A stretch of 64,000 nucleotides of DNA. It comes from a bacterium BRH_c32. Its GTDB lineage: Bacteria > Bacteroidota > Ignavibacteria > Ignavibacteriales > Melioribacteraceae. Below are positions 1 through 64,000 of the stretch, piece by piece. A program made the translations under genes and the position numbers. The notes below the pieces were generated by a model. It saw nothing but the letters and a program-made list of their open reading frames with translations, made no database searches and was not told where the DNA came from. The DNA is taken from assembly GCA_001516025.1 (NCBI GenBank), contig LOEU01000017.1, positions 1 through 64,000 on the forward strand. Direction: 5' to 3'. Numbering within the stretch: the first letter of the stretch is position 1; every line of letters starts with the position of its first letter.

Positions 1-112
1 CTTCTATTTTTCTCTGGCTGTACCTGTGCTTTACCCAGTTATAATAGCCTGAACGGCTTACATTAAGCACTTTAGAGAACTCTGACAATGGATATTCTTT
101 CCTGTGTTCCAT
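1..112 (-). CDS. IS3-family transposase orfB, N-terminal part, cut by window edge
   Basis: This is the first 37 codons of the catalytic (DDE integrase) half of an IS3-family transposase. The visible start has the family hallmark EHRKEYPL followed by VSRSGYYNW. The frame is -1 relative to orfA and stays open upstream of the ATG back through a run of seven A on the coding strand (160-166). The usual IS3 mechanism, programmed -1 slippage at an A-rich site to make an OrfAB fusion, is therefore plausible: after the slip the frame reads through to KYRFIMEHRKE. The catalytic domain itself lies outside the window. Confidence 0.8.
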   Translation of the reverse strand, partial: MEHRKEYPLSEFSKVLNVSRSGYYNWVKHRYSQRKIE

Positions 113-126
113 TATAAACCTGTACT

Positions 127-423
127 TTACTCCTTTACCTTGGCAAAGTACGCTATGGCTTTTTTTAAAATGTCCCGCTCCATTTTTAGCATAGCTATCT
201 CCTTATCCCTCTTCCTGATCTCTTCATCTGAAGGGTTTAGATGTCCTTTCCCGGGAAATGCATTCTTTGCATCTTCTAAGTACTGCTTCTTCCAGTTAAA
301 TAATGAGTTGCTACTTATTCCAAGGTCCTTGGCTATGCAGTCTACTGATTTGCCTGTATCCAATACCAACTTTACTGCTGATATCTTAAATTCTTTGTCG
401 TAGGTTTTTCTTGTACCTGACAT
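127..423 (-). CDS. IS3-family transposase orfA (helix-turn-helix)
   Basis: This 98-residue protein is the DNA-binding OrfA of an IS3-family element (HTH_Tnp_1 type). It opens with TRKTYDKEFKISAVKLVLD, followed by the helix-turn-helix IAKDLGISSNSLFNWKKQY and a C-terminal leucine-zipper-like stretch EEIRKRDKEIAMLKMERDIL. Its length is normal for the family. The A7 run at 160-166, inside the codons for LKKA, is the likely slippage point into orfB. It appears intact and recognises the element ends during transposition. Confidence 0.9.
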   Translation of the reverse strand: MSGTRKTYDKEFKISAVKLVLDTGKSVDCIAKDLGISSNSLFNWKKQYLEDAKNAFPGKGHLNPSDEEIRKRDKEIAMLKMERDILKKAIAYFAKVKE

Positions 424-493
424 CTTTAGCTCCTATATTATTTTTATTAATATACTTGCTTTTCCTCTTGTCCACAATACGGGGGATAGTTCA

Positions 494-2110
494 GATTATT
501 CATCTACAATAGCAGCGTTTCAGCCAAGATATACCACATCGGGAACAATCTCAGTAAATGAATGGTGGAGAGGCACATTAAATATAACCGGAAATGTAAC
601 TGTAAATTCAGGAGTAAAACTCACCATCGAGCCTAATGCTGTAATTAATTTCGCTAATGGAGCTTCATTAATAGTAAATGGAGAATTGATTGCAAATAGT
701 GCAACATTAACAAGTAGTGGAACGTGGGGAGGAATTCAGTTTAATAATGGCAGTATAGGAAATTTAGATTACTGCACGATAACAAATGCAAATAACGGTA
801 TCTATTGCTATAATTCATCTCCAACTATTAAACATTCTACACTCGATTATAATGGAACAGGACTTGGCTGTAATCAATACTCCAGTCCTATTCTTGTAGG
901 AAATAATTTTAGATTTAATTCATCACATGGAATTAGTTGTAATACCTATAGCTCACCAAATCTTACTGATAATGGTTATCCGGGTTCAAATGTTATTAGG
1001 AATAATTTGACCGGTATTTATGTGGTTTATAGTTCTAATCCTACACTAACAGGTTATGTGACTTATGGGAATAGTGTTTTTGACAATACTCTTTATAATA
1101 TAGAAGCAAATTATAATTGTAATATAAATGCGCAAAGAGTATTTTGGAACGGTAATACAAAAATATCAACATATCAATCTACCGTTGATGCCTCAAATCC
1201 ACTTACTACAAATCCCAATCCCAACCGTTCGATAGTCGAAAAAGGTATGCCGGTAAATATGATTGCTTCTTCTGAAACAATCTCTTACGATATTGCAGAA
1301 GATGACTTATCACAAGCATTAGATAAACAGAGAGAGAAAAGATATGATGAAGCAATTCTTCTTTTCCTTGAGGTATTTAAGAAGAATAAAGAAGAACTCG
1401 TTGGTAAATATGCTCTAACAAAAATAGAGGAATGTTTTACTCAATCCGGAAGGAAAGATTATTTAAACTTCTCTGAAAAAGAGATAAAACCAAATATTAC
1501 AGTAGGAACTGAAACTTATGTAATTGCTCTTGAATTAGAAGCACATCAGATGGTAAATGCAGGTGAATATTCCGGTGCTATAAATAATCTTACTACTATC
1601 CTATCAAAGTATAACTTAAATGAAAACATAGAGAAGAATACATTATTTACACTCGGTAGTTTTTATACACTTTTCGCAGATAACAAAACAGGTGCAGATA
1701 ATTATTTCATTACACTAAAAGCAAAATATCCGGAAGATGACTTAACGAGTCAGATAGAGATAATAAAGCGAATGGGTAATAGTTTAGCAGGTGATAAAAA
1801 GATAATATTACCAAATCCTGAAATAAAATCAGAAACAGAAAACAATAACGAAGAGATAAGCATCTCGAACTATCCAAACCCCTTTAATCCCACTACTACA
1901 ATTAGTTTTGCTCTGCCTCAAAGCGGTAATATAAAACTTATAGTTTATGATGCCTTAGGAAGAGAAGCAGCAATACTTGCAGACGGAATGTTTGAAGTGG
2001 GAAAGCATAATATAAAATTTGATGGAAGTAATCTCTCAACAGGAATATATTTTTACCGCATTACAACTCCTGCCACGATTATTACTAAAAAAATGATTTT
2101 AGTGAAGTAG
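494..2110 (+). pseudogene. Secreted beta-helix protein with type IX sorting domain, 5' end removed by IS insertion
   Basis: The frame is open from the IS junction at 494 (first residues DYSSTIAAFQPRY) to the stop at 2110, with no start codon or signal peptide, so the gene is the 3' part of an IS-interrupted gene. An internal TTG at 686 is not a convincing start. Residues in order: right-handed parallel beta-helix repeats (short Asn/Ser/Tyr-rich turns such as NNGIYCYNSSPTI, about 60-220 of the fragment), a TPR-like helical stretch (about 270-410), and a C-terminal sorting domain beginning NYPNPFNPTT and ending in KKMILVK. Such proteins are carried across the outer membrane by type IX secretion and anchored at the surface. 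The left part should lie beyond the IS. Confidence 0.82.
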
Positions 2111-2126
2111 TATCAATGAATTATAA

Positions 2127-2155
2127 ATTGCCGTGAGAATATTTCTCACGGCAAT
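2127..2155. terminator. Bidirectional hairpin between convergent genes
   Basis: A perfect 13-bp inverted repeat (ATTGCCGTGAGAA and its complement) with a 3-nt loop lies between the convergent stops at 2110 and 2177. There is no long T run on either side, so it may stop transcription without being a classic intrinsic terminator. Confidence 0.65.
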
Positions 2156-2176
2156 GATCTTTGGGCGAATTACCTA

Positions 2177-4228
2177 TTAATTATATGTCGGCAGGAACGA
2201 AAACTTATTTGAATAATAGATCAACTGATTAGTAAAATCATCGGGATATTCCACAATTATATCTTTGATCGTATTGCCATCCATAACAGGTTTTAATACC
2301 GGATTAATAAAACCCGCATAAGGAGCAATCTTTAATTTAGCATAACGCTCCAATACTTCTTTATGAATTACTGGATCTACTTTCACTCCATAAGTCTCAA
2401 CAAGATTTTTACCTGATTGGAAATCACCCTCTGATTTAATACGTTGAATTTCGCGAAGCAGATCACCAAATAGTGTTTTTAATTTTTCATAATCATTGAC
2501 AACAAAATATGTTTTTCCATCTTTGATTTTCTTTTCTATAACGTTATCCTTCATTCCTTTTTCATAAGCCCATTGAGCAATAAGCATACGGTTACGCATG
2601 TGTGCTTCTTCAATATTATCACCCGGCTTAATCCGTGCAAGTTGAGTAAGGAGCGCATTTCGTATATAGGAATCATACTGAGCTTTGCCGGCTTCGAGCG
2701 ATGGCATAACTTCGATATCAACTAATTTTTTATCGAAGATATAATATAATGCAACAAGATCGGCACGTGCTTCTTCCAAAGTGGAAGAATAATTTTTTAA
2801 AGTTTCGTTCGGCTGTCCGATGCCCGGATTTAATTGCCCCGAAGCATGACCGATTACTTCGTGCATATCAGTATGAAGATCATCGCTCAAAGCCCCAAAC
2901 TCTTTTCCTCTTTTTATCTGCTCATCGCTATAAGCAAATTCCTCTAAAACACCGCTCGTGGCAGATGCCATATTATATGCATGAACTATATTACCGAGAT
3001 TTACCGATTTCGATCCGTAATCTTTTCTAATCCAATCGGCATTTGGTAGATTGATTCCTATTGGTGTAGATGGAGATGCATCGCCCGATTCCGAAACCAC
3101 CGTTATTACTTTACCTGAAATACCGGTTACATTTTTCTTTTTATGCTGCGGCATTAATGGCGAATTATCCTCGAACCATTGTGCATTATCGCTTATAGCT
3201 TTAATTCTTTTTGTTGCCTCCAAATCCTTAAACGAAACCACCGATTCATAAGAAGCACGATACCCGAGCGGATCGCCATAAGTCTCAATAAATCCATTCG
3301 TTATATCGATCATCGATTCGGTATCTTTAACCCATTCGATACAATATTCGTCAAACTTTTTGAGGTCTCCTGTTTTATAATATTCAATCAAAAGCTCTAA
3401 AGTTTTTTTCTGCTGATCGTTTTCGGCTACCGTAACTGCCTTTTCCAGCCAATAAACTACCTGCTCAATTGCCTTTGAATACATACCGCCTACTTTCCAC
3501 ACTTTTTCTTGAATTTTCCCATTTGTTTTAATCATTTTGGAATTTAATCCGTAAGAAACAGGCGTGGAATCTTGCGGATCCACTATCGCTTTATAATAGT
3601 TCTCAACTTCCTGCTGTGTAACGCTTTCGTAATAATTAATTGCAGAAGTTTTTATTAAATCAATATCAGGTGCTTGATTGGTTTTGATAGCGTCCACATT
3701 TGGATCAAATAAAATCGGTTTAAGTTTTTTTAGAAGTGCACTTGCATCCTCGCCCGATTGAAGCGGAAGAAGTTCATCATTAGTTCCTCTTACTAATCTT
3801 TCAAAATAAGGATAAGAGAATTCAGGCATAAATTTCCGGTTAGAATAATGATGATGAATTCCGTTTGAAAACCAAACTCGCTTTGTGTATTCTTCAAATT
3901 TTGCAAATTCAGGATCGGTTCTATCTCCTTTATAATCTTTTAGAATAGCTTCGAGTGTTCGTTTTATATAAAGATTATGTTTATAATTTTGATCGAAGAT
4001 TATCTCTCTGCCGCTTTGAGCTGCCATTGAAAGATAATAGAGAAGTTCTTTTTGTTTGAGCGAAAGTTCTTCAAATCCGGGTATCTGATACCGTTGAATT
4101 TTGAGATCGGCAAATTGCTCCGTTACATACTTAAAATCTTTTTCCTTTACTGCGGGTTCCGGCTTACTGCAATTCATAACTATTAATCCCACTAAGATAA
4201 ATGACAAAATATATTTTACTCTTTTCAT
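2177..4228 (-). CDS. Dipeptidyl-peptidase III-like (M49) zinc peptidase, lipoprotein
   Basis: This protein of about 683 residues belongs to the M49 family, which removes dipeptides from peptide N-termini using one zinc ion. The zinc motif is visible as HEVIGHASGQ (HExxGH) with the second motif EEARADLVALY (family EECRAE/EEARAD) about 30 residues later. The N-terminus is a lipoprotein signal (ILSFILVGLIVMNCS), so the enzyme is probably membrane-anchored in the periplasm or at the surface. I chose the ATG at 4228 because AGGA sits 7 nt upstream; the longer reading begins at a TTG two codons earlier. It is probably monocistronic, with the next gene upstream separated by a terminator. Substrate specificity is not deducible. 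Confidence 0.88.
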   Translation of the reverse strand: MKRVKYILSFILVGLIVMNCSKPEPAVKEKDFKYVTEQFADLKIQRYQIPGFEELSLKQKELLYYLSMAAQSGREIIFDQNYKHNLYIKRTLEAILKDYKGDRTDPEFAKFEEYTKRVWFSNGIHHHYSNRKFMPEFSYPYFERLVRGTNDELLPLQSGEDASALLKKLKPILFDPNVDAIKTNQAPDIDLIKTSAINYYESVTQQEVENYYKAIVDPQDSTPVSYGLNSKMIKTNGKIQEKVWKVGGMYSKAIEQVVYWLEKAVTVAENDQQKKTLELLIEYYKTGDLKKFDEYCIEWVKDTESMIDITNGFIETYGDPLGYRASYESVVSFKDLEATKRIKAISDNAQWFEDNSPLMPQHKKKNVTGISGKVITVVSESGDASPSTPIGINLPNADWIRKDYGSKSVNLGNIVHAYNMASATSGVLEEFAYSDEQIKRGKEFGALSDDLHTDMHEVIGHASGQLNPGIGQPNETLKNYSSTLEEARADLVALYYIFDKKLVDIEVMPSLEAGKAQYDSYIRNALLTQLARIKPGDNIEEAHMRNRMLIAQWAYEKGMKDNVIEKKIKDGKTYFVVNDYEKLKTLFGDLLREIQRIKSEGDFQSGKNLVETYGVKVDPVIHKEVLERYAKLKIAPYAGFINPVLKPVMDGNTIKDIIVEYPDDFTNQLIYYSNKFSFLPTYN

Positions 4229-4325
4229 AAACAATTCCTATAAGTTATAGTTTATTTTCCTAACGAAAGCGTAAAATATGGTTTTTGTGATTCCTTTACA
4301 AAGAAAGTTTTATAAGCGGTGAGTG

Positions 4326-4367
4326 AAAAATCCCCGCCCCAAGGAGATACTTATTTTGGGGACGGAG
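4326..4367 (-). terminator. Intrinsic terminator after the PA14 lipoprotein gene
   Basis: On the minus strand a GC-rich stem (CTCCGTCCCCAA pairing with TTGGGGCGGGG, with one bulge) is followed by TTTTT. It lies just after the stop codon at 4384. Confidence 0.7.
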
Positions 4368-4383
4368 AAATATTATAAAAACG

Positions 4384-5289
4384 TTAGAATGAATCGGGGA
4401 GATTAATCGATTCTGCAGGAACTATCTGTTTTGTTCCCGAAGGTTTTGTCCAGAATAATCTCATTGCTATATTAAAACGCGGTCCTTGGAAATAATCTAC
4501 TCTTAATTTATGTTCTCCGGCAGTTAGAGCCACTTTATTCGATGTTACTTCATAATATCCGTGAGTTCCATCGGCATCGACAACTAACTTATCGTCAATG
4601 TATAATTTAGAACCGTCATCAGAGCCGAGAGTGAATGAATAGTCGCCTGCCTCTGTAATAACAAGTTTGCCGTCAAAACGGATACCGAACCACTCTACCA
4701 ATCCGCCCGGTACACCCGGAAATCCATCGCTGAATGAACGAGTGGGAACATCTAAATTCGGAGCTAATACCATACTTTTTACTTGCATTGTTGCGAAATC
4801 GGGCAATTTTGCAGTATTGGCAGGAAGTTCATATACTCTACCAATTAATCCTTTTCCTGCAAGCAAATTGTTGCCGAACGCAGATGTAGTTATTCCATAA
4901 ACCTGAGTAGTCGTATTTGTTGTAGTTCCCTTTGGAGTTTTTACTACGATATCGTTTCCTTGTGGAGATGTATCGATATTCGCTGGAACTTTTACTGTAA
5001 TTTTCGATTGTTCGATCAATTCAATTATACCGGCAATCTGCTGAGAAGTAGCCCTGCTCTTAAAAAACACATTGACGTTTGAAGCTTTCGTTCCGAAATT
5101 CTCTCCTTTGATATAGATATATCCATTAGCTAAAGCAACCGAGGGGAAAATTTCACTAATTTTTGGATCACCTTTATAATCGGCATCGTTTCCGGTATCA
5201 GGCGAAGCCGGATCATCACTTTTACTGCATCCTGCTAATAAAATAACCGCAAAAAACAATATCGATATCTGTCTTGTAATTAATTTCAT
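4384..5289 (-). CDS. Lipoprotein with IPT/TIG and PA14 domains
   Basis: This 301-residue lipoprotein has a signal ending AVILLAGC (Cys21), followed by a Ser/Asp-rich linker. Residues about 40-130 form an IPT/TIG-type immunoglobulin fold (KISEIFPSVALANGYIYIKG, then paired valine strands). Residues about 145-295 form a PA14 domain, a beta-barrel that often binds carbohydrate, with the marker GDYSFTLGSDDGSKLYIDD and the final strand AMRLFWTKPSG. AAGGAG lies 7 nt before the ATG. It stands last in a run of three envelope genes on this strand. A surface glycan-binding role is an inference from the PA14 fold. Confidence 0.8.
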   Translation of the reverse strand: MKLITRQISILFFAVILLAGCSKSDDPASPDTGNDADYKGDPKISEIFPSVALANGYIYIKGENFGTKASNVNVFFKSRATSQQIAGIIELIEQSKITVKVPANIDTSPQGNDIVVKTPKGTTTNTTTQVYGITTSAFGNNLLAGKGLIGRVYELPANTAKLPDFATMQVKSMVLAPNLDVPTRSFSDGFPGVPGGLVEWFGIRFDGKLVITEAGDYSFTLGSDDGSKLYIDDKLVVDADGTHGYYEVTSNKVALTAGEHKLRVDYFQGPRFNIAMRLFWTKPSGTKQIVPAESINLPDSF

Positions 5290-5376
5290 ATTCTTACTCC
5301 TTTTTATTTACTATAACGACATTTGTTGCTTCTGTGGTTATAGCTAATTCTAGTAATTTTGAGGCGACAATCACCG

Positions 5377-6465
5377 TTATTTCATTAAAAGCATTTTCTG
5401 ATTAATATTTATTCCTTCTGATTTCAAGCTATAGATATATATTCCACTTGCGAGATTTGAAGCATCAAAACTTACCGTATGGAAACCGGCATCTTTTGTT
5501 CCATTTACTAATGCCGCTACTTCATTACCAAGTATATCATAAACCTTCAATTGAACATTTCCTGATTTAGGAAGTGCATAGGTAATGTTGGTTGTTGGGT
5601 TAAATGGATTCGGATAATTTTGATATAATTTAAAATCGACCGGCATAGAAGCCATTTCATCAGCTACGCTTGTAGCACTTCCACGTCCTTCTGCATAGCT
5701 TACACCCGAAACATTAACTACGCCTGAATTACTAGTAACGCCATCAGCTAAAGATACCGTTACTGATTCGCCTGTTTTTGTAATAAAGGCATAGGAAATT
5801 GACGTCGAAGTCGTTCCGTTTACTGTTTGAGTCTCTTCGCTTCTAACTCTTAAACAGTCTAATGTTTTTCCGTCAGGTGTTTTTAATTTGCCATAACCAT
5901 CGACTGTATATTTTTCGGTAGAATTAAGAGGGATAGAATTAACAATATTATTACCAAAAACCGATGTTGTTGTTTCCGTAACTCCGCTAACTGTAATATT
6001 TGCCGAGGAATTATATGTCAAAGGCAAATTATAAAGAACGCGAGCGGGATTGTATTTTATTTTCACTACTGTATTCATACCCGAGATTGTAGTAGCCGTA
6101 CCAACTCCATTAAGCAGATATTTTCCGCCCGTTACAGATGTATGAACCCAAGATTGTGCCGGAACTCCCATGCTTACAGTTTCATAGTATAGGGAATATT
6201 GTGTGCCCGGAAAATCTGATTGATATGGTGAGCTAGAAGTTGATTTACCATTCGATACAAATGTGTAATCGAATGTTAAATTACTAAAATCATAAACTTG
6301 ATTACCCGTACTTCCGATATTTGCAGAGGTCATTGATGTATTAGCATGTGTAATAAAATTATAGTCTTGCTGTAATCCTAATATAACATCTGCTTCCGTT
6401 AATGAAATCTGAGCGTAAGTGCTCGTAAAAGCGATTACCAATAAAAGTAGTATATATTTTTTCAT
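5377..6465 (-). CDS. Secreted protein with type IX sorting domain
   Basis: This 362-residue protein starts with a classical signal peptide (KKYILLLLVIAFTSTYAQ) and ends with a type A sorting domain (about 280-362) carrying NYPNPFNPTTNITYALP and the terminal KMLLMK. It is therefore exported through the inner membrane by Sec and through the outer membrane by type IX secretion. The central region is Ser/Thr/Val-rich, predicted beta, and I do not recognise a catalytic domain in it. A strong AGGAGG precedes the ATG. Its neighbours are two lipoproteins in the same orientation with gaps of about 80 bp, suggesting shared transcription. Confidence 0.82.
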   Translation of the reverse strand: MKKYILLLLVIAFTSTYAQISLTEADVILGLQQDYNFITHANTSMTSANIGSTGNQVYDFSNLTFDYTFVSNGKSTSSSPYQSDFPGTQYSLYYETVSMGVPAQSWVHTSVTGGKYLLNGVGTATTISGMNTVVKIKYNPARVLYNLPLTYNSSANITVSGVTETTTSVFGNNIVNSIPLNSTEKYTVDGYGKLKTPDGKTLDCLRVRSEETQTVNGTTSTSISYAFITKTGESVTVSLADGVTSNSGVVNVSGVSYAEGRGSATSVADEMASMPVDFKLYQNYPNPFNPTTNITYALPKSGNVQLKVYDILGNEVAALVNGTKDAGFHTVSFDASNLASGIYIYSLKSEGININQKMLLMK

Positions 6466-6547
6466 GTTGCCCTCCTAGTTAATAAACGGAAAGAGTGAAT
6501 CTGCAGCCAGCCCCGCCGCAGAAACACTCGATCGATTTTGATAATTT

Positions 6548-7306
6548 TTAGTTTACTGTAACATTTACAGATTTTACTATTTCAGCGATTAAGTAATAAT
6601 CTTTACCGCCCGATGAAACCTTGTTATAATTATATTTCACTACCTGAAGAAGTGCCTGTCCTGAAATGCCCGATAAATCGGAAGAAGTAAAAGAATAATT
6701 CCCATTATCAGAAAGTGCTTCTTTGGAAAAAGTTTTGCCATTGCTAACTTGCGAGATAACTACAAAAACTTTACTGCTTGTTCCACCGCTCCATGTCGCT
6801 TGAAAACCATTTTTACTTACGGCAGCATCTTTAACGGGTGCGCTAAGTGTGAAATTTGTGGGACTATTAACTGATCCGTTTATTGCCGAGACACCGTTGC
6901 CACCAGCAACAGTCCATGTATGCGCAGAGCCATTAAAATTTACGCCGCTTAAAGTAGCCGTTGGATTGCTTGGGTTGGGTGCCATATAATAAGTTTTGCC
7001 GCCGGTTTTCATTGTTGCGATTGAATTACTATTAACAGAAACTGCTCCAGCATCGGCACCTTCTGCCAATGAAGCGAAAGCCATCTGCATCTGAATCGCA
7101 GGGAAACCGGGTACGGGTGCTGCCATTTCATATTGTATAGTAGCTAAAACGCCGTTGCTTCCGTCCATTTTAGGCAGCGGCTGTCCGCTTGCATTTGAAG
7201 AACCGCTCGGAGTTGAAGGTTCGGTGGGACTGTCTTCACTTTTGCATCCTGTAAAAGTGATTGCAGCAACTAGTAATAAAACTGAAAATAATTTATAATG
7301 CTTCAT
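6548..7306 (-). CDS. Lipoprotein of unknown function
   Basis: This 252-residue protein has a lipoprotein signal (LLLVAAITFTGC, Cys20) followed by a Ser/Pro/Thr-rich linker. The remainder is rich in Gly, Ser, Asn and Val and looks like beta sandwich; no catalytic motif is apparent. AGGAGG lies 5-7 nt before the start. It is the first of three consecutive envelope genes (lipoprotein, sorting-domain protein, PA14 lipoprotein), which may form one surface complex. Function is unknown. Confidence 0.7.
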   Translation of the reverse strand: MKHYKLFSVLLLVAAITFTGCKSEDSPTEPSTPSGSSNASGQPLPKMDGSNGVLATIQYEMAAPVPGFPAIQMQMAFASLAEGADAGAVSVNSNSIATMKTGGKTYYMAPNPSNPTATLSGVNFNGSAHTWTVAGGNGVSAINGSVNSPTNFTLSAPVKDAAVSKNGFQATWSGGTSSKVFVVISQVSNGKTFSKEALSDNGNYSFTSSDLSGISGQALLQVVKYNYNKVSSGGKDYYLIAEIVKSVNVTVN

Positions 7307-7360
7307 ATTGCCTCCTATAATTCATAATTTTATATATGTTGAAATTTTTGTGTGCCTTTT

Positions 7361-7573
7361 TCAGTCTAGAATCGAATTTTTATTTTCTTTGCTTTTAAGT
7401 TCGAAACTTTGCGGATTAGCGATTATATACTCTATATCCATTTTTTCGCATATACTTTCGGCGGCGGTTTTATCCGTTACGGTAATCAAACTGAAACCTT
7501 CTTTCGAAAGAAGCTCTCTTAATTTTTTTAACCGTTCTTTGCCAGAATCGATAATGAGTATATTTCCGTTCAT
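7361..7573 (-). CDS. Truncated, degenerate response-regulator receiver-like protein
   Basis: This 70-residue reading frame starts like a CheY receiver domain: GNILIIDSGKERLKKLRELL matches strand 1 and helix 1, and a second strand SLITVTDKTAAESI follows. The place of the phospho-accepting Asp reads YIIANPQSF, so that residue is not an aspartate, and everything after strand 3 of the fold is missing. The ribosome-binding site is weak. It lies between a sigma-54 activator gene and a lipoprotein gene, all on the minus strand. It could be a remnant of a regulator or a small non-phosphorylated protein; whether it is expressed is uncertain. Confidence 0.5.
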   Translation of the reverse strand: MNGNILIIDSGKERLKKLRELLSKEGFSLITVTDKTAAESICEKMDIEYIIANPQSFELKSKENKNSILD

Positions 7574-7935
7574 CCATTTTCTTTTATTTATAGACTACAC
7601 TAAACAAAGGACATGCCATCTCAATTTGGCTTAAAAAGGGGACATTGTGGGTTATTTGTTGCAGCAGGACAACGTGTCGGATTTAACTGTGTTGCATTTA
7701 TGCGACAGCGACTCAATTGATACAGTGTCAATTATTAGGAAAATTAATTATCCGGTTTAAATCATAGAAAAATGTGAGCTGTTTTGAAAAACAAAGGATG
7801 AGGTAAGCATTGCAATGGAAAATGCAGTATAGTCGAGAATTACAGCGTCGAGTCTCCATTGTAATTTGTTACATGGGAGAATTCAAAACTAGAAACGATA
7901 TAACAATAACCTTCTAGTCATTTAAACAGATTTTT
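7574..7935. other. Gene-free stretch between receiver fragment and sigma-54 activator
   Basis: These 362 bp contain no reading frame that I can support. They should hold the 3' end of the activator transcript and the promoter of the downstream minus-strand genes. I looked for a sigma-54 promoter (GG at -24, GC at -12) and found only poor partial matches around 7665-7685. No hairpin with a T run was found. Confidence 0.4.
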
Positions 7936-9660
7936 TTACGGTTCTATTCCAAGCTGAGAAAGGAGCTTATGCAGGTGGCTCCGGTTTATACCAAGTATCT
8001 TCGCCGCATCGGATTTCGATTTAACCTTTTTTAATATTTTACCTATATAAAGTTTCCGAAACTCTTCTTCGGCTTCCGATAATGTTTTTTCCAACGAAGC
8101 ACTGACAGTATCATCTTTCAAATCGACAATCTCTTGAGGAAGATCATCTATTGTTATTTCATTGGTCTTGGAAAGAATTACACTCCTCTGAATAATATTT
8201 TCTAATTCTCTAATATTTCCGGGAAATGAATATTGCTCTAATACATCAAGAGCTTCATCGCCAATTGTATATCTACTGCCGCTTTCGGAATGTTTAAGTA
8301 AGAAAAATTTTGCCAGCTCTTCAATATCATCTTTTCTTTCACGCAGCGAAGGAAGTTTTATTTCAATTACCTTAAGACGATAGTATAAATCCTCTCTGAA
8401 TAATTTATCTGCTATCATTTCCGATATATCTTTGTTGGTAGCGGCTATAAAACGCACGTTTATTTTCTTTGATGTAATTCCGCCGAGACGTTCGATCTCT
8501 CGAGTCTGGATTACACGCAATAGTTTTGCTTGAAGATTGATTGTCATTTCGCCAATTTCATCGAGGAATATCGTACCTCCATCAGCGGTTTCTAATCGTC
8601 CCGGCTTGCTTTTAATAGCACCGGTAAATGCACCCGTCTCATAACCGAATAACTCCGATTCAAGTAGATCAGCGGGAATAGCACCGCAATTAACGGCTAC
8701 AAAGGGCTTCTCTTTACGAGGTGAATTTTCATGAATTGCCTGTGCTAATAAATCTTTACCCGTTCCATTTTCTCCTAGTAGCAAAACCGAAGCATCACTT
8801 TCGGCTACCTTTGCAGAGAGCTTTAGAATTTCATATAGTTTTCTGCTCGACCCGATTATTCTGTCATAATTGAATTGACTTCTTAGTTCCATAAAATCGA
8901 TACAGCTTTTTTCTTGAAGTTTCTTTTCTAAATAATTTATCTCGAGCGAGACTTCCATTCCTCTTACTATCTGGCGAGCAAATGAAATTAGAAATGTTAA
9001 ATCTGTTTCTTTGAACGGTATATTCCTATTTCTTCTATCGATATAAACCACACCAAGAATTTTATTATTTGAAATTAAGGGGACACTTAATGCCGATGAA
9101 AGTTTTAGCGATATAACACTTAATTTATTTACAAGATCAGGGTGAGTATTAATATCATCTATCTTTAAAGGTTCTGATTTTTCTATTGTTTCGGCGATAA
9201 TTGATGTGCTTAATTCTTTTGCTGTTGGATCATTCTCGGGATCGAGATTCTTTGCTACTATCTTTTCTATCTGCTTCATTTCGTCCATTAATACAATGAA
9301 ACCTTCATCAGCATCTAATTCCTTAACCACAGTTTCGATTGCCGTTTCCATTAGTCTTCGCATATCGGTTTCCGATTGGAATTGAATTCCCGAAGCATAC
9401 AGCCGTTCCAAACGAATCTTTTCATTATTAAGCTTTGAAAAATTCGATTCAATTTTTTCGCACTCTTCAATAAGCTCTTTTATATCGTTGCTTATACCTC
9501 TATTAAAATCCATAATTTTTCTGAATAGGCGATCGATATCTTTTCCGAGTTCAGGAGTATCTTTCACTTTATTAGAAAGATCAACGAAACCTTGCGAAAG
9601 TTGGGAGACAAATTCACCGATTGATTTATTCAGTTGCTGATTTTTTATTTTAGTATCCAT
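7936..9660 (-). CDS. Sigma-54-dependent transcriptional activator with GAF sensor domain
   Basis: This 574-residue NtrC-type protein activates promoters that use RNA polymerase with sigma-54. Order of parts: helical N-terminus predicted to form a coiled coil (1-90), GAF domain (about 95-240) in place of a receiver, AAA+ ATPase (about 265-490) with Walker A GENGTGKD near residue 295, the sigma-54 contact loop GAFTGA near 343 and Walker B GGTIFLDEIGEM, then a Fis-type helix-turn-helix at the end (AAKILGINRSHLHKLLSQLG). It begins 11 bp after the stop of the kinase gene upstream, so the two are probably co-transcribed and the kinase may control it. With no receiver, input must come through GAF or the N-terminal helices. 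Confidence 0.92.
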   Translation of the reverse strand: MDTKIKNQQLNKSIGEFVSQLSQGFVDLSNKVKDTPELGKDIDRLFRKIMDFNRGISNDIKELIEECEKIESNFSKLNNEKIRLERLYASGIQFQSETDMRRLMETAIETVVKELDADEGFIVLMDEMKQIEKIVAKNLDPENDPTAKELSTSIIAETIEKSEPLKIDDINTHPDLVNKLSVISLKLSSALSVPLISNNKILGVVYIDRRNRNIPFKETDLTFLISFARQIVRGMEVSLEINYLEKKLQEKSCIDFMELRSQFNYDRIIGSSRKLYEILKLSAKVAESDASVLLLGENGTGKDLLAQAIHENSPRKEKPFVAVNCGAIPADLLESELFGYETGAFTGAIKSKPGRLETADGGTIFLDEIGEMTINLQAKLLRVIQTREIERLGGITSKKINVRFIAATNKDISEMIADKLFREDLYYRLKVIEIKLPSLRERKDDIEELAKFFLLKHSESGSRYTIGDEALDVLEQYSFPGNIRELENIIQRSVILSKTNEITIDDLPQEIVDLKDDTVSASLEKTLSEAEEEFRKLYIGKILKKVKSKSDAAKILGINRSHLHKLLSQLGIEP

Positions 9661-9671
9661 ATTCTCAACTA

Positions 9672-12600
9672 TTAGGAAAATTGATTTAACAAAATTAATA
9701 TTTCTTTGAATGATCCGTTTCTATCATCAGGATTTTTTTCTAAACATTTTTTAACAAAAGAATTTAGTTCAAGCGGAATCTCGGGATTGATTTCCTTTGG
9801 CTCAGGCGGTACGGTATTAAATATCGAATGTATAAGAGCAATCTCATTCTCTCCGGTAAATGGAAGTTTATTCGTGCACATTTGATAAGCTACTACACCA
9901 AAAGAAAAAATATCAGTCCTTTGATCCACCTGAACATTTGTTATTTGTTCCGGGGCTACATAGCCGAGAGTTCCTATAACCGTTCCGAGCGATGTCATAG
10001 TCGATACTAATGGCGATTTTGATAATCCAAAATCCATTATTCTTATATTTCCCGATTCATCAAACATTATGTTTTGTGATTTCAGATCACGATGCAAAAC
10101 ATTATTCTCGTGAATTAATTCCATCCCTTCGCTAATTTGTTTTAATATATTAATTATTTCAGTAGGGGGAATCGGAAAATTATTCTTTATATAATCATCT
10201 AAAGTTCCGCCACTTAAATATTCCATCGCAATAAAGCTATGTTTTTGCGTCTCGCCATATTCATAAACTTTAACAATATTTTTATGATCGAGAGATGAAA
10301 GAAGGCGTCCTTCCGAATTTAACCTTCTCTTATTTTCTTCATCCGAGACTAATTGTGAATTAAGAACTTTAATTGCCACAGTGTTCCCATTTTGCGAATC
10401 AATGGCTTTAAATACTTTTCCCATTCCGCCAATTCCGATTATCTCCGTTACCTTATAGTGCGAAATATAACTGCTCTCTTTTTTATCAATATATTGGGAA
10501 CCATAATAAATAAAGGCAACAAGGACTCCACCTAAAAAAAGAGGATTAAAAACAAGCGAAAAAACAAAACGATAATCGATCGTAAAATGAATCAATAATA
10601 AATAACCGAATACGAGAACTAATACAAAATACCATTTAGTTATAGTTTTATAAATCACTTTGTTCCTTGAGTAATAGTAGATGCCAGCGGTAATTAGCAA
10701 CAATAGCAGTAGTTTAATTATCTCTTGAACAAAATTTAATTTTAGTATAGACCGACTCAATGATTTATATATTTGAATAAAATTATGAGAAATAAAACTC
10801 GACTCGGTTACTTTATATAATTTACCAATATCGACTACGTCAATATTTTCTTTTATTCCCGATGGAAATTCTACAACTGCTTTATAATTATATTTGGGGT
10901 TAATTCCAAAATGAACAACGGGATTATTTTGTTGCGAGATAGGGCTATCGCCAAGACCGATACTTTTACGCGAACTATATATCAATTTATTCTCTTTATT
11001 AAATGCCGATAAGATAACCGAAGTCCCAATGCCGTCCCTATTGCTTAAATCAGCAATGATGCCAAACTTAACAAAATTTCTATTCGTTAAATTATTGCGG
11101 TAAAGAATTGCTCTATCACCTTTACCTAGCGATTCACGAGAGCTCCCGATAAATAAATCTTGATCACCATCATTATCAAAATCATTAAAAGAAGGATTGC
11201 CTATAAATGAAATACCGACATCTTTACCTACTTCTTCAAAATAGAACTCGGGAGAATTAATAAATAATCGTTCCCCGATAAAAAGATCTAACCAGCCATC
11301 ATTATTAATATCTTCAGCATTCAAAATTCCGTTTGATGGATCTTTATGCATAAGATCCATATCGAGACCAATTCCCGTTTTATCAATAAACGATGCATCC
11401 CCTTTATTTATAAGTACCGTAAGCCGGTCTTCGTTACTGAATGCAATAATATCAATAAATCCATCATTATTAATATCTTCGGATATTGATGAATAGAAAT
11501 TTCCGGCAATCCCGTTTTTAGCATAAAATGTTTCATCTTTCTTCTCTTTGAATTTGAAATCCCCTTTATTCAAAAAAAAGAATAGATGTTGATCTTTCTC
11601 ACCTGCTTTATATGTAAGCAAAATATCGATAAGTCCGTCATTATTATAGTCCGCAAGATTAGCCCCATAAGAACGATGATCGATTAATTTCTTCAATCCC
11701 GAATTTTTATAAACATTCTTAAACTTACCAACACCATTATTTTGAAAAAGCATATCGCCATAATTGTGGTTATATAGAAATATATCGAGATAGCCGTCAT
11801 TATTAAAATCGGCGGCTTTCATACCCGCTAATGGCAGATTATTTTGTATATAATCGAAATCAATTAATTTCTCTTCGCTCGGCTCGAAATCTAAATCACC
11901 ATCTCCAAATGAATAGGTATAATTAACGTCATCAAGGAGTTCGATTAAATCTTTATTTCCATCATTGTCGAAATCAGCGATTAATGCGGTATGACTCATT
12001 TTAATTTGATTTTTTTTATTCATATCGCGAGCCATTTCCGAGAAGATTCCATCACCTTGATTTTTATATACGATATTCGGAGCGGCTTCAGAAATTACAA
12101 AGAGATCAGCAGGTTCATCAATGCTATTACTAAAAAATATTCCGGCTATTCCATCTCTCCTTAAAGATGCTTGAGAAGTTACGTCGGTAAAAGAAAAATT
12201 TATACTCTGTGAATTGGTATAAATCCCGTTATATCCTATTACCCAAATACGAAATGAACCGTCATTATCTTTTATTATATCTATATCCGAGAAAAAATCA
12301 TCAAACACTTTTATCGATTCATTTTCAATCCATTTGCCTTCCTTTAATTCTAATAGTGTTGAGCGATCGCCTACTATCCAGGCTTTCTCTCTGCTAACTG
12401 CTTTTATAGAATATAACCCAACGCGAAAATTATTTTCAACAATTTCCCATTTACCATCGAGATAATTAAGAATAATACCTTTATCACCTACTATCCAACC
12501 GAAATCTTTATCCACCATTGAAATTTTACTTAACCCTGTTTCAACCGGTGATTTATATTTTCTCCAAGTTCCGTTTTCGTATTTAAGTATTACTCCGCTT

Positions 12601-13217
12601 TTTCCTACTGCCCACCCTTCATTATCGGAGACCATTTCAATGTCTTCGAGATCACCCTGCATATAATTTTCCCCTTCTTTTCTAAGAACGGGACTGAATT
12701 GAGTAACCCATTTTTTACCATCATAATAAACTATATTCCCTTGCTGACCAACAGCCCACGCCTTTCCACTCTTAGTAATAGAAAGCCCCATTAACATTGC
12801 ATAATCAATAGTATCCCACATCATTTTTGGTAGATTAATTCTCTCTTCTTTTCCATTTTTAATTGATGTTAGTATTGGTTGATACTTTCCCAAATGAGTT
12901 AGATGATTAATTACCCATACCGAACTATCGGGCAGCATCCCTAATTGAGGAGAATCAGAATAAGGATAATCAAATATTGGTTCCCAGCTTTTTCCATCGA
13001 AACGATATAAAACTCCCCTTACACTTTCGCCCTTTCCTCTTGAGACTGCAATTCCAAAATCTTTGCTATACATTTTTATTTTTGAACCTAAATCCAAAGA
13101 AGACTGCATAAACCAAACTTCATTTCTCGGTTTAATTGATTCGTTTTTGGAGTTTTGTTCTTTGCAGCTTATTATAGATATTATCGCAAGGACTAAAAGA
13201 AGAATTTTTTTCAACAT
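9672..13217 (-). CDS. Lipid-anchored propeller/FG-GAP/ASPIC protein with cytoplasmic Ser/Thr kinase
   Basis: This protein of about 1181 residues is an unusual receptor-kinase chimera. Parts in order: lipoprotein-like signal (LVLAIISIISC, Cys18); about five YCF48-like propeller repeats of the form WAVGKSGVILKYENGTW (about 130-320); six FG-GAP/VCBS repeats with calcium loops such as DFDNDGNKD (about 400-690); an ASPIC/UnbV-type domain (about 700-790); three membrane spans (about 825-905); and a complete Hanks-type kinase (about 915-1181) with GIGGMGKVF, VAIKVL, HRDLKSQN, DFGLSK and APEQ. An exported N-terminus plus three spans puts the kinase in the cytoplasm. I took the ATG at 13217, which starts the signal directly; the longer frame begins at a TTG. 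It is followed after 11 bp by the sigma-54 activator. Confidence 0.88.
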   Translation of the reverse strand: MLKKILLLVLAIISIISCKEQNSKNESIKPRNEVWFMQSSLDLGSKIKMYSKDFGIAVSRGKGESVRGVLYRFDGKSWEPIFDYPYSDSPQLGMLPDSSVWVINHLTHLGKYQPILTSIKNGKEERINLPKMMWDTIDYAMLMGLSITKSGKAWAVGQQGNIVYYDGKKWVTQFSPVLRKEGENYMQGDLEDIEMVSDNEGWAVGKSGVILKYENGTWRKYKSPVETGLSKISMVDKDFGWIVGDKGIILNYLDGKWEIVENNFRVGLYSIKAVSREKAWIVGDRSTLLELKEGKWIENESIKVFDDFFSDIDIIKDNDGSFRIWVIGYNGIYTNSQSINFSFTDVTSQASLRRDGIAGIFFSNSIDEPADLFVISEAAPNIVYKNQGDGIFSEMARDMNKKNQIKMSHTALIADFDNDGNKDLIELLDDVNYTYSFGDGDLDFEPSEEKLIDFDYIQNNLPLAGMKAADFNNDGYLDIFLYNHNYGDMLFQNNGVGKFKNVYKNSGLKKLIDHRSYGANLADYNNDGLIDILLTYKAGEKDQHLFFFLNKGDFKFKEKKDETFYAKNGIAGNFYSSISEDINNDGFIDIIAFSNEDRLTVLINKGDASFIDKTGIGLDMDLMHKDPSNGILNAEDINNDGWLDLFIGERLFINSPEFYFEEVGKDVGISFIGNPSFNDFDNDGDQDLFIGSSRESLGKGDRAILYRNNLTNRNFVKFGIIADLSNRDGIGTSVILSAFNKENKLIYSSRKSIGLGDSPISQQNNPVVHFGINPKYNYKAVVEFPSGIKENIDVVDIGKLYKVTESSFISHNFIQIYKSLSRSILKLNFVQEIIKLLLLLLITAGIYYYSRNKVIYKTITKWYFVLVLVFGYLLLIHFTIDYRFVFSLVFNPLFLGGVLVAFIYYGSQYIDKKESSYISHYKVTEIIGIGGMGKVFKAIDSQNGNTVAIKVLNSQLVSDEENKRRLNSEGRLLSSLDHKNIVKVYEYGETQKHSFIAMEYLSGGTLDDYIKNNFPIPPTEIINILKQISEGMELIHENNVLHRDLKSQNIMFDESGNIRIMDFGLSKSPLVSTMTSLGTVIGTLGYVAPEQITNVQVDQRTDIFSFGVVAYQMCTNKLPFTGENEIALIHSIFNTVPPEPKEINPEIPLELNSFVKKCLEKNPDDRNGSFKEILILLNQFS

Positions 13218-13353
13218 AACCTTTAGTTTTGTTTGTGAAATTAATAATAACAATTAGTAACAGTATTTTATATATCCTTTATCACAAATAAAAGATTCTT
13301 AATCTTTTTTTGATTATTTTTTGAACATTGATAATAACAAATAATTCTAATAT

Positions 13354-13905
13354 ATGAAAGAAATAAGCGTTTCAAATCCCTGGCATTCGGTAAAAGTAGG
13401 TAACTTAGCCCCTCAAGTAGTAAATACAATAATCGAAATACCAAAAGGTTCAAAAGCTAAATATGAATTAGATAAAGAGAGCGGATTAATAAAACTCGAT
13501 CGAGTTCTCTTCTCCGCAGTTCATTATCCAGCTAATTATGGATTTATTCCACGCACACTCGGTGATGATAACGATCCGCTTGACGTGCTTGTGATGTGTT
13601 CTATCGATGTGGATCCTCTTTGTATGATCGAAGCAAAGATTATCGGCTTGATGGAGATGATTGATGAGAACGAAAAAGACGATAAGATTATTGCCGTAGC
13701 AAATAACGATATCTCCGTTAATTATATAGACGATATGAGTATGCTTCCTCCTCATACTACTATTCAGCTTCAAAGATTTTTTGAAGATTATAAAAAATTA
13801 GAACATAAGAATGTGATTGTAGATCGTTTCCTTGGAAAAGAGGAAGCATATAAAGTTATTGAAGAAGGAATTGCTCTTTATAATGAAACCTTTGGAGTAC
13901 AATAA
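13354..13905 (+). CDS. ppa: Inorganic pyrophosphatase (family I)
   Basis: This 183-residue soluble enzyme hydrolyses pyrophosphate to two phosphates and so drives biosynthetic reactions forward. The family I signature DDNDPLDVL, which holds the metal-binding aspartates, is present, along with KYELDKESG and the strand AVHYPANYGFIPRT. Length is normal for the bacterial hexameric form. It is read divergently from the kinase gene, with about 135 bp between, and converges on an amino-acid permease gene. The ribosome-binding site is weak, as is common in this AT-rich genome. Confidence 0.95.
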   Translation: MKEISVSNPWHSVKVGNLAPQVVNTIIEIPKGSKAKYELDKESGLIKLDRVLFSAVHYPANYGFIPRTLGDDNDPLDVLVMCSIDVDPLCMIEAKIIGLMEMIDENEKDDKIIAVANNDISVNYIDDMSMLPPHTTIQLQRFFEDYKKLEHKNVIVDRFLGKEEAYKVIEEGIALYNETFGVQ

Positions 13906-14036
13906 GAGCTAGTTCTCAGCTACTATCCATTATTTGTAAAATTGCCAAATAGCTCTAATTGGTTAAATGATTTTTGTGTTTTGCTGAATTAGTATAACAT
14001 TGTAGATTACCAACCTGGGCAAAATTGGTAAATCCG

Positions 14037-15440
14037 CTATTTGTCTTTCTTATTCCAATAAAAATAGAATGGAAGTCCGATAGTTATAAGCATTAATCCC
14101 ATCATTGCATTTTCTGTATCTGCATAGACAGAATTAAGCAAAAACAAGAAAGAGAAGATTACAAAAATCATCGGGGTATATGGGTATCCCCATACTTTAT
14201 AGTAGCGTTCTGAACTTCCCATCTTTTTTCTAAGAACAAATACGCCATAAGCTCCGAGCATATAAAAAAGCCACGATGCAAAAATTACATAATCGGTAAT
14301 GGTATCAAACGAACCCGATAAAACCAATACTGAAGACCAGATACCTTGAACTACAAGCGAAACGTGAGGGGTATTATATTTTGGATGTATCTTTCCTAAT
14401 CCCTTAAAAAATAGTTTGTTTTCAGACATTGCATATTGAACACGGGCTGTTGCTAAGATACTTCCGTTTAATGCGCCGAACGTAGAGATAATAACTGCAA
14501 TCGAGACTATCGATCCGCCCGAACTTCCAAATATCTTTTCTGCTGCCGATGCAGCTACTAAAGGCGATTTTGATATCTCTTCAATCGGCATTACATATAG
14601 ATAAGCGAGATTAATAATAACATACACACCAATCACAATTAGAGTGCCGAATAATAAACCGAGCGAAACATTCTTTTGTGCGTTTTTCACTTCACCCGAG
14701 ACAAAAGTTAAATTATTCCATCCGTCATAAGCCCAGAACGCACCGGCAAGTGCTAACCCAATCATCGATATTAAATTACCGCTTACGTGCGGCTCAAGAG
14801 CAAAATTATTATAAACGTTCGATAAGGATCCCTGACCGAAGAAGAAAAGAAGGAAGGATAAAATTAATATTGTCCCGATTTTTACAAAAGTAACAAAAGT
14901 CTGAACTCCGCCTCCGAAGACCACACCGACATAATTAACGGCAGTTAAAAATAGTATTACTAATATTGCTATAAACTTAGTTCCAAAATTAACTAATGGA
15001 TAAATTTCTCCGATTGCAGGTAAATAGAAATGCATATCGGTAAAAATTTTGGGGAGTTCGGGGAATTTTATAAAGTAACCGACATATTCGGCGAAGGCAT
15101 AAGCGATAGCTGCTTGACTGCCGGTTTGGATAACTGCAAGCACCGACCAACCGTATAGATAAGCAGTAAACTTGCCATACATCTCTTTGAAATAAATAAA
15201 TTGTCCGCCTGTATTCGGCAATATGCTCGATATCTCGGCATTGATTGCAGCACCGATTAATGTAATTAATCCCGCACCTACCCATACAAGTATCATAAGT
15301 TCGGGGGACATTAATTGCTCTGCTATTGAAGACGGCTTCCTAAAAATTCCCGAGCCAATCATCGATCCAGCTACAAGCATAATTGCGGCAACGAGACCAA
15401 GTCCCCTTACCAATTCATTTTTTGAATTTCCTTTAATCAT
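14037..15440 (-). CDS. APC-superfamily amino-acid permease
   Basis: This 467-residue inner-membrane protein has about 12 predicted spans. The first span carries the APC hallmark VAGSMIGSGIFRKPSSIA, which forms the unwound substrate-binding helix, and ILPNTGGQFIYFKEMYG follows spans 2-3. Layout matches LAT/APA-type amino-acid transporters, which move amino acids by exchange or proton symport. The specific substrate cannot be read from the sequence. It is divergent from the DAACS symporter gene with a 73-bp shared upstream region. Confidence 0.88.
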   Translation of the reverse strand: MIKGNSKNELVRGLGLVAAIMLVAGSMIGSGIFRKPSSIAEQLMSPELMILVWVGAGLITLIGAAINAEISSILPNTGGQFIYFKEMYGKFTAYLYGWSVLAVIQTGSQAAIAYAFAEYVGYFIKFPELPKIFTDMHFYLPAIGEIYPLVNFGTKFIAILVILFLTAVNYVGVVFGGGVQTFVTFVKIGTILILSFLLFFFGQGSLSNVYNNFALEPHVSGNLISMIGLALAGAFWAYDGWNNLTFVSGEVKNAQKNVSLGLLFGTLIVIGVYVIINLAYLYVMPIEEISKSPLVAASAAEKIFGSSGGSIVSIAVIISTFGALNGSILATARVQYAMSENKLFFKGLGKIHPKYNTPHVSLVVQGIWSSVLVLSGSFDTITDYVIFASWLFYMLGAYGVFVLRKKMGSSERYYKVWGYPYTPMIFVIFSFLFLLNSVYADTENAMMGLMLITIGLPFYFYWNKKDK

Positions 15441-15513
15441 ATTTATTTCTTCAAAAAAATTGTTTTGAAGATAAGGAAAAATTAAATTAACTACTCAAAT
15501 AAAAAATGATACT

Positions 15514-16761
15514 ATGAAAATAAAAATGCCCAAGCTACATAATCAGATAATTTTTGCATTAATAGCAGGGGCTTTGTTTGGTTCGATAACTGATTATGGC
15601 GTTGAAATTAAATGGCTCGGAGATATTTTTATTCGTCTCCTCAATATGGTTGCCGTGCCTTTGGTTCTTTCCTCATTAATTGTCGGCTCTGCAAGTCTTG
15701 GCGATATCCGAAAATTTACCCGCATCGGAGGAAAGACGATCTCTTTCTATATGATTACTACAGGAATTGCTGTTACAATCGGTTTAGTACTGGCGAATAT
15801 TATACGTCCCGGCGAGATAATGAATGCCGATACGAAAGAAAATCTTTTCTCTGCTTATCAGAATGATGCCGCTAATACTCTCCATAATAAAATTGATTAT
15901 AGCATTACCGATCAGATCGTAAATCTTGTACCTAAAAATCCATTCGGAGCTATTGCACAAAGTGAAATGATTCAGATAGTTTTCTTCGCTGTTTTACTCG
16001 GTATGGTTCTAACAATGATTAATAAAGAAAAATCTTCTCCTGTAATTAATTTTTTCGATGGACTTAGCGAAGCAATGATTAAGCTCGTAGAATTAGTTAT
16101 GTACACCGCACCCATCGGAGTCTTTGCATTAATAGCTGCCACAGTTTCTCAATTTGGTTATGAAATTCTTCAGACCTTAATTTGGTATTCGTTGACTGTA
16201 TTGATCGGATTTGCTATTCATACATTTGTTGTTTATTCATCTATCATAAAAATATTTACAAAAATAAAGCCGTTGAAGTTTTTCAAAGCAATTCGTGAAG
16301 CTCATGCAATTGCATTTAGTACCAGTTCATCGGCTGCCACTTTGCCCGTTAATATGGAATGCTGCCAAGAAAATCTCGGTATCTCGAAAAGCATTACAAG
16401 CTTTGTTCTACCGCTTGGCGCAACAATTAATATGGATGGCACGGCGTTATATCAGGGTGTTGCTGCCGTATTCATTGCACAAGTTTATGGAATGGATTTA
16501 AATTTAGCTCAACAGGCGACCGTTGTTTTTACAGCCGTATTAGCATCTATCGGAACAGCACCTGTTCCCGGCGTGGGAATAATTATGCTTGCAATAATTC
16601 TCAAGTCAGTTGGAGTTCCCGAAGAAGGTATTGCTTTAATTATCGGAGTAGATAGAATTTTAGATATGTGCAGGACGGTTACAAACATTACCGGTGATGC
16701 AGCCGTTGCTGCTGCAATTGCCACATCTGAAAATGAAATAAATTTGAGCAAAATAGAATAA
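15514..16761 (+). CDS. Dicarboxylate/amino acid:cation symporter (DAACS family)
   Basis: This 415-residue protein belongs to the GltP/DctA/GltPh family, which imports acidic amino acids or C4-dicarboxylates with sodium or protons. Family marks are visible: the serine-rich loop AFSTSSSAATLPVN, the unwound span INMDGTALYQGVAAVFIAQ, and GTAPVPGVGIIML near the second hairpin. Length is standard. It is followed after one base by kup, so the two transporters are probably one transcript. Whether glutamate, aspartate or a dicarboxylate is carried cannot be said. Confidence 0.92.
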   Translation: MKIKMPKLHNQIIFALIAGALFGSITDYGVEIKWLGDIFIRLLNMVAVPLVLSSLIVGSASLGDIRKFTRIGGKTISFYMITTGIAVTIGLVLANIIRPGEIMNADTKENLFSAYQNDAANTLHNKIDYSITDQIVNLVPKNPFGAIAQSEMIQIVFFAVLLGMVLTMINKEKSSPVINFFDGLSEAMIKLVELVMYTAPIGVFALIAATVSQFGYEILQTLIWYSLTVLIGFAIHTFVVYSSIIKIFTKIKPLKFFKAIREAHAIAFSTSSSAATLPVNMECCQENLGISKSITSFVLPLGATINMDGTALYQGVAAVFIAQVYGMDLNLAQQATVVFTAVLASIGTAPVPGVGIIMLAIILKSVGVPEEGIALIIGVDRILDMCRTVTNITGDAAVAAAIATSENEINLSKIE

Positions 16762-16762
16762 C

Positions 16763-18583
16763 ATGGATAAATCACATTCTCATACCGGATTCGGATCGAT
16801 AGTTAAGGCTATGGGTCTTGTTTTTGGTGATATCGGTACTAGTCCGATATATACACTCACGGTTATTCTTTTGCTTACCGCCCCCACTCACGATAATATA
16901 ATGGGAATACTCTCTCTTATATTCTGGACTCTTATCATTCTTGTTACATTGGAATATGCGATTCTTGCAATGAGTCTTAGCTCCAAAGGTGAAGGAGGAA
17001 CGATTGTATTAAAAGAAATTCTTACAAGTAAAATTAAATCGGGACGCAAAATTGCATTCGTTACATTTCTTGGTTTTATAGGTGTTTCTCTTCTAATGGG
17101 CGATGGAGTTATTACTCCGGCAATCTCAATTCTTTCTGCGGTAGAAGGTCTTGAACTCATTCCCGGTATAGGTCATATAAGTGAAAATACCATTATCATT
17201 ATTACTATTGCAATTACAATACTCCTCTTTACAGTTCAATCGAAGGGTACGGATAAAGTGGCATCATCGTTCGGGCCTATAATGATTATATGGTTCTTAG
17301 CTCTTTTTATATCGGGCATCGTTTCTTTATCATCATATCCGGGAATTATTTTTGCGATGAGCCCACACTATGCAGTTGAATTTTTTATCAATAATGGCTG
17401 GTCAGGATTTTTCGTTTTATCGGAAGTAATATTATGTGCTACGGGAGGCGAAGCAATTTATGCCGATATGGGTCATCTCGGAAGCGAACCAATTAGAAAA
17501 GCGTGGTACTTTGTTTTCTTCGCACTTATAATAAATTATTTCGGTCAGGGTGTTTTTGCATTAAGTCATGCTCAACCTACAAATATTCTTTTTAGTATGA
17601 TAAAATCGCAGGCGGAATTTTTATATATTCCGTTTCTTATACTTACTTTATTGGCAACAATCATCGCTTCTCAAGCGATGATAAGTGCAATATTCTCACT
17701 TGTCTATCAAGGCATTAGAACCCATATAATGCCATTAATGAAGATTAAATATACCTCAGAAGACTTAAAATCGCAGATCTATATTAATGCGGTTAATTGG
17801 GGTATGCTTGCAGCAGTAATCTTAATGATTTTAGTTTTTAGAAAATCATCTAATCTTGCCGCCGCTTATGGATTCGCTGTTACTGCTACAATGGCAATAA
17901 GCGGACTTTTTATGATCTTTATTTTCAGCATGCTGCGTAATAAATTAAAATTATTTCTCGTTAGCATTGTCTTTATAGTTAATGTTGCCTTTGTTGCCGC
18001 AGTTACTACAAAAATTCCTCATGGCGGTTATTGGTCTATTATTATTGCTTCCATTCCTTTATTTACAATCTGGCTATGGACTTATGGCAATAATGCAATG
18101 AGAAAATCATTCCGCTCTCTGCCAATTGATACTTTCCTTACAAGCTACGAACAGATTTACGAACTTGGAAATAATATTAAGGGAACGGCTGTATTTTTTG
18201 CTCGTGATCTTGATATGGTGCCTCCTTATATCGTACATACAATTATTAGAGGCAATATTATTTACGAACATAATATTATTGTATCGGTTGTTACAATGGA
18301 TAAACCATTCGGCATTCAAAAACTTTTTATTCCCGATATAGCGGAAGGTCTTTCGGGCGTTGAGATTCAGATTGGTTATATGCAGTTAGCCAACGTACAT
18401 AAAATTATTAAAGAATTAGATGTTGATCCGAAAGTGATTTTTTATGGAGTGGATGATATTCATGCTAAGCGTTTCTTGATGAAACTATTTGCAGTTATTA
18501 AAAGAGCGACTCCTAATTTTGTTCAGTTCTATGAACTGCCATATAACAAACTTCACGGTGTGGTTACACGCTTAGAGATTTAA
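16763..18583 (+). CDS. kup: Kup-type potassium transporter
   Basis: This 606-residue protein is a Kup/HAK/KT potassium uptake system, a proton-coupled potassium importer of the inner membrane. The N-terminal signature GLVFGDIGTSPIYTL and the following KGEGGTIVLKEIL are diagnostic. About 12 spans cover residues 15-450, and a cytoplasmic C-terminal domain covers about 460-606. It starts one base after the stop of the symporter gene (TAA-C-ATG), so translation is probably coupled. Length is close to the E. coli protein (622). Confidence 0.96.
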   Translation: MDKSHSHTGFGSIVKAMGLVFGDIGTSPIYTLTVILLLTAPTHDNIMGILSLIFWTLIILVTLEYAILAMSLSSKGEGGTIVLKEILTSKIKSGRKIAFVTFLGFIGVSLLMGDGVITPAISILSAVEGLELIPGIGHISENTIIIITIAITILLFTVQSKGTDKVASSFGPIMIIWFLALFISGIVSLSSYPGIIFAMSPHYAVEFFINNGWSGFFVLSEVILCATGGEAIYADMGHLGSEPIRKAWYFVFFALIINYFGQGVFALSHAQPTNILFSMIKSQAEFLYIPFLILTLLATIIASQAMISAIFSLVYQGIRTHIMPLMKIKYTSEDLKSQIYINAVNWGMLAAVILMILVFRKSSNLAAAYGFAVTATMAISGLFMIFIFSMLRNKLKLFLVSIVFIVNVAFVAAVTTKIPHGGYWSIIIASIPLFTIWLWTYGNNAMRKSFRSLPIDTFLTSYEQIYELGNNIKGTAVFFARDLDMVPPYIVHTIIRGNIIYEHNIIVSVVTMDKPFGIQKLFIPDIAEGLSGVEIQIGYMQLANVHKIIKELDVDPKVIFYGVDDIHAKRFLMKLFAVIKRATPNFVQFYELPYNKLHGVVTRLEI

Positions 18584-18756
18584 TTAGGGAAGCTCCACAC
18601 AGATAATTAAGTTGGATCAGAATTAAAATAGATGTGAGAAAAAGAGAGACAATAGAAACATTGAAAGGATAATTATAACAAGTTACATTAGAATAACAAT
18701 TATAAAAAGATTCTTAATGTCAAACGAAATTTCTGTTTTTCATTCAGTTTGAACTT

Positions 18757-19467
18757 TTACTTAGGAATAGCATATCCGAGCGCTACCATTACAAATGCGG
18801 GTCCGTTTATCGCCGCATAAATAATAATCCCTATCCATATATTTTTTTGCTTCTGTACCAAAAACGGGAGTATAAAAAAAAGTGGTGTTAATGTAAGTGC
18901 ATATTGATATCCAAAAGGAATATGAAAAAGCATCCATAGAAGACCATTAATAAACCAAGCATATTTTCCATAAGTCAATTCGTGCCGAGGCAAAAAATAT
19001 CCGCGCCATAAAAATTCTTCTCCAAAGATATTAAAGAAAAATAGAAAAGCCCAAATTACATAAACATAATTTTCCCACGGATATAGTGCCCGCGCCCTTA
19101 AATAATATGGTGAGGTAATTGTTTTGCCTGTTGCTATACTTGTTAGATAAATTATAATCGCCATCGACACAAGAATTAACATTAATCCGATAAACGTCAT
19201 CTCCCAATCTTGCTTCGTTAATTTTTTCAATCGAAACCGCTGCGAGATAATTTTTAAGGAAATTTGGATCCCTTCTTTTTTTATGGCAATCAATGAACCA
19301 GCGAAAATTGGTACATAAATAAAAAATGCACTTACAATCCATCCGAGAAGATAACCGATCTGAAACGTACCTCTGATAAATGGCATTCCGAAATTTATAA
19401 TAAACCAAAGCCAAAGAGCTGCAAGACCGTACCAAAATAAGGAGATTCCCGGTTTTATCGCTTTCAT
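18757..19467 (-). CDS. CPBP-family intramembrane metalloprotease
   Basis: This 236-residue multi-span membrane protein carries the CPBP (CAAX protease/bacteriocin-processing) motifs: EEFLWRGYFLPRHEL (the EExxxR motif), FHIPFG (motif with the metal-binding His), and a late Asn/Gly motif AINGP. Family members cleave substrates within the membrane or protect against bacteriocins. Its ATG follows the uvrB stop codon directly (TAG-ATG), so it is co-transcribed with uvrB. The target is unknown. Confidence 0.85.
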   Translation of the reverse strand: MKAIKPGISLFWYGLAALWLWFIINFGMPFIRGTFQIGYLLGWIVSAFFIYVPIFAGSLIAIKKEGIQISLKIISQRFRLKKLTKQDWEMTFIGLMLILVSMAIIIYLTSIATGKTITSPYYLRARALYPWENYVYVIWAFLFFFNIFGEEFLWRGYFLPRHELTYGKYAWFINGLLWMLFHIPFGYQYALTLTPLFFILPFLVQKQKNIWIGIIIYAAINGPAFVMVALGYAIPK

Positions 19468-21483
19468 CTATTTAACCAATTTTTTTAATTTTTCTATTTC
19501 ATCGCGCAGCGATGCCGCTCTTTCAAATTCTAAATCCTTCGCTGCATTAATCATCTCATGATTAAGCTGTTCGATTAAATCAGTTTTCTGATCATTCGTC
19601 ATATATTTTACAACCGGTTCCGAAACCTTCATAAATGCCGAAACTTCCTTTTCAATATCTTTCTTTCTTACGTCTGCTATCGAAGTCGATGACATAATTT
19701 CCTCTAGACTTTTAAAAACCGTCTGCGGTGTGATGCCATGTACTTTGTTATATTCCATTTGAAGTATTCTTCTTCGCTCGGTCTCATCAATTGTTTTTTT
19801 CATTGAAGCAGTAATCTTATCGGCATACATAATCACCAAGCCATTGGAATTACGGGCTGTTCTTCCCGCTGTCTGCATTAAAGATCTTTCGCTTCTAAGG
19901 AACCCTTCTTTATCCGCATCAATAATTGCTACAAGCGAAACCTCCGGAAGATCCAATCCCTCCCTTAATAAGTTCACACCAACAAGGACATCAAAATCTC
20001 CAAGTCTAAGATCACGGATAATTTCAACTCGCTCAAGCGAATCGATATCGCTATGGATATACCGCACACGAATATTTAATCTCTCAAGATAATCGGTCAA
20101 ATCCTCTGCCATCTTTTTTGTAAGAGTGGTAACGAGCACGCGTTCCTTTAATTCAGCACGCGTTCTAATCTCGCCGATTAGATCATCAATCTGCCCCGTA
20201 ATCGGTCTAACTTCAATCTTAGGATCGAGCAATCCCGTTGGTCTGATAATCTGCTCTACAAATGATCCGCCCGATTTAATAAGTTCATAATCTGCCGGAG
20301 TAGCGCTTACATAAATTGCTTTAGAAACCATCCCTTCAAATTCCTCGAACTTCAAAGGACGATTATCCATTGCCGATGGGAGACGAAAACCATGTTCGAC
20401 CAATACTTCTTTTCTTGCTTTATCGCCATTGAACATTCCCTTAATCTGCGGAATGGTAACGTGTGATTCATCAATAATTAATAGGAAATCTTTGGGAAAA
20501 TAATCGAATAAACAGAATGGACGTGAACCGGGCGGACGAGCATCCATGTGGCGCGAATAATTTTCTATTCCCGAGCAGTAACCGATTTCGCGAATCATTT
20601 CTATATCGAATCGTGTCCGTTGTTCTAATCTTTGCGCTTCTACATATTTTTCATCTTTCCAATAATATTGCAGCCTCTCTCTCAATTCTTCTTCTATCGT
20701 TACAATTGCACGATTAACCTGCTCTTTAGTAGTAACAAAATATTTAGCGGGATAAATAGGAACACCTTCAGAATCTTGAATTATTTCACCTGTAATAGAA
20801 TCGATAATCGAGATACGTTCTACTTCATCGCCCCAAAACTCAATCCGTACGGCTTCTTCATTTTGATATGCGGGAATTACTTCCACTACATCTCCCCGTG
20901 CTCTGAATGTTCCTCTTGTAAATTCAACATCATTGCGCGAATAATAGATATCTATAAGATTACGGAGCAATTTTTTTCTCTCAAGCTTTTGCCCTTTACG
21001 GATAAAAATAATCTGCCGCGCATATTCCTCCGGAGCGCCAATACCATATATACAACTTACACTTGCAATTATTATTACGTCATTTCTTCCTTCAATTAAT
21101 GCAGTAGTTGCCTTTAGTCGCAAACGATCGATCTCTTCATTTATCGAAAAATCTTTCTCGATAAATAGATCCTTGCGCACCACATAAGCTTCGGGTTGAT
21201 AATAATCATAATAACTTATAAAAAATTCTACCGCATTATTCGGGAAGAACGACTTAAATTCCGAATAAAGCTGAGCCGCAAGAGTCTTATTATGTGAAAT
21301 AATAAGAGTCGGTTTATTAATCTCTTTTATTACATTCGATATCGTAAATGTTTTACCGCTGCCGGTAACGCCGAGCAATACCTGATGTTTATTGCCCGCA
21401 TTAATTCCTGCAATAAGTTGCTTAATTGCTTCGGGCTGATCCCCCGAAGGTTTATAACTTGATTCTATCTGAAAATCAGGCAT
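19468..21483 (-). CDS. uvrB: Excinuclease ABC subunit B
   Basis: This 671-residue protein is the damage-verifying helicase-like subunit of nucleotide excision repair, handed to DNA by UvrA2 and partnered with UvrC. Walker [14 protein letters not shown] is near residue 39, the DNA-inserting beta-hairpin is at [12 protein letters not shown], the DEAD-like motif is [10 protein letters not shown], and helicase motifs [16 protein letters not shown] and TAGRTARN follow. The C-terminal UVR domain that contacts UvrC is present (about 635-670). It is complete. It sits between an OB-fold gene and a CPBP protease with no spacing on either side. Confidence 0.97.
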
Positions 21484-21831
21484 TTAATTTCTTATCCTAA
21501 CTTCCGAAGCATGAAAATAATCACCGTGATAATGACCTCTTAAAGTTACTCTTCCCGAAACGTCCATTCCCGGTGGGAGAGAGAGCGGTCCAACTACTTT
21601 TACCTGCAATCCCATTGCATCCTCAACATAAAAAATTGTTCCCCCTGCTTCGGGATCTCTTTCAAATCCTCTATCGATTAATACTTTTACAATTATATCT
21701 CGATTTGAATTTGAATTTGTATCAAAATCGGAAAATTTTCCGAGATCATCAGTCGGACTGAAGTAATTAAAGTACAATAAAGCTACTGCTAAAATGACTA
21801 ATCCGGGTAGTACTAATTTCTGTATATTCAT
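21484..21831 (-). CDS. Small membrane-anchored OB-fold protein, CcmE-like
   Basis: This 115-residue protein has one N-terminal membrane span (LVLPGLVILAVALLYFNYF) and a beta-rich domain. Its last part, SGRVTLRGHYHGDYFHASEVRIRN, resembles the final strands of the CcmE OB fold (GxFxASEV). The heme-binding HxxxY region of true CcmE is absent because the protein ends there, and no other cytochrome maturation genes are nearby. It is therefore better called a CcmE-like OB-fold protein than a heme chaperone. Its stop codon directly precedes the uvrB ATG. GAGGA lies about 9 nt before its own start. Confidence 0.6.
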   Translation of the reverse strand: MNIQKLVLPGLVILAVALLYFNYFSPTDDLGKFSDFDTNSNSNRDIIVKVLIDRGFERDPEAGGTIFYVEDAMGLQVKVVGPLSLPPGMDVSGRVTLRGHYHGDYFHASEVRIRN

Positions 21832-21928
21832 TTTATGTTTCCTCTTTTATTTCAAAAACGATTTAAATTGTCTATAAAAGCATTATTTTAGTAGTTCTTA
21901 TTTCCAAAAATAATTAAAAGGAGCGAAA

Positions 21929-22768
21929 GTGAAAAAACCATTCCTAATTTTGTTTTTCTTAACAACCTTAATATATGCCGAAACTCCCGATTCTACAAAC
22001 AATTCATGGAATCCTTCTCTGGTTGCGGGAGCTAATATCTCTCAAGTAGCATTTTCCAATTGGGCTAAAGGGGGCGAGAATGCAATCGCTTGGACATTTT
22101 TAGGTGATGGTAGATTGATGAAGGAATTTGATTCCTTAACTTTCAGAAGCAATCTAAAAATAGCTTATGGAAGAACTAAAATCGGATCTGCCGATTATAG
22201 AACAACCGACAATGATCTTTATTGGGAAAAAGTTCTTTCTCTTAAAGTGGGCTGGGCTGTTGATCCTTATGTAAGTAATTTAATCAGAACCGCGGTTGCT
22301 ACCGGTTACGATTATAAAGCCACGCCTGCTCAAAAGATTGCCGATTTCTTCGATCCGGGATATGTTACTCAATCAATCGGTTTCACATATGATAAATTAT
22401 CATTTTTTAGAACGAGGTTAGGTGTTGCCTTTCAAGAGACATTCACTAATAAATACCGTTCCTATTCGGACGATCCCGATACAAAAGATAAACAAGAAGC
22501 ATTCAAATTTGAAACCGGTCTCGAATCAATCACCGATGGAGCTATTAATCTTGACGATAACTTAATTTATAAGACAAAATTGCGTTTATTTACTCGATTT
22601 GAACACCCCGATACTTGGGATGTGCTTTTTGATAATGTTATTACCGCGAAGGTTAATTCCTGGCTATCGGTTAATTTTACCTATTTAGTGGTTTACGAAA
22701 AAGCTCAATCTCCTTACACTCAAATAAAACAAACATTACAAATGGGAATTGTTTATACAATATTATAA
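21929..22768 (+). CDS. DUF3078 family outer-membrane protein
   Basis: This 279-residue exported protein has a signal peptide (KKPFLILFFLTTLIYAE) and the DUF3078 hallmark SQVAFSNWAKGGENAIAW near its start. Alternating strands of aromatic and polar residues continue to a C-terminal strand ending MGIVYTIL, as expected for an outer-membrane beta barrel. The function of the family is not known. It starts with GTG, supported by AAGGAG 5 nt upstream. It is followed two bases later by sufE and is divergent from the OB-fold/uvrB operon. Confidence 0.83.
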   Translation: MKKPFLILFFLTTLIYAETPDSTNNSWNPSLVAGANISQVAFSNWAKGGENAIAWTFLGDGRLMKEFDSLTFRSNLKIAYGRTKIGSADYRTTDNDLYWEKVLSLKVGWAVDPYVSNLIRTAVATGYDYKATPAQKIADFFDPGYVTQSIGFTYDKLSFFRTRLGVAFQETFTNKYRSYSDDPDTKDKQEAFKFETGLESITDGAINLDDNLIYKTKLRLFTRFEHPDTWDVLFDNVITAKVNSWLSVNFTYLVVYEKAQSPYTQIKQTLQMGIVYTIL

Positions 22769-22770
22769 TT

Positions 22771-23193
22771 ATGACAATAAAAGAAAAACAAGATCAATTA
22801 ATAAAAGAATTTGAAAATTATTCCGAATGGGACGATAAGTACGCCTATTTAATTAAACTAGGGAGAGAACTAGAACCACTTCCTGAAGAATTTAAAACTG
22901 AGAAATATAAGCTAAACGGCTGCCAATCTCAGGTTTGGATTAATGCGAAACAGAATGATGGAAAGGTTGTTTTAGAAGCTGATAGCGATGCTGCAATTGT
23001 AAAAGGTCTTATCGCCCTTTTAATAAAAGTCTATTCCGGTTCCACTCCCGATGAGATTCTTACTAATCCGCCTGATTTTTTAAGCAAAATAGGAATTGAT
23101 AATCATCTTTCTCCGACACGCAAAAACGGGCTCGGTGCAATGTTAAAACAGATTCAAATGTATGCCTTTGCCTTGAAAGCTATGAAAAAATAG
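22771..23193 (+). CDS. sufE: SufE-family cysteine desulfurase activator
   Basis: This 140-residue cytosolic protein accepts sulfur from a SufS-type cysteine desulfurase and passes it on for Fe-S cluster assembly. The acceptor cysteine is Cys51 in KLNGCQSQVW. The remainder matches the family, including ADSDAAIVKGLIALLIKVYSG and SPTRKNGLGAMLKQI. Length is normal. It directly follows the DUF3078 gene; the other suf genes are not in the window. Confidence 0.94.
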   Translation: MTIKEKQDQLIKEFENYSEWDDKYAYLIKLGRELEPLPEEFKTEKYKLNGCQSQVWINAKQNDGKVVLEADSDAAIVKGLIALLIKVYSGSTPDEILTNPPDFLSKIGIDNHLSPTRKNGLGAMLKQIQMYAFALKAMKK

Positions 23194-23278
23194 AATTTAT
23201 TTAATTGAATAGTCTTAATAGAATCATCATTTTATGGATTTACCTAAGATTTCTAATTTGAGTTAAAAAGGAGTTTTA

Positions 23279-25258
23279 ATGTTTTACGATATTATCAAAA
23301 AAGAAGAATTTGATAAAGTAAGGGCTTTTACGGGCGATTGGGTTCTAAAAATGGAATTATACGCCGAAATGTGCCGATTTAATACACTCATTGCAGTTAA
23401 AAAAGCAGGTTCGGGTCATCTCGGTTCCTCTTTATCTGCAATGGATATTGTAACTTATTTATACTTAAACGAACTCAATATTAAGAGCAAAGGTCTCGAT
23501 TCGGAAGACCGTGATATATATTTCTCATCTAAAGGTCATGACGTCCCCGGGCTATATTCTGTTTTATATTCTATTGGTATTCTGCCCGAAGAAAAATTAT
23601 TGATGTTAAGGCGGCTTCACGGACTCGATGGTCATCCGGAGGTAAGAATTCCCGGAATTGAAGCTTCCACCGGCTCGCTCGGCATGGGAATCTCTAAAGG
23701 ACGCGGTATGGCTTGGGCTAAAACCTATCTCGAAAAAGAGGGGCATGTTTATGTTCTAACGGGAGACGGTGAATTTCAGGAAGGACAAATTTGGGAATCG
23801 ATTCAGGCAACCGCCCATCAAGATATCTCAAATATTACAGTTATTATGGATCATAATAAATATCAAACCGATATGCTTGTAGAAGACGTAAACAATATTG
23901 AAGATTTAGTGGATAAAATCACCGCTTTCGGATGGCATGTAATCAGAATTGACGGGCATAATTTCGATTTAATGCGTGATACATTTAAGGAACTTAAAAT
24001 TATTGATGACCGTCCCAAATTTGTAATAGCTGATACAATAAAAGGGAAGGGTGTTTCTTTTATGGAAACTCCTGCGGCAGAGGTGATTTCCGGAAAAACT
24101 TATTACAAATGGCACTCAGGTGCACCCGATGATGTAAGTTACGAACTCGGCCTCGAAGAACTCTCCGAAAGTATCAATATTCTTTCTTATGAACTCGGAA
24201 TGAATAAACTAATTATTCCGATCAATAAAGCTGAAGGAAAGATAGCTACGAAATCAGATAAAGAATTTGTAACAGACTCTTATGGCGATACTTTAGTGGA
24301 ATTGGCAAAAACAAATGATAAACTGATTGTTTTAGATGGAGATCTGGCTGCGGACTGTAAATTAAGAAAGTTTGAATATGCTTATCCTGATCGCTTTATT
24401 GAAAATGGAATCGCAGAGCAGGATATGGTTTCGATGGCAGGTGGATTAGCAAGAATGGGACTTCTTCCCGTAGTCAATACATTCGCAAGCTTTCTTGCCG
24501 CACGAGCAAACGAACAGATTTATAATAATGCAGGCGAGAAAACTAAGATTATCTATACATGCCATTTTGCCGGAATGATACCTGCGGGACCGGGTAAATC
24601 ACATCAAAGCGTTCGAGATATCTCTCTTTTTAATGCTTTGCCTAATATGACGATTATTCAACCATGCAACGCATTGGAAACAAAACTAGCTACCGAGTAT
24701 TGTGTAAATGAAGCAGAAGAAAATTGCATGCTCCGTTTGGTCATTGGTCCTTCGCCGGAAAAGATAAAACTGCCCAAAAATTATGAATTCAAGATTGGTG
24801 TGGGCACTCCATTAACAAAGGGAAAAGATGCTGTTTTATTTGCTTATGGTCCCGTTATGCTTCATGAAGCTCTAGTGGCTGCCGAAATTTTGAAATCAGC
24901 CGGATTCAAACTTAAAGTGATTAATATGCCATGGCTTAATAAAATCGATGATGAATGGCTTGCTTCGGAAGTAAAGGGAATTAAAAAAGTTTTCGTACTG
25001 GAAGATCATTCGGTAATTGGTGGGTTAGGCGAAAGAATTCTTGAATCACTGGTAAAAACCGATTCTATAAAAGGAAAAACATTTGAGAAAATCGGACTGA
25101 CTGATTATCCGGAATGCGGAACTCCATTAGAAGTATTAGAATTTCATGGGTTTGATGGAAAATCATTAGCGGTGAAAGTTTCGGGGATTACCGATTTATC
25201 GGACGAGATGGAAGAATCAACAGCAAAGGAAAAATATACCTCCGCCGCTCCACAGTAA
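23279..25258 (+). CDS. tkt: Transketolase
   Basis: This 659-residue protein is a full-length thiamine-diphosphate enzyme that moves two-carbon units between sugar phosphates in the pentose phosphate pathway. The N-terminal cofactor part has GSGHLGSSLSAMDIV and the ThDP motif LTGDGEFQEGQIWES with MDHNKYQTD. The pyrimidine-binding part has ENGIAEQDMVSMAGGLA and the C-terminal domain ends in a Ser/Ala-rich tail. An AAGGAG lies 6 nt before the ATG. A strong terminator follows at 25261. Sequence style is close to N+C fused archaeal-like or transketolase-like proteins, so the exact sugar substrate is inferred. Confidence 0.9.
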   Translation: MFYDIIKKEEFDKVRAFTGDWVLKMELYAEMCRFNTLIAVKKAGSGHLGSSLSAMDIVTYLYLNELNIKSKGLDSEDRDIYFSSKGHDVPGLYSVLYSIGILPEEKLLMLRRLHGLDGHPEVRIPGIEASTGSLGMGISKGRGMAWAKTYLEKEGHVYVLTGDGEFQEGQIWESIQATAHQDISNITVIMDHNKYQTDMLVEDVNNIEDLVDKITAFGWHVIRIDGHNFDLMRDTFKELKIIDDRPKFVIADTIKGKGVSFMETPAAEVISGKTYYKWHSGAPDDVSYELGLEELSESINILSYELGMNKLIIPINKAEGKIATKSDKEFVTDSYGDTLVELAKTNDKLIVLDGDLAADCKLRKFEYAYPDRFIENGIAEQDMVSMAGGLARMGLLPVVNTFASFLAARANEQIYNNAGEKTKIIYTCHFAGMIPAGPGKSHQSVRDISLFNALPNMTIIQPCNALETKLATEYCVNEAEENCMLRLVIGPSPEKIKLPKNYEFKIGVGTPLTKGKDAVLFAYGPVMLHEALVAAEILKSAGFKLKVINMPWLNKIDDEWLASEVKGIKKVFVLEDHSVIGGLGERILESLVKTDSIKGKTFEKIGLTDYPECGTPLEVLEFHGFDGKSLAVKVSGITDLSDEMEESTAKEKYTSAAPQ

Positions 25259-25260
25259 TT

Positions 25261-25290
25261 AAAGAAGGCTGCTTAAAGGCAGCCTTCTTT
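25261..25290 (+). terminator. Intrinsic terminator after transketolase
   Basis: A perfect 12-bp stem (AAAGAAGGCTGC and complement) with a 6-nt loop begins two bases after the tkt stop and is followed by an AT-rich stretch containing TTTTT. Confidence 0.85.
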
Positions 25291-25337
25291 ATAAAATTTT
25301 TGTCTCCTTATTAAATCAAGAAGATTTTGAAATACCA

Positions 25338-25928
25338 CTAATTCCCATCTGTTAAAGTAACCGGGATTGGAGTTAATTTAACAGAAAATTTACCTTTACT
25401 AATGTCTTCTGTGGGAAGATCTTTAGGCGGTGGATATTTATATGATGTTTTCTGCACTTCAAACTCAAATTCTCCTTCAAGCACCAGAGTGACAGGATCA
25501 TATTTCAAAATTACACTTTTTCCATCTATTGTATTCCATTGCGCATTTTCAACACCTTCAGGAAGCCAAATTGCTTCGGATTCAGGGGAGATACCCTTAT
25601 CGTAATCGGGTGTAAGATATTCCAGCGTTGCGGGAAATTCTTTTCCGCTTAGCAATGAAATATTGAATACGAGAAATAGAACTTTTTTATCTTGAGCTAC
25701 TTTAATCTGAACGTAGTCAAGATCATTTCTTTTCTGCAGGGCAGCTTCCTCAATTTTTCCCAGGAAAGTGTTTCCATCAATTTCGCATTCAAAAACAGGA
25801 TTGAAAGTTTCTGTTACACTATCTGAAAGAGGCTGCTCCGGCTCTTCTTGCAAAGATGTTTGCGGCATTGCTACACTTATAGTTAATATAAGACTATAAA
25901 GCACCGCTCCGTAGAGTAGTCTTTTCAT
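25338..25928 (-). CDS. Exported protein of unknown function
   Basis: This 196-residue protein has a signal peptide (LLYGAVLYSLILTISVAMPQ) and an acidic, beta-rich body with a proline run KYPPPKDLP near residue 165. I do not recognise a family. AAAAAGGAG lies 6 nt before the ATG. It stands alone, converging on the tkt terminator and divergent from the CDF transporter gene. The body looks like a small secreted or periplasmic beta-sandwich; no catalytic residues stand out. Confidence 0.65.
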   Translation of the reverse strand: MKRLLYGAVLYSLILTISVAMPQTSLQEEPEQPLSDSVTETFNPVFECEIDGNTFLGKIEEAALQKRNDLDYVQIKVAQDKKVLFLVFNISLLSGKEFPATLEYLTPDYDKGISPESEAIWLPEGVENAQWNTIDGKSVILKYDPVTLVLEGEFEFEVQKTSYKYPPPKDLPTEDISKGKFSVKLTPIPVTLTDGN

Positions 25929-26070
25929 TGTATCTCCTTTTTATAAGGTTTTTTTCCTAACGCACTTGGTAGGTATTGCAATGTAATAGAAAAAAGATAA
26001 ATGGTCAATAAAAAAAATTTTATCAATTGATTTTCTTTCATTATTTTAGTTATAGAGATTAAAGGAAGCT

Positions 26071-26922
26071 ATGCCTTATAAATTAAAAACTGCTACTAAC
26101 ATTGCGTTAATTGTAAATATCTTTTTATTTATTATTAAAGCAGTCATAGGAATTTTATCTAATTCAATTGCCGTAATCTCAGAAGCAGTTAATTCACTTA
26201 CCGATATAATCTCCTCAATAGCAATTCGATACGCAGTAAAATTATCATCCGATAAACCGGATGCAAAACATAATTTCGGACACCGTGCCGCACAACCGAT
26301 TGCTGCTTTCATCGTAGCAGTTTTTGCTTTTGTAGTGGGCATTAATATTATTGAAGAATCGATCAACCGCATTTTATCACCTCAATCAATTGATCCAATG
26401 CCGGCTGTATATGTAGTTCTTTTAGTTACTATAATTACTAAAGTTCTCCTTAGCGCATATCAACGAAAAGTTGGAAGGATATATCAAAGTCCGGCGGTTA
26501 AAGCTGCCGCTGTTGATTCTCTTAATGATATACTCGCTTCGGCAATTGCTCTTCTCGGAATTATTGGCGTTTCGCTCGGATATAATTTTATTGATGGAAT
26601 CGCAGGTATTCTTGTTGCTCTATTTATTTTTAAAACCGGCTACGAAGTGGGGAAGCAGAATCTTGACTATCTAATGGGTAAATCAGCCGAGAAGGAATTG
26701 ATAGACGAAATCTCAATCATTGCTCGAAAAGTAAATGGGGTAGTGGGTCTAAATGATATTCGCTCACATTATGTCGGTGATAAATTCCACATAGAAATTC
26801 ATATCGAAGTCGATAAAAATCTCGCCACAAAATTCTCACATGATATCGGCAATCAAGTCCGATTCCAAATTGAAAATCATGACCTTGTACAAAAAGTATT
26901 TGTCCATATTGATCCCGTATAA
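26071..26922 (+). CDS. Cation diffusion facilitator (CDF) transporter
   Basis: This 283-residue protein exports divalent metals (Zn, Fe, Mn or Co) in exchange for protons. Six spans are predicted in the first 200 residues, with the aspartate/histidine positions in AVNSLTDIISS (span 2) and AAVDSLNDILAS (span 5), and DAKHNFGHRAAQP in the loop between. The C-terminal cytoplasmic domain (about 205-283) has the ferredoxin-like fold that dimerises and binds metal, ending KVFVHIDPV. AGGA precedes the ATG. The metal cannot be assigned. Confidence 0.92.
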   Translation: MPYKLKTATNIALIVNIFLFIIKAVIGILSNSIAVISEAVNSLTDIISSIAIRYAVKLSSDKPDAKHNFGHRAAQPIAAFIVAVFAFVVGINIIEESINRILSPQSIDPMPAVYVVLLVTIITKVLLSAYQRKVGRIYQSPAVKAAAVDSLNDILASAIALLGIIGVSLGYNFIDGIAGILVALFIFKTGYEVGKQNLDYLMGKSAEKELIDEISIIARKVNGVVGLNDIRSHYVGDKFHIEIHIEVDKNLATKFSHDIGNQVRFQIENHDLVQKVFVHIDPV

Positions 26923-27005
26923 TTTTATTTAAATAAATATTTTAATTTAGTACAACCTTTCTAATAATCGATTAGTCTAACCGAACAGAAGCCGGTGAAG
27001 AGAGA

Positions 27006-27590
27006 ATGAAATTAAACGATAAAGAATTAATACTAAAAGCTCAATCAGGAAATATGGAAGCGTTCGAAGAACTTATTTATCGATATGATAATCAAGTGCT
27101 AAACATCGCTAAGTCATTCCGTAACAATAGCGATGATGCAAAAGATATCTATCAAGAAGTTTTTATTCGTGTTTATAACGGATTAAAAAATTTTCAGTTT
27201 AAAAGTGAATTCTCGACTTGGCTTTTTCGTATTACAACTAATGTTTGTCTGACTTTTGCAGAGAAAAAGAAAAGAAATAATCATGAATCAATTGACGATG
27301 TGGTTACTTATGATGGGGAAGAAATTGAAAAAGTATCGGATTCTATTCCGGGGGATTTAACAACTGATTCGCTTATTAATAAAACAGATTTTTATAAACA
27401 GATAAATAAAGTAATTGATAAACTTCCGGTGCAGCAGAAATTAGCTTTCACTATGAAATATTTTCAAGAACTAAAGATCCGAGAAATTGCCGAAATTATG
27501 AATTGTAATGAAGGAACGGTTAAACGGTATCTCTTCACAGCCGTTACAAAATTGAGAGAACAATTAAAAAATCTCAAACACGAGGTTTAA
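27006..27590 (+). CDS. ECF sigma factor
   Basis: This 194-residue sigma-70 family protein of the extracytoplasmic-function type directs RNA polymerase to a specific regulon. Region 2 spans about 20-90 (RYDNQVLNIAKSFRNNSDDAKDIYQEVFIRVYNGL, then FSTWLFRITTNVCL) and region 4 spans about 135-190 (LPVQQKLAFTMKYFQELKIREIAEIM with NCNEGTVKRYLFTAV as its helix-turn-helix). It is the first gene of a four-gene operon with one-base gaps; the next gene looks like its anti-sigma factor. Such factors usually drive their own operon, so the DUF4097 genes downstream are likely targets. Confidence 0.93.
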   Translation: MKLNDKELILKAQSGNMEAFEELIYRYDNQVLNIAKSFRNNSDDAKDIYQEVFIRVYNGLKNFQFKSEFSTWLFRITTNVCLTFAEKKKRNNHESIDDVVTYDGEEIEKVSDSIPGDLTTDSLINKTDFYKQINKVIDKLPVQQKLAFTMKYFQELKIREIAEIMNCNEGTVKRYLFTAVTKLREQLKNLKHEV

Positions 27591-27591
27591 G

Positions 27592-28557
27592 ATGAAAAAT
27601 GAATTAAAAGAAAAATTATTCCTTTACTCAATAAATGAACTTTCTGAAAAAGAAAGAAAAGAGATAGAAAATCTATTGAGTGAAGACTTAGAATTGAAAA
27701 AAGAATTTGATGAATTAATAAATCTCGGCGAAGCAATAGGTTCTAACAAACCTTCACCGGCTAGTGATGACGAGTTAGCTATTGCCCGTCGAGACTTATT
27801 GCGCTCAATTAGAACTCAAGAAGCAGAGGTATCTTCATTCTCGAGATTCGTTGCTTCACTAAAGGGCGCTTTATTCAATAGATACGGATTCGCTTTCACC
27901 GGAGCAACCACTTTATTTATCGGAATTTTTGTCGGATATATATTCTTCAGTCAACAACCAATAAATAAACAAATATTGACCGACTCTACTTCGATCGATA
28001 TAAACAAATTACAGGAAGAAGGAGATACCGAGATATCCAATATTCGAGTAAATGAATCAACAACAAAACCGGATGAAATCGAGATTCGTTTCGATGCTTT
28101 CAAACCGATCAGTTATAAAGCGAAAAAGAAAGATCCGTTCGTAAAACAGTTATTATCGGAAGCATTACTAAATTCATCAAATCCCGGCGATAGAATAAGA
28201 ACCGTGAATAAGATTTCTACTCAAGTTCAGAGCAAAGGATTTAATGATGATCCGAAAATTAAAGCAGCATTACTAAAGGCATTGAAATCAGACGATAATG
28301 CCGCTGTGAGAAAAGAAGCTCTCTATTCATTGATGCAGTTCCCTTATGATGAAGAGATTAGAGATGGTCTCCTTAATACACTTTCAAATGATAAAAATTC
28401 AGGTCTTCGAGTAGCGGCTATTAATGCTTTAGCTGATATCAAAACTAAGGGCATCTCACTCGATGAAGTGATAAGAAAAACTTTAAATAAAAAAGCCGAT
28501 CAGGACGACAATGATTTTGTTAAGATTCGTTCTGCATCTTTACTAAAGGAGTTATAA
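27592..28557 (+). CDS. Membrane anti-sigma factor with periplasmic HEAT repeats
   Basis: This 321-residue protein starts with a cytoplasmic helical region typical of anti-sigma factors (LFLYSINELSEKERKEIENL, a zinc-less variant), has one membrane span at about 98-120 (GFAFTGATTLFIGIFVGYIF), then an acidic linker and several HEAT repeats (about 205-320: PKIKAALLKALKSDDNAAVR, RKEALYSLMQF and so on). HEAT repeats bind protein or peptide ligands, so the exported part could be the sensor. It follows the sigma gene after one base (TAA-G-ATG). The anti-sigma role is inferred from position and topology. Confidence 0.78.
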   Translation: MKNELKEKLFLYSINELSEKERKEIENLLSEDLELKKEFDELINLGEAIGSNKPSPASDDELAIARRDLLRSIRTQEAEVSSFSRFVASLKGALFNRYGFAFTGATTLFIGIFVGYIFFSQQPINKQILTDSTSIDINKLQEEGDTEISNIRVNESTTKPDEIEIRFDAFKPISYKAKKKDPFVKQLLSEALLNSSNPGDRIRTVNKISTQVQSKGFNDDPKIKAALLKALKSDDNAAVRKEALYSLMQFPYDEEIRDGLLNTLSNDKNSGLRVAAINALADIKTKGISLDEVIRKTLNKKADQDDNDFVKIRSASLLKEL

Positions 28558-28558
28558 A

Positions 28559-29878
28559 ATGAAAAAGCTAATAATCGCATTCGTATTAATACCGTTGTTA
28601 TTACTATTTGCTCAAGATGGTAGCAAACAGCCAAAAACAATGAAGCCCGATAAACCGGAATTAGTCGAAAAATTGAGCAAACTACCAAAAGCGATAAAAC
28701 CACCAAAAGCACCGGTTCCGCCTAGCAAAATCGTTGATGATAATTGGGATTCAGATTCTGACTCCGAGTTTGATTCCGAGGATGGAATACTTAATAAAAC
28801 TTTCACGGTTGGTAAAGGGGGGAAATTAACCGTGAATGTAAGTCCCGGCGAATTGACCATTAAAACATGGGATCAAAATAAGGTAGAAATAAAAGCTGAT
28901 GGATTTGATAAACGCGATATTGAAAATATCGATATTACCCAGAATGGAAACGACATTAAGATTAAATATGAATCGGAATTTGGCTGGGGCGGCGATGGTG
29001 ATTTTATAATTACCGTTCCCGAAGAATATAATCTCGATCTTAGAACTACAAGCGGCGATCTACTAATAAAAGGTAATCTAACCGGATATGCTAAAGCATC
29101 CACTATGGGCGGAGATATTTCAGTTAAGGATATAAAAGGGAATGTTGACTTATCCACTCAAGGCGGCGATATAAGAACAGGAGATCTCGAAGGCACAATA
29201 ATGCTTAATACAATGGGTGGTGATATCCAAACCGGTAAACTTAATGGAAAAGATGCACAGATTTATACAATGGGGGGAGAAATAAATATCAAAAGTTCAT
29301 CTTCCGATATTAAAACCAAGACCTACGGTGGCGATATACAAATTGGAGATGTTGGTGGTAGTGTCGATTTAGTTACTTATGGCGGAAATATTAAGGTTAA
29401 TACTGTCGGCGGAAGCGCTAAATTAGAAACCTATGGCGGAAACCTTTTTCTAAACCGCGCTAATGGAGAAGTGCTTGCCAAAACAAACGGTGGAAATATT
29501 AATCTAAAAAATATTACCGGTTCGGTGGAAGCACGGACGATGGCAGGCGATATCTCTTTAGAACTAAATCCATCCGGAAACAAAAGCAGTGTTTCTACAA
29601 ATACCGGAGAAATTGAATTAATTCTTCCTGCTAATGCTAAAGCGACTGTTCAAGCTACAATTAAAGTAAATGGCTGGTGGAAAAATATGAAAGATGATTA
29701 CAAGATTCATTCTGATTTTGAAGTAACTACCGTTAATAAAGTTGGAAGTGAAGAAGATGAAGAAGAAGAAGGAAATAATAACGAAATTACATCAGTATTC
29801 TTGATTAATGGCGGCGGTACTAAGATATTTCTTAAATCAATTAATTCAGATATTTCAATAAGAAAATCACAAAAATAA
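28559..29878 (+). CDS. DUF4097-type repetitive surface protein (first of two)
   Basis: This 439-residue exported protein has a signal peptide (KKLIIAFVLIPLLLLFAQ), a Pro/Lys-rich linker, an acidic SDSDSEFDSED stretch, and then a long beta-helix-like repeat (about 95-370) in which a strand ending in TMGGDI, TYGGNI or TQGGDI recurs about every 18-20 residues. This matches the DUF4097 putative adhesin family. An acidic run EEDEEEEGNN lies near 400. It follows the anti-sigma gene after one base and precedes a paralog. A structural or adhesive role at the envelope is inferred. Confidence 0.8.
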   Translation: MKKLIIAFVLIPLLLLFAQDGSKQPKTMKPDKPELVEKLSKLPKAIKPPKAPVPPSKIVDDNWDSDSDSEFDSEDGILNKTFTVGKGGKLTVNVSPGELTIKTWDQNKVEIKADGFDKRDIENIDITQNGNDIKIKYESEFGWGGDGDFIITVPEEYNLDLRTTSGDLLIKGNLTGYAKASTMGGDISVKDIKGNVDLSTQGGDIRTGDLEGTIMLNTMGGDIQTGKLNGKDAQIYTMGGEINIKSSSSDIKTKTYGGDIQIGDVGGSVDLVTYGGNIKVNTVGGSAKLETYGGNLFLNRANGEVLAKTNGGNINLKNITGSVEARTMAGDISLELNPSGNKSSVSTNTGEIELILPANAKATVQATIKVNGWWKNMKDDYKIHSDFEVTTVNKVGSEEDEEEEGNNNEITSVFLINGGGTKIFLKSINSDISIRKSQK

Positions 29879-29903
29879 AATGAGCACGGGGGACCTAAGT
29901 AAT

Positions 29904-31064
29904 ATGAAAAAGATTTTATTAATAATTTCGCTCCTTCTTTTAGGGACAATAGTATCAGGTACGCCTATTTTCAAAGTCATAAAAAGCTTTAATAATGGAG
30001 AATTAAAAAAAGAATTTAATTCCAAACCGGGGAACAGTCTCACATTAGATTTAAAGACCGGTGCTTCGATCGAAATTGAATCATGGGATAAGAATGCAGT
30101 TTATTTGCAGATAAAATATTTGAAGAGTAGTGATGAAACTATCGATGTATCATTTGAAGAAACAGAAAACGGAATTGAAGTTTCTTCAAAATATAAAAAC
30201 CGTAAAAATACGGATGGTTCTATCCAAGTAACTGTTCAAGTCCCGAGAAAACAGGATTTGGATCTCTCTACTATGGGAGGTCATGTAAAGATTGATGGAG
30301 TGGATGGAACAATTAAAGGAAGTACGATGGGTGGACATCTTGATTTTTCTAATCTCAAAGGAAATATTAATTTCCAAACTATGGGCGGTCAAATTGATCT
30401 TCGAGATTCTGATTTAGATGGAAAAGTAAAAACTATGGGTGGTCGGGTTAAAGTAACAAACGTAACCGGTGATATTGATGCAAGTTCTATGGGTGGAAAT
30501 GTAATTCAATCGAACGTTAAGGGGCGTTCCGGTAAATCAATCGGTAAAGAGGTAAATATCTCAACTATGGGGGGAGAGATATCTATCGATGAGGCTCCAA
30601 ATGGCGCTAAACTCAAAACTATGGGTGGTTATATCGAGATTAATAAAGCAGGAAAATTTGCAGAAGTAGAAACGATGGGAGGCAATATTAGCATTAAAGA
30701 GATTGATGGCTGGGTAAAAGCTAAAACTATGGGCGGTGATATCGACATAAGATCGACTGGCGATCTGAAACAATCAGGAAATGATATCACTCTTGTTTCT
30801 TTGAGAGGCGATATTAATTTAATTATTCCTAACGATGCTTCCGTTAAATTAGAACTTGAAATCGCATACACAAAAAAATATCGCAGTTCTAAACCGGAAA
30901 TTAATACACCTTTTAATCTGCAAAGCGAAGAATCTAAAGAATGGGATGATTCAAACGGTGATCCACGAAAATATATTAGAGCTACCGGCAATTTCAACGG
31001 TGGTAAAAATTTGATAAAAATAAAGACAATTAACGGCGATATAAAAATTAAGGAATTAAAATAG
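29904..31064 (+). CDS. DUF4097-type repetitive surface protein (second of two)
   Basis: This protein of about 386 residues is a paralog of its upstream neighbour: signal peptide (KKILLIISLLLLGTIVSG), a beta-strand N-terminal part, and about nine repeats containing STMGGH, KTMGGR, SSMGGN or ETMGGN at 18-20-residue spacing. I chose the ATG at 29904, which starts the signal directly and has GGGGGA 10 nt upstream; a longer frame starts at 29880. It ends the sigma/anti-sigma operon and is followed by a strong bidirectional terminator. Two adjacent copies suggest duplication within the operon. Confidence 0.8.
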   Translation: MKKILLIISLLLLGTIVSGTPIFKVIKSFNNGELKKEFNSKPGNSLTLDLKTGASIEIESWDKNAVYLQIKYLKSSDETIDVSFEETENGIEVSSKYKNRKNTDGSIQVTVQVPRKQDLDLSTMGGHVKIDGVDGTIKGSTMGGHLDFSNLKGNINFQTMGGQIDLRDSDLDGKVKTMGGRVKVTNVTGDIDASSMGGNVIQSNVKGRSGKSIGKEVNISTMGGEISIDEAPNGAKLKTMGGYIEINKAGKFAEVETMGGNISIKEIDGWVKAKTMGGDIDIRSTGDLKQSGNDITLVSLRGDINLIIPNDASVKLELEIAYTKKYRSSKPEINTPFNLQSEESKEWDDSNGDPRKYIRATGNFNGGKNLIKIKTINGDIKIKELK

Positions 31065-31130
31065 AACAAATAAAATTTTGAGAAGGTGGTTGAAATCCCT
31101 GCAAAAATTCCCTTTATTATAAAAAAGTCT

Positions 31131-31170
31131 ATCCCGATACATGCGTAGAACATGTATCGGGATTTTTTTT
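31131..31170. terminator. Bidirectional intrinsic terminator
   Basis: A perfect 13-bp stem (ATCCCGATACATG and complement) with a 7-nt loop is followed by eight T on the plus strand and flanked by six A on the left, so it works for both the DUF4097 operon and the convergent PadR gene. Confidence 0.9.
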
Positions 31171-31768
31171 ATATCAGACGCATATCAAATGGGGAATGAG
31201 AATCATTATGTTGATTTAAATTTAACGTTTTAATTAACTCTTTGACAGTTTTAATCTCCGCTTCTATTATATGAAAACGGTGTCTAACCAAAGCAAGAGC
31301 CGCAAAGGAAACCTTATTTCTATCTCTTTCAAAATTTAATAATTGATTCCTAATTTCATACTGATGATTATCCAACCGCTCTAACTTCTTTTTTAGTTTA
31401 TATAAGATTTCTGATTTGCTAAGATTGTTCATCAAAAGAATCCCGATATCAAATTCCGTAGCAATCGAGCTCTCTTCAGTAAGAAAATTTGTAATCGATT
31501 CTTCGAGCTCATATTCTCCTTCTCTTGTAATATTATAAACGGTTCTCTCAGGAAGATTACTTTGTTTCTCTTTCCTCCCCTCAATCAATCCTTTTTTACG
31601 TAAACCGTTTATTACGGCATAGACGGTGGAATCCGCCATTGGTAGCCATTTCTTTGTCTTGAGATTTTCGAGCATCTTTGTTATTTCGTAGGGTCCTCTC
31701 TCTTCTTCAGAGAGTATTCCCAATATTAGAGTGGCTAATTTTGATTGCATATCTCTTACTATTCCCAT
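31169..31768 (-). CDS. PadR-family transcriptional regulator
   Basis: This 199-residue protein has an N-terminal winged helix of the PadR type (about 8-95: LATLILGILSEEERGPYEITKMLE, STVYAVINGLRKKGLIEGRKE, RTVYNITREGEYEL) and a helical C-terminal domain used for dimerisation (about 110-190). PadR proteins are repressors that usually respond to small molecules. The gene faces the DUF4097 operon and is not in an operon itself. The target is unknown. An alternative start is the Met at residue 7, a few codons nearer the domain. Confidence 0.86.
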   Translation of the reverse strand: MGIVRDMQSKLATLILGILSEEERGPYEITKMLENLKTKKWLPMADSTVYAVINGLRKKGLIEGRKEKQSNLPERTVYNITREGEYELEESITNFLTEESSIATEFDIGILLMNNLSKSEILYKLKKKLERLDNHQYEIRNQLLNFERDRNKVSFAALALVRHRFHIIEAEIKTVKELIKTLNLNQHNDSHSPFDMRLI

Positions 31769-31806
31769 ATAGTAGTCTAATGATATACCAGAATAATCAA
31801 AATATT

Positions 31807-32928
31807 TTATGAAGTCAATAATTCTTGCATTATTTTTTTATCGCTTACTACCTCTTCAAACGATTTAAAAATAAATTCGACATTCTCGGAGATCGATTCG
31901 TAGCTTAATTCTAGTGATTCTTTCTGCCTCGGATTGATCACTACTATTTTTTGATCCGGCTTTATAACTTTTTTGAAGAGTGCCTTAATATGAATATCAG
32001 AACTGGACATAGAATAACCGATAAAGATTATTTTCTTAGCTATCATTATTTCGCGTGATGCTTCGCTGGATAGTTGGCTAACTATCGGGTGCTGCAAACT
32101 CTTTAAATGTGACGGTGGAACAATTAGAGTTTGAAATTCTGTTCCGTCTAATGGACACCTATATTCATACTCCATCTTTTCAGGATAGGTGTAGCCGAGC
32201 AGTTTTCCTTTATTCAAATCAATTTTTCGATCCCATGGTGTAAGGAGCATCTGATTGCAGCAATTACAATATTTCCAGTTTAGACTCCCATGAAGTTTTA
32301 TAATCTTAAATGGCGATGGCTCTTCTCCATCCTTAACGCATAAAGGTTTTCTTGGATTAACCCAAAAATTAAATTCTTTTAGCTCAGGCAGATCCTCATA
32401 GTTCATTAGTGGAATGCAATAATCGATATAACCATGCTTTTTGAAAAGAAAATTAAACGACTGCTCCAATAAATCATCATAATTTAGAGTTAGAATGGAG
32501 ATATTTTTATTATTCTCAATTATAGAATTCCAAAAAAGATTATAATAGGTGCTTGATTTATCGGTTTGAATATTAACTACATAATGAATAAGCTTTATTA
32601 AATATTCTTTTAAAGTAACAATTTTTTCTAGGGGATATTTAGAGCTAAGACTTTCATTATGCTGTATAAAATAATCAAAAAAACCGAAAACAGCTTCTAA
32701 TGCAGGATATGTGTTGGATGCGGAATTATACTTGAAATTTTCTTGAATAAATTCTTTAAATATTTTCCCTATTTCGGAGTTATCGATCTCATCGATTCCA
32801 CCGGAGAGAATCATCGGAAGAAGCGCCCTTTGAAGCGGAACACCATCGGCGAAGGAAGTACCTGCGCCAAGGACAAATAATACATCTCTTTGGTTTGGAT
32901 AATTTAAATATCGCTCTGAACTATTCAA
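31807..32928 (-). CDS. SIR2-like domain protein (predicted NAD-binding/NADase)
   Basis: This 373-residue protein has a SIR2-like fold: the nucleotide-binding GAGTSFADGVPLQ (residues 22-34), TLNYDDLLE (about 152), the catalytic-type KLHGSLNW near 210, a cysteine cluster YCNCCNQ with a later RCPLDGTEF that could hold zinc, and IFIGYSMSSSDIHIKALF (about 300), the usual late Rossmann motif. Proteins of this kind cleave NAD in phage defence, but here there is no partner gene such as Thoeris thsB, HerA or Argonaute. It starts one base after the rsmG stop, within the mnmG-rsmG operon. Function in this setting is open. Confidence 0.82.
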   Translation of the reverse strand: MNSSERYLNYPNQRDVLFVLGAGTSFADGVPLQRALLPMILSGGIDEIDNSEIGKIFKEFIQENFKYNSASNTYPALEAVFGFFDYFIQHNESLSSKYPLEKIVTLKEYLIKLIHYVVNIQTDKSSTYYNLFWNSIIENNKNISILTLNYDDLLEQSFNFLFKKHGYIDYCIPLMNYEDLPELKEFNFWVNPRKPLCVKDGEEPSPFKIIKLHGSLNWKYCNCCNQMLLTPWDRKIDLNKGKLLGYTYPEKMEYEYRCPLDGTEFQTLIVPPSHLKSLQHPIVSQLSSEASREIMIAKKIIFIGYSMSSSDIHIKALFKKVIKPDQKIVVINPRQKESLELSYESISENVEFIFKSFEEVVSDKKIMQELLTS

Positions 32929-32929
32929 A

Positions 32930-33613
32930 CTATTTATTTAACTCTATTAAAATAAGCTTTTTATCTTTTTCGTTTCGTGTATTTGTAGGTTTATATGCTA
33001 ATTCAAATATTGTTGACTTTTTTATATATGGCTTATATTTAAGCTCGGCGATTTTAAATTCGTCAGATAGGTCTCCCCCTTTTATCGCTGCCAAATAGGC
33101 CTTATCTTTTATCAGCGGAATCGAGTAACGGAATAGAATAACTAATGGTACAGTAGCTCGGCTTACAATAAGATCAAATGAATTTGCATATTTTGCTATA
33201 AATTCTTCACTTTCAACTCGATCATTTTCGACCGTAAGATTATTGAGTTTAAGTTTATTTGTAAATTCTTTTACTGCTTCAATTTTTTTTGCAGTAGAAT
33301 CAACCAAAACGCCCTTCATCATTGGTCGAATTATAGATAGTGGAATTCCAGGGAAGCCACCCCCCGTTCCAATATCCAAAAATTTAGAAATCCGTTCGGG
33401 AATAAAATTGGTCATAAATGCTGAAATGAAAATATGATTTTCAACAATTTTCTGAATATCCTTTCTCGAAACCAGATTTACTTGATCGTTTTTTTCTGTT
33501 ACTAAAGTAGCAAAATTAGCAAAACGTTCTAATTGATAATCATCGGGACTGATACCATTGTCCCAAAAGTAACTTTTAAGTTCGCGTAAATATTGTTCTT
33601 GAAGATCCAACAA
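32930..33613 (-). CDS. rsmG: 16S rRNA (guanine-527-N7) methyltransferase
   Basis: This 227-residue methyltransferase (GidB) adds a methyl group to N7 of G527 in 16S rRNA using S-adenosylmethionine. The SAM-binding loop reads LDIGTGGGFPGIPLS near residue 80, with VLVDSTAKKIEAVKEF as the second strand and ISRATVPLV-type active loop (IVSRATVPLVIL). Length is usual. It lies 12 bp downstream of mnmG, the widespread gidA-gidB arrangement, and one base upstream of the SIR2-like gene. Confidence 0.95.
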   Translation of the reverse strand: MLDLQEQYLRELKSYFWDNGISPDDYQLERFANFATLVTEKNDQVNLVSRKDIQKIVENHIFISAFMTNFIPERISKFLDIGTGGGFPGIPLSIIRPMMKGVLVDSTAKKIEAVKEFTNKLKLNNLTVENDRVESEEFIAKYANSFDLIVSRATVPLVILFRYSIPLIKDKAYLAAIKGGDLSDEFKIAELKYKPYIKKSTIFELAYKPTNTRNEKDKKLILIELNK

Positions 33614-33625
33614 ACCCTCAAATTT

Positions 33626-35506
33626 TTAGTTCTTCAAATATACTAATAAAACCGAAATATCAGAAGGAGTAACTCCGGAAATTCTTGATGCTTGTCCGAT
33701 TGACCTCGGTTTTATCTTATTTAATTTCTCTCTTCCCTCCGTAGATAAAGTTTTTAATTTTACATAGTTGAAATTAAGCGGAATTTGAACGTCTTCTAAT
33801 TTATCCATTTTTAACACTAATTCTTCCTGCCTTTTAATATATCCTTCATATTTTATTTCTATTTCAATCTGCTCTGCAAGAATTGGGTTCCCTTCTAAAG
33901 TCTCGACTATTTCTGATTTTCCGTTGCGAGGAAGATGCATAATAATGCTCGATAATGAAATTTCAGGCCGCTTAAGGAGCTTATCCACCGTTTCCGAAAA
34001 TTGCAATTTAGCGCTATCAGAATTTTCGAGTATAGGATTTATTATTTCAGGAGTTAGCTTAGTTTTAGTAAAAAATTCTTTAGCTACGGCAATGGATGTT
34101 TCATTTACTTTCATCTCATCATATAGGTCTTTCGAGATCAATCCGAATTCATAACCATATTTATAAAGTCTTCTATCAGCATTATCTTGTCGAATTAATA
34201 GGCGATGCTCGGCTCGTGAAGTAAACATTCTATATGGTTCATTTGTCGATTTCCCTACAAGGTCATCAATTAAAACTCCGATATATGCCTCGCTCCTTTT
34301 TAGTACGAATTCTTTGCGCTTTTGAATTTTTAGAGCGGCATTAATTCCCGCCATAATTCCTTGACCAGCGGCTTCTTCATATCCCGAAGTACCATTAATC
34401 TGTCCCGAAAAGTATAATCCCTCAATCAATTTTGTCTCTAAAGTTAAATCTACTTGGTACGGAGGAAAATAATCATACTCGACAGCATAACCGGGTCGGA
34501 CCATGTTTACAGTCTCTAATCCCCTGATCTTTCTTAATGCTTTGTACTGAACCTCCACAGGTAGAGATGTGGAAAAACCATTAATATATATTAAATCGTC
34601 ATCCAGGCCTTCGGGTTCAAGGAATAACTGATGACGTTCTTTATCTGCGAAACGAACAATCTTATCTTCAATCGATGGACAGTATCTTGGACCGACACCA
34701 TTTATTACACCCGTGAAAAGGGGCGATTTATCGAAGCCGGTCTCTAATATTTTATGAACTTCTAAGTCCGTATAAGTTATATGACACGGCACTTGACGTA
34801 GAAAAGGGAATTTACTTTTATCGGTTCTGCGCGAAAATGGAAGTGGTGGATCGTCTCCCGGTTGAACTTCTAAAATGTCCCAATCGATTGAATCCTTATG
34901 AAGACGTGGAGGCGTTCCTGTTTTAAGTCTCCCGGCTACAAAACCCATACGATTAAAAGATTCAGTTAATCCCTTGGAAGCTTGTTCACCATACCTTCCC
35001 CCTTCCGTGGAAGTCATTCCAGTATGCATCAATCCGTTTAGAAAAGTACCCGAACATATAACAACTGCTTTACATTTTATCTCTTCACCGCTCTTAATCT
35101 TTATCCCTGTGATCTTTTTATTTTCCTCAAAGACGTCCATCAAAGAATCTTCAATGATCTCGAGATTGGGGGTTTCACTTACTGCTTTTATTGCCTCTTT
35201 TGTATAATATTTTCTATCGGACTGCGATCTTCCGGCCCATACAGCCGGACCTTTGGATTTATTAAGTGTTCTGAATTGAATTCCTGCTTTATCGGCAATC
35301 AAACCCATTGCACCGCCAAGTGAATCAATTTCATGAACTAAATGACCTTTGGCACTCCCCCCTATCGCGGGATTGCACGACATTCTTCCAATCGCTTCTT
35401 TTTCCATTGTTATAAGTGCTACCGAACAACCCATTTTAGCAGCGGCAATACTTGCTTCAATTCCTGCATGTCCGCCACCTACAACTATTACATCAAAATA
35501 CCTCAT
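33626..35506 (-). CDS. mnmG: tRNA uridine-34 carboxymethylaminomethyl enzyme, large subunit
   Basis: This 626-residue FAD enzyme (GidA) works with MnmE to place the cmnm5 group on the wobble uridine of tRNAs reading NNA/NNG codons. FAD binding is shown by [19 protein letters not shown] at the N-terminus, and the family signature by [14 protein letters not shown] and [11 protein letters not shown]. The C-terminal helical tail ends in the tRNA/MnmE-binding region ([16 protein letters not shown]). A parS site (35519-35532) lies 13 bp upstream of its start. Confidence 0.97.
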
Positions 35507-35518
35507 TTATTCCTTTCG

Positions 35519-35532
35519 GTTTCACGTGAAAC
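35519..35532. other. parS centromere site 1
   Basis: The 14-bp sequence GTTTCACGTGAAAC is a perfect palindrome and an exact match to the core of the bacterial parS consensus TGTTTCACGTGAAACA. Flanking bases extend it to a 16-bp palindrome (35518-35533). ParB would bind here and organise the origin region for segregation. It lies just upstream of mnmG. Confidence 0.93.
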
Positions 35533-36140
35533 CTTTTTTACATTTTTTTATTTACTAATTTTTTCGACTTATATCTTCTGTCATATAAAATTATTTTATT
35601 CCTACAAACATCACTATCCACACTATCCGGACCACAAAGTAATTTAGCTCATTCATTTTACTTTGAGCTTTTCCACGAAGTTATGATGAAGACTATTTGA
35701 ATAAAACTAAGTCCTCTTCAAAAAGATACGATACTGAACGTAATATCAACTTAGGAAGATATTATTTTTTTTCTTTATTAAATCTTCCTAAACCGGAAAC
35801 AAACGGCTCATCAATAAACCTAGTTTATTAATAACCAATGATTCGAGATAATATCACTCGATTAAAATCCAAAGCGCAAATCAAAATTTATTTATCTGAA
35901 ACGAGTTAATATCCCTTCGGCAATTCACTAACAAATTCGTATTCAAGTTATTTATTAAAAAAGCGAAATAATTCTTACTCTTCTTAATAGTATCGACTTC
36001 TATTAAAATCTTTCACGTTATTAAATCAATTCTGGTTTATTTGTTCAATATCTTATTCCAATATTTCAATTCTCAGAATAATCTATTTTCTACAACAATA
36101 ATTTTCTATGAAAAAAGTAAATTTTGAAATAATATATTTC
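35533..36140. other. Gene-free AT-rich stretch between two parS sites
   Basis: About 600 bp between the two parS sites hold no supported reading frame on either strand. The sequence is very AT-rich. I see one near-match to a DnaA box (CTATCCACA near 35617, one mismatch) and one degraded parS-like half (TTTCACGTTATT near 36011). It presumably holds the mnmG promoter. No tRNA, 6S or tmRNA structure was recognised. Confidence 0.6.
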
Positions 36141-36154
36141 GTTTCACGTGAAAC
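36141..36154. other. parS centromere site 2
   Basis: The same perfect 14-bp palindrome, GTTTCACGTGAAAC, occurs a second time, 622 bp from the first, just after the mnmE stop. Two exact copies in one short gap cannot reasonably be chance, so this is a parS pair. The last flanking base matches the extended consensus (A at 36155); the first flanking base is C rather than T. Confidence 0.93.
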
Positions 36155-36245
36155 AGCTCTTAGACAAACCCACTCGCTTAAGTATTAATTTTATAAGTTT
36201 AGTGTATAGTGTTTATGCAAATAGTCTCATTTTACGCATAAATCG

Positions 36246-37601
36246 CTACTTCCCAATGCAAAACTTTGAGAATATATTATTTAATATATCATCATTTGTA
36301 ACTTTACCTATAATTTCGCTCAATGAATTTTCAGCATTTCTTAAATCGACAGCTATAAACTCACCTGATAATTTTTCGTCGATTGAAACTAATGCTGTCT
36401 CCAATTGCTTCTTTGCTAATTTAAGCGCTTCAAAATGTCGAAGGTTTGATACTATCGCAGTTTTTTCACTATAATTAGAAGAACCGATCGCTTTCTCTTT
36501 CAAAATGCGATACAATTCATCCATTCCTATTCCGGTTTTAGCCGAAATCTTTACGTCTGCATTAAAATGTTCACCGTGCATTAAATCAACTTTATTAAGC
36601 ACCTTAATAATTCTATCATCGGTTGTTAATTCCAACAACTCATTATACAAATCAAGTGAGAATCCCGTTTCGATATCGTTAATAAAAAGAACAACATCAG
36701 CGGCTTTAACTGCATCTCGACTTCTAAATACTCCTTCTTTCTCGATTATATCTTCAGTAAAGCGAATCCCCGCAGTATCAAATAATTTATATAAAATTCC
36801 ATCAATAACTACTTCTTCGCGAATTACATCTCTCGTAGTTCCCGGAATTTCGCTTACGATTGCGCGTGATTCCTTTAGCATATAATTAAGAATAGATGAC
36901 TTGCCAACATTCGGCTTGCCGACTAATGCAGCATTCACGCCATCTCTCATCACTCTTCCGAAAGAATATGTTTTCAGTAGTTCGGAAATTTCATAAATAA
37001 TACTATTTATCGATTCAGCCACTTTCGAAAGTGAAATAAATTCCAATTCTTCTTCGGCAAAATCAAGTTCCAATTCGATAAGTGATGATGTTGTTATAAG
37101 CTCTTCTCTAAGTGAATCAACTTTTTGCGAAAGCAAACCATTGAGCTGATTTCTCGCACCTCGAAGCGATGCATCACTTCTTGAATTAATTATATCGGCT
37201 ACTGCTTCGGCTTGAGCTAAATCTATTCTTCCATTTAGAAATGCACGCTTAGTAAATTCTCCCGGCTCGGCTAAACGAACTCCATTATCTAAAAATAAAG
37301 AGATAATTTTTTGTACGATTAATTGACTTCCGTGAGTGCTTATTTCTACTGAATCTTCTCCGGTATATGAATGTGGAGTTCGGAAAACAGAGATCAGTAC
37401 ATCATCAATCTGATCGCCATCTAATGAAATAATTTTACCGTAATGAATGGTATGAGAATCAGATTCAGAAATTAATTTCTTTCCTTTAAATATTTTATCG
37501 GTTGCTTCAAAACTAAGAGGACCGCAAACACGAATAATAGATAAAGCTCCTACTCCCGCCGGAGTGGCTAATGCAGTTATTGTATCTTCGATTAAAATCA
37601 T
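36246..37601 (-). CDS. mnmE: tRNA modification GTPase
   Basis: This 451-residue protein (TrmE) is the GTPase partner of MnmG in wobble-uridine modification. The N-terminal tetrahydrofolate-binding domain (about 1-118) begins EDTITALATPAGVGALSIIR; the helical domain holds a Ras-like G domain with LVGKPNVGKSSILNYM (P-loop near 225), EIPGTTRD and the DTAGI switch; the C-terminus is the conserved CIGK with the catalytic cysteine. It is complete. It reads toward mnmG but is separated from it by the 740-bp parS region. Confidence 0.97.
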   Translation of the reverse strand: MILIEDTITALATPAGVGALSIIRVCGPLSFEATDKIFKGKKLISESDSHTIHYGKIISLDGDQIDDVLISVFRTPHSYTGEDSVEISTHGSQLIVQKIISLFLDNGVRLAEPGEFTKRAFLNGRIDLAQAEAVADIINSRSDASLRGARNQLNGLLSQKVDSLREELITTSSLIELELDFAEEELEFISLSKVAESINSIIYEISELLKTYSFGRVMRDGVNAALVGKPNVGKSSILNYMLKESRAIVSEIPGTTRDVIREEVVIDGILYKLFDTAGIRFTEDIIEKEGVFRSRDAVKAADVVLFINDIETGFSLDLYNELLELTTDDRIIKVLNKVDLMHGEHFNADVKISAKTGIGMDELYRILKEKAIGSSNYSEKTAIVSNLRHFEALKLAKKQLETALVSIDEKLSGEFIAVDLRNAENSLSEIIGKVTNDDILNNIFSKFCIGK

Positions 37602-37838
37602 ATTTCTCTTTTAAGAAAATCTTTTAAATTAACAAAATTCGCCACCATTATCAAATTACATATATCTATAACTTATTTAATCGTAATAAGTTACGTCCAA
37701 TTTTTGCTCGAGGAAATACAATAAAAGAGAATTATAAAAGAAAATCAATTTAATGTAGTTTATTAATCAATTGACTATTTTTATGGATAGAAACTTTTAA
37801 TACTCATAAATTGTATTATATGAAGTAGGTAATATGAT

Positions 37839-37844
37839 AGGAGG
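37839..37844 (+). promoter_or_regulatory. Strong ribosome-binding site of clpB
   Basis: AGGAGG lies 5 nt before the clpB ATG. This is a full match to the anti-Shine-Dalgarno sequence, unlike most genes in the window, and fixes the start. No CIRCE or other heat-shock operator was seen in the 248-bp divergent gap to mnmE. Confidence 0.8.
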
Positions 37845-37849
37845 ATAAT

Positions 37850-40468
37850 ATGGCAATTGATTTTAATAAGTTTACTGTCAAAGCGCAAGAAACAATTCAA
37901 AACGCAATAGAGATAGCCCAAAACTACAATAACCCAACAATTGAACCGGAACATATATTAGCAGCAATGATTCAAGATCCTGATAATCTCGCGGTTTCTG
38001 TGATACAAAAATCAGGCGGTAATATATCCACCGTTAAAATTAAGCTTAGCGAATTAATGGAAAAATTACCGAAGGTTACAGGCACAAGCACGAGTATGCC
38101 ACAGCTCTCACAAATAACCTCAAAAATATTAGATAAAGCCGCAGATGAATCGCGCTCAATGAAAGATGAATATATATCGACTGAACACATCTTAATTTCA
38201 TTAGCCGATTCGGGTACATCATCATCACAGCTTCTAAATAATAATGGAATTACAAAGAACATAATTCTTGCCGCATTAAAAGATATTCGAGGCAATCAAA
38301 GAGTAACATCTCAAAATCCCGAAGAAACTTATCAAGCATTAAAAAAATATGGAAGAGACTTAAATGAACTTGCCCGCTCAGGAAAACTTGATCCCGTTAT
38401 CGGACGGGACGAAGAAATCAGAAGAGTGCTTCAAGTGCTTTCGAGAAGAACAAAAAATAATCCTGTATTAATCGGGGAACCCGGAGTGGGTAAAACCGCA
38501 ATTGCAGAGGGACTTGCGCATAGAATAATTTCAGGAGACGTTCCCGAATCATTAAAAACAAAAAAAATAGTCGCTCTCGATCTCGGTGCATTAGTAGCCG
38601 GTGCTCAATACCGCGGACAATTTGAAGAAAGAATTAAAGCCGTTGTAAAAGAAGTTCAAGATTCAGCAGGTGAAGTAATTCTATTTATTGATGAGCTTCA
38701 TCAGCTTGTTGGTGCAGGCAGAACTGACGGCGCAATGGATGCGGCTAATATATTAAAACCCGCATTAGCAAGAGGCGAGCTTCATACAATCGGAGCCACC
38801 ACACTTGATGAATACAGAAAATATATTGAAAAAGATGCTGCATTAGAAAGAAGATTTCAACCCGTAATAGTAAATGAACCAAGCGAAGAAGATGCTATAT
38901 CTATTCTCAGAGGATTGAAAGAGCGTTACGAGGTTCATCACGGAGTACGCATTACCGATGGAGCAATCGTAGCAGCAGTTCAATTATCCAATAGATATAT
39001 CTCCGATCGATTTCTGCCCGATAAAGCAATTGATCTTATCGATGAATCGGCTTCTAAACTTAGAATTGAAATCGATTCTATGCCCGAGGAATTAGATACT
39101 ATCGAACGAAAAGTAAAGCAGCTCGAAATCGAAAAAGAAGCATTAAAAAGAGAACGAGATGAAAATTCGCAAATTCGCTTAACTGAACTGCAAAAAGAAT
39201 TAAGTGGTCTCGAAGAAGAAAGAAATATTTTCCGTCTCCATTGGCAGAGAGAAAAAGAGAGAATACAGACAATCCGTAAAATGAAAAGCGATATCGAAAA
39301 AGTAAAAATCGATGCTGATAAATACGAACGGGAAGGCAATCTTGGTAAAGTTGCCGAATTGCGATATGGTGTAATTAATGATATTGAAAAAAAATTAAAG
39401 AAAGAAACCGAAGAGCTCGCATCGATCCAAGAGAATACAAAAATGCTTAAGGAAGAAGTGGATGCCGAAGATATCGCAGAAGTGGTTGCTAAGTGGACTG
39501 GAATACCCGTAAGCCGAATGCTCGAAAGCGAACGAATGAAATTAATTCGTCTCGAAGATGAACTTCATAAAAGAGTTGTCGGACAAAAAGAAGCTGTCTA
39601 TGCGGTATCAAACGCTATACGAAGATCGCGTGCGGGATTGCAGGACGCAAATAAGCCGATCGGTTCTTTTATCTTTCTCGGTACCACCGGAGTTGGAAAA
39701 ACCGAACTCGCCCGTGCATTAGCGGAATTTCTGTTTAATGATGAGCATTCGATGATTCGAATAGATATGTCAGAATATATGGAGAAGTTTTCAGTAAGCC
39801 GTCTTATTGGTGCCCCTCCCGGTTATGTCGGTTATGATGAAGGTGGTCAATTAACCGAAGCAGTAAGAAGAAAACCATATTCGGTTGTATTGCTTGATGA
39901 AATTGAAAAAGCGCATCCCGATGTTTATAATGTTCTTCTTCAAGTCTTGGATGAAGGACGCTTGACCGATAATCAAGGAAGAACGGTTGACTTCAAAAAT
40001 ACGATAATCATTATGACATCAAATCTCGGTTCGCAATTAATTCAAGAAAAACTTAGTTTAATTTCAGAAGAAAATATTGATAAGGTAATGGGTGAGCTTC
40101 GTATTGATCTTTCCGAATTGCTCAAACGCACTATTCGTCCAGAGTTTCTTAATCGTATAGACGAGATAGTACTTTTTAAACCATTATTGAAATCGGAATT
40201 AAAAGAAATAATAGATATTCAACTTACACGAGTAAGCAAAATGCTTGCCGAAAAAAATCTATCACTAGAAGTATATGAAGAAGCAAAAGATTTTCTATTG
40301 CAGATTGGGTATGATATCACTTATGGCGCAAGACCATTAAAACGAACGATACAGAAATATTTAATAAATCCATTATCAGCGGAACTGCTAATGAACAACT
40401 ATACTGCCGGCGATACTATTGCCGTAACATATCCCGGAGCGGGTAAATTAGAGTTCAGGAAAAATTAA
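37850..40468 (+). CDS. clpB: ClpB disaggregase chaperone
   Basis: This 872-residue AAA+ protein forms hexamers that pull polypeptides out of aggregates together with DnaK. Order: N-domain (1-150) with the repeat [18 protein letters not shown]; first ATPase with Walker [14 protein letters not shown] near residue 209; the long coiled-coil M-domain (about 405-530), which separates ClpB from ClpA/ClpC; second ATPase with [14 protein letters not shown] near 611; and the small C-terminal domain. It is complete. It is followed directly by a transporter gene starting one base later. Confidence 0.97.
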
Positions 40469-41350
40469 TTGCTTAAAAATTCTCTCGTTTTTATCTCGAT
40501 TATTATAGGAGTGCTCTTTCCTTTTGGGCATTCCTATACCTATTTAATTCAATATTTTCTTATGGTAATGCTCTTTTGGGCTTTTCTCGAAATCGATTTT
40601 TCCGGTAATCCATTCAATAGAAAACAATTTTATCTTGTTGCCGCCAATATTATTACTCCCCTATTTTGGTATTATATAATAATGCCATTTAATAGCACAT
40701 TGGCATTGGTCGCATTTGTTGCAGCTCTCGCACCTACAGCAATAGCATCGGCTACTCTTGTAAGCATCCTCAATAAAAATATAAAGTTCACTACCGTTTA
40801 TGTAATGATCTCAAATTTTGCAATGAGTATCGGTGCTTCGTTTCTTCTTCCTCTTGTAGTTTCAAAATCGATTCAAATATCCGTAATTGATGTTCTGCTA
40901 CCTTCGCTTCAGGTAGTGGGATATCCCTTAATACTTGCGCTTATTATCGATAAATATCTCCCCTCATTCGCAAATTATATGATTCAAAGAAAAGGGAATG
41001 CATATTTCCTATTAATAATAAATTTATATCTCGCCTCTTCAAAGGCATCCCATTTTATTGTTACCGAATATACCGGTCCCATCTATTTTATCTTTTTTAT
41101 TGGAATCGCAATTTCGATAATCGCTTTTATAAATTTTGCAATCGGTAAAAAAATTGGCGGTTCTGATCTAAGATTAGAATGCGGTCAGGGTCTCGGTCAA
41201 AAAAATAATTCATTTACAATCTGGATTGCTTTAACTTTCTTAAGTCCCTTAGCAGCGCTCGGACCGATATTTTATCTTTTTTTCCAAAATACTTATATTA
41301 GTTATCTTCTACATAAACATCGACACGATATAGGCGTTCGCATAAAATGA
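40469..41350 (+). CDS. BASS-family (bile acid:sodium symporter-like) transporter
   Basis: This 293-residue membrane protein has about nine spans. The region APTAIASATLVSIL in span 4 and LECGQGLGQKNNSFTIWIAL with a following Pro-rich span resemble the crossing helices of BASS transporters, which carry organic anions with sodium. It begins with a TTG directly after the clpB stop and overlaps the MFS gene by ATGA, so the three genes share a transcript. The substrate is unknown. Confidence 0.72.
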   Translation: MLKNSLVFISIIIGVLFPFGHSYTYLIQYFLMVMLFWAFLEIDFSGNPFNRKQFYLVAANIITPLFWYYIIMPFNSTLALVAFVAALAPTAIASATLVSILNKNIKFTTVYVMISNFAMSIGASFLLPLVVSKSIQISVIDVLLPSLQVVGYPLILALIIDKYLPSFANYMIQRKGNAYFLLIINLYLASSKASHFIVTEYTGPIYFIFFIGIAISIIAFINFAIGKKIGGSDLRLECGQGLGQKNNSFTIWIALTFLSPLAALGPIFYLFFQNTYISYLLHKHRHDIGVRIK

Positions 41351-42549
41351 AATACATTACCCGCACGGTCTGGATTTTATCGGTAATTAGTTTATTTACC
41401 GACATGGCGAGTGAGATGCTTTATCCCATTATGCCCATTTATCTAAAGAGTATTGGATTTACGATTTTCCTTATCGGAATACTTGAAGGAGCGGCAGAAG
41501 CTACCGCCGGATTAAGCAAAGGATATTTCGGTAAACTTTCTGATTCATTAGAAAGACGAGCACCATTTGTTCAACTTGGTTATTCCCTCGGTGCTATTGC
41601 AAAACCGATGATGGCAATATTTATTCATCCGATCGGAATTTTTATTGCTCGGACTATGGATCGATTCGGCAAAGGAATCAGAACCGGCGCTCGTGATGCA
41701 ATTCTTTCCGATGAAGCAACTCCGCAAACAAAAGGAAAAATATTCGGATTCCACCGTTCAATGGATACACTCGGTGCGGTCATAGGTCCTCTTTTCGCTT
41801 TAATCTATCTTTACTACTATCCCGAAAATTATACTACACTTTTTCTTATTGCCTTCATTCCGGGCTTAATGGCTATCGCTTCTTCTTTCCTTATTAAGGA
41901 TAAAAAGAAAACCGGTTCAGAAAGTGCACTTAGTTCGAGTGAGCGGAAAAAGATCCCCTCTTTTTTTTCATTCTTAAAATATTGGAAGACGAGTCCTGCT
42001 CTATATAAAAAAATTGTCATCGGTTTATTGGCATTCACACTTTTCAATAGTTCTGATCTATTTTTATTGCTGCGGATTAAAGATGCGGGCTTGAACGATA
42101 CTTCTGTTATCGGAGTATATATTTTTTATAATCTCATTTATGCGCTCGTATCGTTTCCGCTCGGGATGCTTGCCGATAAGATCGGACTTAAAAAAGTGTT
42201 GGTGGGCGGACTTATTATCTTTGCGATAGTTTATTTTGGTATGTCTATAAACTCATCGATCTATTATTATCTATTTCTCTTTTTATTATATGGAATATAT
42301 GCCGCTGCAACGGAAGGAATTTCCAAAGCGTGGGTAAGTAATATTACGGATAAAAAAGAAACCGCCACCGCTATCGGTACTTTCACAGCATTCCAAAGCC
42401 TCTTTACCATGATTGCAAGCTCACTTGCCGGATTTATATGGTATGAGTTCGGCGCACAGGTTTTATTTATCTCCACAGCCATAGCCGTTGTATGCGTAGT
42501 TCTCTATTTCCTTCTTGCGGTGAATAAAACATCCTTAGTAAAAGAATAG
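41347..42549 (+). CDS. MFS transporter
   Basis: This 400-residue protein has about 12 predicted spans and the MFS loop between spans 2 and 3 in the form GYFGKLSDSLERRAPFVQLGYSLGA, with a related FPLGMLADKIGLKKVLVGG in the second half. Motifs RFGKGIRTGARDAILSD suit a drug/sugar-type exporter of the YfkF/NarK-like groups, but no substrate can be assigned. It overlaps the BASS gene by four bases (ATGA), so translation is coupled. Confidence 0.87.
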   Translation: MKYITRTVWILSVISLFTDMASEMLYPIMPIYLKSIGFTIFLIGILEGAAEATAGLSKGYFGKLSDSLERRAPFVQLGYSLGAIAKPMMAIFIHPIGIFIARTMDRFGKGIRTGARDAILSDEATPQTKGKIFGFHRSMDTLGAVIGPLFALIYLYYYPENYTTLFLIAFIPGLMAIASSFLIKDKKKTGSESALSSSERKKIPSFFSFLKYWKTSPALYKKIVIGLLAFTLFNSSDLFLLLRIKDAGLNDTSVIGVYIFYNLIYALVSFPLGMLADKIGLKKVLVGGLIIFAIVYFGMSINSSIYYYLFLFLLYGIYAAATEGISKAWVSNITDKKETATAIGTFTAFQSLFTMIASSLAGFIWYEFGAQVLFISTAIAVVCVVLYFLLAVNKTSLVKE

Positions 42550-42743
42550 AAATATTCAAAATCAAGTACACTCAAGAATCGTATTAATTGAAATACTACC
42601 TCGACAATTTTATAAAACTACAAAACCATTTAAACCTATGCATAATTTATTTTGATATACCTGTTATTTTTTTGATCCTTGTGCGAATAATTGAGAAAGA
42701 AAAATTCAAATTAATTATCCAGAAGATGAAAGGATCAAAAATT

Positions 42744-43790
42744 ATGAAGAGGTTAAAAGTTATTATTATTTTCGCAATTAGTCTTATAGCTGTCTCAACG
42801 GTCTCGGCACAGGATTTACTTAATACATATTTCAATGGAAATAAGGATAGTTTAGTCGCGGCGGCTACTAATCTAATCAATATGCCAAATCCCACTTTCA
42901 GTCAATTCAAATCTGATCAAATTAATACAACTGCATCATCTGACAACGAACCAACAAACAATGCTACCGATTATTATTTCTCGATAAGAGATAATCATAA
43001 AATATTTGCTTACAAATTTACCAATAAATCACCAAACACTATTATTCTCATTCACGGAGTAAAAAGTAGTGCTATTAATTACCAAAAAACGGCCCAAATG
43101 TTGCAACAAGCAACGCAAGCCGAAGTTTATGCTTTAGATTTGAGGGGACATGGAAAATCGGAAGGCAAACCGGGCGATGTGGACTATATCAATCAATATG
43201 CTGATGACTTAGCTAATATTGTTAGCTCTATTCGTAAGAATAAACCGAATGGAAAAATTATTATTGCAGGTCATTCAATGGGTGGTGGTATAGCTCTACG
43301 ATACTCAATGGAAAATTACAATGATAAAGTTGATGGCTTTTTACTTTTTGCTCCTTTGCTTGGAAATAATTCGCCGGCATTTCAAAAAGAAGAAGCTTCC
43401 AATAATGACAGCACTGAAGCATTTATGAAAATCCATATTGCTCGAATTATTGGATTGAAAATGTTAAATGAAATCAATAGACATGATAATGATAGTTTGC
43501 CTGTTTTATTTTTCAATTTACCGATAGGAACACCACTAAGAGAATATTCTTACCGAGCAAATGCAAGTATGGCACCGGATAATTATATTGATGGCTTAAA
43601 AAGTGTAAAAGTTCCACTGCTTGTTTTAGTGGGCGATAAAGATGAAGCTTTTGTTGCAGAAGAACAACAAAAAGCAGTTTTGGAAAATAGCAAAGGAGAA
43701 GTAAAAATTATTGAAGGGGCAACACACAACGGACTAAGACTTAATCAAAAAGCTTTTCAATTAATAACTAAATGGTTTTCAAAACTTTAA
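42744..43790 (+). CDS. Exported alpha/beta hydrolase (lysophospholipase/monoglyceride lipase type)
   Basis: This protein of about 348 residues has a signal peptide (LKVIIIFAISLIAVSTVSAQ) and an alpha/beta-hydrolase domain of the Hydrolase_4 type. Visible are the oxyanion strand TIILIHGVKSSAINY, LDLRGHGKSEGKPG, the nucleophile elbow IIAGHSMGGGIAL, the late acid VLVGDKDEAF and catalytic His in EGATHNGLR. The ATG at 42744 was chosen because it starts the signal and has AGGA 9 nt upstream; the longer frame starts at a TTG. Its stop overlaps the sigma-factor start by one base (TAATG). It probably cleaves lipid or carboxyl esters in the periplasm. Confidence 0.85.
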   Translation: MKRLKVIIIFAISLIAVSTVSAQDLLNTYFNGNKDSLVAAATNLINMPNPTFSQFKSDQINTTASSDNEPTNNATDYYFSIRDNHKIFAYKFTNKSPNTIILIHGVKSSAINYQKTAQMLQQATQAEVYALDLRGHGKSEGKPGDVDYINQYADDLANIVSSIRKNKPNGKIIIAGHSMGGGIALRYSMENYNDKVDGFLLFAPLLGNNSPAFQKEEASNNDSTEAFMKIHIARIIGLKMLNEINRHDNDSLPVLFFNLPIGTPLREYSYRANASMAPDNYIDGLKSVKVPLLVLVGDKDEAFVAEEQQKAVLENSKGEVKIIEGATHNGLRLNQKAFQLITKWFSKL

Positions 43791-44298
43791 TGCAAATAAA
43801 AGAACAAAACCAAAACTTTCAAGAACTCATTAAGCAACATAAAGGCATATTAATTAAAGTTGCCAGAATATATTGCCAAGACGAAGAAGACAGGCAAGAC
43901 CTTATTCAAGAAATTATGATACAAATTTGGAAATCATTACATAAGTACAATAGTAAGTTCAAAATTTCTACTTGGTTGTATCGAATTTCTATAAATGTTG
44001 CAATCTCTTTTTATAGAAAAAATACTGTCAGAAAAAAAATAACGTTCCTTTTAACGAACAAATTTCACACATTCAAAATGATGATACGAATGAAAAACGA
44101 GAACAATTAAATTTGTTAGAACAGTTTATTAGCGAACTCAAAGAATTTGATAAAGCATTGATGTTGCTCTATTTGGAAGAAAAAAGCCACTCTGAAATTG
44201 CTGATATTTTGGGTATTTCGGTAGGCAATGTTGGAACAAAAGTAGGACGTATTAAAGAGAAAATAAAGTACCGTTTTTCACAACTAAACAAAGAATAA
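43790..44298 (+). pseudogene. ECF sigma factor split by a frameshift in an A8 run
   Basis: Two adjacent frames together make one ECF sigma factor. The first (from ATG 43790) holds region 2 (LIKVARIYCQDEEDRQDLIQ, FKISTWLYRISINVAISFYR) and stops at 44110; the second holds the linker and region 4 (LLYLEEKSHSEIADILGISVG, then NVGTKVGRIKEKIKYRF). The frame changes at eight A (44032-44039): after the run the other frame reads NVPFNEQISHIQNDDTNEKREQLN, which is a normal inter-region linker. One more A would restore one protein of about 170 residues. This may be a sequencing error, a true mutation, slippage-based phase variation or programmed -1 slippage. Confidence 0.72.
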
Positions 44299-44299
44299 A

Positions 44300-44962
44300 A
44301 TGGACGAAAATAAATTAAAAGAACTTTGGCAATCTACAAATGATGATTTGGAACAGATTATTTTGCTTAACAAGAAGAATACAGAAGATATCACAAACAT
44401 CAAAGTGCAGACTCTATTATCATCTATGAAACCGTTAAAGATATTTACAATTGTGGTTGGAATTTTGTGGGTAGGTTTTGGCAGTATAATAATAATTAAT
44501 TTATTTATCCACAGCTATAATTACGTTAGCCCGTTTTTTTTATTTTCAGCTTCTATTCAGTTGCTCCTTACTGCAATTGCACTTGTAATATATCTCTATC
44601 AGCTGATTCTTATTAATCAAGTAGATATCAGTAAGCCAATAGTTGAAACACAAGAAAAGTTAGCAAGCTTAAAGTCATCGACACTTTGGACTGCCCGGGT
44701 CCTTTTTCTACAGCTTCCGGTTTGGACAACTTTTTATTTGACCGAGGGGATGTTTAAAAGCGGAAATATTTTCTTAAACATAATTCAAATAATTATTACA
44801 CTTTTATTTTCTTCTTTAGCGGTTTGGCTATTTGTAAATATTAAATATAAGAATAGAGACAAGAAATGGTTCAAACTAATTTTCAGTGGAAAAGAATGGA
44901 CTCCGGTAATAAAGTCAATGGAGCTTTACAAGGAAATCACTGAATTTAAAAAAGAAAATTAA
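44300..44962 (+). CDS. Multi-span membrane protein paired with the ECF sigma factor
   Basis: This 220-residue protein has a short cytoplasmic N-terminus (ENKLKELWQSTNDDLEQIIL) and four predicted spans (about 48-70, 75-100, 130-150, 160-180). I do not recognise the family, but similar proteins often follow ECF sigma genes in Bacteroidota and may act as the anti-sigma or sensor component. It starts one base after the sigma frame ends. With the hydrolase and sigma factor it forms a small cassette in AT-rich DNA. The role is inferred only from context. Confidence 0.6.
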   Translation: MDENKLKELWQSTNDDLEQIILLNKKNTEDITNIKVQTLLSSMKPLKIFTIVVGILWVGFGSIIIINLFIHSYNYVSPFFLFSASIQLLLTAIALVIYLYQLILINQVDISKPIVETQEKLASLKSSTLWTARVLFLQLPVWTTFYLTEGMFKSGNIFLNIIQIIITLLFSSLAVWLFVNIKYKNRDKKWFKLIFSGKEWTPVIKSMELYKEITEFKKEN

Positions 44963-45132
44963 AAAGGAATATTATTCCAGCACTTAATTGGCAAGTCAAC
45001 CGAACTTCCAAAGTATCAAAAATAATTTTGTAAATCTCTAATTCAATATTATAAAAATAGCAGTAAGGATATTATTACTGCTATTTATTTATAAATTAAA
45101 CTATCAACATATTTTAGGACAATATTTATAAA

Positions 45133-45160
45133 AAAAGCTGCCTTAACGCAGGCAGCTTTT
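45133..45160. terminator. Intrinsic terminator between convergent genes
   Basis: A 10-bp stem (AAAAGCTGCC and complement) with an 8-nt loop is followed by T runs on both strands; the minus-strand run is the longer. It ends the pepT/small-membrane-protein transcript and also serves the plus-strand genes. Confidence 0.8.
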
Positions 45161-45190
45161 AATTAATTCTAACTATATTGATAATATTTC

Positions 45191-45367
45191 TTATACTCCT
45201 TTCTTGTCCGCATCTTCTTTTTTCTTCGCTTTATATATACTCTGCTGTCCTACTCGATCGCGCTTATCGATCCATTTGTCTAACTTGCTAATCAAAAAGC
45301 CCATTAGAGCAATTCCGATTAAGATCAAAACGGCTACGAGTATAAAAATCATTGTATATAAAGACAT
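45191..45367 (-). CDS. Small single-span membrane protein
   Basis: This 58-residue protein was found by reading the gap downstream of pepT. It starts SLYTMIFILVAVLILIGIA, has one membrane span (about 5-26), and ends in a charged tail with a KKKEDADKK cluster that probably lies in the cytoplasm. AAAGGAAAGTT precedes the ATG, an excellent ribosome-binding site. It lies 41 bp downstream of pepT on the same strand and is followed by a terminator at 45133-45160. No homolog is recognised; similar short proteins often tune transporters or chaperones. Confidence 0.7.
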   Translation of the reverse strand: MSLYTMIFILVAVLILIGIALMGFLISKLDKWIDKRDRVGQQSIYKAKKKEDADKKGV

Positions 45368-45408
45368 AACTTTCCTTTATTAATAAGACGCAAAAAAGCA
45401 TAAAAATG

Positions 45409-46659
45409 TTACGCTTTTTCTTCCCAAACTTGAGCTAAAGTAACGATCATTTTTACAGCCATTTCCATATCCTGAATAGCTACATATTCATAAAACGCAT
45501 GGAAATTATGTCCGCCGGCAAATAAATTTGGAGTGGGCAAACCCATATAACTTAATCTTGATCCGTCAGTGCCACCTCTAATTGCAGAATTAAGTGGAAG
45601 TACATTCAATCTTTTTAATGCTTCTTCGGCATTTGCTTGAACTTCAGGATGGTCATCTAAGATATATTTCATATTTCTATATTGCTCAATCACTTGGAAA
45701 TCGAATCCTGCGCCTTTGTAATTGGCAACTGTTTTTTCTACTAACGATTTTAATAGCGATTCATATTCTTTCAATTTTTTTGCATCGAAATCCCGAATGA
45801 TAAATTTTAGTGTTACTAAGGTTTCGTTTCCTTCAATTCCGACAGGGTGAACGTAGCCTTCTCTCTTCTCTGTAGTTTCGGGAGATAAGGTGTCTTTCGG
45901 AAGTGATTCTAAAAATTCGGAAGCTAATTTAATTGCGTTTATCATCTTCCCTTTTGCATAACCGGGATGAACATTCTTTCCATGTAATTTTATTACTACT
46001 GCATCTGCGCTGAATGTTTCTGTTTCTACTTCCCCTCTCGATGAGCCGTCAATTGTGTAAGCATATTTCGCACCGAATTTTGCAACGTTAAATTTCTCTG
46101 TTCCACGTCCCACTTCTTCATCAGGAGTAAAACAAACTTTTATTGTTCCATGTTTTACTTCGGGATGCTGAATCAAATAATTTATCGCATCCATAATTTC
46201 TGCAATGCCGGCTTTATCATCAGCTCCAAGTAAAGTAGTGCCGTCGGTTGTAATAATATCAAAACCGATCATATCTAAAAGTTCGGGATTATTTGCTACA
46301 TCAATTATTTTTGTTGTATCGCCGGGAAGAACAATATCATTGCCTTGATAATTTTCGTGAATTACGGGTTTAACATCTTTGCCCGATACTGCAGGAGAAG
46401 TATCAACGTGTGCAATAAAACCGATAACCGGTACATCCTTTTCGCTGTTTGCCGGAAGAGTAGCCATTACATAACCAAACTCATCCATCGTCGCATCTTT
46501 TAATCCGATTTCATGTAATTCTTTCACTAAATCTTTAGAAAGTTCTAATTGTTTTAAATCACTCGGAAAAGAAGTAGAATCTTCATTAGATTGCGTATCA
46601 TATTTTACATATTTTAGAAATCGTTCTACGACTGTAAATTTGTAGTTAGGATTAAACAT
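45409..46659 (-). CDS. pepT: Peptidase T (tripeptide aminopeptidase)
   Basis: This 416-residue M20-family zinc enzyme removes the N-terminal residue from tripeptides in the cytoplasm. The dinuclear-zinc ligands are visible in FIAHVDTSPAV (His, Asp), GTTLLGADDKAGIAEIM, FTPDEEVGRGTEKF (catalytic Glu) and YTIDGSSRGEVE, with a late His in FAGGHNFHAFYE. Length matches E. coli PepT (408). GAGGAA lies before the ATG. It is divergent from the pyrimidine phosphorylase gene and probably shares its transcript with the small membrane protein. Confidence 0.96.
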   Translation of the reverse strand: MFNPNYKFTVVERFLKYVKYDTQSNEDSTSFPSDLKQLELSKDLVKELHEIGLKDATMDEFGYVMATLPANSEKDVPVIGFIAHVDTSPAVSGKDVKPVIHENYQGNDIVLPGDTTKIIDVANNPELLDMIGFDIITTDGTTLLGADDKAGIAEIMDAINYLIQHPEVKHGTIKVCFTPDEEVGRGTEKFNVAKFGAKYAYTIDGSSRGEVETETFSADAVVIKLHGKNVHPGYAKGKMINAIKLASEFLESLPKDTLSPETTEKREGYVHPVGIEGNETLVTLKFIIRDFDAKKLKEYESLLKSLVEKTVANYKGAGFDFQVIEQYRNMKYILDDHPEVQANAEEALKRLNVLPLNSAIRGGTDGSRLSYMGLPTPNLFAGGHNFHAFYEYVAIQDMEMAVKMIVTLAQVWEEKA

Positions 46660-46754
46660 AAATTCCTCATTATTTTATTTATTTTAGTTCCATTAATATT
46701 GATTTATGAATAATATCTAATTACGCTAATAATATCAACTAACATAGAAAATAG

Positions 46755-48062
46755 ATGAACACAATTGAATTAATTCGTAAAAAAAGAGAAGCTAAATCTC
46801 TCTCAACTGAAGAAATCGAGTATATGATCGAAAATTTCGTAACCGGAAAAATTCCCGATTATCAATTCGCTTCATTTTTAATGGCGTCCTTTATTAATGG
46901 TTTGAATAAAAAAGAGACTTCCGCATTAACCAAATCGATGTTATATAGCGGAAAGGTGCTCGACCTATCTGAAATTCCGGGTATTAAAGTGGATAAACAT
47001 TCCACAGGCGGAGTGGGTGATAAAACATCTCTTATTATTGCTCCTATTGTTGCTGCCGCAGGCGTTCCCGTGCCAATGATTAGCGGACGCGGACTCGGTC
47101 ATTCAGGCGGCACTCTCGATAAACTCGAAGCTATCCCCGGATTTAAAACGAATCTAAACTTAAAACAATATAAATCCGTTTTGAAAAATTGCGGTGCTGT
47201 TTTAATCGGACAGACAAAAGAGATTGCTCCGGCTGATAAAATAATTTATTCGCTTAGAGATGTAACTGCAACCGTAGAATCAATCCCATTAATTACCGCA
47301 AGTATTATGAGTAAAAAACTTGCCGAAGGTATTGATGGACTTGTACTTGACGTCAAAACGGGTAACGGTGCTTTTATGAAAACATTAAATGATTCTAAAG
47401 CCCTCGCTCAATCATTAATTGATACTGCCCTTTCATTTAATAAAAAAGTAATCGCATTTATTACAGATATGAATCAGCCGCTCGGTAATTATATCGGTAA
47501 TTGGTTTGAAGTCCTTGAATCGATTCAAGTGCTGCAAGGAGAAAAAGTAGATGATCTTCTCGAAGTGTCTTTAAATCTTTCAGGTGCTATGATCTATCTT
47601 GGTAAAAAAGCCGGTTCAATTAAAGAAGGAATAGATATATCAAAAGAATTAATTAAGAACGGAAAAGCATTTGATAAATTCCTCGAAATTTCAAGACTTC
47701 AAAATGGTGAAGAGCAATATTTAAGGGATCCATCTCTATATCCGCAATCTCAATATGTCGTTGATATAACTGCCGATGAATCGGGATATATATCAAGTTA
47801 CGATACTTATCAAATCGGAATGATATCACTTGAACTTGGCGCAGGAAGATTAACCAAGAATGATATTATCGATCCTAAAGCGGGAATTATTATAAATAAA
47901 AAGATTGGCGACAAAGTAAAGAAAGGCGATTCAATTGCTCAACTCTTTACTGATAAAGAAAATGCAATTGAAAAAGCTATTAATGATTATGGTGCTTCCA
48001 TTGGTATTTCAAAAAAGGCAACCAAAAAACCGAAATTAATAAAAACCGTTATTCATGGTTAA
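46755..48062 (+). CDS. pdp: Pyrimidine-nucleoside/thymidine phosphorylase
   Basis: This 435-residue enzyme splits uridine, thymidine or deoxyuridine into base and sugar phosphate for salvage. The signature KHSTGGVGDKTSLIIAP and the following SGRGLGHSGGTLDKLEAIPG define the family; the C-terminal domain has AGIIINKKIGDKVKKGDSIA, a biotinyl-like fold. The length is that of Bacillus-type Pdp. Distinguishing Pdp from DeoA needs detailed comparison; Pdp is preferred because of the short length. It is followed after 14 bp by a DUF971 gene. Confidence 0.93.
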   Translation: MNTIELIRKKREAKSLSTEEIEYMIENFVTGKIPDYQFASFLMASFINGLNKKETSALTKSMLYSGKVLDLSEIPGIKVDKHSTGGVGDKTSLIIAPIVAAAGVPVPMISGRGLGHSGGTLDKLEAIPGFKTNLNLKQYKSVLKNCGAVLIGQTKEIAPADKIIYSLRDVTATVESIPLITASIMSKKLAEGIDGLVLDVKTGNGAFMKTLNDSKALAQSLIDTALSFNKKVIAFITDMNQPLGNYIGNWFEVLESIQVLQGEKVDDLLEVSLNLSGAMIYLGKKAGSIKEGIDISKELIKNGKAFDKFLEISRLQNGEEQYLRDPSLYPQSQYVVDITADESGYISSYDTYQIGMISLELGAGRLTKNDIIDPKAGIIINKKIGDKVKKGDSIAQLFTDKENAIEKAINDYGASIGISKKATKKPKLIKTVIHG

Positions 48063-48076
48063 AAGGGATTTATAAA

Positions 48077-48424
48077 ATGAAACCAAAGAAAATAAAATTA
48101 CACAAAGACGAATCGATATTGGAGATCATTTGGGATAATGATTTTGTTCATCGATTCCCATTAAAATTTTTAAGAGATGAATCTCCCGATGCCGGCAATA
48201 AAGGGGAAACGATTATGTGGAAGCATTATCCGCCACCACCAAAAGGTCCGGATAAACCGGGAAAATATGAGATTGAGAAAATCGACAAGGTCGGTAATTA
48301 CGGAATCCAAATTAAATGGAAAGATGGTAATGACGATGGCATCTATTCGTGGGATCTGCTTGTGCAAATGGGAGATTTAATCGAAGTAAAAAACAATCTC
48401 CGCAAAGATTTAGATAATGAATAA
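48077..48424 (+). CDS. DUF971 (GBBH-like N-terminal) protein without the cysteine pair
   Basis: This 115-residue protein matches the DUF971 fold: strands EIIWDNDFVHRFPLKFLR, then VGNYGIQIKWKDGNDDGIYSW with WDLL. In most relatives the loop after LR has a CPCAxC zinc site; here it reads RDESPDAGNKGE, so the cysteines are missing. The function of this family in bacteria is debated; it is often found near Fe-S assembly factors. It follows pdp by 14 bp and AAGGGA lies about 9 nt before its ATG. Confidence 0.82.
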   Translation: MKPKKIKLHKDESILEIIWDNDFVHRFPLKFLRDESPDAGNKGETIMWKHYPPPPKGPDKPGKYEIEKIDKVGNYGIQIKWKDGNDDGIYSWDLLVQMGDLIEVKNNLRKDLDNE

Positions 48425-48580
48425 ATAGATAAAAGTTGTAAAGATAGAAAAGGTAAAGATTAGTTTAGAAAAAAAGGGTTCTGCCATTAATAAATCTAAT
48501 CTTCACAACGAAATATCATCAGGAAAAAATGTAGGAAAAGACGTTTGGTAAAAACATTTTAAAGAGTAGTGAAATTTTCA

Positions 48581-48610
48581 GCAGGCATTATGGATTAAAT
48601 TAATGCCTGC
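48581..48610. terminator. Hairpin terminator between DUF971 and TlpA genes
   Basis: A perfect 10-bp stem (GCAGGCATTA and complement) with a 10-nt loop lies between the convergent stops at 48424 and 48620. It lacks a good T run, so it is a plausible but weak terminator for the minus-strand redox operon. Confidence 0.55.
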
Positions 48611-48619
48611 TAAATAAAA

Positions 48620-49228
48620 TTATAATAGCTCTTTTATATGATTTTCATAAACAGACATGGATACAAGTCCTTCGTGCATTGCTACAACGGAACCTTTCTT
48701 ATCAATTATAAATGATGTAGGTATAGCTCTAATTCCGCCATAAGACTGATATACACCCATATTGCCATAAACAATCGGATAATTAATTCCATACTCTTTT
48801 ATGAATGGAACTACTTTATCTTTGGTATCGGAATCGGTAGAAATACCAATAATCTCCACACCCTTACTGCCATATTTTTTCTTAAGAGCAACTAAATCAG
48901 GAATACCTTTACGACATGGGGGACACCATGTAGCCCAGAAATCAATAATTACTACTTTACCTTTTAGATCGGAAAGTTTAAGAGTTTTTCCATCCGATGT
49001 CGGTAAATTAAAATCAGGTGCCGGTGTTGATTTACTCTGTGGTTCAGAAGCAGCGAGATAATTTGGAGGATATGGACCTTTCTCCGGTTCTGATCCTGTA
49101 TTATTTAGTACGAATAAGACAACAACTAAGCCAATAAAGAAACCGGTATAGATCCAATTCTTCTGTTTTTTAGTTAAGCCCGTAGCTTCATTCTTTTTTG
49201 ATTTATTTTTATCAACCATTATTTCCAA
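48620..49228 (-). CDS. TlpA/ResA-type membrane-anchored thioredoxin
   Basis: This 202-residue protein has an N-terminal span (about 25-42, WIYTGFFIGLVVVLFVL) and a periplasmic thioredoxin domain (about 68-202) with the active site FWATWCPPCRKG (Cys102/Cys105) and cis-Pro in IRAIPTSFII. Proteins of this type reduce disulfides outside the cell membrane, for example in cytochrome c assembly or of sulfur carriers. It is the last of three co-oriented genes with DUF1858 and DUF6132 proteins; the gap to the DUF1858 gene is 3 bp. GGA lies about 9 nt upstream of the start. Confidence 0.92.
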   Translation of the reverse strand: MEIMVDKNKSKKNEATGLTKKQKNWIYTGFFIGLVVVLFVLNNTGSEPEKGPYPPNYLAASEPQSKSTPAPDFNLPTSDGKTLKLSDLKGKVVIIDFWATWCPPCRKGIPDLVALKKKYGSKGVEIIGISTDSDTKDKVVPFIKEYGINYPIVYGNMGVYQSYGGIRAIPTSFIIDKKGSVVAMHEGLVSMSVYENHIKELL

Positions 49229-49231
49229 TCC

Positions 49232-49453
49232 TTATTTTTTATTCAATAATTTATTAAGGTCATCTACAAAGATAGAAATTTCTTTATCAGAAAATCCTTT
49301 TTCTTTGCATGCATTTTCTAAAGAACCCCAAATTGGCTCGCCGCACCTTAAACATCTAATGCCCATTTCCATTAAATAGGCAACTGATTCGGGAACTTCT
49401 TTTATAAGGTCTTCGATCTCTATCTCTTTTTTAATTTCAACTATCTGATTCAC
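49232..49453 (-). CDS. DUF1858 domain protein
   Basis: This 73-residue protein matches the DUF1858 domain: a helical unit with VPESVAYLMEMGIRCLRCGEP, in which Cys34 and Cys37 form a CxxC pair. DUF1858 members are often found with sulfur- or iron-handling proteins and may bind metal or carry sulfur; the exact role is not known. It overlaps the upstream DUF6132 gene by 17 bp and ends 3 bp before the TlpA gene. Confidence 0.85.
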   Translation of the reverse strand: MNQIVEIKKEIEIEDLIKEVPESVAYLMEMGIRCLRCGEPIWGSLENACKEKGFSDKEISIFVDDLNKLLNKK

Positions 49454-49649
49454 TTTTTTGTTCCTTTTTCTTCGTTAAGGGGAATATATAAATTAAGCCA
49501 ATCAAACCGCCATACATTGTAGAAATCCAAGGATTGCTCGTAATTGGACAAGTGCCCGTATTGCAGCCGATGAAATAATAGTAAGAATACCCAAGAACCG
49601 CTCCAAGAAGAACCGGAAAAGATTTTTTTAGCACAATTTTATAATTCAC
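49437..49649 (-). CDS. DUF6132-like two-span protein with GCxxGxCPIT motif
   Basis: This 70-residue protein has two spans (about 8-26 and 45-60) and, between them, GCNTGTCPITSNPW with Cys29 and Cys34, which matches the small DUF6132-type family. A GTG start with GGAA 8 nt upstream is used. Paired cysteines on the outer face suggest redox or sulfur chemistry with the TlpA thioredoxin encoded by the same operon. It overlaps the DUF1858 gene by 17 bp, so translation is coupled. The family name is from memory and should be checked. Confidence 0.72.
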   Translation of the reverse strand: MNYKIVLKKSFPVLLGAVLGYSYYYFIGCNTGTCPITSNPWISTMYGGLIGLIYIFPLTKKKEQKSESDS

Positions 49650-49792
49650 ACAAAAATTCCTTCTTTAATCAAATATCTATTTTTCATTAGATGCTAAAAT
49701 TTATATTTAGTTTCAATTCTTATTCTTGCTCTTATATAACTGATTTGATACTTTATGATAATTAATTTTAATAATTAAGACCGGAGCCGCAA

Positions 49793-50584
49793 ATGACATC
49801 ATACGAAAAACATTTGTATATGATAGTCTTCCCGATCAATGCTTTAGTAGCCTCACAACTCGAACCGGATCAGTTCGGCGAACACTATACAATTGGGAGC
49901 GCGAAACATTTCAGCGGTAAGGTAATATTTGCCGAAATTGATATAAATTTCAGAAATAAATATTTCGATATCGATAAGTATCTCGCTCAAACTATTCCGC
50001 ATGACGACGGTCAACCTAAAAAAACTAAATTCATCTCATCTTATAATGTTTTAGAGAACATCAAATTATCGGCGATTCAAACACTACATCTATGCACAAC
50101 AAATGGGAAAGTCTTGCCTATTCTGCCGGAAGAATATACAGCATATAACGAGCCGGGAAAAATTCGGATATATCAAGAGATAACTCCACTCGAAACTCTT
50201 GTTGCCTCCACAAAAGATCAAAGACAATTTGGTAAGTTTATTACCACCGGTTCAAAATCTAAGGGTGCTCCAAAAATCTGTTTTACTCAAATTGAATTTG
50301 ATATCGAAAATTTTATTCGAGAAAATAAGAATAAAGAGATATTCAATATTGAGCTTCCGGGGGTTAATCCTTATCGCATATATGACTGCTTAAATGAACT
50401 AAAAGAACAACCCGAAAAACTTACAAAAACCTTGACTTTAGGTAGCTTATTGCGCGATTTATCATATAAATTATTGCGTCATGGTTTCTGGTTCTTTGGT
50501 GATGACGAAATTAAATTCTTCCCAATGCCATCTTTAAACGAACTCGAAACGAAATACTTTTCTTGGTGGAAGCATGTAAGATGA
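49793..50584 (+). CDS. Protein of unknown function with an internal duplication
   Basis: This 263-residue cytosolic protein is not a family I recognise. It shows two similar segments: residues about 12-52 (PINALVASQLEPDQFGEHYT, then GKVIFAEIDI) and about 130-170 (PLETLVASTKDQRQFGKFIT, then PKICFTQIEF). Shared features are LVAS, QFG, a T-G-S turn and an F/I-x-Q/E-I-D/E strand. The C-terminus is helical and basic (LSYKLLRHGFWFFG, FSWWKHVR). No signal peptide or catalytic motif is visible. It stands alone, with a hairpin after it. Confidence 0.65.
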   Translation: MTSYEKHLYMIVFPINALVASQLEPDQFGEHYTIGSAKHFSGKVIFAEIDINFRNKYFDIDKYLAQTIPHDDGQPKKTKFISSYNVLENIKLSAIQTLHLCTTNGKVLPILPEEYTAYNEPGKIRIYQEITPLETLVASTKDQRQFGKFITTGSKSKGAPKICFTQIEFDIENFIRENKNKEIFNIELPGVNPYRIYDCLNELKEQPEKLTKTLTLGSLLRDLSYKLLRHGFWFFGDDEIKFFPMPSLNELETKYFSWWKHVR

Positions 50585-50632
50585 TTGTTTTATAATACGC
50601 TACCTTTAAACATAATTTAAACCCCCCGCATT

Positions 50633-50653
50633 TAATGTGGGGGATTTTATTCT
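50633..50653 (+). terminator. Hairpin terminator after the duplicated-domain gene
   Basis: A GC-rich stem (CCCCCGCAT with ATGTGGGGG, one G-T pair) with a 3-nt loop is followed by ATTTTAT, about 50 bp after the stop at 50584. Confidence 0.75.
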
Positions 50654-50827
50654 GCCCTCCTTCCTGATTTCATCAATGAATATTATTCGCTCACTAAAGC
50701 AACCATAAAGCACAATTGCCATTCCAAGCGTCTTTAACAATGCGACATCGTATCAATATTTTAAATTATTAAGTGGATTAATTCGATAATATATCTTATA
50801 ATATAAACCAAAATAAGAGAGACTGTC

Positions 50828-51325
50828 GTGTTTGTTCAAAAAGAAAATGTAATCGAAAATAAAAATGAGTTGAAATTAAAGGCAAAGGAATTAGAGAATT
50901 TCATCCGCTATAATATTCCTATGACCGATTATTTAGATATTTCGATAAAAGAACTAAAACCGTACTCCATTATTGTTTCCGCACCATTAAAACCAAATGG
51001 CAATCATTATGGAACAGTGTTCGGAGGAAGTATCTCTACTTTAGGAATTGTCTCCTGTTGGGCTTTGCTCCATCAAAAAATGATTGATGATTCCGTTAAG
51101 GGTATATTAGTTATTCAACAAAGCAATACTGAATTTTTGAGACCTGCACGCGGAGAGTTTGAAGCACGATGTAACTCATTAGATGAATCTTCTTGGCAGC
51201 AATTTATGGATGATTTCGCTCTTAAAGGAAAAGCAAAAAAGATGATGCGCTCCGAATTATATTGCGGCGAAGAGCTAATTGCCGTAATGGAAGGTAATTA
51301 TACTGCTTTAGGAAAAGCTCGTTAG
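50828..51325 (+). CDS. Hotdog-fold thioesterase (YiiD C-terminal domain type)
   Basis: This 165-residue protein has the thioesterase-like fold of the YiiD C-terminal family: YNIPMTDYLDISIKEL, then NGNHYGTVFGGSISTLGIVS (hotdog helix with the GGS turn) and the strands FLRPARGEFEARC and MRSELYCGEELIAVMEG. It probably hydrolyses an acyl thioester; no substrate is known. It starts with GTG and has a purine-rich sequence upstream. Its stop overlaps that of the convergent PLP-enzyme gene by four bases. Confidence 0.82.
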   Translation: MFVQKENVIENKNELKLKAKELENFIRYNIPMTDYLDISIKELKPYSIIVSAPLKPNGNHYGTVFGGSISTLGIVSCWALLHQKMIDDSVKGILVIQQSNTEFLRPARGEFEARCNSLDESSWQQFMDDFALKGKAKKMMRSELYCGEELIAVMEGNYTALGKAR

Positions 51326-52251
51326 AAATAATTTATCTTGCGATTATCTAATCTATGATTCATTCCCTCAATCCCTTGCAAGCCACCGGTATGGATCGCC
51401 AGAACCGTTTTTCCTTCGGGAATAAAACCCGACTTTATTGATTCATTGAGTCCAAACATCATTTTACCTGTATAAACGGGATCAAGCTGAATCTCATTTA
51501 ATTTATAGAACTCCTCTATAAAAGCTAATAATTCCGGTTTCGTTTTTGCGTATCCTCCGAAATGATAATCTTTTATCAAATCAAAATTATTATACGAGGA
51601 GGAGGAATGAAGATTAACAAAATTATTTATTTCACCTCTTAAAAATTCAGCACCTTTTAGAACCGGAAAAACATAAATAAATTTTTCTCCTCTTAAAGAA
51701 GAGATAATTCCTGCTGCGGTACCTCCCGTCCCGGCGGCAAGGGCAATATAGTCATAATCAATATCGATATTATCCAAAATTTCCGCAGCCCCTTTAATTG
51801 CAAGTTTATTGCTTCCCCCCTCGGGGACATAAAAAAATTCTCCATATTTTTCTTTTAGCTTAGCCTTAAATTCATCGGTGTGTTTTAATCGATATTCGCT
51901 TCTTGGTACGTATTCTATTTTCATTCCATTTTGTGCTGCGAATTTAAGAGTGGGATTTATCGGATAAGTAAGTTCTCCTCTGATGATCCCTATGCCTTCA
52001 AAACCAAAAAGTTTGCAGGCATACGAAAAAGCATGTATATGATTTGAGTATGCTCCGCCGAATGAAATCAAGCGGTTTATATTATTTTCGAGAGCATATA
52101 GAATATTGTATTTTAATTTATAGAATTTATTTCCTGATATAAAAATATCCGTTAAATCGTCCCTCTTCATAAATACATTCACGGGAATATTATTTCCCGG
52201 AAATTTAATTTGCTGAATCGGAACAATCGGATTATTTTCAAAAATATTCAT
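51322..52251 (-). CDS. ACC deaminase / D-cysteine desulfhydrase family enzyme
   Basis: This 309-residue PLP enzyme belongs to the tryptophan-synthase-beta-like fold group that breaks D-cysteine or 1-aminocyclopropane carboxylate. The Schiff-base lysine sits in SGNKFYKLKYN, the substrate loop in SFGGAYSNHIHAFSY, and the phosphate-binding loop in LAAGTGGTAAGI. Length matches the family. It is the last in a minus-strand series after a polysaccharide deacetylase gene. Without structural data the substrate remains open; D-cysteine desulfhydrase is the commoner assignment. Confidence 0.88.
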   Translation of the reverse strand: MNIFENNPIVPIQQIKFPGNNIPVNVFMKRDDLTDIFISGNKFYKLKYNILYALENNINRLISFGGAYSNHIHAFSYACKLFGFEGIGIIRGELTYPINPTLKFAAQNGMKIEYVPRSEYRLKHTDEFKAKLKEKYGEFFYVPEGGSNKLAIKGAAEILDNIDIDYDYIALAAGTGGTAAGIISSLRGEKFIYVFPVLKGAEFLRGEINNFVNLHSSSSYNNFDLIKDYHFGGYAKTKPELLAFIEEFYKLNEIQLDPVYTGKMMFGLNESIKSGFIPEGKTVLAIHTGGLQGIEGMNHRLDNRKINYF

Positions 52252-52283
52252 CTACTTAGCTCTCTAAAAAAATAGAAAAGTTG

Positions 52284-53219
52284 TTATTCATCATATCCTG
52301 AGTATTCGGATATCCAACTGCTTATTCTCGGCTCACCTGCAAAGAAATCCTTTTTCTTTCCTTGGGCTAATGCCCATCGATCCATCCAAGAGATGCCGGC
52401 TCTGCCCGTAAATACATCAGGCAATAGATAAACTTTATCCTTTAATGCTTCTTCAAGCGAAATGAAATTATATCCCTCTTTTTCAATTTGCGATAAAAGA
52501 AGATCAATATAATCAGCATTGAGTGCATTAGAATGAATGAGTAGAATATGTTTAATATTTCTTCCGAAAAGTTTCTCGGATTGCTTCTCATAAAACCTAA
52601 CCTTATCAATCATATAAGGAATATAATCCTTTGCAATTTTCTTCATCAAGAGAGAATCACCTGCGAGAAGTGCTTTCTGATACGAAAAGGCATAAATCCA
52701 TTCTGAATTATCGATTGTAACCGGAGCTATCTTATATCCATTTTCTCTTAAGAAGTTATTAACACTATCTTTTATTTCCAAACTTCTCCCTGTATGAAGA
52801 TAAGGGTGCCGAAAATATCGGAGCTGACCGCCTGCTTTTTTTATCATTGGTTTTATTTGAGTTTCACCTTTTAATATATCTGCCTCAAATTCACTAACAG
52901 TAGAATTATGCAATCCTTTATGAGAATATGTATGATTGCCTAACTCCATTCCCGATTCAAGCCATAATTTTAGTAACTCTAACTTCGCCGGATTTATTTT
53001 TCCATCTGTTTCCAATTTATTTTCATTTACAAAGCCAATTGCCGAAATTTTTTCTGCACTTAATTTCTTTAGAAGTTTTTGCGTATAATAACTTTGCATT
53101 TCGGTTGATGTAGTGCCATTCTGTTGGAATGGCAAATCATCTATCGTTACGCAAATCTCTTTATTTGATTGCGACATAATTATACTGCTAAACAACAAAA
53201 AGAATAATATATTTTTCAT
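52284..53219 (-). CDS. Exported polysaccharide deacetylase (NodB fold)
   Basis: This 311-residue protein has a signal peptide (KNILFFLLFSSIIMSQ) and a NodB-homology domain with catalytic Asp in TIDDLPFQQNG, the metal motif GNHTYSH, and RYFRHPYLHTG. Enzymes of this class remove N-acetyl groups from chitin-like or peptidoglycan glycans. The C-terminal region (about 240-311) ends in a Trp-rich segment. It lies 7 bp after an amidohydrolase gene on the same strand and is probably in its operon with truA. Confidence 0.88.
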   Translation of the reverse strand: MKNILFFLLFSSIIMSQSNKEICVTIDDLPFQQNGTTSTEMQSYYTQKLLKKLSAEKISAIGFVNENKLETDGKINPAKLELLKLWLESGMELGNHTYSHKGLHNSTVSEFEADILKGETQIKPMIKKAGGQLRYFRHPYLHTGRSLEIKDSVNNFLRENGYKIAPVTIDNSEWIYAFSYQKALLAGDSLLMKKIAKDYIPYMIDKVRFYEKQSEKLFGRNIKHILLIHSNALNADYIDLLLSQIEKEGYNFISLEEALKDKVYLLPDVFTGRAGISWMDRWALAQGKKKDFFAGEPRISSWISEYSGYDE

Positions 53220-53226
53220 CTTTACC

Positions 53227-54930
53227 TTATTTTTGATTGTATTTTATTTCTCCGCCTACAACTGTATAATGCACACGAGTATTAAGTATTTCCTCTTCGC
53301 TGCATTTAAGTAAATCATTAGAAAGCACAACAAAATCTGCAAGTTTACCTGGCTTCAAACTTCCTTTAATATCTTCCTCGAATGCCGCATAAGCACCATT
53401 AATTGTATATGTCTTTAATGCTTCTTGACGTGTCAATTTTTGAGCAGGATAAAACAAAGATCCATCTGAGGTACTTCTTGTAACGGCAGCATAAAAACAA
53501 GGTATCGGATTAACTTTTTCAATCGGTGAATCTGTACCGTTACAAATTATTGCACCCGAATCGGTTAATTTTCTCCAAATGTAAGCTCCTTCTTCGGCTC
53601 TTTTTTCACCAATTCTTTTGACAACAAATGATGCATCAGAAGTGCAGTGGATCGATTGCATTGCCGCAATAACTCCAAGCTCTCCAAATCTGCCAATATC
53701 AGCCGGATTAAGATGCTGAGCATGTTCTATTCTCCATCTATAATTCTTTGAATCTTTTCCCAATACCGATTCATATAGATTAAGTACTTCTCTATTAGCT
53801 CTATCGCCAATAGCATGAATCATTAATTGAAAACCATTGTTTTTGGCAATTTGAGCAGTCTCTTTTAATTCTTCCATCCAAGTAACGTTCTGGCCATAAG
53901 CACCGGGAAGATCATCGTAAGGTTCTAACATCCATGCGCCTCTTGAGCCGAGTGCTCCATCTGCATATTTTTTAATTCCGTTTACGGTAAGATGATTTTT
54001 TCCATAACCCTTAATTTTATAATCGGCAATTTTCTTTTTTAATATATCATTGGGTTCATGCAGCATTATATCAAGTCTAACATCTATTAGACTTGAATCC
54101 ACGAGTACTTTTAATAGATCAATTTCGTCGAATGTAGAACCTGCATCATAGAAGGAAGTAATACCTCTTTTCATACACTCTTCGGATGCTAATAAATATC
54201 CTTTCCGGTCGTAATCACGTTTCTGTGCATCAGTCCATTTATCCTTATAATCATCATATAATTTAGAAATTAATAGTTCGGCGTTTTCTTCAAAGACTCC
54301 GATTGCATTACCGAGTGAATCACGGACAATCTTTCCGCCTGCCGGATCGGCTGTGGATTTATTTATTCCCGCTAAGTCCATTGCTCTTTTATTCGCAAAT
54401 ACTGCATGCCCGCTTGCATGAGATAGCATTACCGGGTTTAGTTTTGATGCTTTGCTAAGACCCTCGTGGACGGGATAACCTTCCACATTGATTTCGGGTT
54501 TAGGATCAAACTTTTCCTGATGCCACCCTCTTCCAACAATCCATTCTCCGGGAGTGGAATTATCGGCTGCTTTTGCTACCATTGCCACAACCTCATCCCA
54601 ATTTTTTGCAGTTGTTAAATCCAAAATCATTAATGAATGCCCTAATCCAAGAAAATGAGCATGGCTTTCATAAAATCCGGGCATTAAGAATTTACCCTCT
54701 AAATCTATTGTCTTAGTTGAGTCTCCTATATAATCTTCAATATCGTCCGTATAGCCGATTGCAAGAATTGTATCTCCTTTGACTGCAATAGCTTCAGAGA
54801 TTACATCTCCATCCATTGTTACAACTTTACCATTTATAAATACAAGGTCAGCTTTTTCCAAATTATTCCCTCCACAATTAAAAAGCAGTGAAGCTAATGC
54901 AAACAATAAAATTAATTTTGTCAGTTTCAT
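53227..54930 (-). CDS. Amidohydrolase (YtcJ-like), lipoprotein
   Basis: This 567-residue metal-dependent hydrolase has a lipoprotein signal (LILLFALASLLFNCGG, Cys19) and an amidohydrolase_3 fold. Metal ligands are visible in ESHAHFLGLG (HxH), MIHAIGDRANREV and EHAQHLNP, with the catalytic Asp in NGTDSPIEKVNP. Members hydrolyse C-N bonds, but the substrate here is unknown. Its ATG overlaps the truA stop by one base (TAATG), so it is translationally coupled to truA, and the deacetylase follows after 7 bp. Confidence 0.9.
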   Translation of the reverse strand: MKLTKLILLFALASLLFNCGGNNLEKADLVFINGKVVTMDGDVISEAIAVKGDTILAIGYTDDIEDYIGDSTKTIDLEGKFLMPGFYESHAHFLGLGHSLMILDLTTAKNWDEVVAMVAKAADNSTPGEWIVGRGWHQEKFDPKPEINVEGYPVHEGLSKASKLNPVMLSHASGHAVFANKRAMDLAGINKSTADPAGGKIVRDSLGNAIGVFEENAELLISKLYDDYKDKWTDAQKRDYDRKGYLLASEECMKRGITSFYDAGSTFDEIDLLKVLVDSSLIDVRLDIMLHEPNDILKKKIADYKIKGYGKNHLTVNGIKKYADGALGSRGAWMLEPYDDLPGAYGQNVTWMEELKETAQIAKNNGFQLMIHAIGDRANREVLNLYESVLGKDSKNYRWRIEHAQHLNPADIGRFGELGVIAAMQSIHCTSDASFVVKRIGEKRAEEGAYIWRKLTDSGAIICNGTDSPIEKVNPIPCFYAAVTRSTSDGSLFYPAQKLTRQEALKTYTINGAYAAFEEDIKGSLKPGKLADFVVLSNDLLKCSEEEILNTRVHYTVVGGEIKYNQK

Positions 54931-55745
54931 TATTTCCTCTTTTTATTTTTTTTATTATAAACGACTGGAACCAGATTAATTGTCGGCTTAATTTCCTTAT
55001 AAACCGGATTCTTCTCATAAAATACAGATTCAAGAAATAGTCCCGATGGTGGAGCGGTAAATTTAGCCGGCTCATTACTTCTATTTTTTAGGTAATAGAT
55101 AATATCATTTTCATTTTGTTTCCCTCTTCCGATCTCGACAAGCATTCCTACAATTCTACGAACCATCTTCCACAAAAAATGCGAACCTGAAATTCTTAAT
55201 ACAATTAAGCTGTCGGTTTCGAGAAATTCAATTTTATTTAATAATACTTTTGTTGATTTTTCTTCATCGTCGATATCGCAAAAAGAAACAAAATCATTCA
55301 TACCTTCAAATAATATAGCCGCTTTTTTCATCTTTTGAACGTCAAGATCATCTTTTATCCACCAAACATACGGTTTTCCGAATGCTGTTCTTCTTTTGGC
55401 AATCTGATAAATATAACTTCTTTCTTCGGCACTATGACGAGCATGAAATTTATTATCCACTTTTTCCACTTCTAAAATATTTATATCGAAGGGGAGAAGA
55501 TCATTTAATTTCATTCTGATGATTTCAGGTCCGAGCATTGTATCTACGTCCAAATGAGCCACTTGATTTAGAGCATGAACACCCGCATCAGTTCTTCCCG
55601 ATCCCATTAAGTTACATTTACCTCTTCCAAAAATCTCGTCTGCCGCATCAAATATTTTTCCTTGAACGGTCTTGCTGTTTTTTTGCATCTGCCAACCGCT
55701 GTATCGAGTACCTTCATATTCAATATGCAACTTAAATTTACTCAT
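54930..55745 (-). CDS. truA: tRNA pseudouridine(38-40) synthase
   Basis: This 271-residue enzyme makes pseudouridine at positions 38-40 of tRNAs. The catalytic aspartate is in GSGRTDAGVHALNQVAHL, with YEGTRYSGWQMQ at the start and GSHFLWKMVRRIVGMLVEIG near the end. Length is typical. AAGGAT lies about 7 nt before the ATG. It is the first gene of a minus-strand operon ending with the PLP enzyme; its last codons overlap the amidohydrolase start. Confidence 0.96.
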   Translation of the reverse strand: MSKFKLHIEYEGTRYSGWQMQKNSKTVQGKIFDAADEIFGRGKCNLMGSGRTDAGVHALNQVAHLDVDTMLGPEIIRMKLNDLLPFDINILEVEKVDNKFHARHSAEERSYIYQIAKRRTAFGKPYVWWIKDDLDVQKMKKAAILFEGMNDFVSFCDIDDEEKSTKVLLNKIEFLETDSLIVLRISGSHFLWKMVRRIVGMLVEIGRGKQNENDIIYYLKNRSNEPAKFTAPPSGLFLESVFYEKNPVYKEIKPTINLVPVVYNKKNKKRK

Positions 55746-55812
55746 ATCATCCTTATTTTAATGGAATCGGTTACTTTTTTTTATATTTTTATAATTAAAA
55801 ATAAGCAAAATT

Positions 55813-57891
55813 ATGACTCCAAATATGAAATCCGCATCTATATCAAATATCTTTTATCCAAAATCACTATGTCTTGCCGGTGCATCAACCAAGGAAAAAA
55901 GTATCGGTTACGAACTACTTAAATGTATTAAAAAATATGGATATACCGGAAAAGTTTTTCCCGTTAATCCCAATGCCGAATCCGTTCTCGATTATAAATG
56001 CTTCAAATCAATTGATAACATTACCGAACAAATTGATCTTGCAATTATCGTAGTTCAAAAAGCTTATGTGGAAGAATCGATCGATTCCCTTTTAGCTAAA
56101 AAAGTAAAATCGATAATTCTCATAACTGCAGGATTTAAAGAGACCGGCAAAGAGGGTGAAGAACTTGAGAAAAAGATATTGGCAAAAGTTAAATCCTCAG
56201 GAGCTCGGTTAATCGGTCCGAATTGTATGGGGGTAATTAATACCCTTTCGAGTACAAAACTAAACGCAACTTTTGTAGCCGAAGAGCCGCAGATTGGAGC
56301 AGTAGGGTTTTTATCGCAAAGCGGTGCTATCGGGGCGGCAGTACTTAATTCGCTTCGTGAAACCGATATTCGTTTCGCACACTTTATTTCCGTAGGTAAT
56401 AAAGCTGATCTTAATGAAAATGATTTCCTTCATTTTTGGCAAAATGATGATAATATAAAAACTCTCACTTTCTATTTAGAAAGTTTTATTAATGGCGAAG
56501 AATTTATTGAACCGTTTATAAAAGGTGAAATTACAAAACCGGCTATCATATTAAAATCGGGCAGAACCGCAAGCGGTATGAAAGCGGCATCATCTCATAC
56601 AGGCGCTCTTGGAAGCAGCGATAAAGTTGTTAATTCCGTACTAAAACAATTTGGTATCATAAGAGCCGAAACAATAAATGAGCTCTTTAATTATTCTAAA
56701 GGATTGGAAAATTTTCCATTTCCAAAAGGGAATAAAGTCTGTGTAGTAACTAATTCAGGCGGTCCCGCTATTTTAACTGTTGATTCACTTGCAAAAGCAG
56801 GTTTAGAATTATCAGAACTCTCCGCTGAGACTAAGAGTAAAGTAAGAGAAATTATTCACATCGAAGGGAGTGCTGAAAATCCGATCGATCTCCTTCCCGG
56901 AGGAAATTTTGAAAGTTTTCCTGCGGTAATCAAAACCGTCCTCGAAGATAAAAATGTTGATTCTGTAATCTCTATTTTTATTGAACCCGTAATGGTCTCA
57001 GTTGATCCGATAGTCGAAGCAGTTAATGCGATCGATAGCGAAAAACCGATTTATCAAATTATAATGCCACTGCCCGAATTTTGGAGTAGATACAAAGGAG
57101 AAAAACCGATTTTTAGAAATCCGGAAGACCCTGCAAAAATTATTTCTAATATTTTGTTCTATTCAATATCGCAAAAGAAAGACAGATCAAAAAGCATTGA
57201 ACTTCTCGGACTAAAGGATTCAAAAGAAATTATATCAACCAATATTTTCCTATCTCAAGAAGAATCTTTAGATCTTGCTAATCAATATTCTATTCCGGCC
57301 GTTAAGAGTTTATCAATTCCCGTCGCCGAATTAGATAAATCTGAAATTGATTTTTATCCTATTGTAATTAAAGGAATTAGCAGTGATGTAATTCATAAAT
57401 CGGAATTAAATGCGGTTAAACTTAACATAAAAAACAAAGAAGAATTATTAAACGCAGCTAAAGCAATAGAGAATAATTTTAGCATCAAAAATTATAAAGT
57501 GGATTCATATCTAATTCAGTCCTTCTTAAAACCGAAACATGAAATTTTAATAGGCGGATTTAGAGACCCCTCTTTTGGTCCGATGATAATGTTCGGCAGT
57601 GGCGGAAAGTATGTGGAAGTGTATGATGACACTTCTCTTAAATCTGCATTTATATCCGAAGAGGATGTTGATGATATGATTAACTCTACAAAGATGGGAA
57701 AAATATTAAAAGGAGTAAGAGGAGAAGCACCTGCCGAAATAAAAAAACTTAAAGAGATAATATTTTCTTCGGCTAAGATGTTAGTAGAAAATAAAAATAT
57801 AATTGAATTCGATTTTAATCCGATGATATATACAGAAGAAGGAAATTTTTCAGTTGTTGATATTAGAATAAAACTAAGTGAGAATAGATGA
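55813..57891 (+). CDS. ADP-forming acyl-CoA synthetase (fused alpha and beta)
   Basis: This 692-residue protein is an NDP-forming acyl-CoA synthetase of the acetate type, which makes ATP from ADP while releasing acetate or another acid. Order: CoA-binding Rossmann domain (about 10-140, GYTGKVFPVNPNAESVL), succinyl-CoA-ligase-like domains (about 145-450) with the phosphorylated histidine in SSHTGALGSSD near residue 260, and an ATP-grasp domain (about 475-692) with GPMIMFGSGGKYVEVY. It overlaps glgA by four bases (ATGA). Acetate is the default substrate. Confidence 0.9.
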   Translation: MTPNMKSASISNIFYPKSLCLAGASTKEKSIGYELLKCIKKYGYTGKVFPVNPNAESVLDYKCFKSIDNITEQIDLAIIVVQKAYVEESIDSLLAKKVKSIILITAGFKETGKEGEELEKKILAKVKSSGARLIGPNCMGVINTLSSTKLNATFVAEEPQIGAVGFLSQSGAIGAAVLNSLRETDIRFAHFISVGNKADLNENDFLHFWQNDDNIKTLTFYLESFINGEEFIEPFIKGEITKPAIILKSGRTASGMKAASSHTGALGSSDKVVNSVLKQFGIIRAETINELFNYSKGLENFPFPKGNKVCVVTNSGGPAILTVDSLAKAGLELSELSAETKSKVREIIHIEGSAENPIDLLPGGNFESFPAVIKTVLEDKNVDSVISIFIEPVMVSVDPIVEAVNAIDSEKPIYQIIMPLPEFWSRYKGEKPIFRNPEDPAKIISNILFYSISQKKDRSKSIELLGLKDSKEIISTNIFLSQEESLDLANQYSIPAVKSLSIPVAELDKSEIDFYPIVIKGISSDVIHKSELNAVKLNIKNKEELLNAAKAIENNFSIKNYKVDSYLIQSFLKPKHEILIGGFRDPSFGPMIMFGSGGKYVEVYDDTSLKSAFISEEDVDDMINSTKMGKILKGVRGEAPAEIKKLKEIIFSSAKMLVENKNIIEFDFNPMIYTEEGNFSVVDIRIKLSENR

Positions 57892-59378
57892 AAATAGCGT
57901 TTGTTTCGAGCGAAGTATTCCCTTATGCAAAAACCGGCGGATTAGCTGATGTAGCGGGAACGCTTCCAAAAGAATTATCTAAACTTGGCGATGAAGTGAT
58001 TGTCTTTATGCCAAAATATAATACATTCGGCGAAGCAGAATACGGTCTTCATTACAGTTGGGATATAGGAGAAATTCCTATCCGCTTAGCAGGAGAAGTC
58101 CGCTCGGTACATGTTCATACAGCTTCTCTTCCTGATTCAAACGTAAAAATTTTTTTTATCGACTGCCCTTATTATTATCATCGTTTTAGAATTTATACTA
58201 ACGATATAGATGAAGATGAACGTTTTCTCCTTTTCTCAAAGGGTGTAATCGAAGTGATGCAAAGGATCGGTTTTGCTCCAGACATTATTCATTGTAATGA
58301 TTGGCAGACCGGTGTGCTTCCTCTTCTATTGCGAGATAACTACGGTTGGGATAAAATGTTTGATAAAACCGCCTTTGTATTTACTATTCATAATATCGGT
58401 TATCAAGGAAGATTTAAAAAATCTTCTTTTACCAAAGCAGAGATTAAAGATGAATATTATCTTCATGGTGGACTCGGCGAATATGAAGGCGGAATTAATT
58501 TCCTTAAGACGGCTCTTCTTACTTCCGATATTATAAATACCGTAAGTAATACTTATGCTCATGAATTATTGACGAGTGAATTTGGTCACGGTATGGAAAC
58601 CTTTCTTCAAAAAAGAAAAACTGATCTTTGGGGTATATTAAACGGTATCGATTATAACCAGTGGAATCCCGAAACCGATAAATTTATTCCTCATCATTTT
58701 TCGATAAATGATCTCTCCGGAAAACTAGAAAATAAAAAATTTCTTCTCAAAAAATCGTATATTCCTTTTGACGAAAACAAGCCTTTAATTGGAATTGTAT
58801 CACGATTAGTGAGTCAAAAAGGATTTGATCTTATTAAATCGGTTTTATATGATTTAGTTTCTTTAGATGCACAATGGGTAATTCTTGGAAGCGGTGAACC
58901 GGAATATGAAAAAATGTTTTACGATTTATCTCGTTATATCCCAAATAAAGTGTGGTCTTATATAGGATTTAATAATGAACTTTCTCATTTGATTGAAGCA
59001 GCATCGGACATATTTCTAATGCCCTCAAAATATGAACCGTGCGGTCTTAATCAAATCTATTCTCTGAAATATGGAACGGTCCCGGTAGTAAGAAAAACCG
59101 GTGGACTTGCAGATACAGTTCTTGATTGGAACGAATATCTTGCTCAAAATATGGAGATAGGAACAGGATATTCTTTTAGTGATTATACTCCTTCGGCTTT
59201 ACTTCATTCTGTAAAGCGAGCCGTTGGCGATTTCCACAATAAAGAGGTGTGGAAAAAAATCCAACTTAACGGAATGGAAAAAGATTATTCATGGGAAAAA
59301 TCAGCAAAGCTGTATCAACAGATGTATGAACAAGCAATAACAAATAGAGGGCAATCTAATTGGAATCGAGAAACTTAG
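57888..59378 (+). CDS. glgA: Glycogen/starch synthase
   Basis: This 496-residue GT5 enzyme adds glucose from ADP-glucose to glycogen. The N-terminal KTGGLADVAGTLP (nucleotide-sugar lysine) and the later SRLVSQKGFDLI and PSKYEPCGLNQIYSLKYGT, which bind the donor, are present. Length is standard. It is coupled to the acyl-CoA synthetase upstream (ATGA) and overlaps the SDR gene by 19 bp, which places glycogen storage in an operon with acetate-type energy conservation. Confidence 0.96.
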   Translation: MKIAFVSSEVFPYAKTGGLADVAGTLPKELSKLGDEVIVFMPKYNTFGEAEYGLHYSWDIGEIPIRLAGEVRSVHVHTASLPDSNVKIFFIDCPYYYHRFRIYTNDIDEDERFLLFSKGVIEVMQRIGFAPDIIHCNDWQTGVLPLLLRDNYGWDKMFDKTAFVFTIHNIGYQGRFKKSSFTKAEIKDEYYLHGGLGEYEGGINFLKTALLTSDIINTVSNTYAHELLTSEFGHGMETFLQKRKTDLWGILNGIDYNQWNPETDKFIPHHFSINDLSGKLENKKFLLKKSYIPFDENKPLIGIVSRLVSQKGFDLIKSVLYDLVSLDAQWVILGSGEPEYEKMFYDLSRYIPNKVWSYIGFNNELSHLIEAASDIFLMPSKYEPCGLNQIYSLKYGTVPVVRKTGGLADTVLDWNEYLAQNMEIGTGYSFSDYTPSALLHSVKRAVGDFHNKEVWKKIQLNGMEKDYSWEKSAKLYQQMYEQAITNRGQSNWNRET

Positions 59379-60316
59379 TCATTGGTGCTACCGGTGGGAT
59401 CGGTAGAGCAGTTGTAAAAGCATTATTTGAAAAAGGAGAACAGGTTACTGTTTTCGTCCGCAAAAGGGAAAAAGCTGAAAAATATTTTTCTGAATTCCCC
59501 GATATAGAAATTATCGAAGGAAATGCTTTTAGTTGTTTTGATGTTGAACAAGCATGTTTTAATAAACAAAATGTTTTTTATTGTTGTAATATTCCATATC
59601 CCGAATGGAAATTTGATGCTAAAAAACTTCTTCGCATTTCACTCCACGCAGCAATTATAGCAAAAGCAAAATTCATTTTTCCCGGCAACGTATATGTATA
59701 TGGCAAAGCCCAAACCAATCCCGTAAAAGAAAATCATCCATGGAACGCACACACTCGTAAAGGAAAAATCCGTATTGAAATGGAAAATATAATTAAAGAA
59801 AGGGCAAATGAAAGACATGGCAAATATTGTATTGTCCGTTTCCCTGATTTTTATGGTCCTTATGTTGTCAATGGTTTCTCCGAAAAACTTTATTTAAATG
59901 CTAAGAAAGGAAAGCAACTTCTTTGGATCGGAAATCCCAAAACTATTACCGAATATGTTTTTGTTGAAGATGCCGGTAAAGCTTTAGCTGAAGCAGCTCT
60001 TTCAAATAAAGGCGATAATCAAGAATTTAATTTCCCTTCTAATTCCCCATGCACTAATAAGGAATATCTTGATACTATCATTAAAGTCTCGGGCAAAAAA
60101 TCTAAAACTCATTTCCTTAATTCCGGTATCTTGTTTTTTATTCTTGGCTTATTAAATAAGAATATTTGTGAGCTAAAAGAGATGCTCTATTTAAAGAGAG
60201 AAAAGCTTGTTTTGGATGGTCATAAATTTAAATCAACTTTTGGGTTTCTTTCAGAAACCGATTTAGATACAGGCGTGAAAAAAACTTTTGAATGGACAAA
60301 TAATTTTTTCAAATAG
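59360..60316 (+). CDS. NAD-dependent epimerase/dehydratase-like (extended SDR) protein
   Basis: This 318-residue protein has a Rossmann fold starting VIGATGGIGRAVVKALFE and extended-SDR features: a YVYGKAQ catalytic-type tyrosine/lysine region near residue 113 and PDFYGPYVVNG. The C-terminus is more hydrophobic (LNSGILFFILGLL). It begins with TTG, with AGGG 8 nt upstream, inside the last codons of glgA. Its 3' end overlaps the convergent sugar transferase by 97 bp. Substrate unknown, likely a nucleotide sugar. Confidence 0.78.
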   Translation: MESRNLVIGATGGIGRAVVKALFEKGEQVTVFVRKREKAEKYFSEFPDIEIIEGNAFSCFDVEQACFNKQNVFYCCNIPYPEWKFDAKKLLRISLHAAIIAKAKFIFPGNVYVYGKAQTNPVKENHPWNAHTRKGKIRIEMENIIKERANERHGKYCIVRFPDFYGPYVVNGFSEKLYLNAKKGKQLLWIGNPKTITEYVFVEDAGKALAEAALSNKGDNQEFNFPSNSPCTNKEYLDTIIKVSGKKSKTHFLNSGILFFILGLLNKNICELKEMLYLKREKLVLDGHKFKSTFGFLSETDLDTGVKKTFEWTNNFFK

Positions 60317-60888
60317 TTTCTATTTATTAATAATGATAAATCATAGAGGGATGATTTGTTGTTTTCATAATAAGTGTCGCAGTCTATAAGGCTTGAAATA
60401 TTTTTCTCCCCGTATAGCTGCCAAGTACCTGTAATACCGATATTAGAAGAAAAACTATCTCGAAGATTATATTCAGCTGGATAGTTTTTTTTCATATACT
60501 TAAGGTCTTTTTTGTTTAATGGTCTCAAACCCACCAAACTCATTTTCCCTATCAAAACATTAAAGAGTTGGGGCAATTCATCTAAATGAGTTTTTCTTAA
60601 CCATAGTGAATATCTATCTATTTTTATTCTGGGATCATTTTTAAGGAAACAATGATTTGCTTTTTGGAGTTTTGATTTAAGAAATTCCTTTTTAGATACT
60701 GTTCTAATTTTGTATATAGTAATTTTTTCTTTAGATAATGTTATCCAACGTTCCTGCTTATAAATTGGAAATTCGCCCAGAATCCAAAAACTTATAAACA
60801 GCAAAATTACTAATAGAGGAAGAGTAATTATCAGTAGTACGAATGATACAAAAATTTCAATTACTCTTTTAGAAAGATCAATCGTCAT
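60220..60888 (-). CDS. Bacterial sugar transferase (polyprenyl-phosphate glycosyltransferase)
   Basis: This 222-residue protein is of the WcaJ/PglC-like sugar-transferase type that loads the first sugar phosphate onto undecaprenyl phosphate for exopolysaccharide or O-antigen. It has an N-terminal hairpin span (about 8-32) and the motif series FPIYKQERW, ITIYKIRTVS, LWLRKTHLDELPQLFNVLIG and MSLVGLRPLNKKD. The tail (about 190-222, HSKVFFTPVSKSVSERNPKV) is coded antisense to the SDR gene and looks unusual for the family, so the true end may lie earlier. Confidence 0.8.
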   Translation of the reverse strand: MTIDLSKRVIEIFVSFVLLIITLPLLVILLFISFWILGEFPIYKQERWITLSKEKITIYKIRTVSKKEFLKSKLQKANHCFLKNDPRIKIDRYSLWLRKTHLDELPQLFNVLIGKMSLVGLRPLNKKDLKYMKKNYPAEYNLRDSFSSNIGITGTWQLYGEKNISSLIDCDTYYENNKSSLYDLSLLINRNYLKKLFVHSKVFFTPVSKSVSERNPKVDLNL

Positions 60889-60907
60889 TAAAAAGAATTT
60901 ATTTGTT

Positions 60908-61420
60908 TTACAAATTAAGTTCTACCTTAGCATATTTTCTTTCTGTAATGTAAAACGGTGCAAGTAAAGCAATAATCATAATAATTACCGCTGAAACAAA
61001 AAGAATACTTCCGAAGATAGTATCATATTCCAATAAATTCAATTCCCCAAGAAGATAGTGCCAATCGTGAATCACTTTATTTCCACCTAGAAGCGGAAGA
61101 ACCATAGCTCTTGCATCCGATACATAAACACTCACATTCATCATGCTCTCTGCAAACCAGATTGTAGAAAGTTGAAATAATACTTTTTGTTTCCTTACGA
61201 AATAAAAAACAACAAACATAAGAGGAATAAGTAATTGAGTAAGACTTCCGCCAAGCATATATAAAAATCGGGGGAAAATAGAAAATATTCCATGTCCCCC
61301 TTCATGTATCAATAGATTCATATAATCGATAAATGTAAATTCGCCGCCATTAAAAATATAGTATAAAACCACCGGAACAAGTATCAAAGATGAAATCCAT
61401 ATTTTTATCGCTTCTTTCAT
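60908..61420 (-). CDS. Membrane protein with HEGGH motif (M50-like putative metalloprotease)
   Basis: This protein of about 170 residues has around four spans and an HEGGH motif (residues 39-43, IHEGGHGIFSIFPRF) at the start of a hydrophobic stretch, followed by YMLGGSLTQLLIPLMFV. HExxH in a membrane setting is the mark of site-2-type or M50-like intramembrane zinc peptidases. A further conserved-looking HDWHYLLGELNLLEYD could supply a ligand. I chose the ATG at 61420, which overlaps the asparaginase stop by one base (TGATG); the longer frame starts at a TTG. Its function is unproven. Confidence 0.66.
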   Translation of the reverse strand: MKEAIKIWISSLILVPVVLYYIFNGGEFTFIDYMNLLIHEGGHGIFSIFPRFLYMLGGSLTQLLIPLMFVVFYFVRKQKVLFQLSTIWFAESMMNVSVYVSDARAMVLPLLGGNKVIHDWHYLLGELNLLEYDTIFGSILFVSAVIIMIIALLAPFYITERKYAKVELNL

Positions 61421-62391
61421 CAATCAAACATTTCCGATAATTTATTTTTATCCTTAGTTATTCCCAAGCAGATTATCAATTTAATTCGTGCTTTTTGACC
61501 GTTTAGGTAATCGGAAAAAATCACTCCTAATTCTTTAAGCCATTTTCCGGCTCCGGGATAACCATAAATACTTAATGTTTCGCCTGCCGGACATCTTGAT
61601 ACTAAGACAACGGGAATATTTTTCTCAATAACATATTTTATTCCTTCAAAAACTTTTGGCGGAACGTTTCCCACTCCCATTGCTTCTACAACTAATCCAT
61701 GAGTATTAGTATCTGCTGAATATTTAAAAAACTTATCATCCATACCGGCATAAACTTTTATTAAATCCACATTACTATCAATCTTATCTGTTTCTAATAC
61801 CTCCAATTTTATTGGGGCTCTATTAAAAAATACCGTACCTCGATCAACAAAACCGAGAGCACCAAAATCAAGACTATGGAAAGTCTCCACATCTTCGGTG
61901 TGAGTTTTTGTTACTTCACTTGCTGCATTTATTTCTCCATTAAGGCATACCAACACCCCAAGTCCCGAACTATTTTTATTATTACAAATATGAATAGCGT
62001 CGGTTAAGTTCTTTGGTCCATCCCAATCGGGTTCCGAGCTTGTTTTCATAGCTCCAATTACAACTATCGGTTTTTCGGTGTTGATTGTCAGATCAAGAAA
62101 ATACGAAGTCTCTTCTAATGTGTCAGTACCATGAGTTACTATAACACCATCAACATCATCACGCTTTACAAGCTCTTTAATTTTTTTTGAAAGCTCCAAC
62201 ATTAGAACAGGGCCTATATGTGGTCCGGGATAATTTCCAAACTCATAAAACGAAATTTTGGCAAGCTCATTTATTCCGGGCATCATATTTAATAAATCGC
62301 TCCCTTGAAAATGCGGAACCGCCACATTAGATGATTCATCGATCTTCATTGAGAATGTTCCGCCGGTAAATACAATTACAATTTTTTTCAT
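61420..62391 (-). CDS. ansA: L-asparaginase (type I-like)
   Basis: This 323-residue cytoplasmic enzyme hydrolyses asparagine to aspartate and ammonia. Both catalytic-threonine motifs are present: VFTGGTFSMKID at the start (TGGT) and VIVTHGTDTLEETSYF (HGTDT). The N-terminus has no signal peptide, so the type I (cytoplasmic) assignment is preferred; gene name ansA is inferred. It is followed by the HEGGH membrane protein with a one-base overlap, and its upstream side faces the origin region. Confidence 0.92.
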   Translation of the reverse strand: MKKIVIVFTGGTFSMKIDESSNVAVPHFQGSDLLNMMPGINELAKISFYEFGNYPGPHIGPVLMLELSKKIKELVKRDDVDGVIVTHGTDTLEETSYFLDLTINTEKPIVVIGAMKTSSEPDWDGPKNLTDAIHICNNKNSSGLGVLVCLNGEINAASEVTKTHTEDVETFHSLDFGALGFVDRGTVFFNRAPIKLEVLETDKIDSNVDLIKVYAGMDDKFFKYSADTNTHGLVVEAMGVGNVPPKVFEGIKYVIEKNIPVVLVSRCPAGETLSIYGYPGAGKWLKELGVIFSDYLNGQKARIKLIICLGITKDKNKLSEMFD

Positions 62392-62509
62392 AGTTTTTTC
62401 TTTTTACTTCGCAAAATAAGTATAAAGTTATCGATTTTGAAATAGAATTAATTTGCAAGAGACGTGAGTAAACCTTAATTTCACATAAGTTCTGGGATTA
62501 AAAACTATG

Positions 62510-62539
62510 TTGACAATATGTTAATAACTTTTGTATGTG
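62510..62539 (+). promoter_or_regulatory. Candidate dnaA promoter
   Basis: A perfect -35 hexamer TTGACA (62510-62515) is followed after 18 bp by TATGTG (62534-62539), a fair -10. The start of transcription would lie near the palindrome at 62537-62550 and leave a leader of about 215 nt before dnaA. The -10 match is modest, so this is tentative. Confidence 0.35.
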
Positions 62540-62550
62540 AAACGTTTCAC
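62537..62550. promoter_or_regulatory. Palindrome GTGAAACGTTTCAC, possible operator
   Basis: A perfect 14-bp palindrome made of the two parS heptamers in the reverse order (GTGAAAC then GTTTCAC). It is followed by GTTTCACG, a single parS half. It overlaps the candidate dnaA promoter. It may be an operator, an altered ParB site, or chance. Confidence 0.45.
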
Positions 62551-62662
62551 GACTTTTCACAATACCCAAAGTGTTGTTAATATTTGCACTGCATTTGTTT
62601 GTTTAATTGAAAAAGATAACTCTAACCCATTGAAATAAAACAACTTAACAAACCTTATTTAA

Positions 62663-62671
62663 TGTGGATAA
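62663..62671 (-). promoter_or_regulatory. DnaA box 1
   Basis: TGTGGATAA on the plus strand is the reverse complement of the consensus TTATCCACA, a perfect DnaA box about 100 bp before the dnaA start. Confidence 0.85.
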
Positions 62672-62748
62672 GATGTTTATAAGTTGGTTACAAGAAGAAA
62701 ATCAAGATTCTAATTCATTTTTTAAATTTATTTTTTTGTTTCTATAAT

Positions 62749-62757
62749 TGTGGATAA
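62749..62757 (-). promoter_or_regulatory. DnaA box 2
   Basis: A second perfect TGTGGATAA lies only 6 bp before the dnaA ATG, in the position where a ribosome-binding site would sit. DnaA bound here could control its own gene. Confidence 0.85.
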
Positions 62758-62763
62758 TTCAAA

Positions 62764-64000
62764 ATGGCTGAAGCTGCTCTAAAACTCGATTCCTCTAATG
62801 AACATATAACTATTTGGAAAGAGTGTTTAAGCTTAATAAAAGAAAATGTTTCACTTTTAACCTATAATACATGGTTTTTGCCTCTCAAACCTCTTAATTT
62901 AGATAAAAACATTCTAAAGCTCCAAGTTCCGAATAATTATTTTATCGACTGGATTGAAGAACATCATAAGACTCTAATTACAAATGTTATCCATAATATT
63001 CTGGGAAACGACGGTAAATTAATCTATTTAATTATTGAAGAACAAGAAGACACTTTATTTGATCAAAGAAGTGAAACAAAATCTAATTCTGCACCAATTA
63101 CGGAAGTAAAGCCGGTAGAGAAAAATTTTGATGATTTCTTAAACTCCAAATTTACCTTTGAAAATTTTGTTAAAGGCGAAGGAAATCAATTGGCAAGAGC
63201 CGCTTCTATTGCAATCGGAGAAAATCCCGGACTAACTTCTTTTAATCCACTATTTATTTATGGCGGTGTAGGTCTCGGTAAAACTCACTTAATTCAAGCA
63301 ATTGGAAATAAAATTTTAGAAAAAGATCCAAACAAAAAAGTTATTTATGTTTCATCTGATCTATTTACGGTTGAATTTGTCGAAGCTATTCAAAATAACT
63401 CAGTTAATGATTTTTCTAATTTTTATAAAGGGATGGATGCGTTAATAATAGACGACATTCAATTTTTAGTAGGAAAAGAAAAAACACAAGATCTTTTCTT
63501 TAATATATTTAATACGCTTCATCTCTCAGGAAGGCAAATAATACTTTCGAGCGATAAACCTCCGAAAGACTTAAAAGGTGTCAGTGAGCGGCTTGTATCG
63601 CGATTTCAATGCGGTTTGACGGTGGATATTCAACCTCCTGATTTTGAAACGCGTTTGGCAATCTTAAACAATAAATCTCGCTTGCTTGATCTTTATCTAG
63701 CTCCTCAATCAATTGAATATATTGCTCATAACATAACATCTAATATTAGAGAGCTCGAAGGAACTCTACTACGTCTTCTTGCCACTCATTCTCTTAATTC
63801 AAAAGAGATCGATTTTGAAATGGTTAAACGGGTTGTTAAAGAAATTTCCACTAATAGACAAGTGAATATTTCGATTGAATATATTACAAAAATAGTGTGT
63901 GACTTTTTCAAAGTTGAAGAGAATAAAGTAAGAGAAAAGAACCGCAGAAAAGAGGTGGTTTTAGCTCGTCAAGTGGCAATGTATCTTGCAAAAAATTTAA
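62764..64000 (+). CDS. dnaA: Chromosomal replication initiator DnaA (C-terminus beyond window)
   Basis: The frame is open from the ATG at 62764 to the last base: 412 codons, so it is truncated only by the window edge. It encodes domain I (about 1-90, with LLTYNTWFLPLKP), a short linker, the AAA+ domain (about 117-330) with Walker A GGVGLGKTHL near residue 167 and Walker B LIIDDIQFL, and the start of the DNA-binding domain IV (VEENKVREKNRRKEVVLARQ, then VAMYLAKNL). DnaA binds DnaA boxes and opens the origin. No clear Shine-Dalgarno is seen; a DnaA box takes its place. Confidence 0.97.
   Translation, partial: MAEAALKLDSSNEHITIWKECLSLIKENVSLLTYNTWFLPLKPLNLDKNILKLQVPNNYFIDWIEEHHKTLITNVIHNILGNDGKLIYLIIEEQEDTLFDQRSETKSNSAPITEVKPVEKNFDDFLNSKFTFENFVKGEGNQLARAASIAIGENPGLTSFNPLFIYGGVGLGKTHLIQAIGNKILEKDPNKKVIYVSSDLFTVEFVEAIQNNSVNDFSNFYKGMDALIIDDIQFLVGKEKTQDLFFNIFNTLHLSGRQIILSSDKPPKDLKGVSERLVSRFQCGLTVDIQPPDFETRLAILNNKSRLLDLYLAPQSIEYIAHNITSNIRELEGTLLRLLATHSLNSKEIDFEMVKRVVKEISTNRQVNISIEYITKIVCDFFKVEENKVREKNRRKEVVLARQVAMYLAKNL

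Follow-up and report, generated by a model that had tools for sequence, protein, structure and literature searches.

A transmembrane signalling system based on a Ser/Thr kinase is probably encoded in the window (the whole stretch of 64,000 nucleotides that was analysed): a sensor kinase would switch a sigma-54 activator, which in turn would fire sigma-54 promoters linked to a palindromic site. We assign to this reading a probability of about 0.6. Sequence comparison revealed a conserved trio of genes, a recurrent arrangement of palindrome and promoter and a set of genes lying behind such promoters. The trio reads as follows:

9672 to 13217, minus strand: sensor Ser/Thr kinase of 1181 residues (from domains, alignment, AlphaFold model and motif reading)
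7936 to 9660, minus strand: sigma-54 activator of 574 residues (from Pfam and alignment; its orthologs adjoin the kinase in each of the 12 carriers)
7361 to 7573, minus strand: half-receiver of 70 residues, the first half of a receiver (β1-α1-β2-α2-β3) with the acceptor Asp replaced by Asn

The kinase gene starts with an ATG codon, an alternative TTG upstream lengthening the protein by 12 residues, and it is separated from the activator gene by 11 bp. Re-reading left the gene coordinates, the protein size and this gap unchanged from the initial annotation, and most of the architecture described there was recovered. The lipoprotein-like N-terminal signal ends in IISC, with Cys18 invariant across 11 aligned kinases, and the previously noted propeller corresponds to a Pfam match to YCF48/PSII_BNR at residues 91–213. 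Besides matches to FG-GAP_3 repeats, six calcium-type DxDxDGxxD motifs (at 415, 470, 523, 581, 636 and 679) were counted in the FG-GAP region, as many as the repeats claimed, and three hydrophobic stretches (ca. 829–847, 862–880 and 885–903) agree with the three membrane spans. The ASPIC domain was only partly borne out: UnbV_ASPIC is matched by four of ten members of the kinase family (best E-value 6.7e-7) but not by the window protein in a Pfam search even at E 0.1, so that the label is valid at the family level only and the predicted part is listed as an ASPIC-like sandwich. The 'outer face' to which the sensor had been assigned is to be understood as the inner membrane's periplasmic face. 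An AlphaFold model (pLDDT 79, ten sequences) predicts a strand-rich portion up to residue ca. 804, followed by three long helices and the kinase domain, whose best structural matches are PknB. The Pkinase match covers residues 921–1168 (E=4e-63), and K950, E969, H1042-R1043-D1044 (HRD), N1049 and D1062-F1063-G1064 (DFG) are invariant in 11 kinase sequences. With the fold, the lysine, the C-helix glutamate and the HRDxKxxN and DFG motifs all in place, the protein is, as judged from its sequence, an intact Hanks-type Ser/Thr kinase, as previously annotated, and may be catalytically active.

With the PASTA kinases of the PknB/Stk1 type the window protein shares a PknB-like cytoplasmic kinase domain, an extracytoplasmic sensor and a membrane span. 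It does not belong to that equivalog family, as it scores 288.7 bits against an NCBIfam cut-off of 450, the match is confined to the kinase domain, and Pfam detects no PASTA repeats in it. It also differs in having the kinase at the C-terminus, a lipoprotein-like start, two propeller regions and three spans in place of PASTA repeats and one span, and a dedicated activator gene alongside. An identity as an anti-phage defence kinase was considered and rejected: the PADLOC matches listed, in the kinase confined to residues ca. 911–1180, reflect generic kinase and AAA+ domains, and no defence context was seen.

The activator is composed of an N-terminal helical region, a GAF domain (97–233), an AAA+ domain with GAFTGA, a lid and a conserved HTH-like C-terminus. 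Its AAA+ domain with intact GAFTGA and Walker motifs and its DNA-binding-type C-terminus mark it, by sequence, as a sigma-54 activator; the Fis-type HTH_8 model finds no match, and the C-terminal helices are conserved in the alignment. As the initial annotation had observed, a receiver domain is absent according to Pfam, which separates the protein from the NtrC-class response regulators. NifA is its best NCBIfam match, at 385 bits below the cut-off of 529, and the protein is thus not assigned to NifA. The GAF-AAA+-HTH-like layout with GAFTGA is nevertheless that of the receiver-less NifA/NorR-like activators, from which the window protein differs by its ties to a transmembrane Ser/Thr kinase and a half-receiver and by a palindrome of its own, TGTYGC-N6-GCRACA.

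A search for the gene pair in other genomes, suggested in the initial annotation, detected a whole-kinase ortholog in 12 out of 58 genomes from the order, counting the present genome and also G024, where the kinase is split over two contigs. The top-ranking activator orthologs, all with E<1e-150 and followed by activators that do not go beyond 1e-98, occur in the same 12 genomes and adjoin the kinase in each, so that a kinase lacking a co-occurring activator did not turn up among them. Order and orientation of the two genes are conserved over 12 genera in two families. When the sample was widened by a scan of named genomes (Melioribacteraceae, Stygiobacter and Ignavibacteriaceae), the pair was found separated in four loci: genes for an ammonium transporter, a porin and PII separate the kinase from the activator in L158 and L163, and no activator is found near the kinase in L164 and L203. 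All four genomes contain the orthologous activator and the half-receiver. An association that outlasts the loss of linkage argues for a function rather than only for shared transcription. That the genes are chance neighbours without any functional link might be argued from the large number of sigma-54 activators in these genomes, but the complete co-occurrence, kept also where the genes are separated, and the conserved arrangement reduce its probability to almost nothing, and we reject it. Strong support for the earlier proposal of a single signalling system made up of kinase and activator comes from this co-occurrence, from its persistence upon separation and from the promoters, site and regulon described below. 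The inserts themselves (L158 9555–11964 and L163 11004–13617, in Melioribacteraceae/Stygiobacter), with an ammonium transporter, a porin-like protein and PII, hint at a possible nitrogen link.

The half-receiver gene downstream of the activator had been overlooked in the initial annotation. Pfam Response_reg is matched weakly by all ten aligned half-receivers, by the window protein over model positions 1–48, and the predicted fold is β1-α1-β2-α2-β3 (pLDDT 82); all but one of the PDB matches listed are receivers, pseudo-receivers or response regulators. A complete (βα)5 receiver with an acceptor Asp is not present, as only the N-terminal half exists and β4-α4-β5-α5 are missing. At the acceptor position the half-receivers of the order carry N, S, E, K or R in place of Asp, and among three more distant ones Asp is kept in L169 only. 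Stand-alone and pseudo-receivers are thus related in sequence and predicted fold to this N-terminal half, which is about half their length and has the acceptor replaced. The gene was found in 11 of the 12 kinase carriers and in none of the 46 other genomes (Fisher p=5e-11), not counting three weak extra matches at the starts of long response-regulator frames, and also in all five extra genomes tested. A spurious reading frame was ruled out on account of the conservation in 11 carriers, a codon variation of 0.46/0.35/0.65, highest at the third position, and the predicted receiver fold. In two genomes (G047 and G052) the half-receiver is inserted between kinase and activator, and in G010 it resides on another contig, where the type of control site before it and the lipoprotein after it are unchanged.

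This distribution bears on an indirect route, in which the kinase would modify the half-receiver or some other adaptor, and the state of that protein would decide whether the activator is inhibited or helped. The nearly perfect co-occurrence of the half-receiver with the pair, even when unlinked, and its lack of an Asp for classical phosphorylation speak for such a route. However, G032 retains kinase and activator without a half-receiver, which is thus not strictly required, and with its gene placed behind a promoter that the activator is itself predicted to fire, a role in output or feedback suits it better than one in input. We therefore consider the indirect route unlikely and favour feedback: the half-receiver probably acts back on the activator, though it may instead serve as an adaptor or a kinase substrate.

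The control region upstream of the half-receiver contains three elements:

7690 to 7707, no strand: enhancer-like palindrome TGTCGCATAAATGCAACA (pattern scan)
7657 to 7674, no strand: second, weaker palindrome CGTTGTCCTGCTGCAACA with two mismatches (read directly from the sequence)
7603 to 7618, minus strand: -24/-12 sigma-54-type promoter TGGCATGTCCTTTGTT

The exact 18-bp motif TGTYGC-N6-GCRACA occurs once in the 3.49-Mb genome, at 7690–7707, 80 bp from the promoter; the two palindromes are 33 bp apart, and tandem palindromes recur at 32–34 bp across genomes. Exact palindromes were found in 8 of 12 carriers compared to 5 of 46 non-carriers (p=2e-4). Among 75 sites with at most one mismatch examined in carrier genomes, a part of all such sites there, 28 are intergenic, and 20 of these are accompanied by a -24/-12 match at 30–130 bp, versus 4.2% of random positions; with the half-receiver loci left out, 11 of 17 still pass, and intragenic sites are near background once three in doubtful frames (L137, L161) are discounted. 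The distances between palindrome and promoter cluster at 38, 46–48, 56–58, 67–69 and 77–82 bp, about one DNA turn apart, and the helical phasing of R=0.78 was reached by none of 5000 simulations; these statistics include homologous loci, which are not independent, and a motif that was defined after inspection of these loci. Phased palindromes and tandem spacing are the behaviour expected of the enhancers of sigma-54 activators. The sigma-54 promoters whose search the initial annotation had recommended thus exist as predictions, together with a matching enhancer-like site and a predicted regulon. Computationally, the enhancers are phased with the -24/-12 promoters, and we infer their binding by this activator, the HTH region of which is conserved along with the palindrome site. 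A similar site at window position 43652 was taken as a chance occurrence because it is inside a reading frame. Elsewhere in this genome (L147 4746; G000:C15:105745), a one-mismatch palindrome is located near the start of a 217-residue frame, divergent from a gene for a PAS-type sigma-54 activator.

The regulon was sought by sequence patterns only. In the window, two genes behind the half-receiver were assigned to it:

6548 to 7306, minus strand: lipoprotein-like protein of 252 residues, a conserved predicted regulon member
5377 to 6465, minus strand: secreted protein with a T9SS tail, a probable regulon member with relatives after the half-receiver in G019 and G024

The lipoprotein, ca. 255 residues long in general, is a predicted target in seven genomes at 38–51% identity. 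Further predicted targets comprise an outer-membrane barrel of ca. 180 residues, here located at C36:93194 with TGGCACGTCCTTTGAT and adjoining the half-receiver operon in G009 and G022, secreted proteins of ca. 400 residues in G023 and G032 (68% identical), and exported proteins of 630–844 residues in G009 and G022. The predicted targets are related between genomes, and those named, except the half-receiver, look exported, which agrees with a published account that places the bacterial exterior under sigma-54 control (PMC3162934). Sites without such a target exist among those examined, e.g. L138 and L150. Behind the predicted operon and on the same strand, genes for a PA14/TIG lipoprotein (4384–5289, minus strand) and an M49-family peptidase (2177–4234, minus strand) may or may not share the transcript.

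The kinase and activator inventory of this genome contains a second case. Two of its three Hanks kinases adjoin a receiver-less GAF activator. Of ca. 20 sigma-54 activators with a readable reading frame, 15 have a receiver-like sequence at the start, as checked with Pfam for five, and no kinase is linked to any of the 15; both kinase-linked activators are receiver-less GAF types. The second pair is positioned as follows:

G000:C36:142676-145768 (L048 6677-9769): second kinase-activator pair of this genome

Its operon encodes a lipoprotein, a GAF activator of ca. 495 residues, a kinase of ca. 520 residues and two exported proteins, and the pair is adjacent in all 17 loci opened, a list picked from matches in which both genes were close. 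In the activator tree, the window family groups with the activators of L166, L168 and L169 (support 99/95); the window pair and the second pair may or may not share a common origin. The second pair is widespread in the order (L080–L095). Its Hanks kinase is cytoplasmic, and an NPLDP-type lipoprotein and exported proteins are encoded in the flanks; this genome's copy of the kinase contains a PEGA domain. Up to ten Hanks kinases of ca. 700–1400 residues stand in tandem in genomes of family f3 (G037:C13, G056:C12 and G057:C95).

Outside the order, kinase, activator and half-receiver lie side by side in L168 and L169, all three genes are present in the Calditrichota genome of L167, and the FG-GAP sensor and the activator are kept in L166, a 'Deltaproteobacteria' MAG; these occurrences rest partly on single MAG contigs, in which binning errors are possible. 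In the L167–L169 kinases, a Reg_prop and Y_Y_Y sensor like that of hybrid two-component systems (HTCS) is fused to a Ser/Thr kinase, where HTCS have a histidine kinase. As the same partners accompany Reg_prop/Y_Y_Y and FG-GAP sensors, the output module is stable and the sensor exchangeable.

Receiver-less GAF activators of the NifA and NorR type are switched elsewhere by ligands or partner proteins, and the kinase therefore need not act on the activator itself. A small molecule bound at the GAF domain might switch the activator, with the kinase as a separate regulator of envelope proteins or as a target or modulator, the two sharing a process but no phosphotransfer. The presence of the GAF domain, a type accounting for ca. 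10% of surveyed sigma-54 activators (PMC3162934), and the fact that the two genes can be unlinked are compatible with this proposal. It is, however, rather improbable in view of the two genes both being kept where they are unlinked, of a second operon that has the same kinase and GAF-activator make-up and looks independent, and of an output module that remains stable when the kinase changes its sensor part.

In the favoured reading, in which the kinase switches the activator, we propose the following scenario: A signal would be received by the periplasmic double-propeller sensor, which is tethered by its lipidated N-terminus and three spans and controls the cytoplasmic PknB-like kinase. The kinase, we infer, switches the receiver-less GAF/AAA+ activator by phosphotransfer, most likely onto its N-terminal or GAF region. 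The activator would then bind to the tandem palindromes ca. 33 bp apart and fire the -24/-12 promoters, thereby producing lipoproteins, outer-membrane barrels and T9SS-type secreted proteins as well as the half-receiver, which would probably feed back on the activator.

Each part of the system belongs to, or derives from, a known family, and the combination was not found described in the literature covered. Like NtrC two-component systems and the HTCS of Bacteroides, it couples a transmembrane sensor to a dedicated activator; in contrast to them, a Ser/Thr kinase replaces the histidine kinase and the activator lacks a receiver. The window sensor, of YCF48/FG-GAP type, is also unlike the HTCS combination of Reg_prop/Y_Y_Y, histidine kinase and receiver, which the divergent trios resemble by their sensor. 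Myxobacterial Ser/Thr kinases are linked to developmental gene activation, as in FHA-domain sigma-54 activators and Pkn14-MrpC; compared with these systems, the window pair is a dedicated gene pair and has no FHA domain. A survey of sigma-54 activators distinguishes two-component, PAS and GAF types, the word 'serine' being absent (PMC3162934), and a review of transcription control by Ser/Thr kinases in Gram-positive pathogens contains neither NtrC nor sigma-54 by the terms searched (PMC4601284). In the literature covered, which is incomplete and in which absence is no proof, no kinase-activator pair of such kind was found.

The trio might represent a class of its own among bacterial transmembrane signalling systems, occurring in Ignavibacteria, Calditrichota and related MAGs, a reading to which we give an even chance: a propeller Ser/Thr kinase, a GAF sigma-54 activator and a half-receiver modulator, with exchangeable sensors (YCF48/FG-GAP or Reg_prop/Y_Y_Y) and an enhancer code of its own for cell-surface genes. 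The known switches of sigma-54 activators are histidine kinases, ligands and partner proteins, and a dedicated transmembrane Ser/Thr kinase in this role would parallel two-component control. As sensor, activator, DNA site and target genes are all named here, phosphorylation of a sigma-54 activator by a Hanks kinase and the ensuing promoter opening become directly testable. The role of an Asp-less half-receiver in a Ser/Thr kinase system is a new question; if the reading is true, this protein would represent small regulators of a new type, made from half a receiver.

Follow-up and report, generated by a model that had tools for sequence, protein, structure and literature searches.

The locus at 27006-31064 of the window (the 64-kb stretch of DNA analysed here) raises the question of what is sensed, and what is controlled, by a sigma factor encoded together with a HEAT-repeat protein and two DUF4097 proteins, Toastrack A and Toastrack B. 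Its four open reading frames all lie on the + strand: the sigma factor gene (gene 1, 27006-27590, 194 aa), the HEAT protein gene (gene 2, 27592-28557, 321 aa) and the genes for Toastrack A (gene 3, 28559-29878, 439 aa) and Toastrack B (gene 4, 29880-31064, 394 aa). The preliminary description had read these as a four-gene sigma/anti-sigma operon, and the open reading frames, domain matches and conserved order bear this out. It had also placed one-base gaps between all four genes, which is correct for genes 1-2 and genes 2-3. However, the one-base gap before gene 4 holds for the first ATG, and the signal peptide of Toastrack B begins at Met9 (29904) instead. Since the gap at this position is also mostly ~8-21 bp in orthologous loci, Toastrack B probably starts at 29904, leaving 25 bp behind Toastrack A.

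The operon ends at a bidirectional intrinsic terminator (31131-31163, active in the prediction on both strands, with a 13-14 pair stem and a T run on either side), which it has in common with a convergent gene for a PadR-type regulator (31172-31768, - strand). In other systems, Toastracks are found in company with PadR genes (PMC11237479). We nevertheless rejected this gene as a member of the system, because its adjacency to the operon is not conserved in relatives. Between the PadR gene and rsmG/mnmG lies a gene on the - strand (31807-32928) for a SIR2-like protein, with matches to SIR2_2 and to the PADLOC SIR2 and Aga_SIR2 models (E 3e-12); it resembles anti-phage defence proteins.

Gene 1 encodes, by its domain content, a sigma factor of the ECF type. 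The product matches TIGR02937 at 115.9 bits (cut-off 42.9) and both Sigma70_r2 and Sigma70_r4_2 above cut-off, so that this short protein has sigma-70 regions 2 and 4 only. The window holds a second ECF-type sigma sequence (43654-44268, + strand), which looks broken, since the full-length match crosses 11 stop codons and the open frame is a mere 112 aa with region 2 only.

The product of gene 2 matches HEAT_2 over residues 226-316 (57.8 bits, cut-off 27.7). Its AlphaFold2 model (mean pLDDT 88.9, 61 sequences) has an N-terminal four-helix domain at residues 2-78 (helices 2-13, 19-31, 33-51 and 59-78), followed by a long helix (82-119) that holds the only hydrophobic stretch found by hydropathy, with the membrane helix at about 99-119. 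The flexible linker that follows leads to a three-strand element (149-178) and then to four HEAT repeats (182-319), built from eight helices. The net charge is +3 before the hydrophobic stretch and -1 after it, which suggests that the N-terminus lies in the cytoplasm and the HEAT domain outside. Among the anti-sigma domain models of Pfam and NCBIfam, none reached its cut-off against gene 2 (16.8 bits vs. 100 for NF052375). The Hx3Cx2C zinc anti-sigma motif is kept in 51 of 76 gene 2 homologues; it is absent from gene 2 of the window and from most close relatives, and it is optional in class I anti-sigmas. On account of the predicted fold, the presence of this motif in homologues and the invariable position of the gene behind that of the sigma factor, the gene 2 product is best read as a putative single-pass anti-sigma factor of the class I type that scores below the cut-offs of the Pfam and NCBIfam anti-sigma models. 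In a Foldseek search, the best match to gene 2 had an E of 0.0035, and all matches were either generic HEAT/ARM solenoids or designed repeats.

Both remaining genes match DUF4097 (PF13349, cut-off 22.9), Toastrack A at 74.2 bits and Toastrack B at 31.4 bits. The AlphaFold2 model of Toastrack A (pLDDT 87.5) is a single-stranded beta-helix, and Foldseek matched it to the Toastrack crystal structures 4QRK and 4OPW, the structures named for the Toastrack fold in PMC11237479. Each protein has a hydrophobic signal at its N-terminus, and from these signal peptides both are predicted to be exported. Two further features of the preliminary description are upheld: the exported HEAT part of the anti-sigma factor, on which the HEAT_2 match and the predicted fold and topology agree, and the beta-helix repeat proteins, for which there is DUF4097 in both genes and the beta-helix model for Toastrack A. 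Its suggestion of a recent expansion of the DUF4097 pair had to be abandoned, because in a tree of 56 Toastracks the A and B copies form two old, separate clades (support 100/99), each of which spans several families, with the copy B clade also taking in a class-level relative. As judged from this tree, the duplication is ancient; many genomes have kept only one copy.

How constant this gene set is was asked in two surveys, some records of which are common to both. Gene 2 is encoded in 17 of 38 genomes, counting the source genome. The sigma gene is directly upstream in all 16 other loci (in one as a fragment only), at least one Toastrack is present in 15 of the 15 that have DNA downstream, and the genes flanking the operon differ among the 16. 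An independent search in which the sigma factor was the only query fetched 80 loci, mostly from Melioribacteraceae and other Ignavibacteria. The neighbourhood survey that had been proposed for this locus rules out a lack of co-occurrence in related genomes: the HEAT anti-sigma gene directly follows the sigma gene in 75 of 75 testable loci, and a Toastrack is encoded in 66 of the 66 with enough DNA. A second Toastrack (17/55) and a DUF5916 protein (18/55) are less constant members. A search of the genome collection by gene 2 alone gave no matches, owing to the variable sequence of this gene. Across 297 genomes of the phylum, several classes have full-length gene 2 homologues and others have shorter versions of 250-280 aa, the latter usually with two Toastracks in their neighbourhoods; by ORF calls, the order sigma factor, HEAT protein, Toastrack is seen in 17 of 20 distant neighbourhoods. 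In one genome (L111:3414-9624) the entire sigma-HEAT-Toastrack-Toastrack operon is present twice, as adjacent, divergently transcribed copies. At six Melioribacter-type loci (L130, L131, L132, L136, L139 and L150) Toastrack B is followed immediately by a further ECF gene (187-222 aa) in convergent orientation and by a small gene (78-80 aa) whose product resembles zinc-type anti-sigmas.

A predicted ECF self-promoter, ACAACCTTT-N14-GTCTAA, occupies 26952-26980 (+ strand), with 25 bp between its end and the start of the sigma gene. Nearly every close relative has ACAACCTTT-N13/14-GTCTAA upstream of its orthologous sigma gene. Of the 79 loci for which DNA upstream was available, 58 have AACCNTT-N13/14-GTCTAA (spacer of 14 in 30 loci, of 13 in 28), compared with 0 in reversed sequence and a mean of 0.025 in shuffled sequence for the same 79 loci. 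More distant genomes, read by eye, retain TGTAACCTT and have a changed second element. A scan for promoters of the sigma-70 type gave no excess over shuffles. Conservation of the motif predicts that the sigma gene promoter is autoregulated.

We also searched for other genes that may be under the same control. The relaxed motif AACYWTT-N13/14-GTCTAA has 11 sites in the source genome, vs. 3 for the backwards pattern. Eight of the 11 are positioned 24-71 bp before start codons, all of genes for exported or membrane proteins; for one of them, the start was moved to the Met of the signal peptide. With a promoter-distance chance fraction of 0.027, P is about 4e-11. The motif was relaxed after the site before a third DUF4097 gene (C37) had been seen, so that this site and that of the operon itself are not independent; without the two, six of nine sites are at promoter distance (P about 3e-8). 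The candidate targets are this operon, through its own promoter, the third DUF4097 gene, and genes for a DUF2807 lipoprotein (C21), DUF5916 (C36), an HlyD-ABC-permease (FtsX) (C30), an outer-membrane receptor (C28), a META-domain protein (C4) and an Lcl_C protein (C31). Some of them may belong to other factors, as the source genome encodes ~13 ECF-type factors, and ECF operons other than this one lie next to two of the eight sites. A gene for a DegP-like protease lies 136 bp behind a site that is inside an upstream gene, and was left out of the target count; DegP-like proteases are classical envelope-stress targets.

Scanning the 38 genomes for AACCWTT produced a high background, and therefore only the contrast between carriers and non-carriers of gene 2 was used. 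Motif and control sites numbered 65:34 in carriers and 34:44 in non-carriers (p = 0.004), a difference that came largely from own-operon sites (p = 0.06 once those were removed). In relatives, the strict motif stands before genes for DUF2807, DUF4097, DUF5916 and FtsX/MacB permease proteins and, in one relative, before a PspC-LiaF pair. Two genomes (G003 and G006) have strict sites before envelope genes and do not have gene 2, so a like motif may be read by another factor. Sites within open reading frames of L068 and L077 were taken as chance. In other families, the DUF5916 gene immediately follows the Toastrack gene, and it therefore seems to have kept its promoter where it moved. Four loci (L071, L072, L074 and L224) share a conserved cluster of an ECF gene, a gene for a small helical protein of ~190 aa, one or more DUF4252 genes and then DUF5916, with the motif directly in front of DUF5916. 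The presence of the motif within this ECF-DUF4252 cluster suggests that two sigma systems meet at DUF5916.

Could the sigma factor control its own operon only, the remaining sites being due to chance or read by other ECF factors? The exact motif has its single occurrence in the source genome at 26952-26980, strict matches in carriers are mostly own-operon sites, and ECF genes are found near two of the relaxed sites. However, the clustering of relaxed sites at promoter distance tells against such a closed switch, as does the recurrence of these sites before DUF4097, DUF2807, DUF5916 and FtsX-type permease genes in several genomes, and we regard it as possible but unlikely.

Taken together, the conserved gene order and self-promoter, the binding domain that faces outwards and the candidate regulon of exported proteins are best explained by an envelope-stress switch. 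We put at roughly 0.75 the probability that it is an autoregulated ECF sigma/membrane anti-sigma system that watches the cell envelope, with the Toastracks as its main output. The operon is probably a small, largely undescribed system sensing cell envelope damage, given that the same genes, with a control switch of their own, turn up in dozens of related bacteria. At rest, as fold and position would have it, the cytoplasmic domain of the gene 2 product would hold the sigma factor. The periplasmic HEAT domain would read a signal, upon which the sigma factor would be freed, probably by regulated proteolysis as for other membrane-bound anti-sigmas. The freed sigma factor would then read the ACAACCTTT-N13/14-GTCTAA promoter, increasing expression of its own operon and of a small number of envelope genes, and the exported Toastracks may serve as periplasmic scaffolds, comparable to those of Lia/PSP responses.

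A version with feedback, in which the HEAT domain binds the Toastracks and their level or recruitment sets sigma activity, much as RseB acts on RseA, is a tentative idea that we hold to be unlikely. The operon partnership is constant, with no Toastrack missing from the 66 loci, and the HEAT domain and the Toastracks are both predicted to lie outside the inner membrane. Both HEAT solenoids and the sheets of Toastracks offer surfaces of a kind typical for binding. However, HEAT and Toastrack A gave no sign of coevolution beyond what the ECF and anti-sigma domain account for: given these, the partial correlation of their distances is -0.06, which is a weak test of pairing. Doubtful, too, and a little bolder, is the proposal of a phylum-wide Bacteroidota equivalent of Lia/PSP, with exported Toastracks that would be both output and ligands of the periplasmic HEAT anti-sigma factor. 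That the Toastracks are cell-surface adhesins, in a module reading contact or a surface polymer and not damage, is quite improbable, since the names behind it (the crystal structures were deposited as putative adhesins, and the DUF2807 model is called auto-transporter adhesin head) are untested annotation, and the candidate regulon includes transport and META-domain proteins and, in one relative, PspC-LiaF.

The envelope-stress switch favoured here resembles known systems in part. Like RpoE/RseA and SigW/RsiW, it has a sigma gene followed by that of a single-pass protein with a predicted four-helix N-terminal domain, Hx3Cx2C in most homologues and, by conservation, an autoregulatory promoter of the AAC/GTC type. 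It differs from them in that the periplasmic part is a HEAT solenoid. Sensory domains of anti-sigma factors are conserved within groups and different between groups, and among Bacteroidetes ECFs only 6% are neighboured by class I anti-sigma domains; the main text of that study makes no mention of HEAT repeats (PMC7406223). With Lia/PSP systems it shares Toastrack proteins (DUF4097, DUF2807) as candidate output and, in one relative, the strict motif before a PspC-LiaF pair. However, control would be exerted by an ECF/anti-sigma pair and not by LiaRS, PspF or PadR-HAAS, and the Toastracks have signal peptides, whereas an intracellular domain was inferred for those described previously (PMC11237479). 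The operon contains neither PspA nor PspC/LiaF with a two-component system of the LiaRS type, and the likeness to Lia/PSP is thus one of working only.

The study that defined the Toastrack mentions some contexts with an operonically linked sigma factor, and ECF does not occur in its text (PMC11237479). The searchable literature, outside which lie the main ECF classification paper and the supplements of papers, yielded no published description of the operon, and this context may already be tabulated in those sources. Neither DUF4097 with HEAT repeat, nor HEAT repeat with anti-sigma factor, sigma-70 and Bacteroid-, was found together in the literature searched. Toastrack proteins are common but mostly unexplained. 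The conserved unit ties an anti-sigma factor of the class I type to Toastracks, with a defined promoter and a short list of targets, and offers a direct way to learn both the role of Toastracks and the signal to which the HEAT anti-sigma factor responds.
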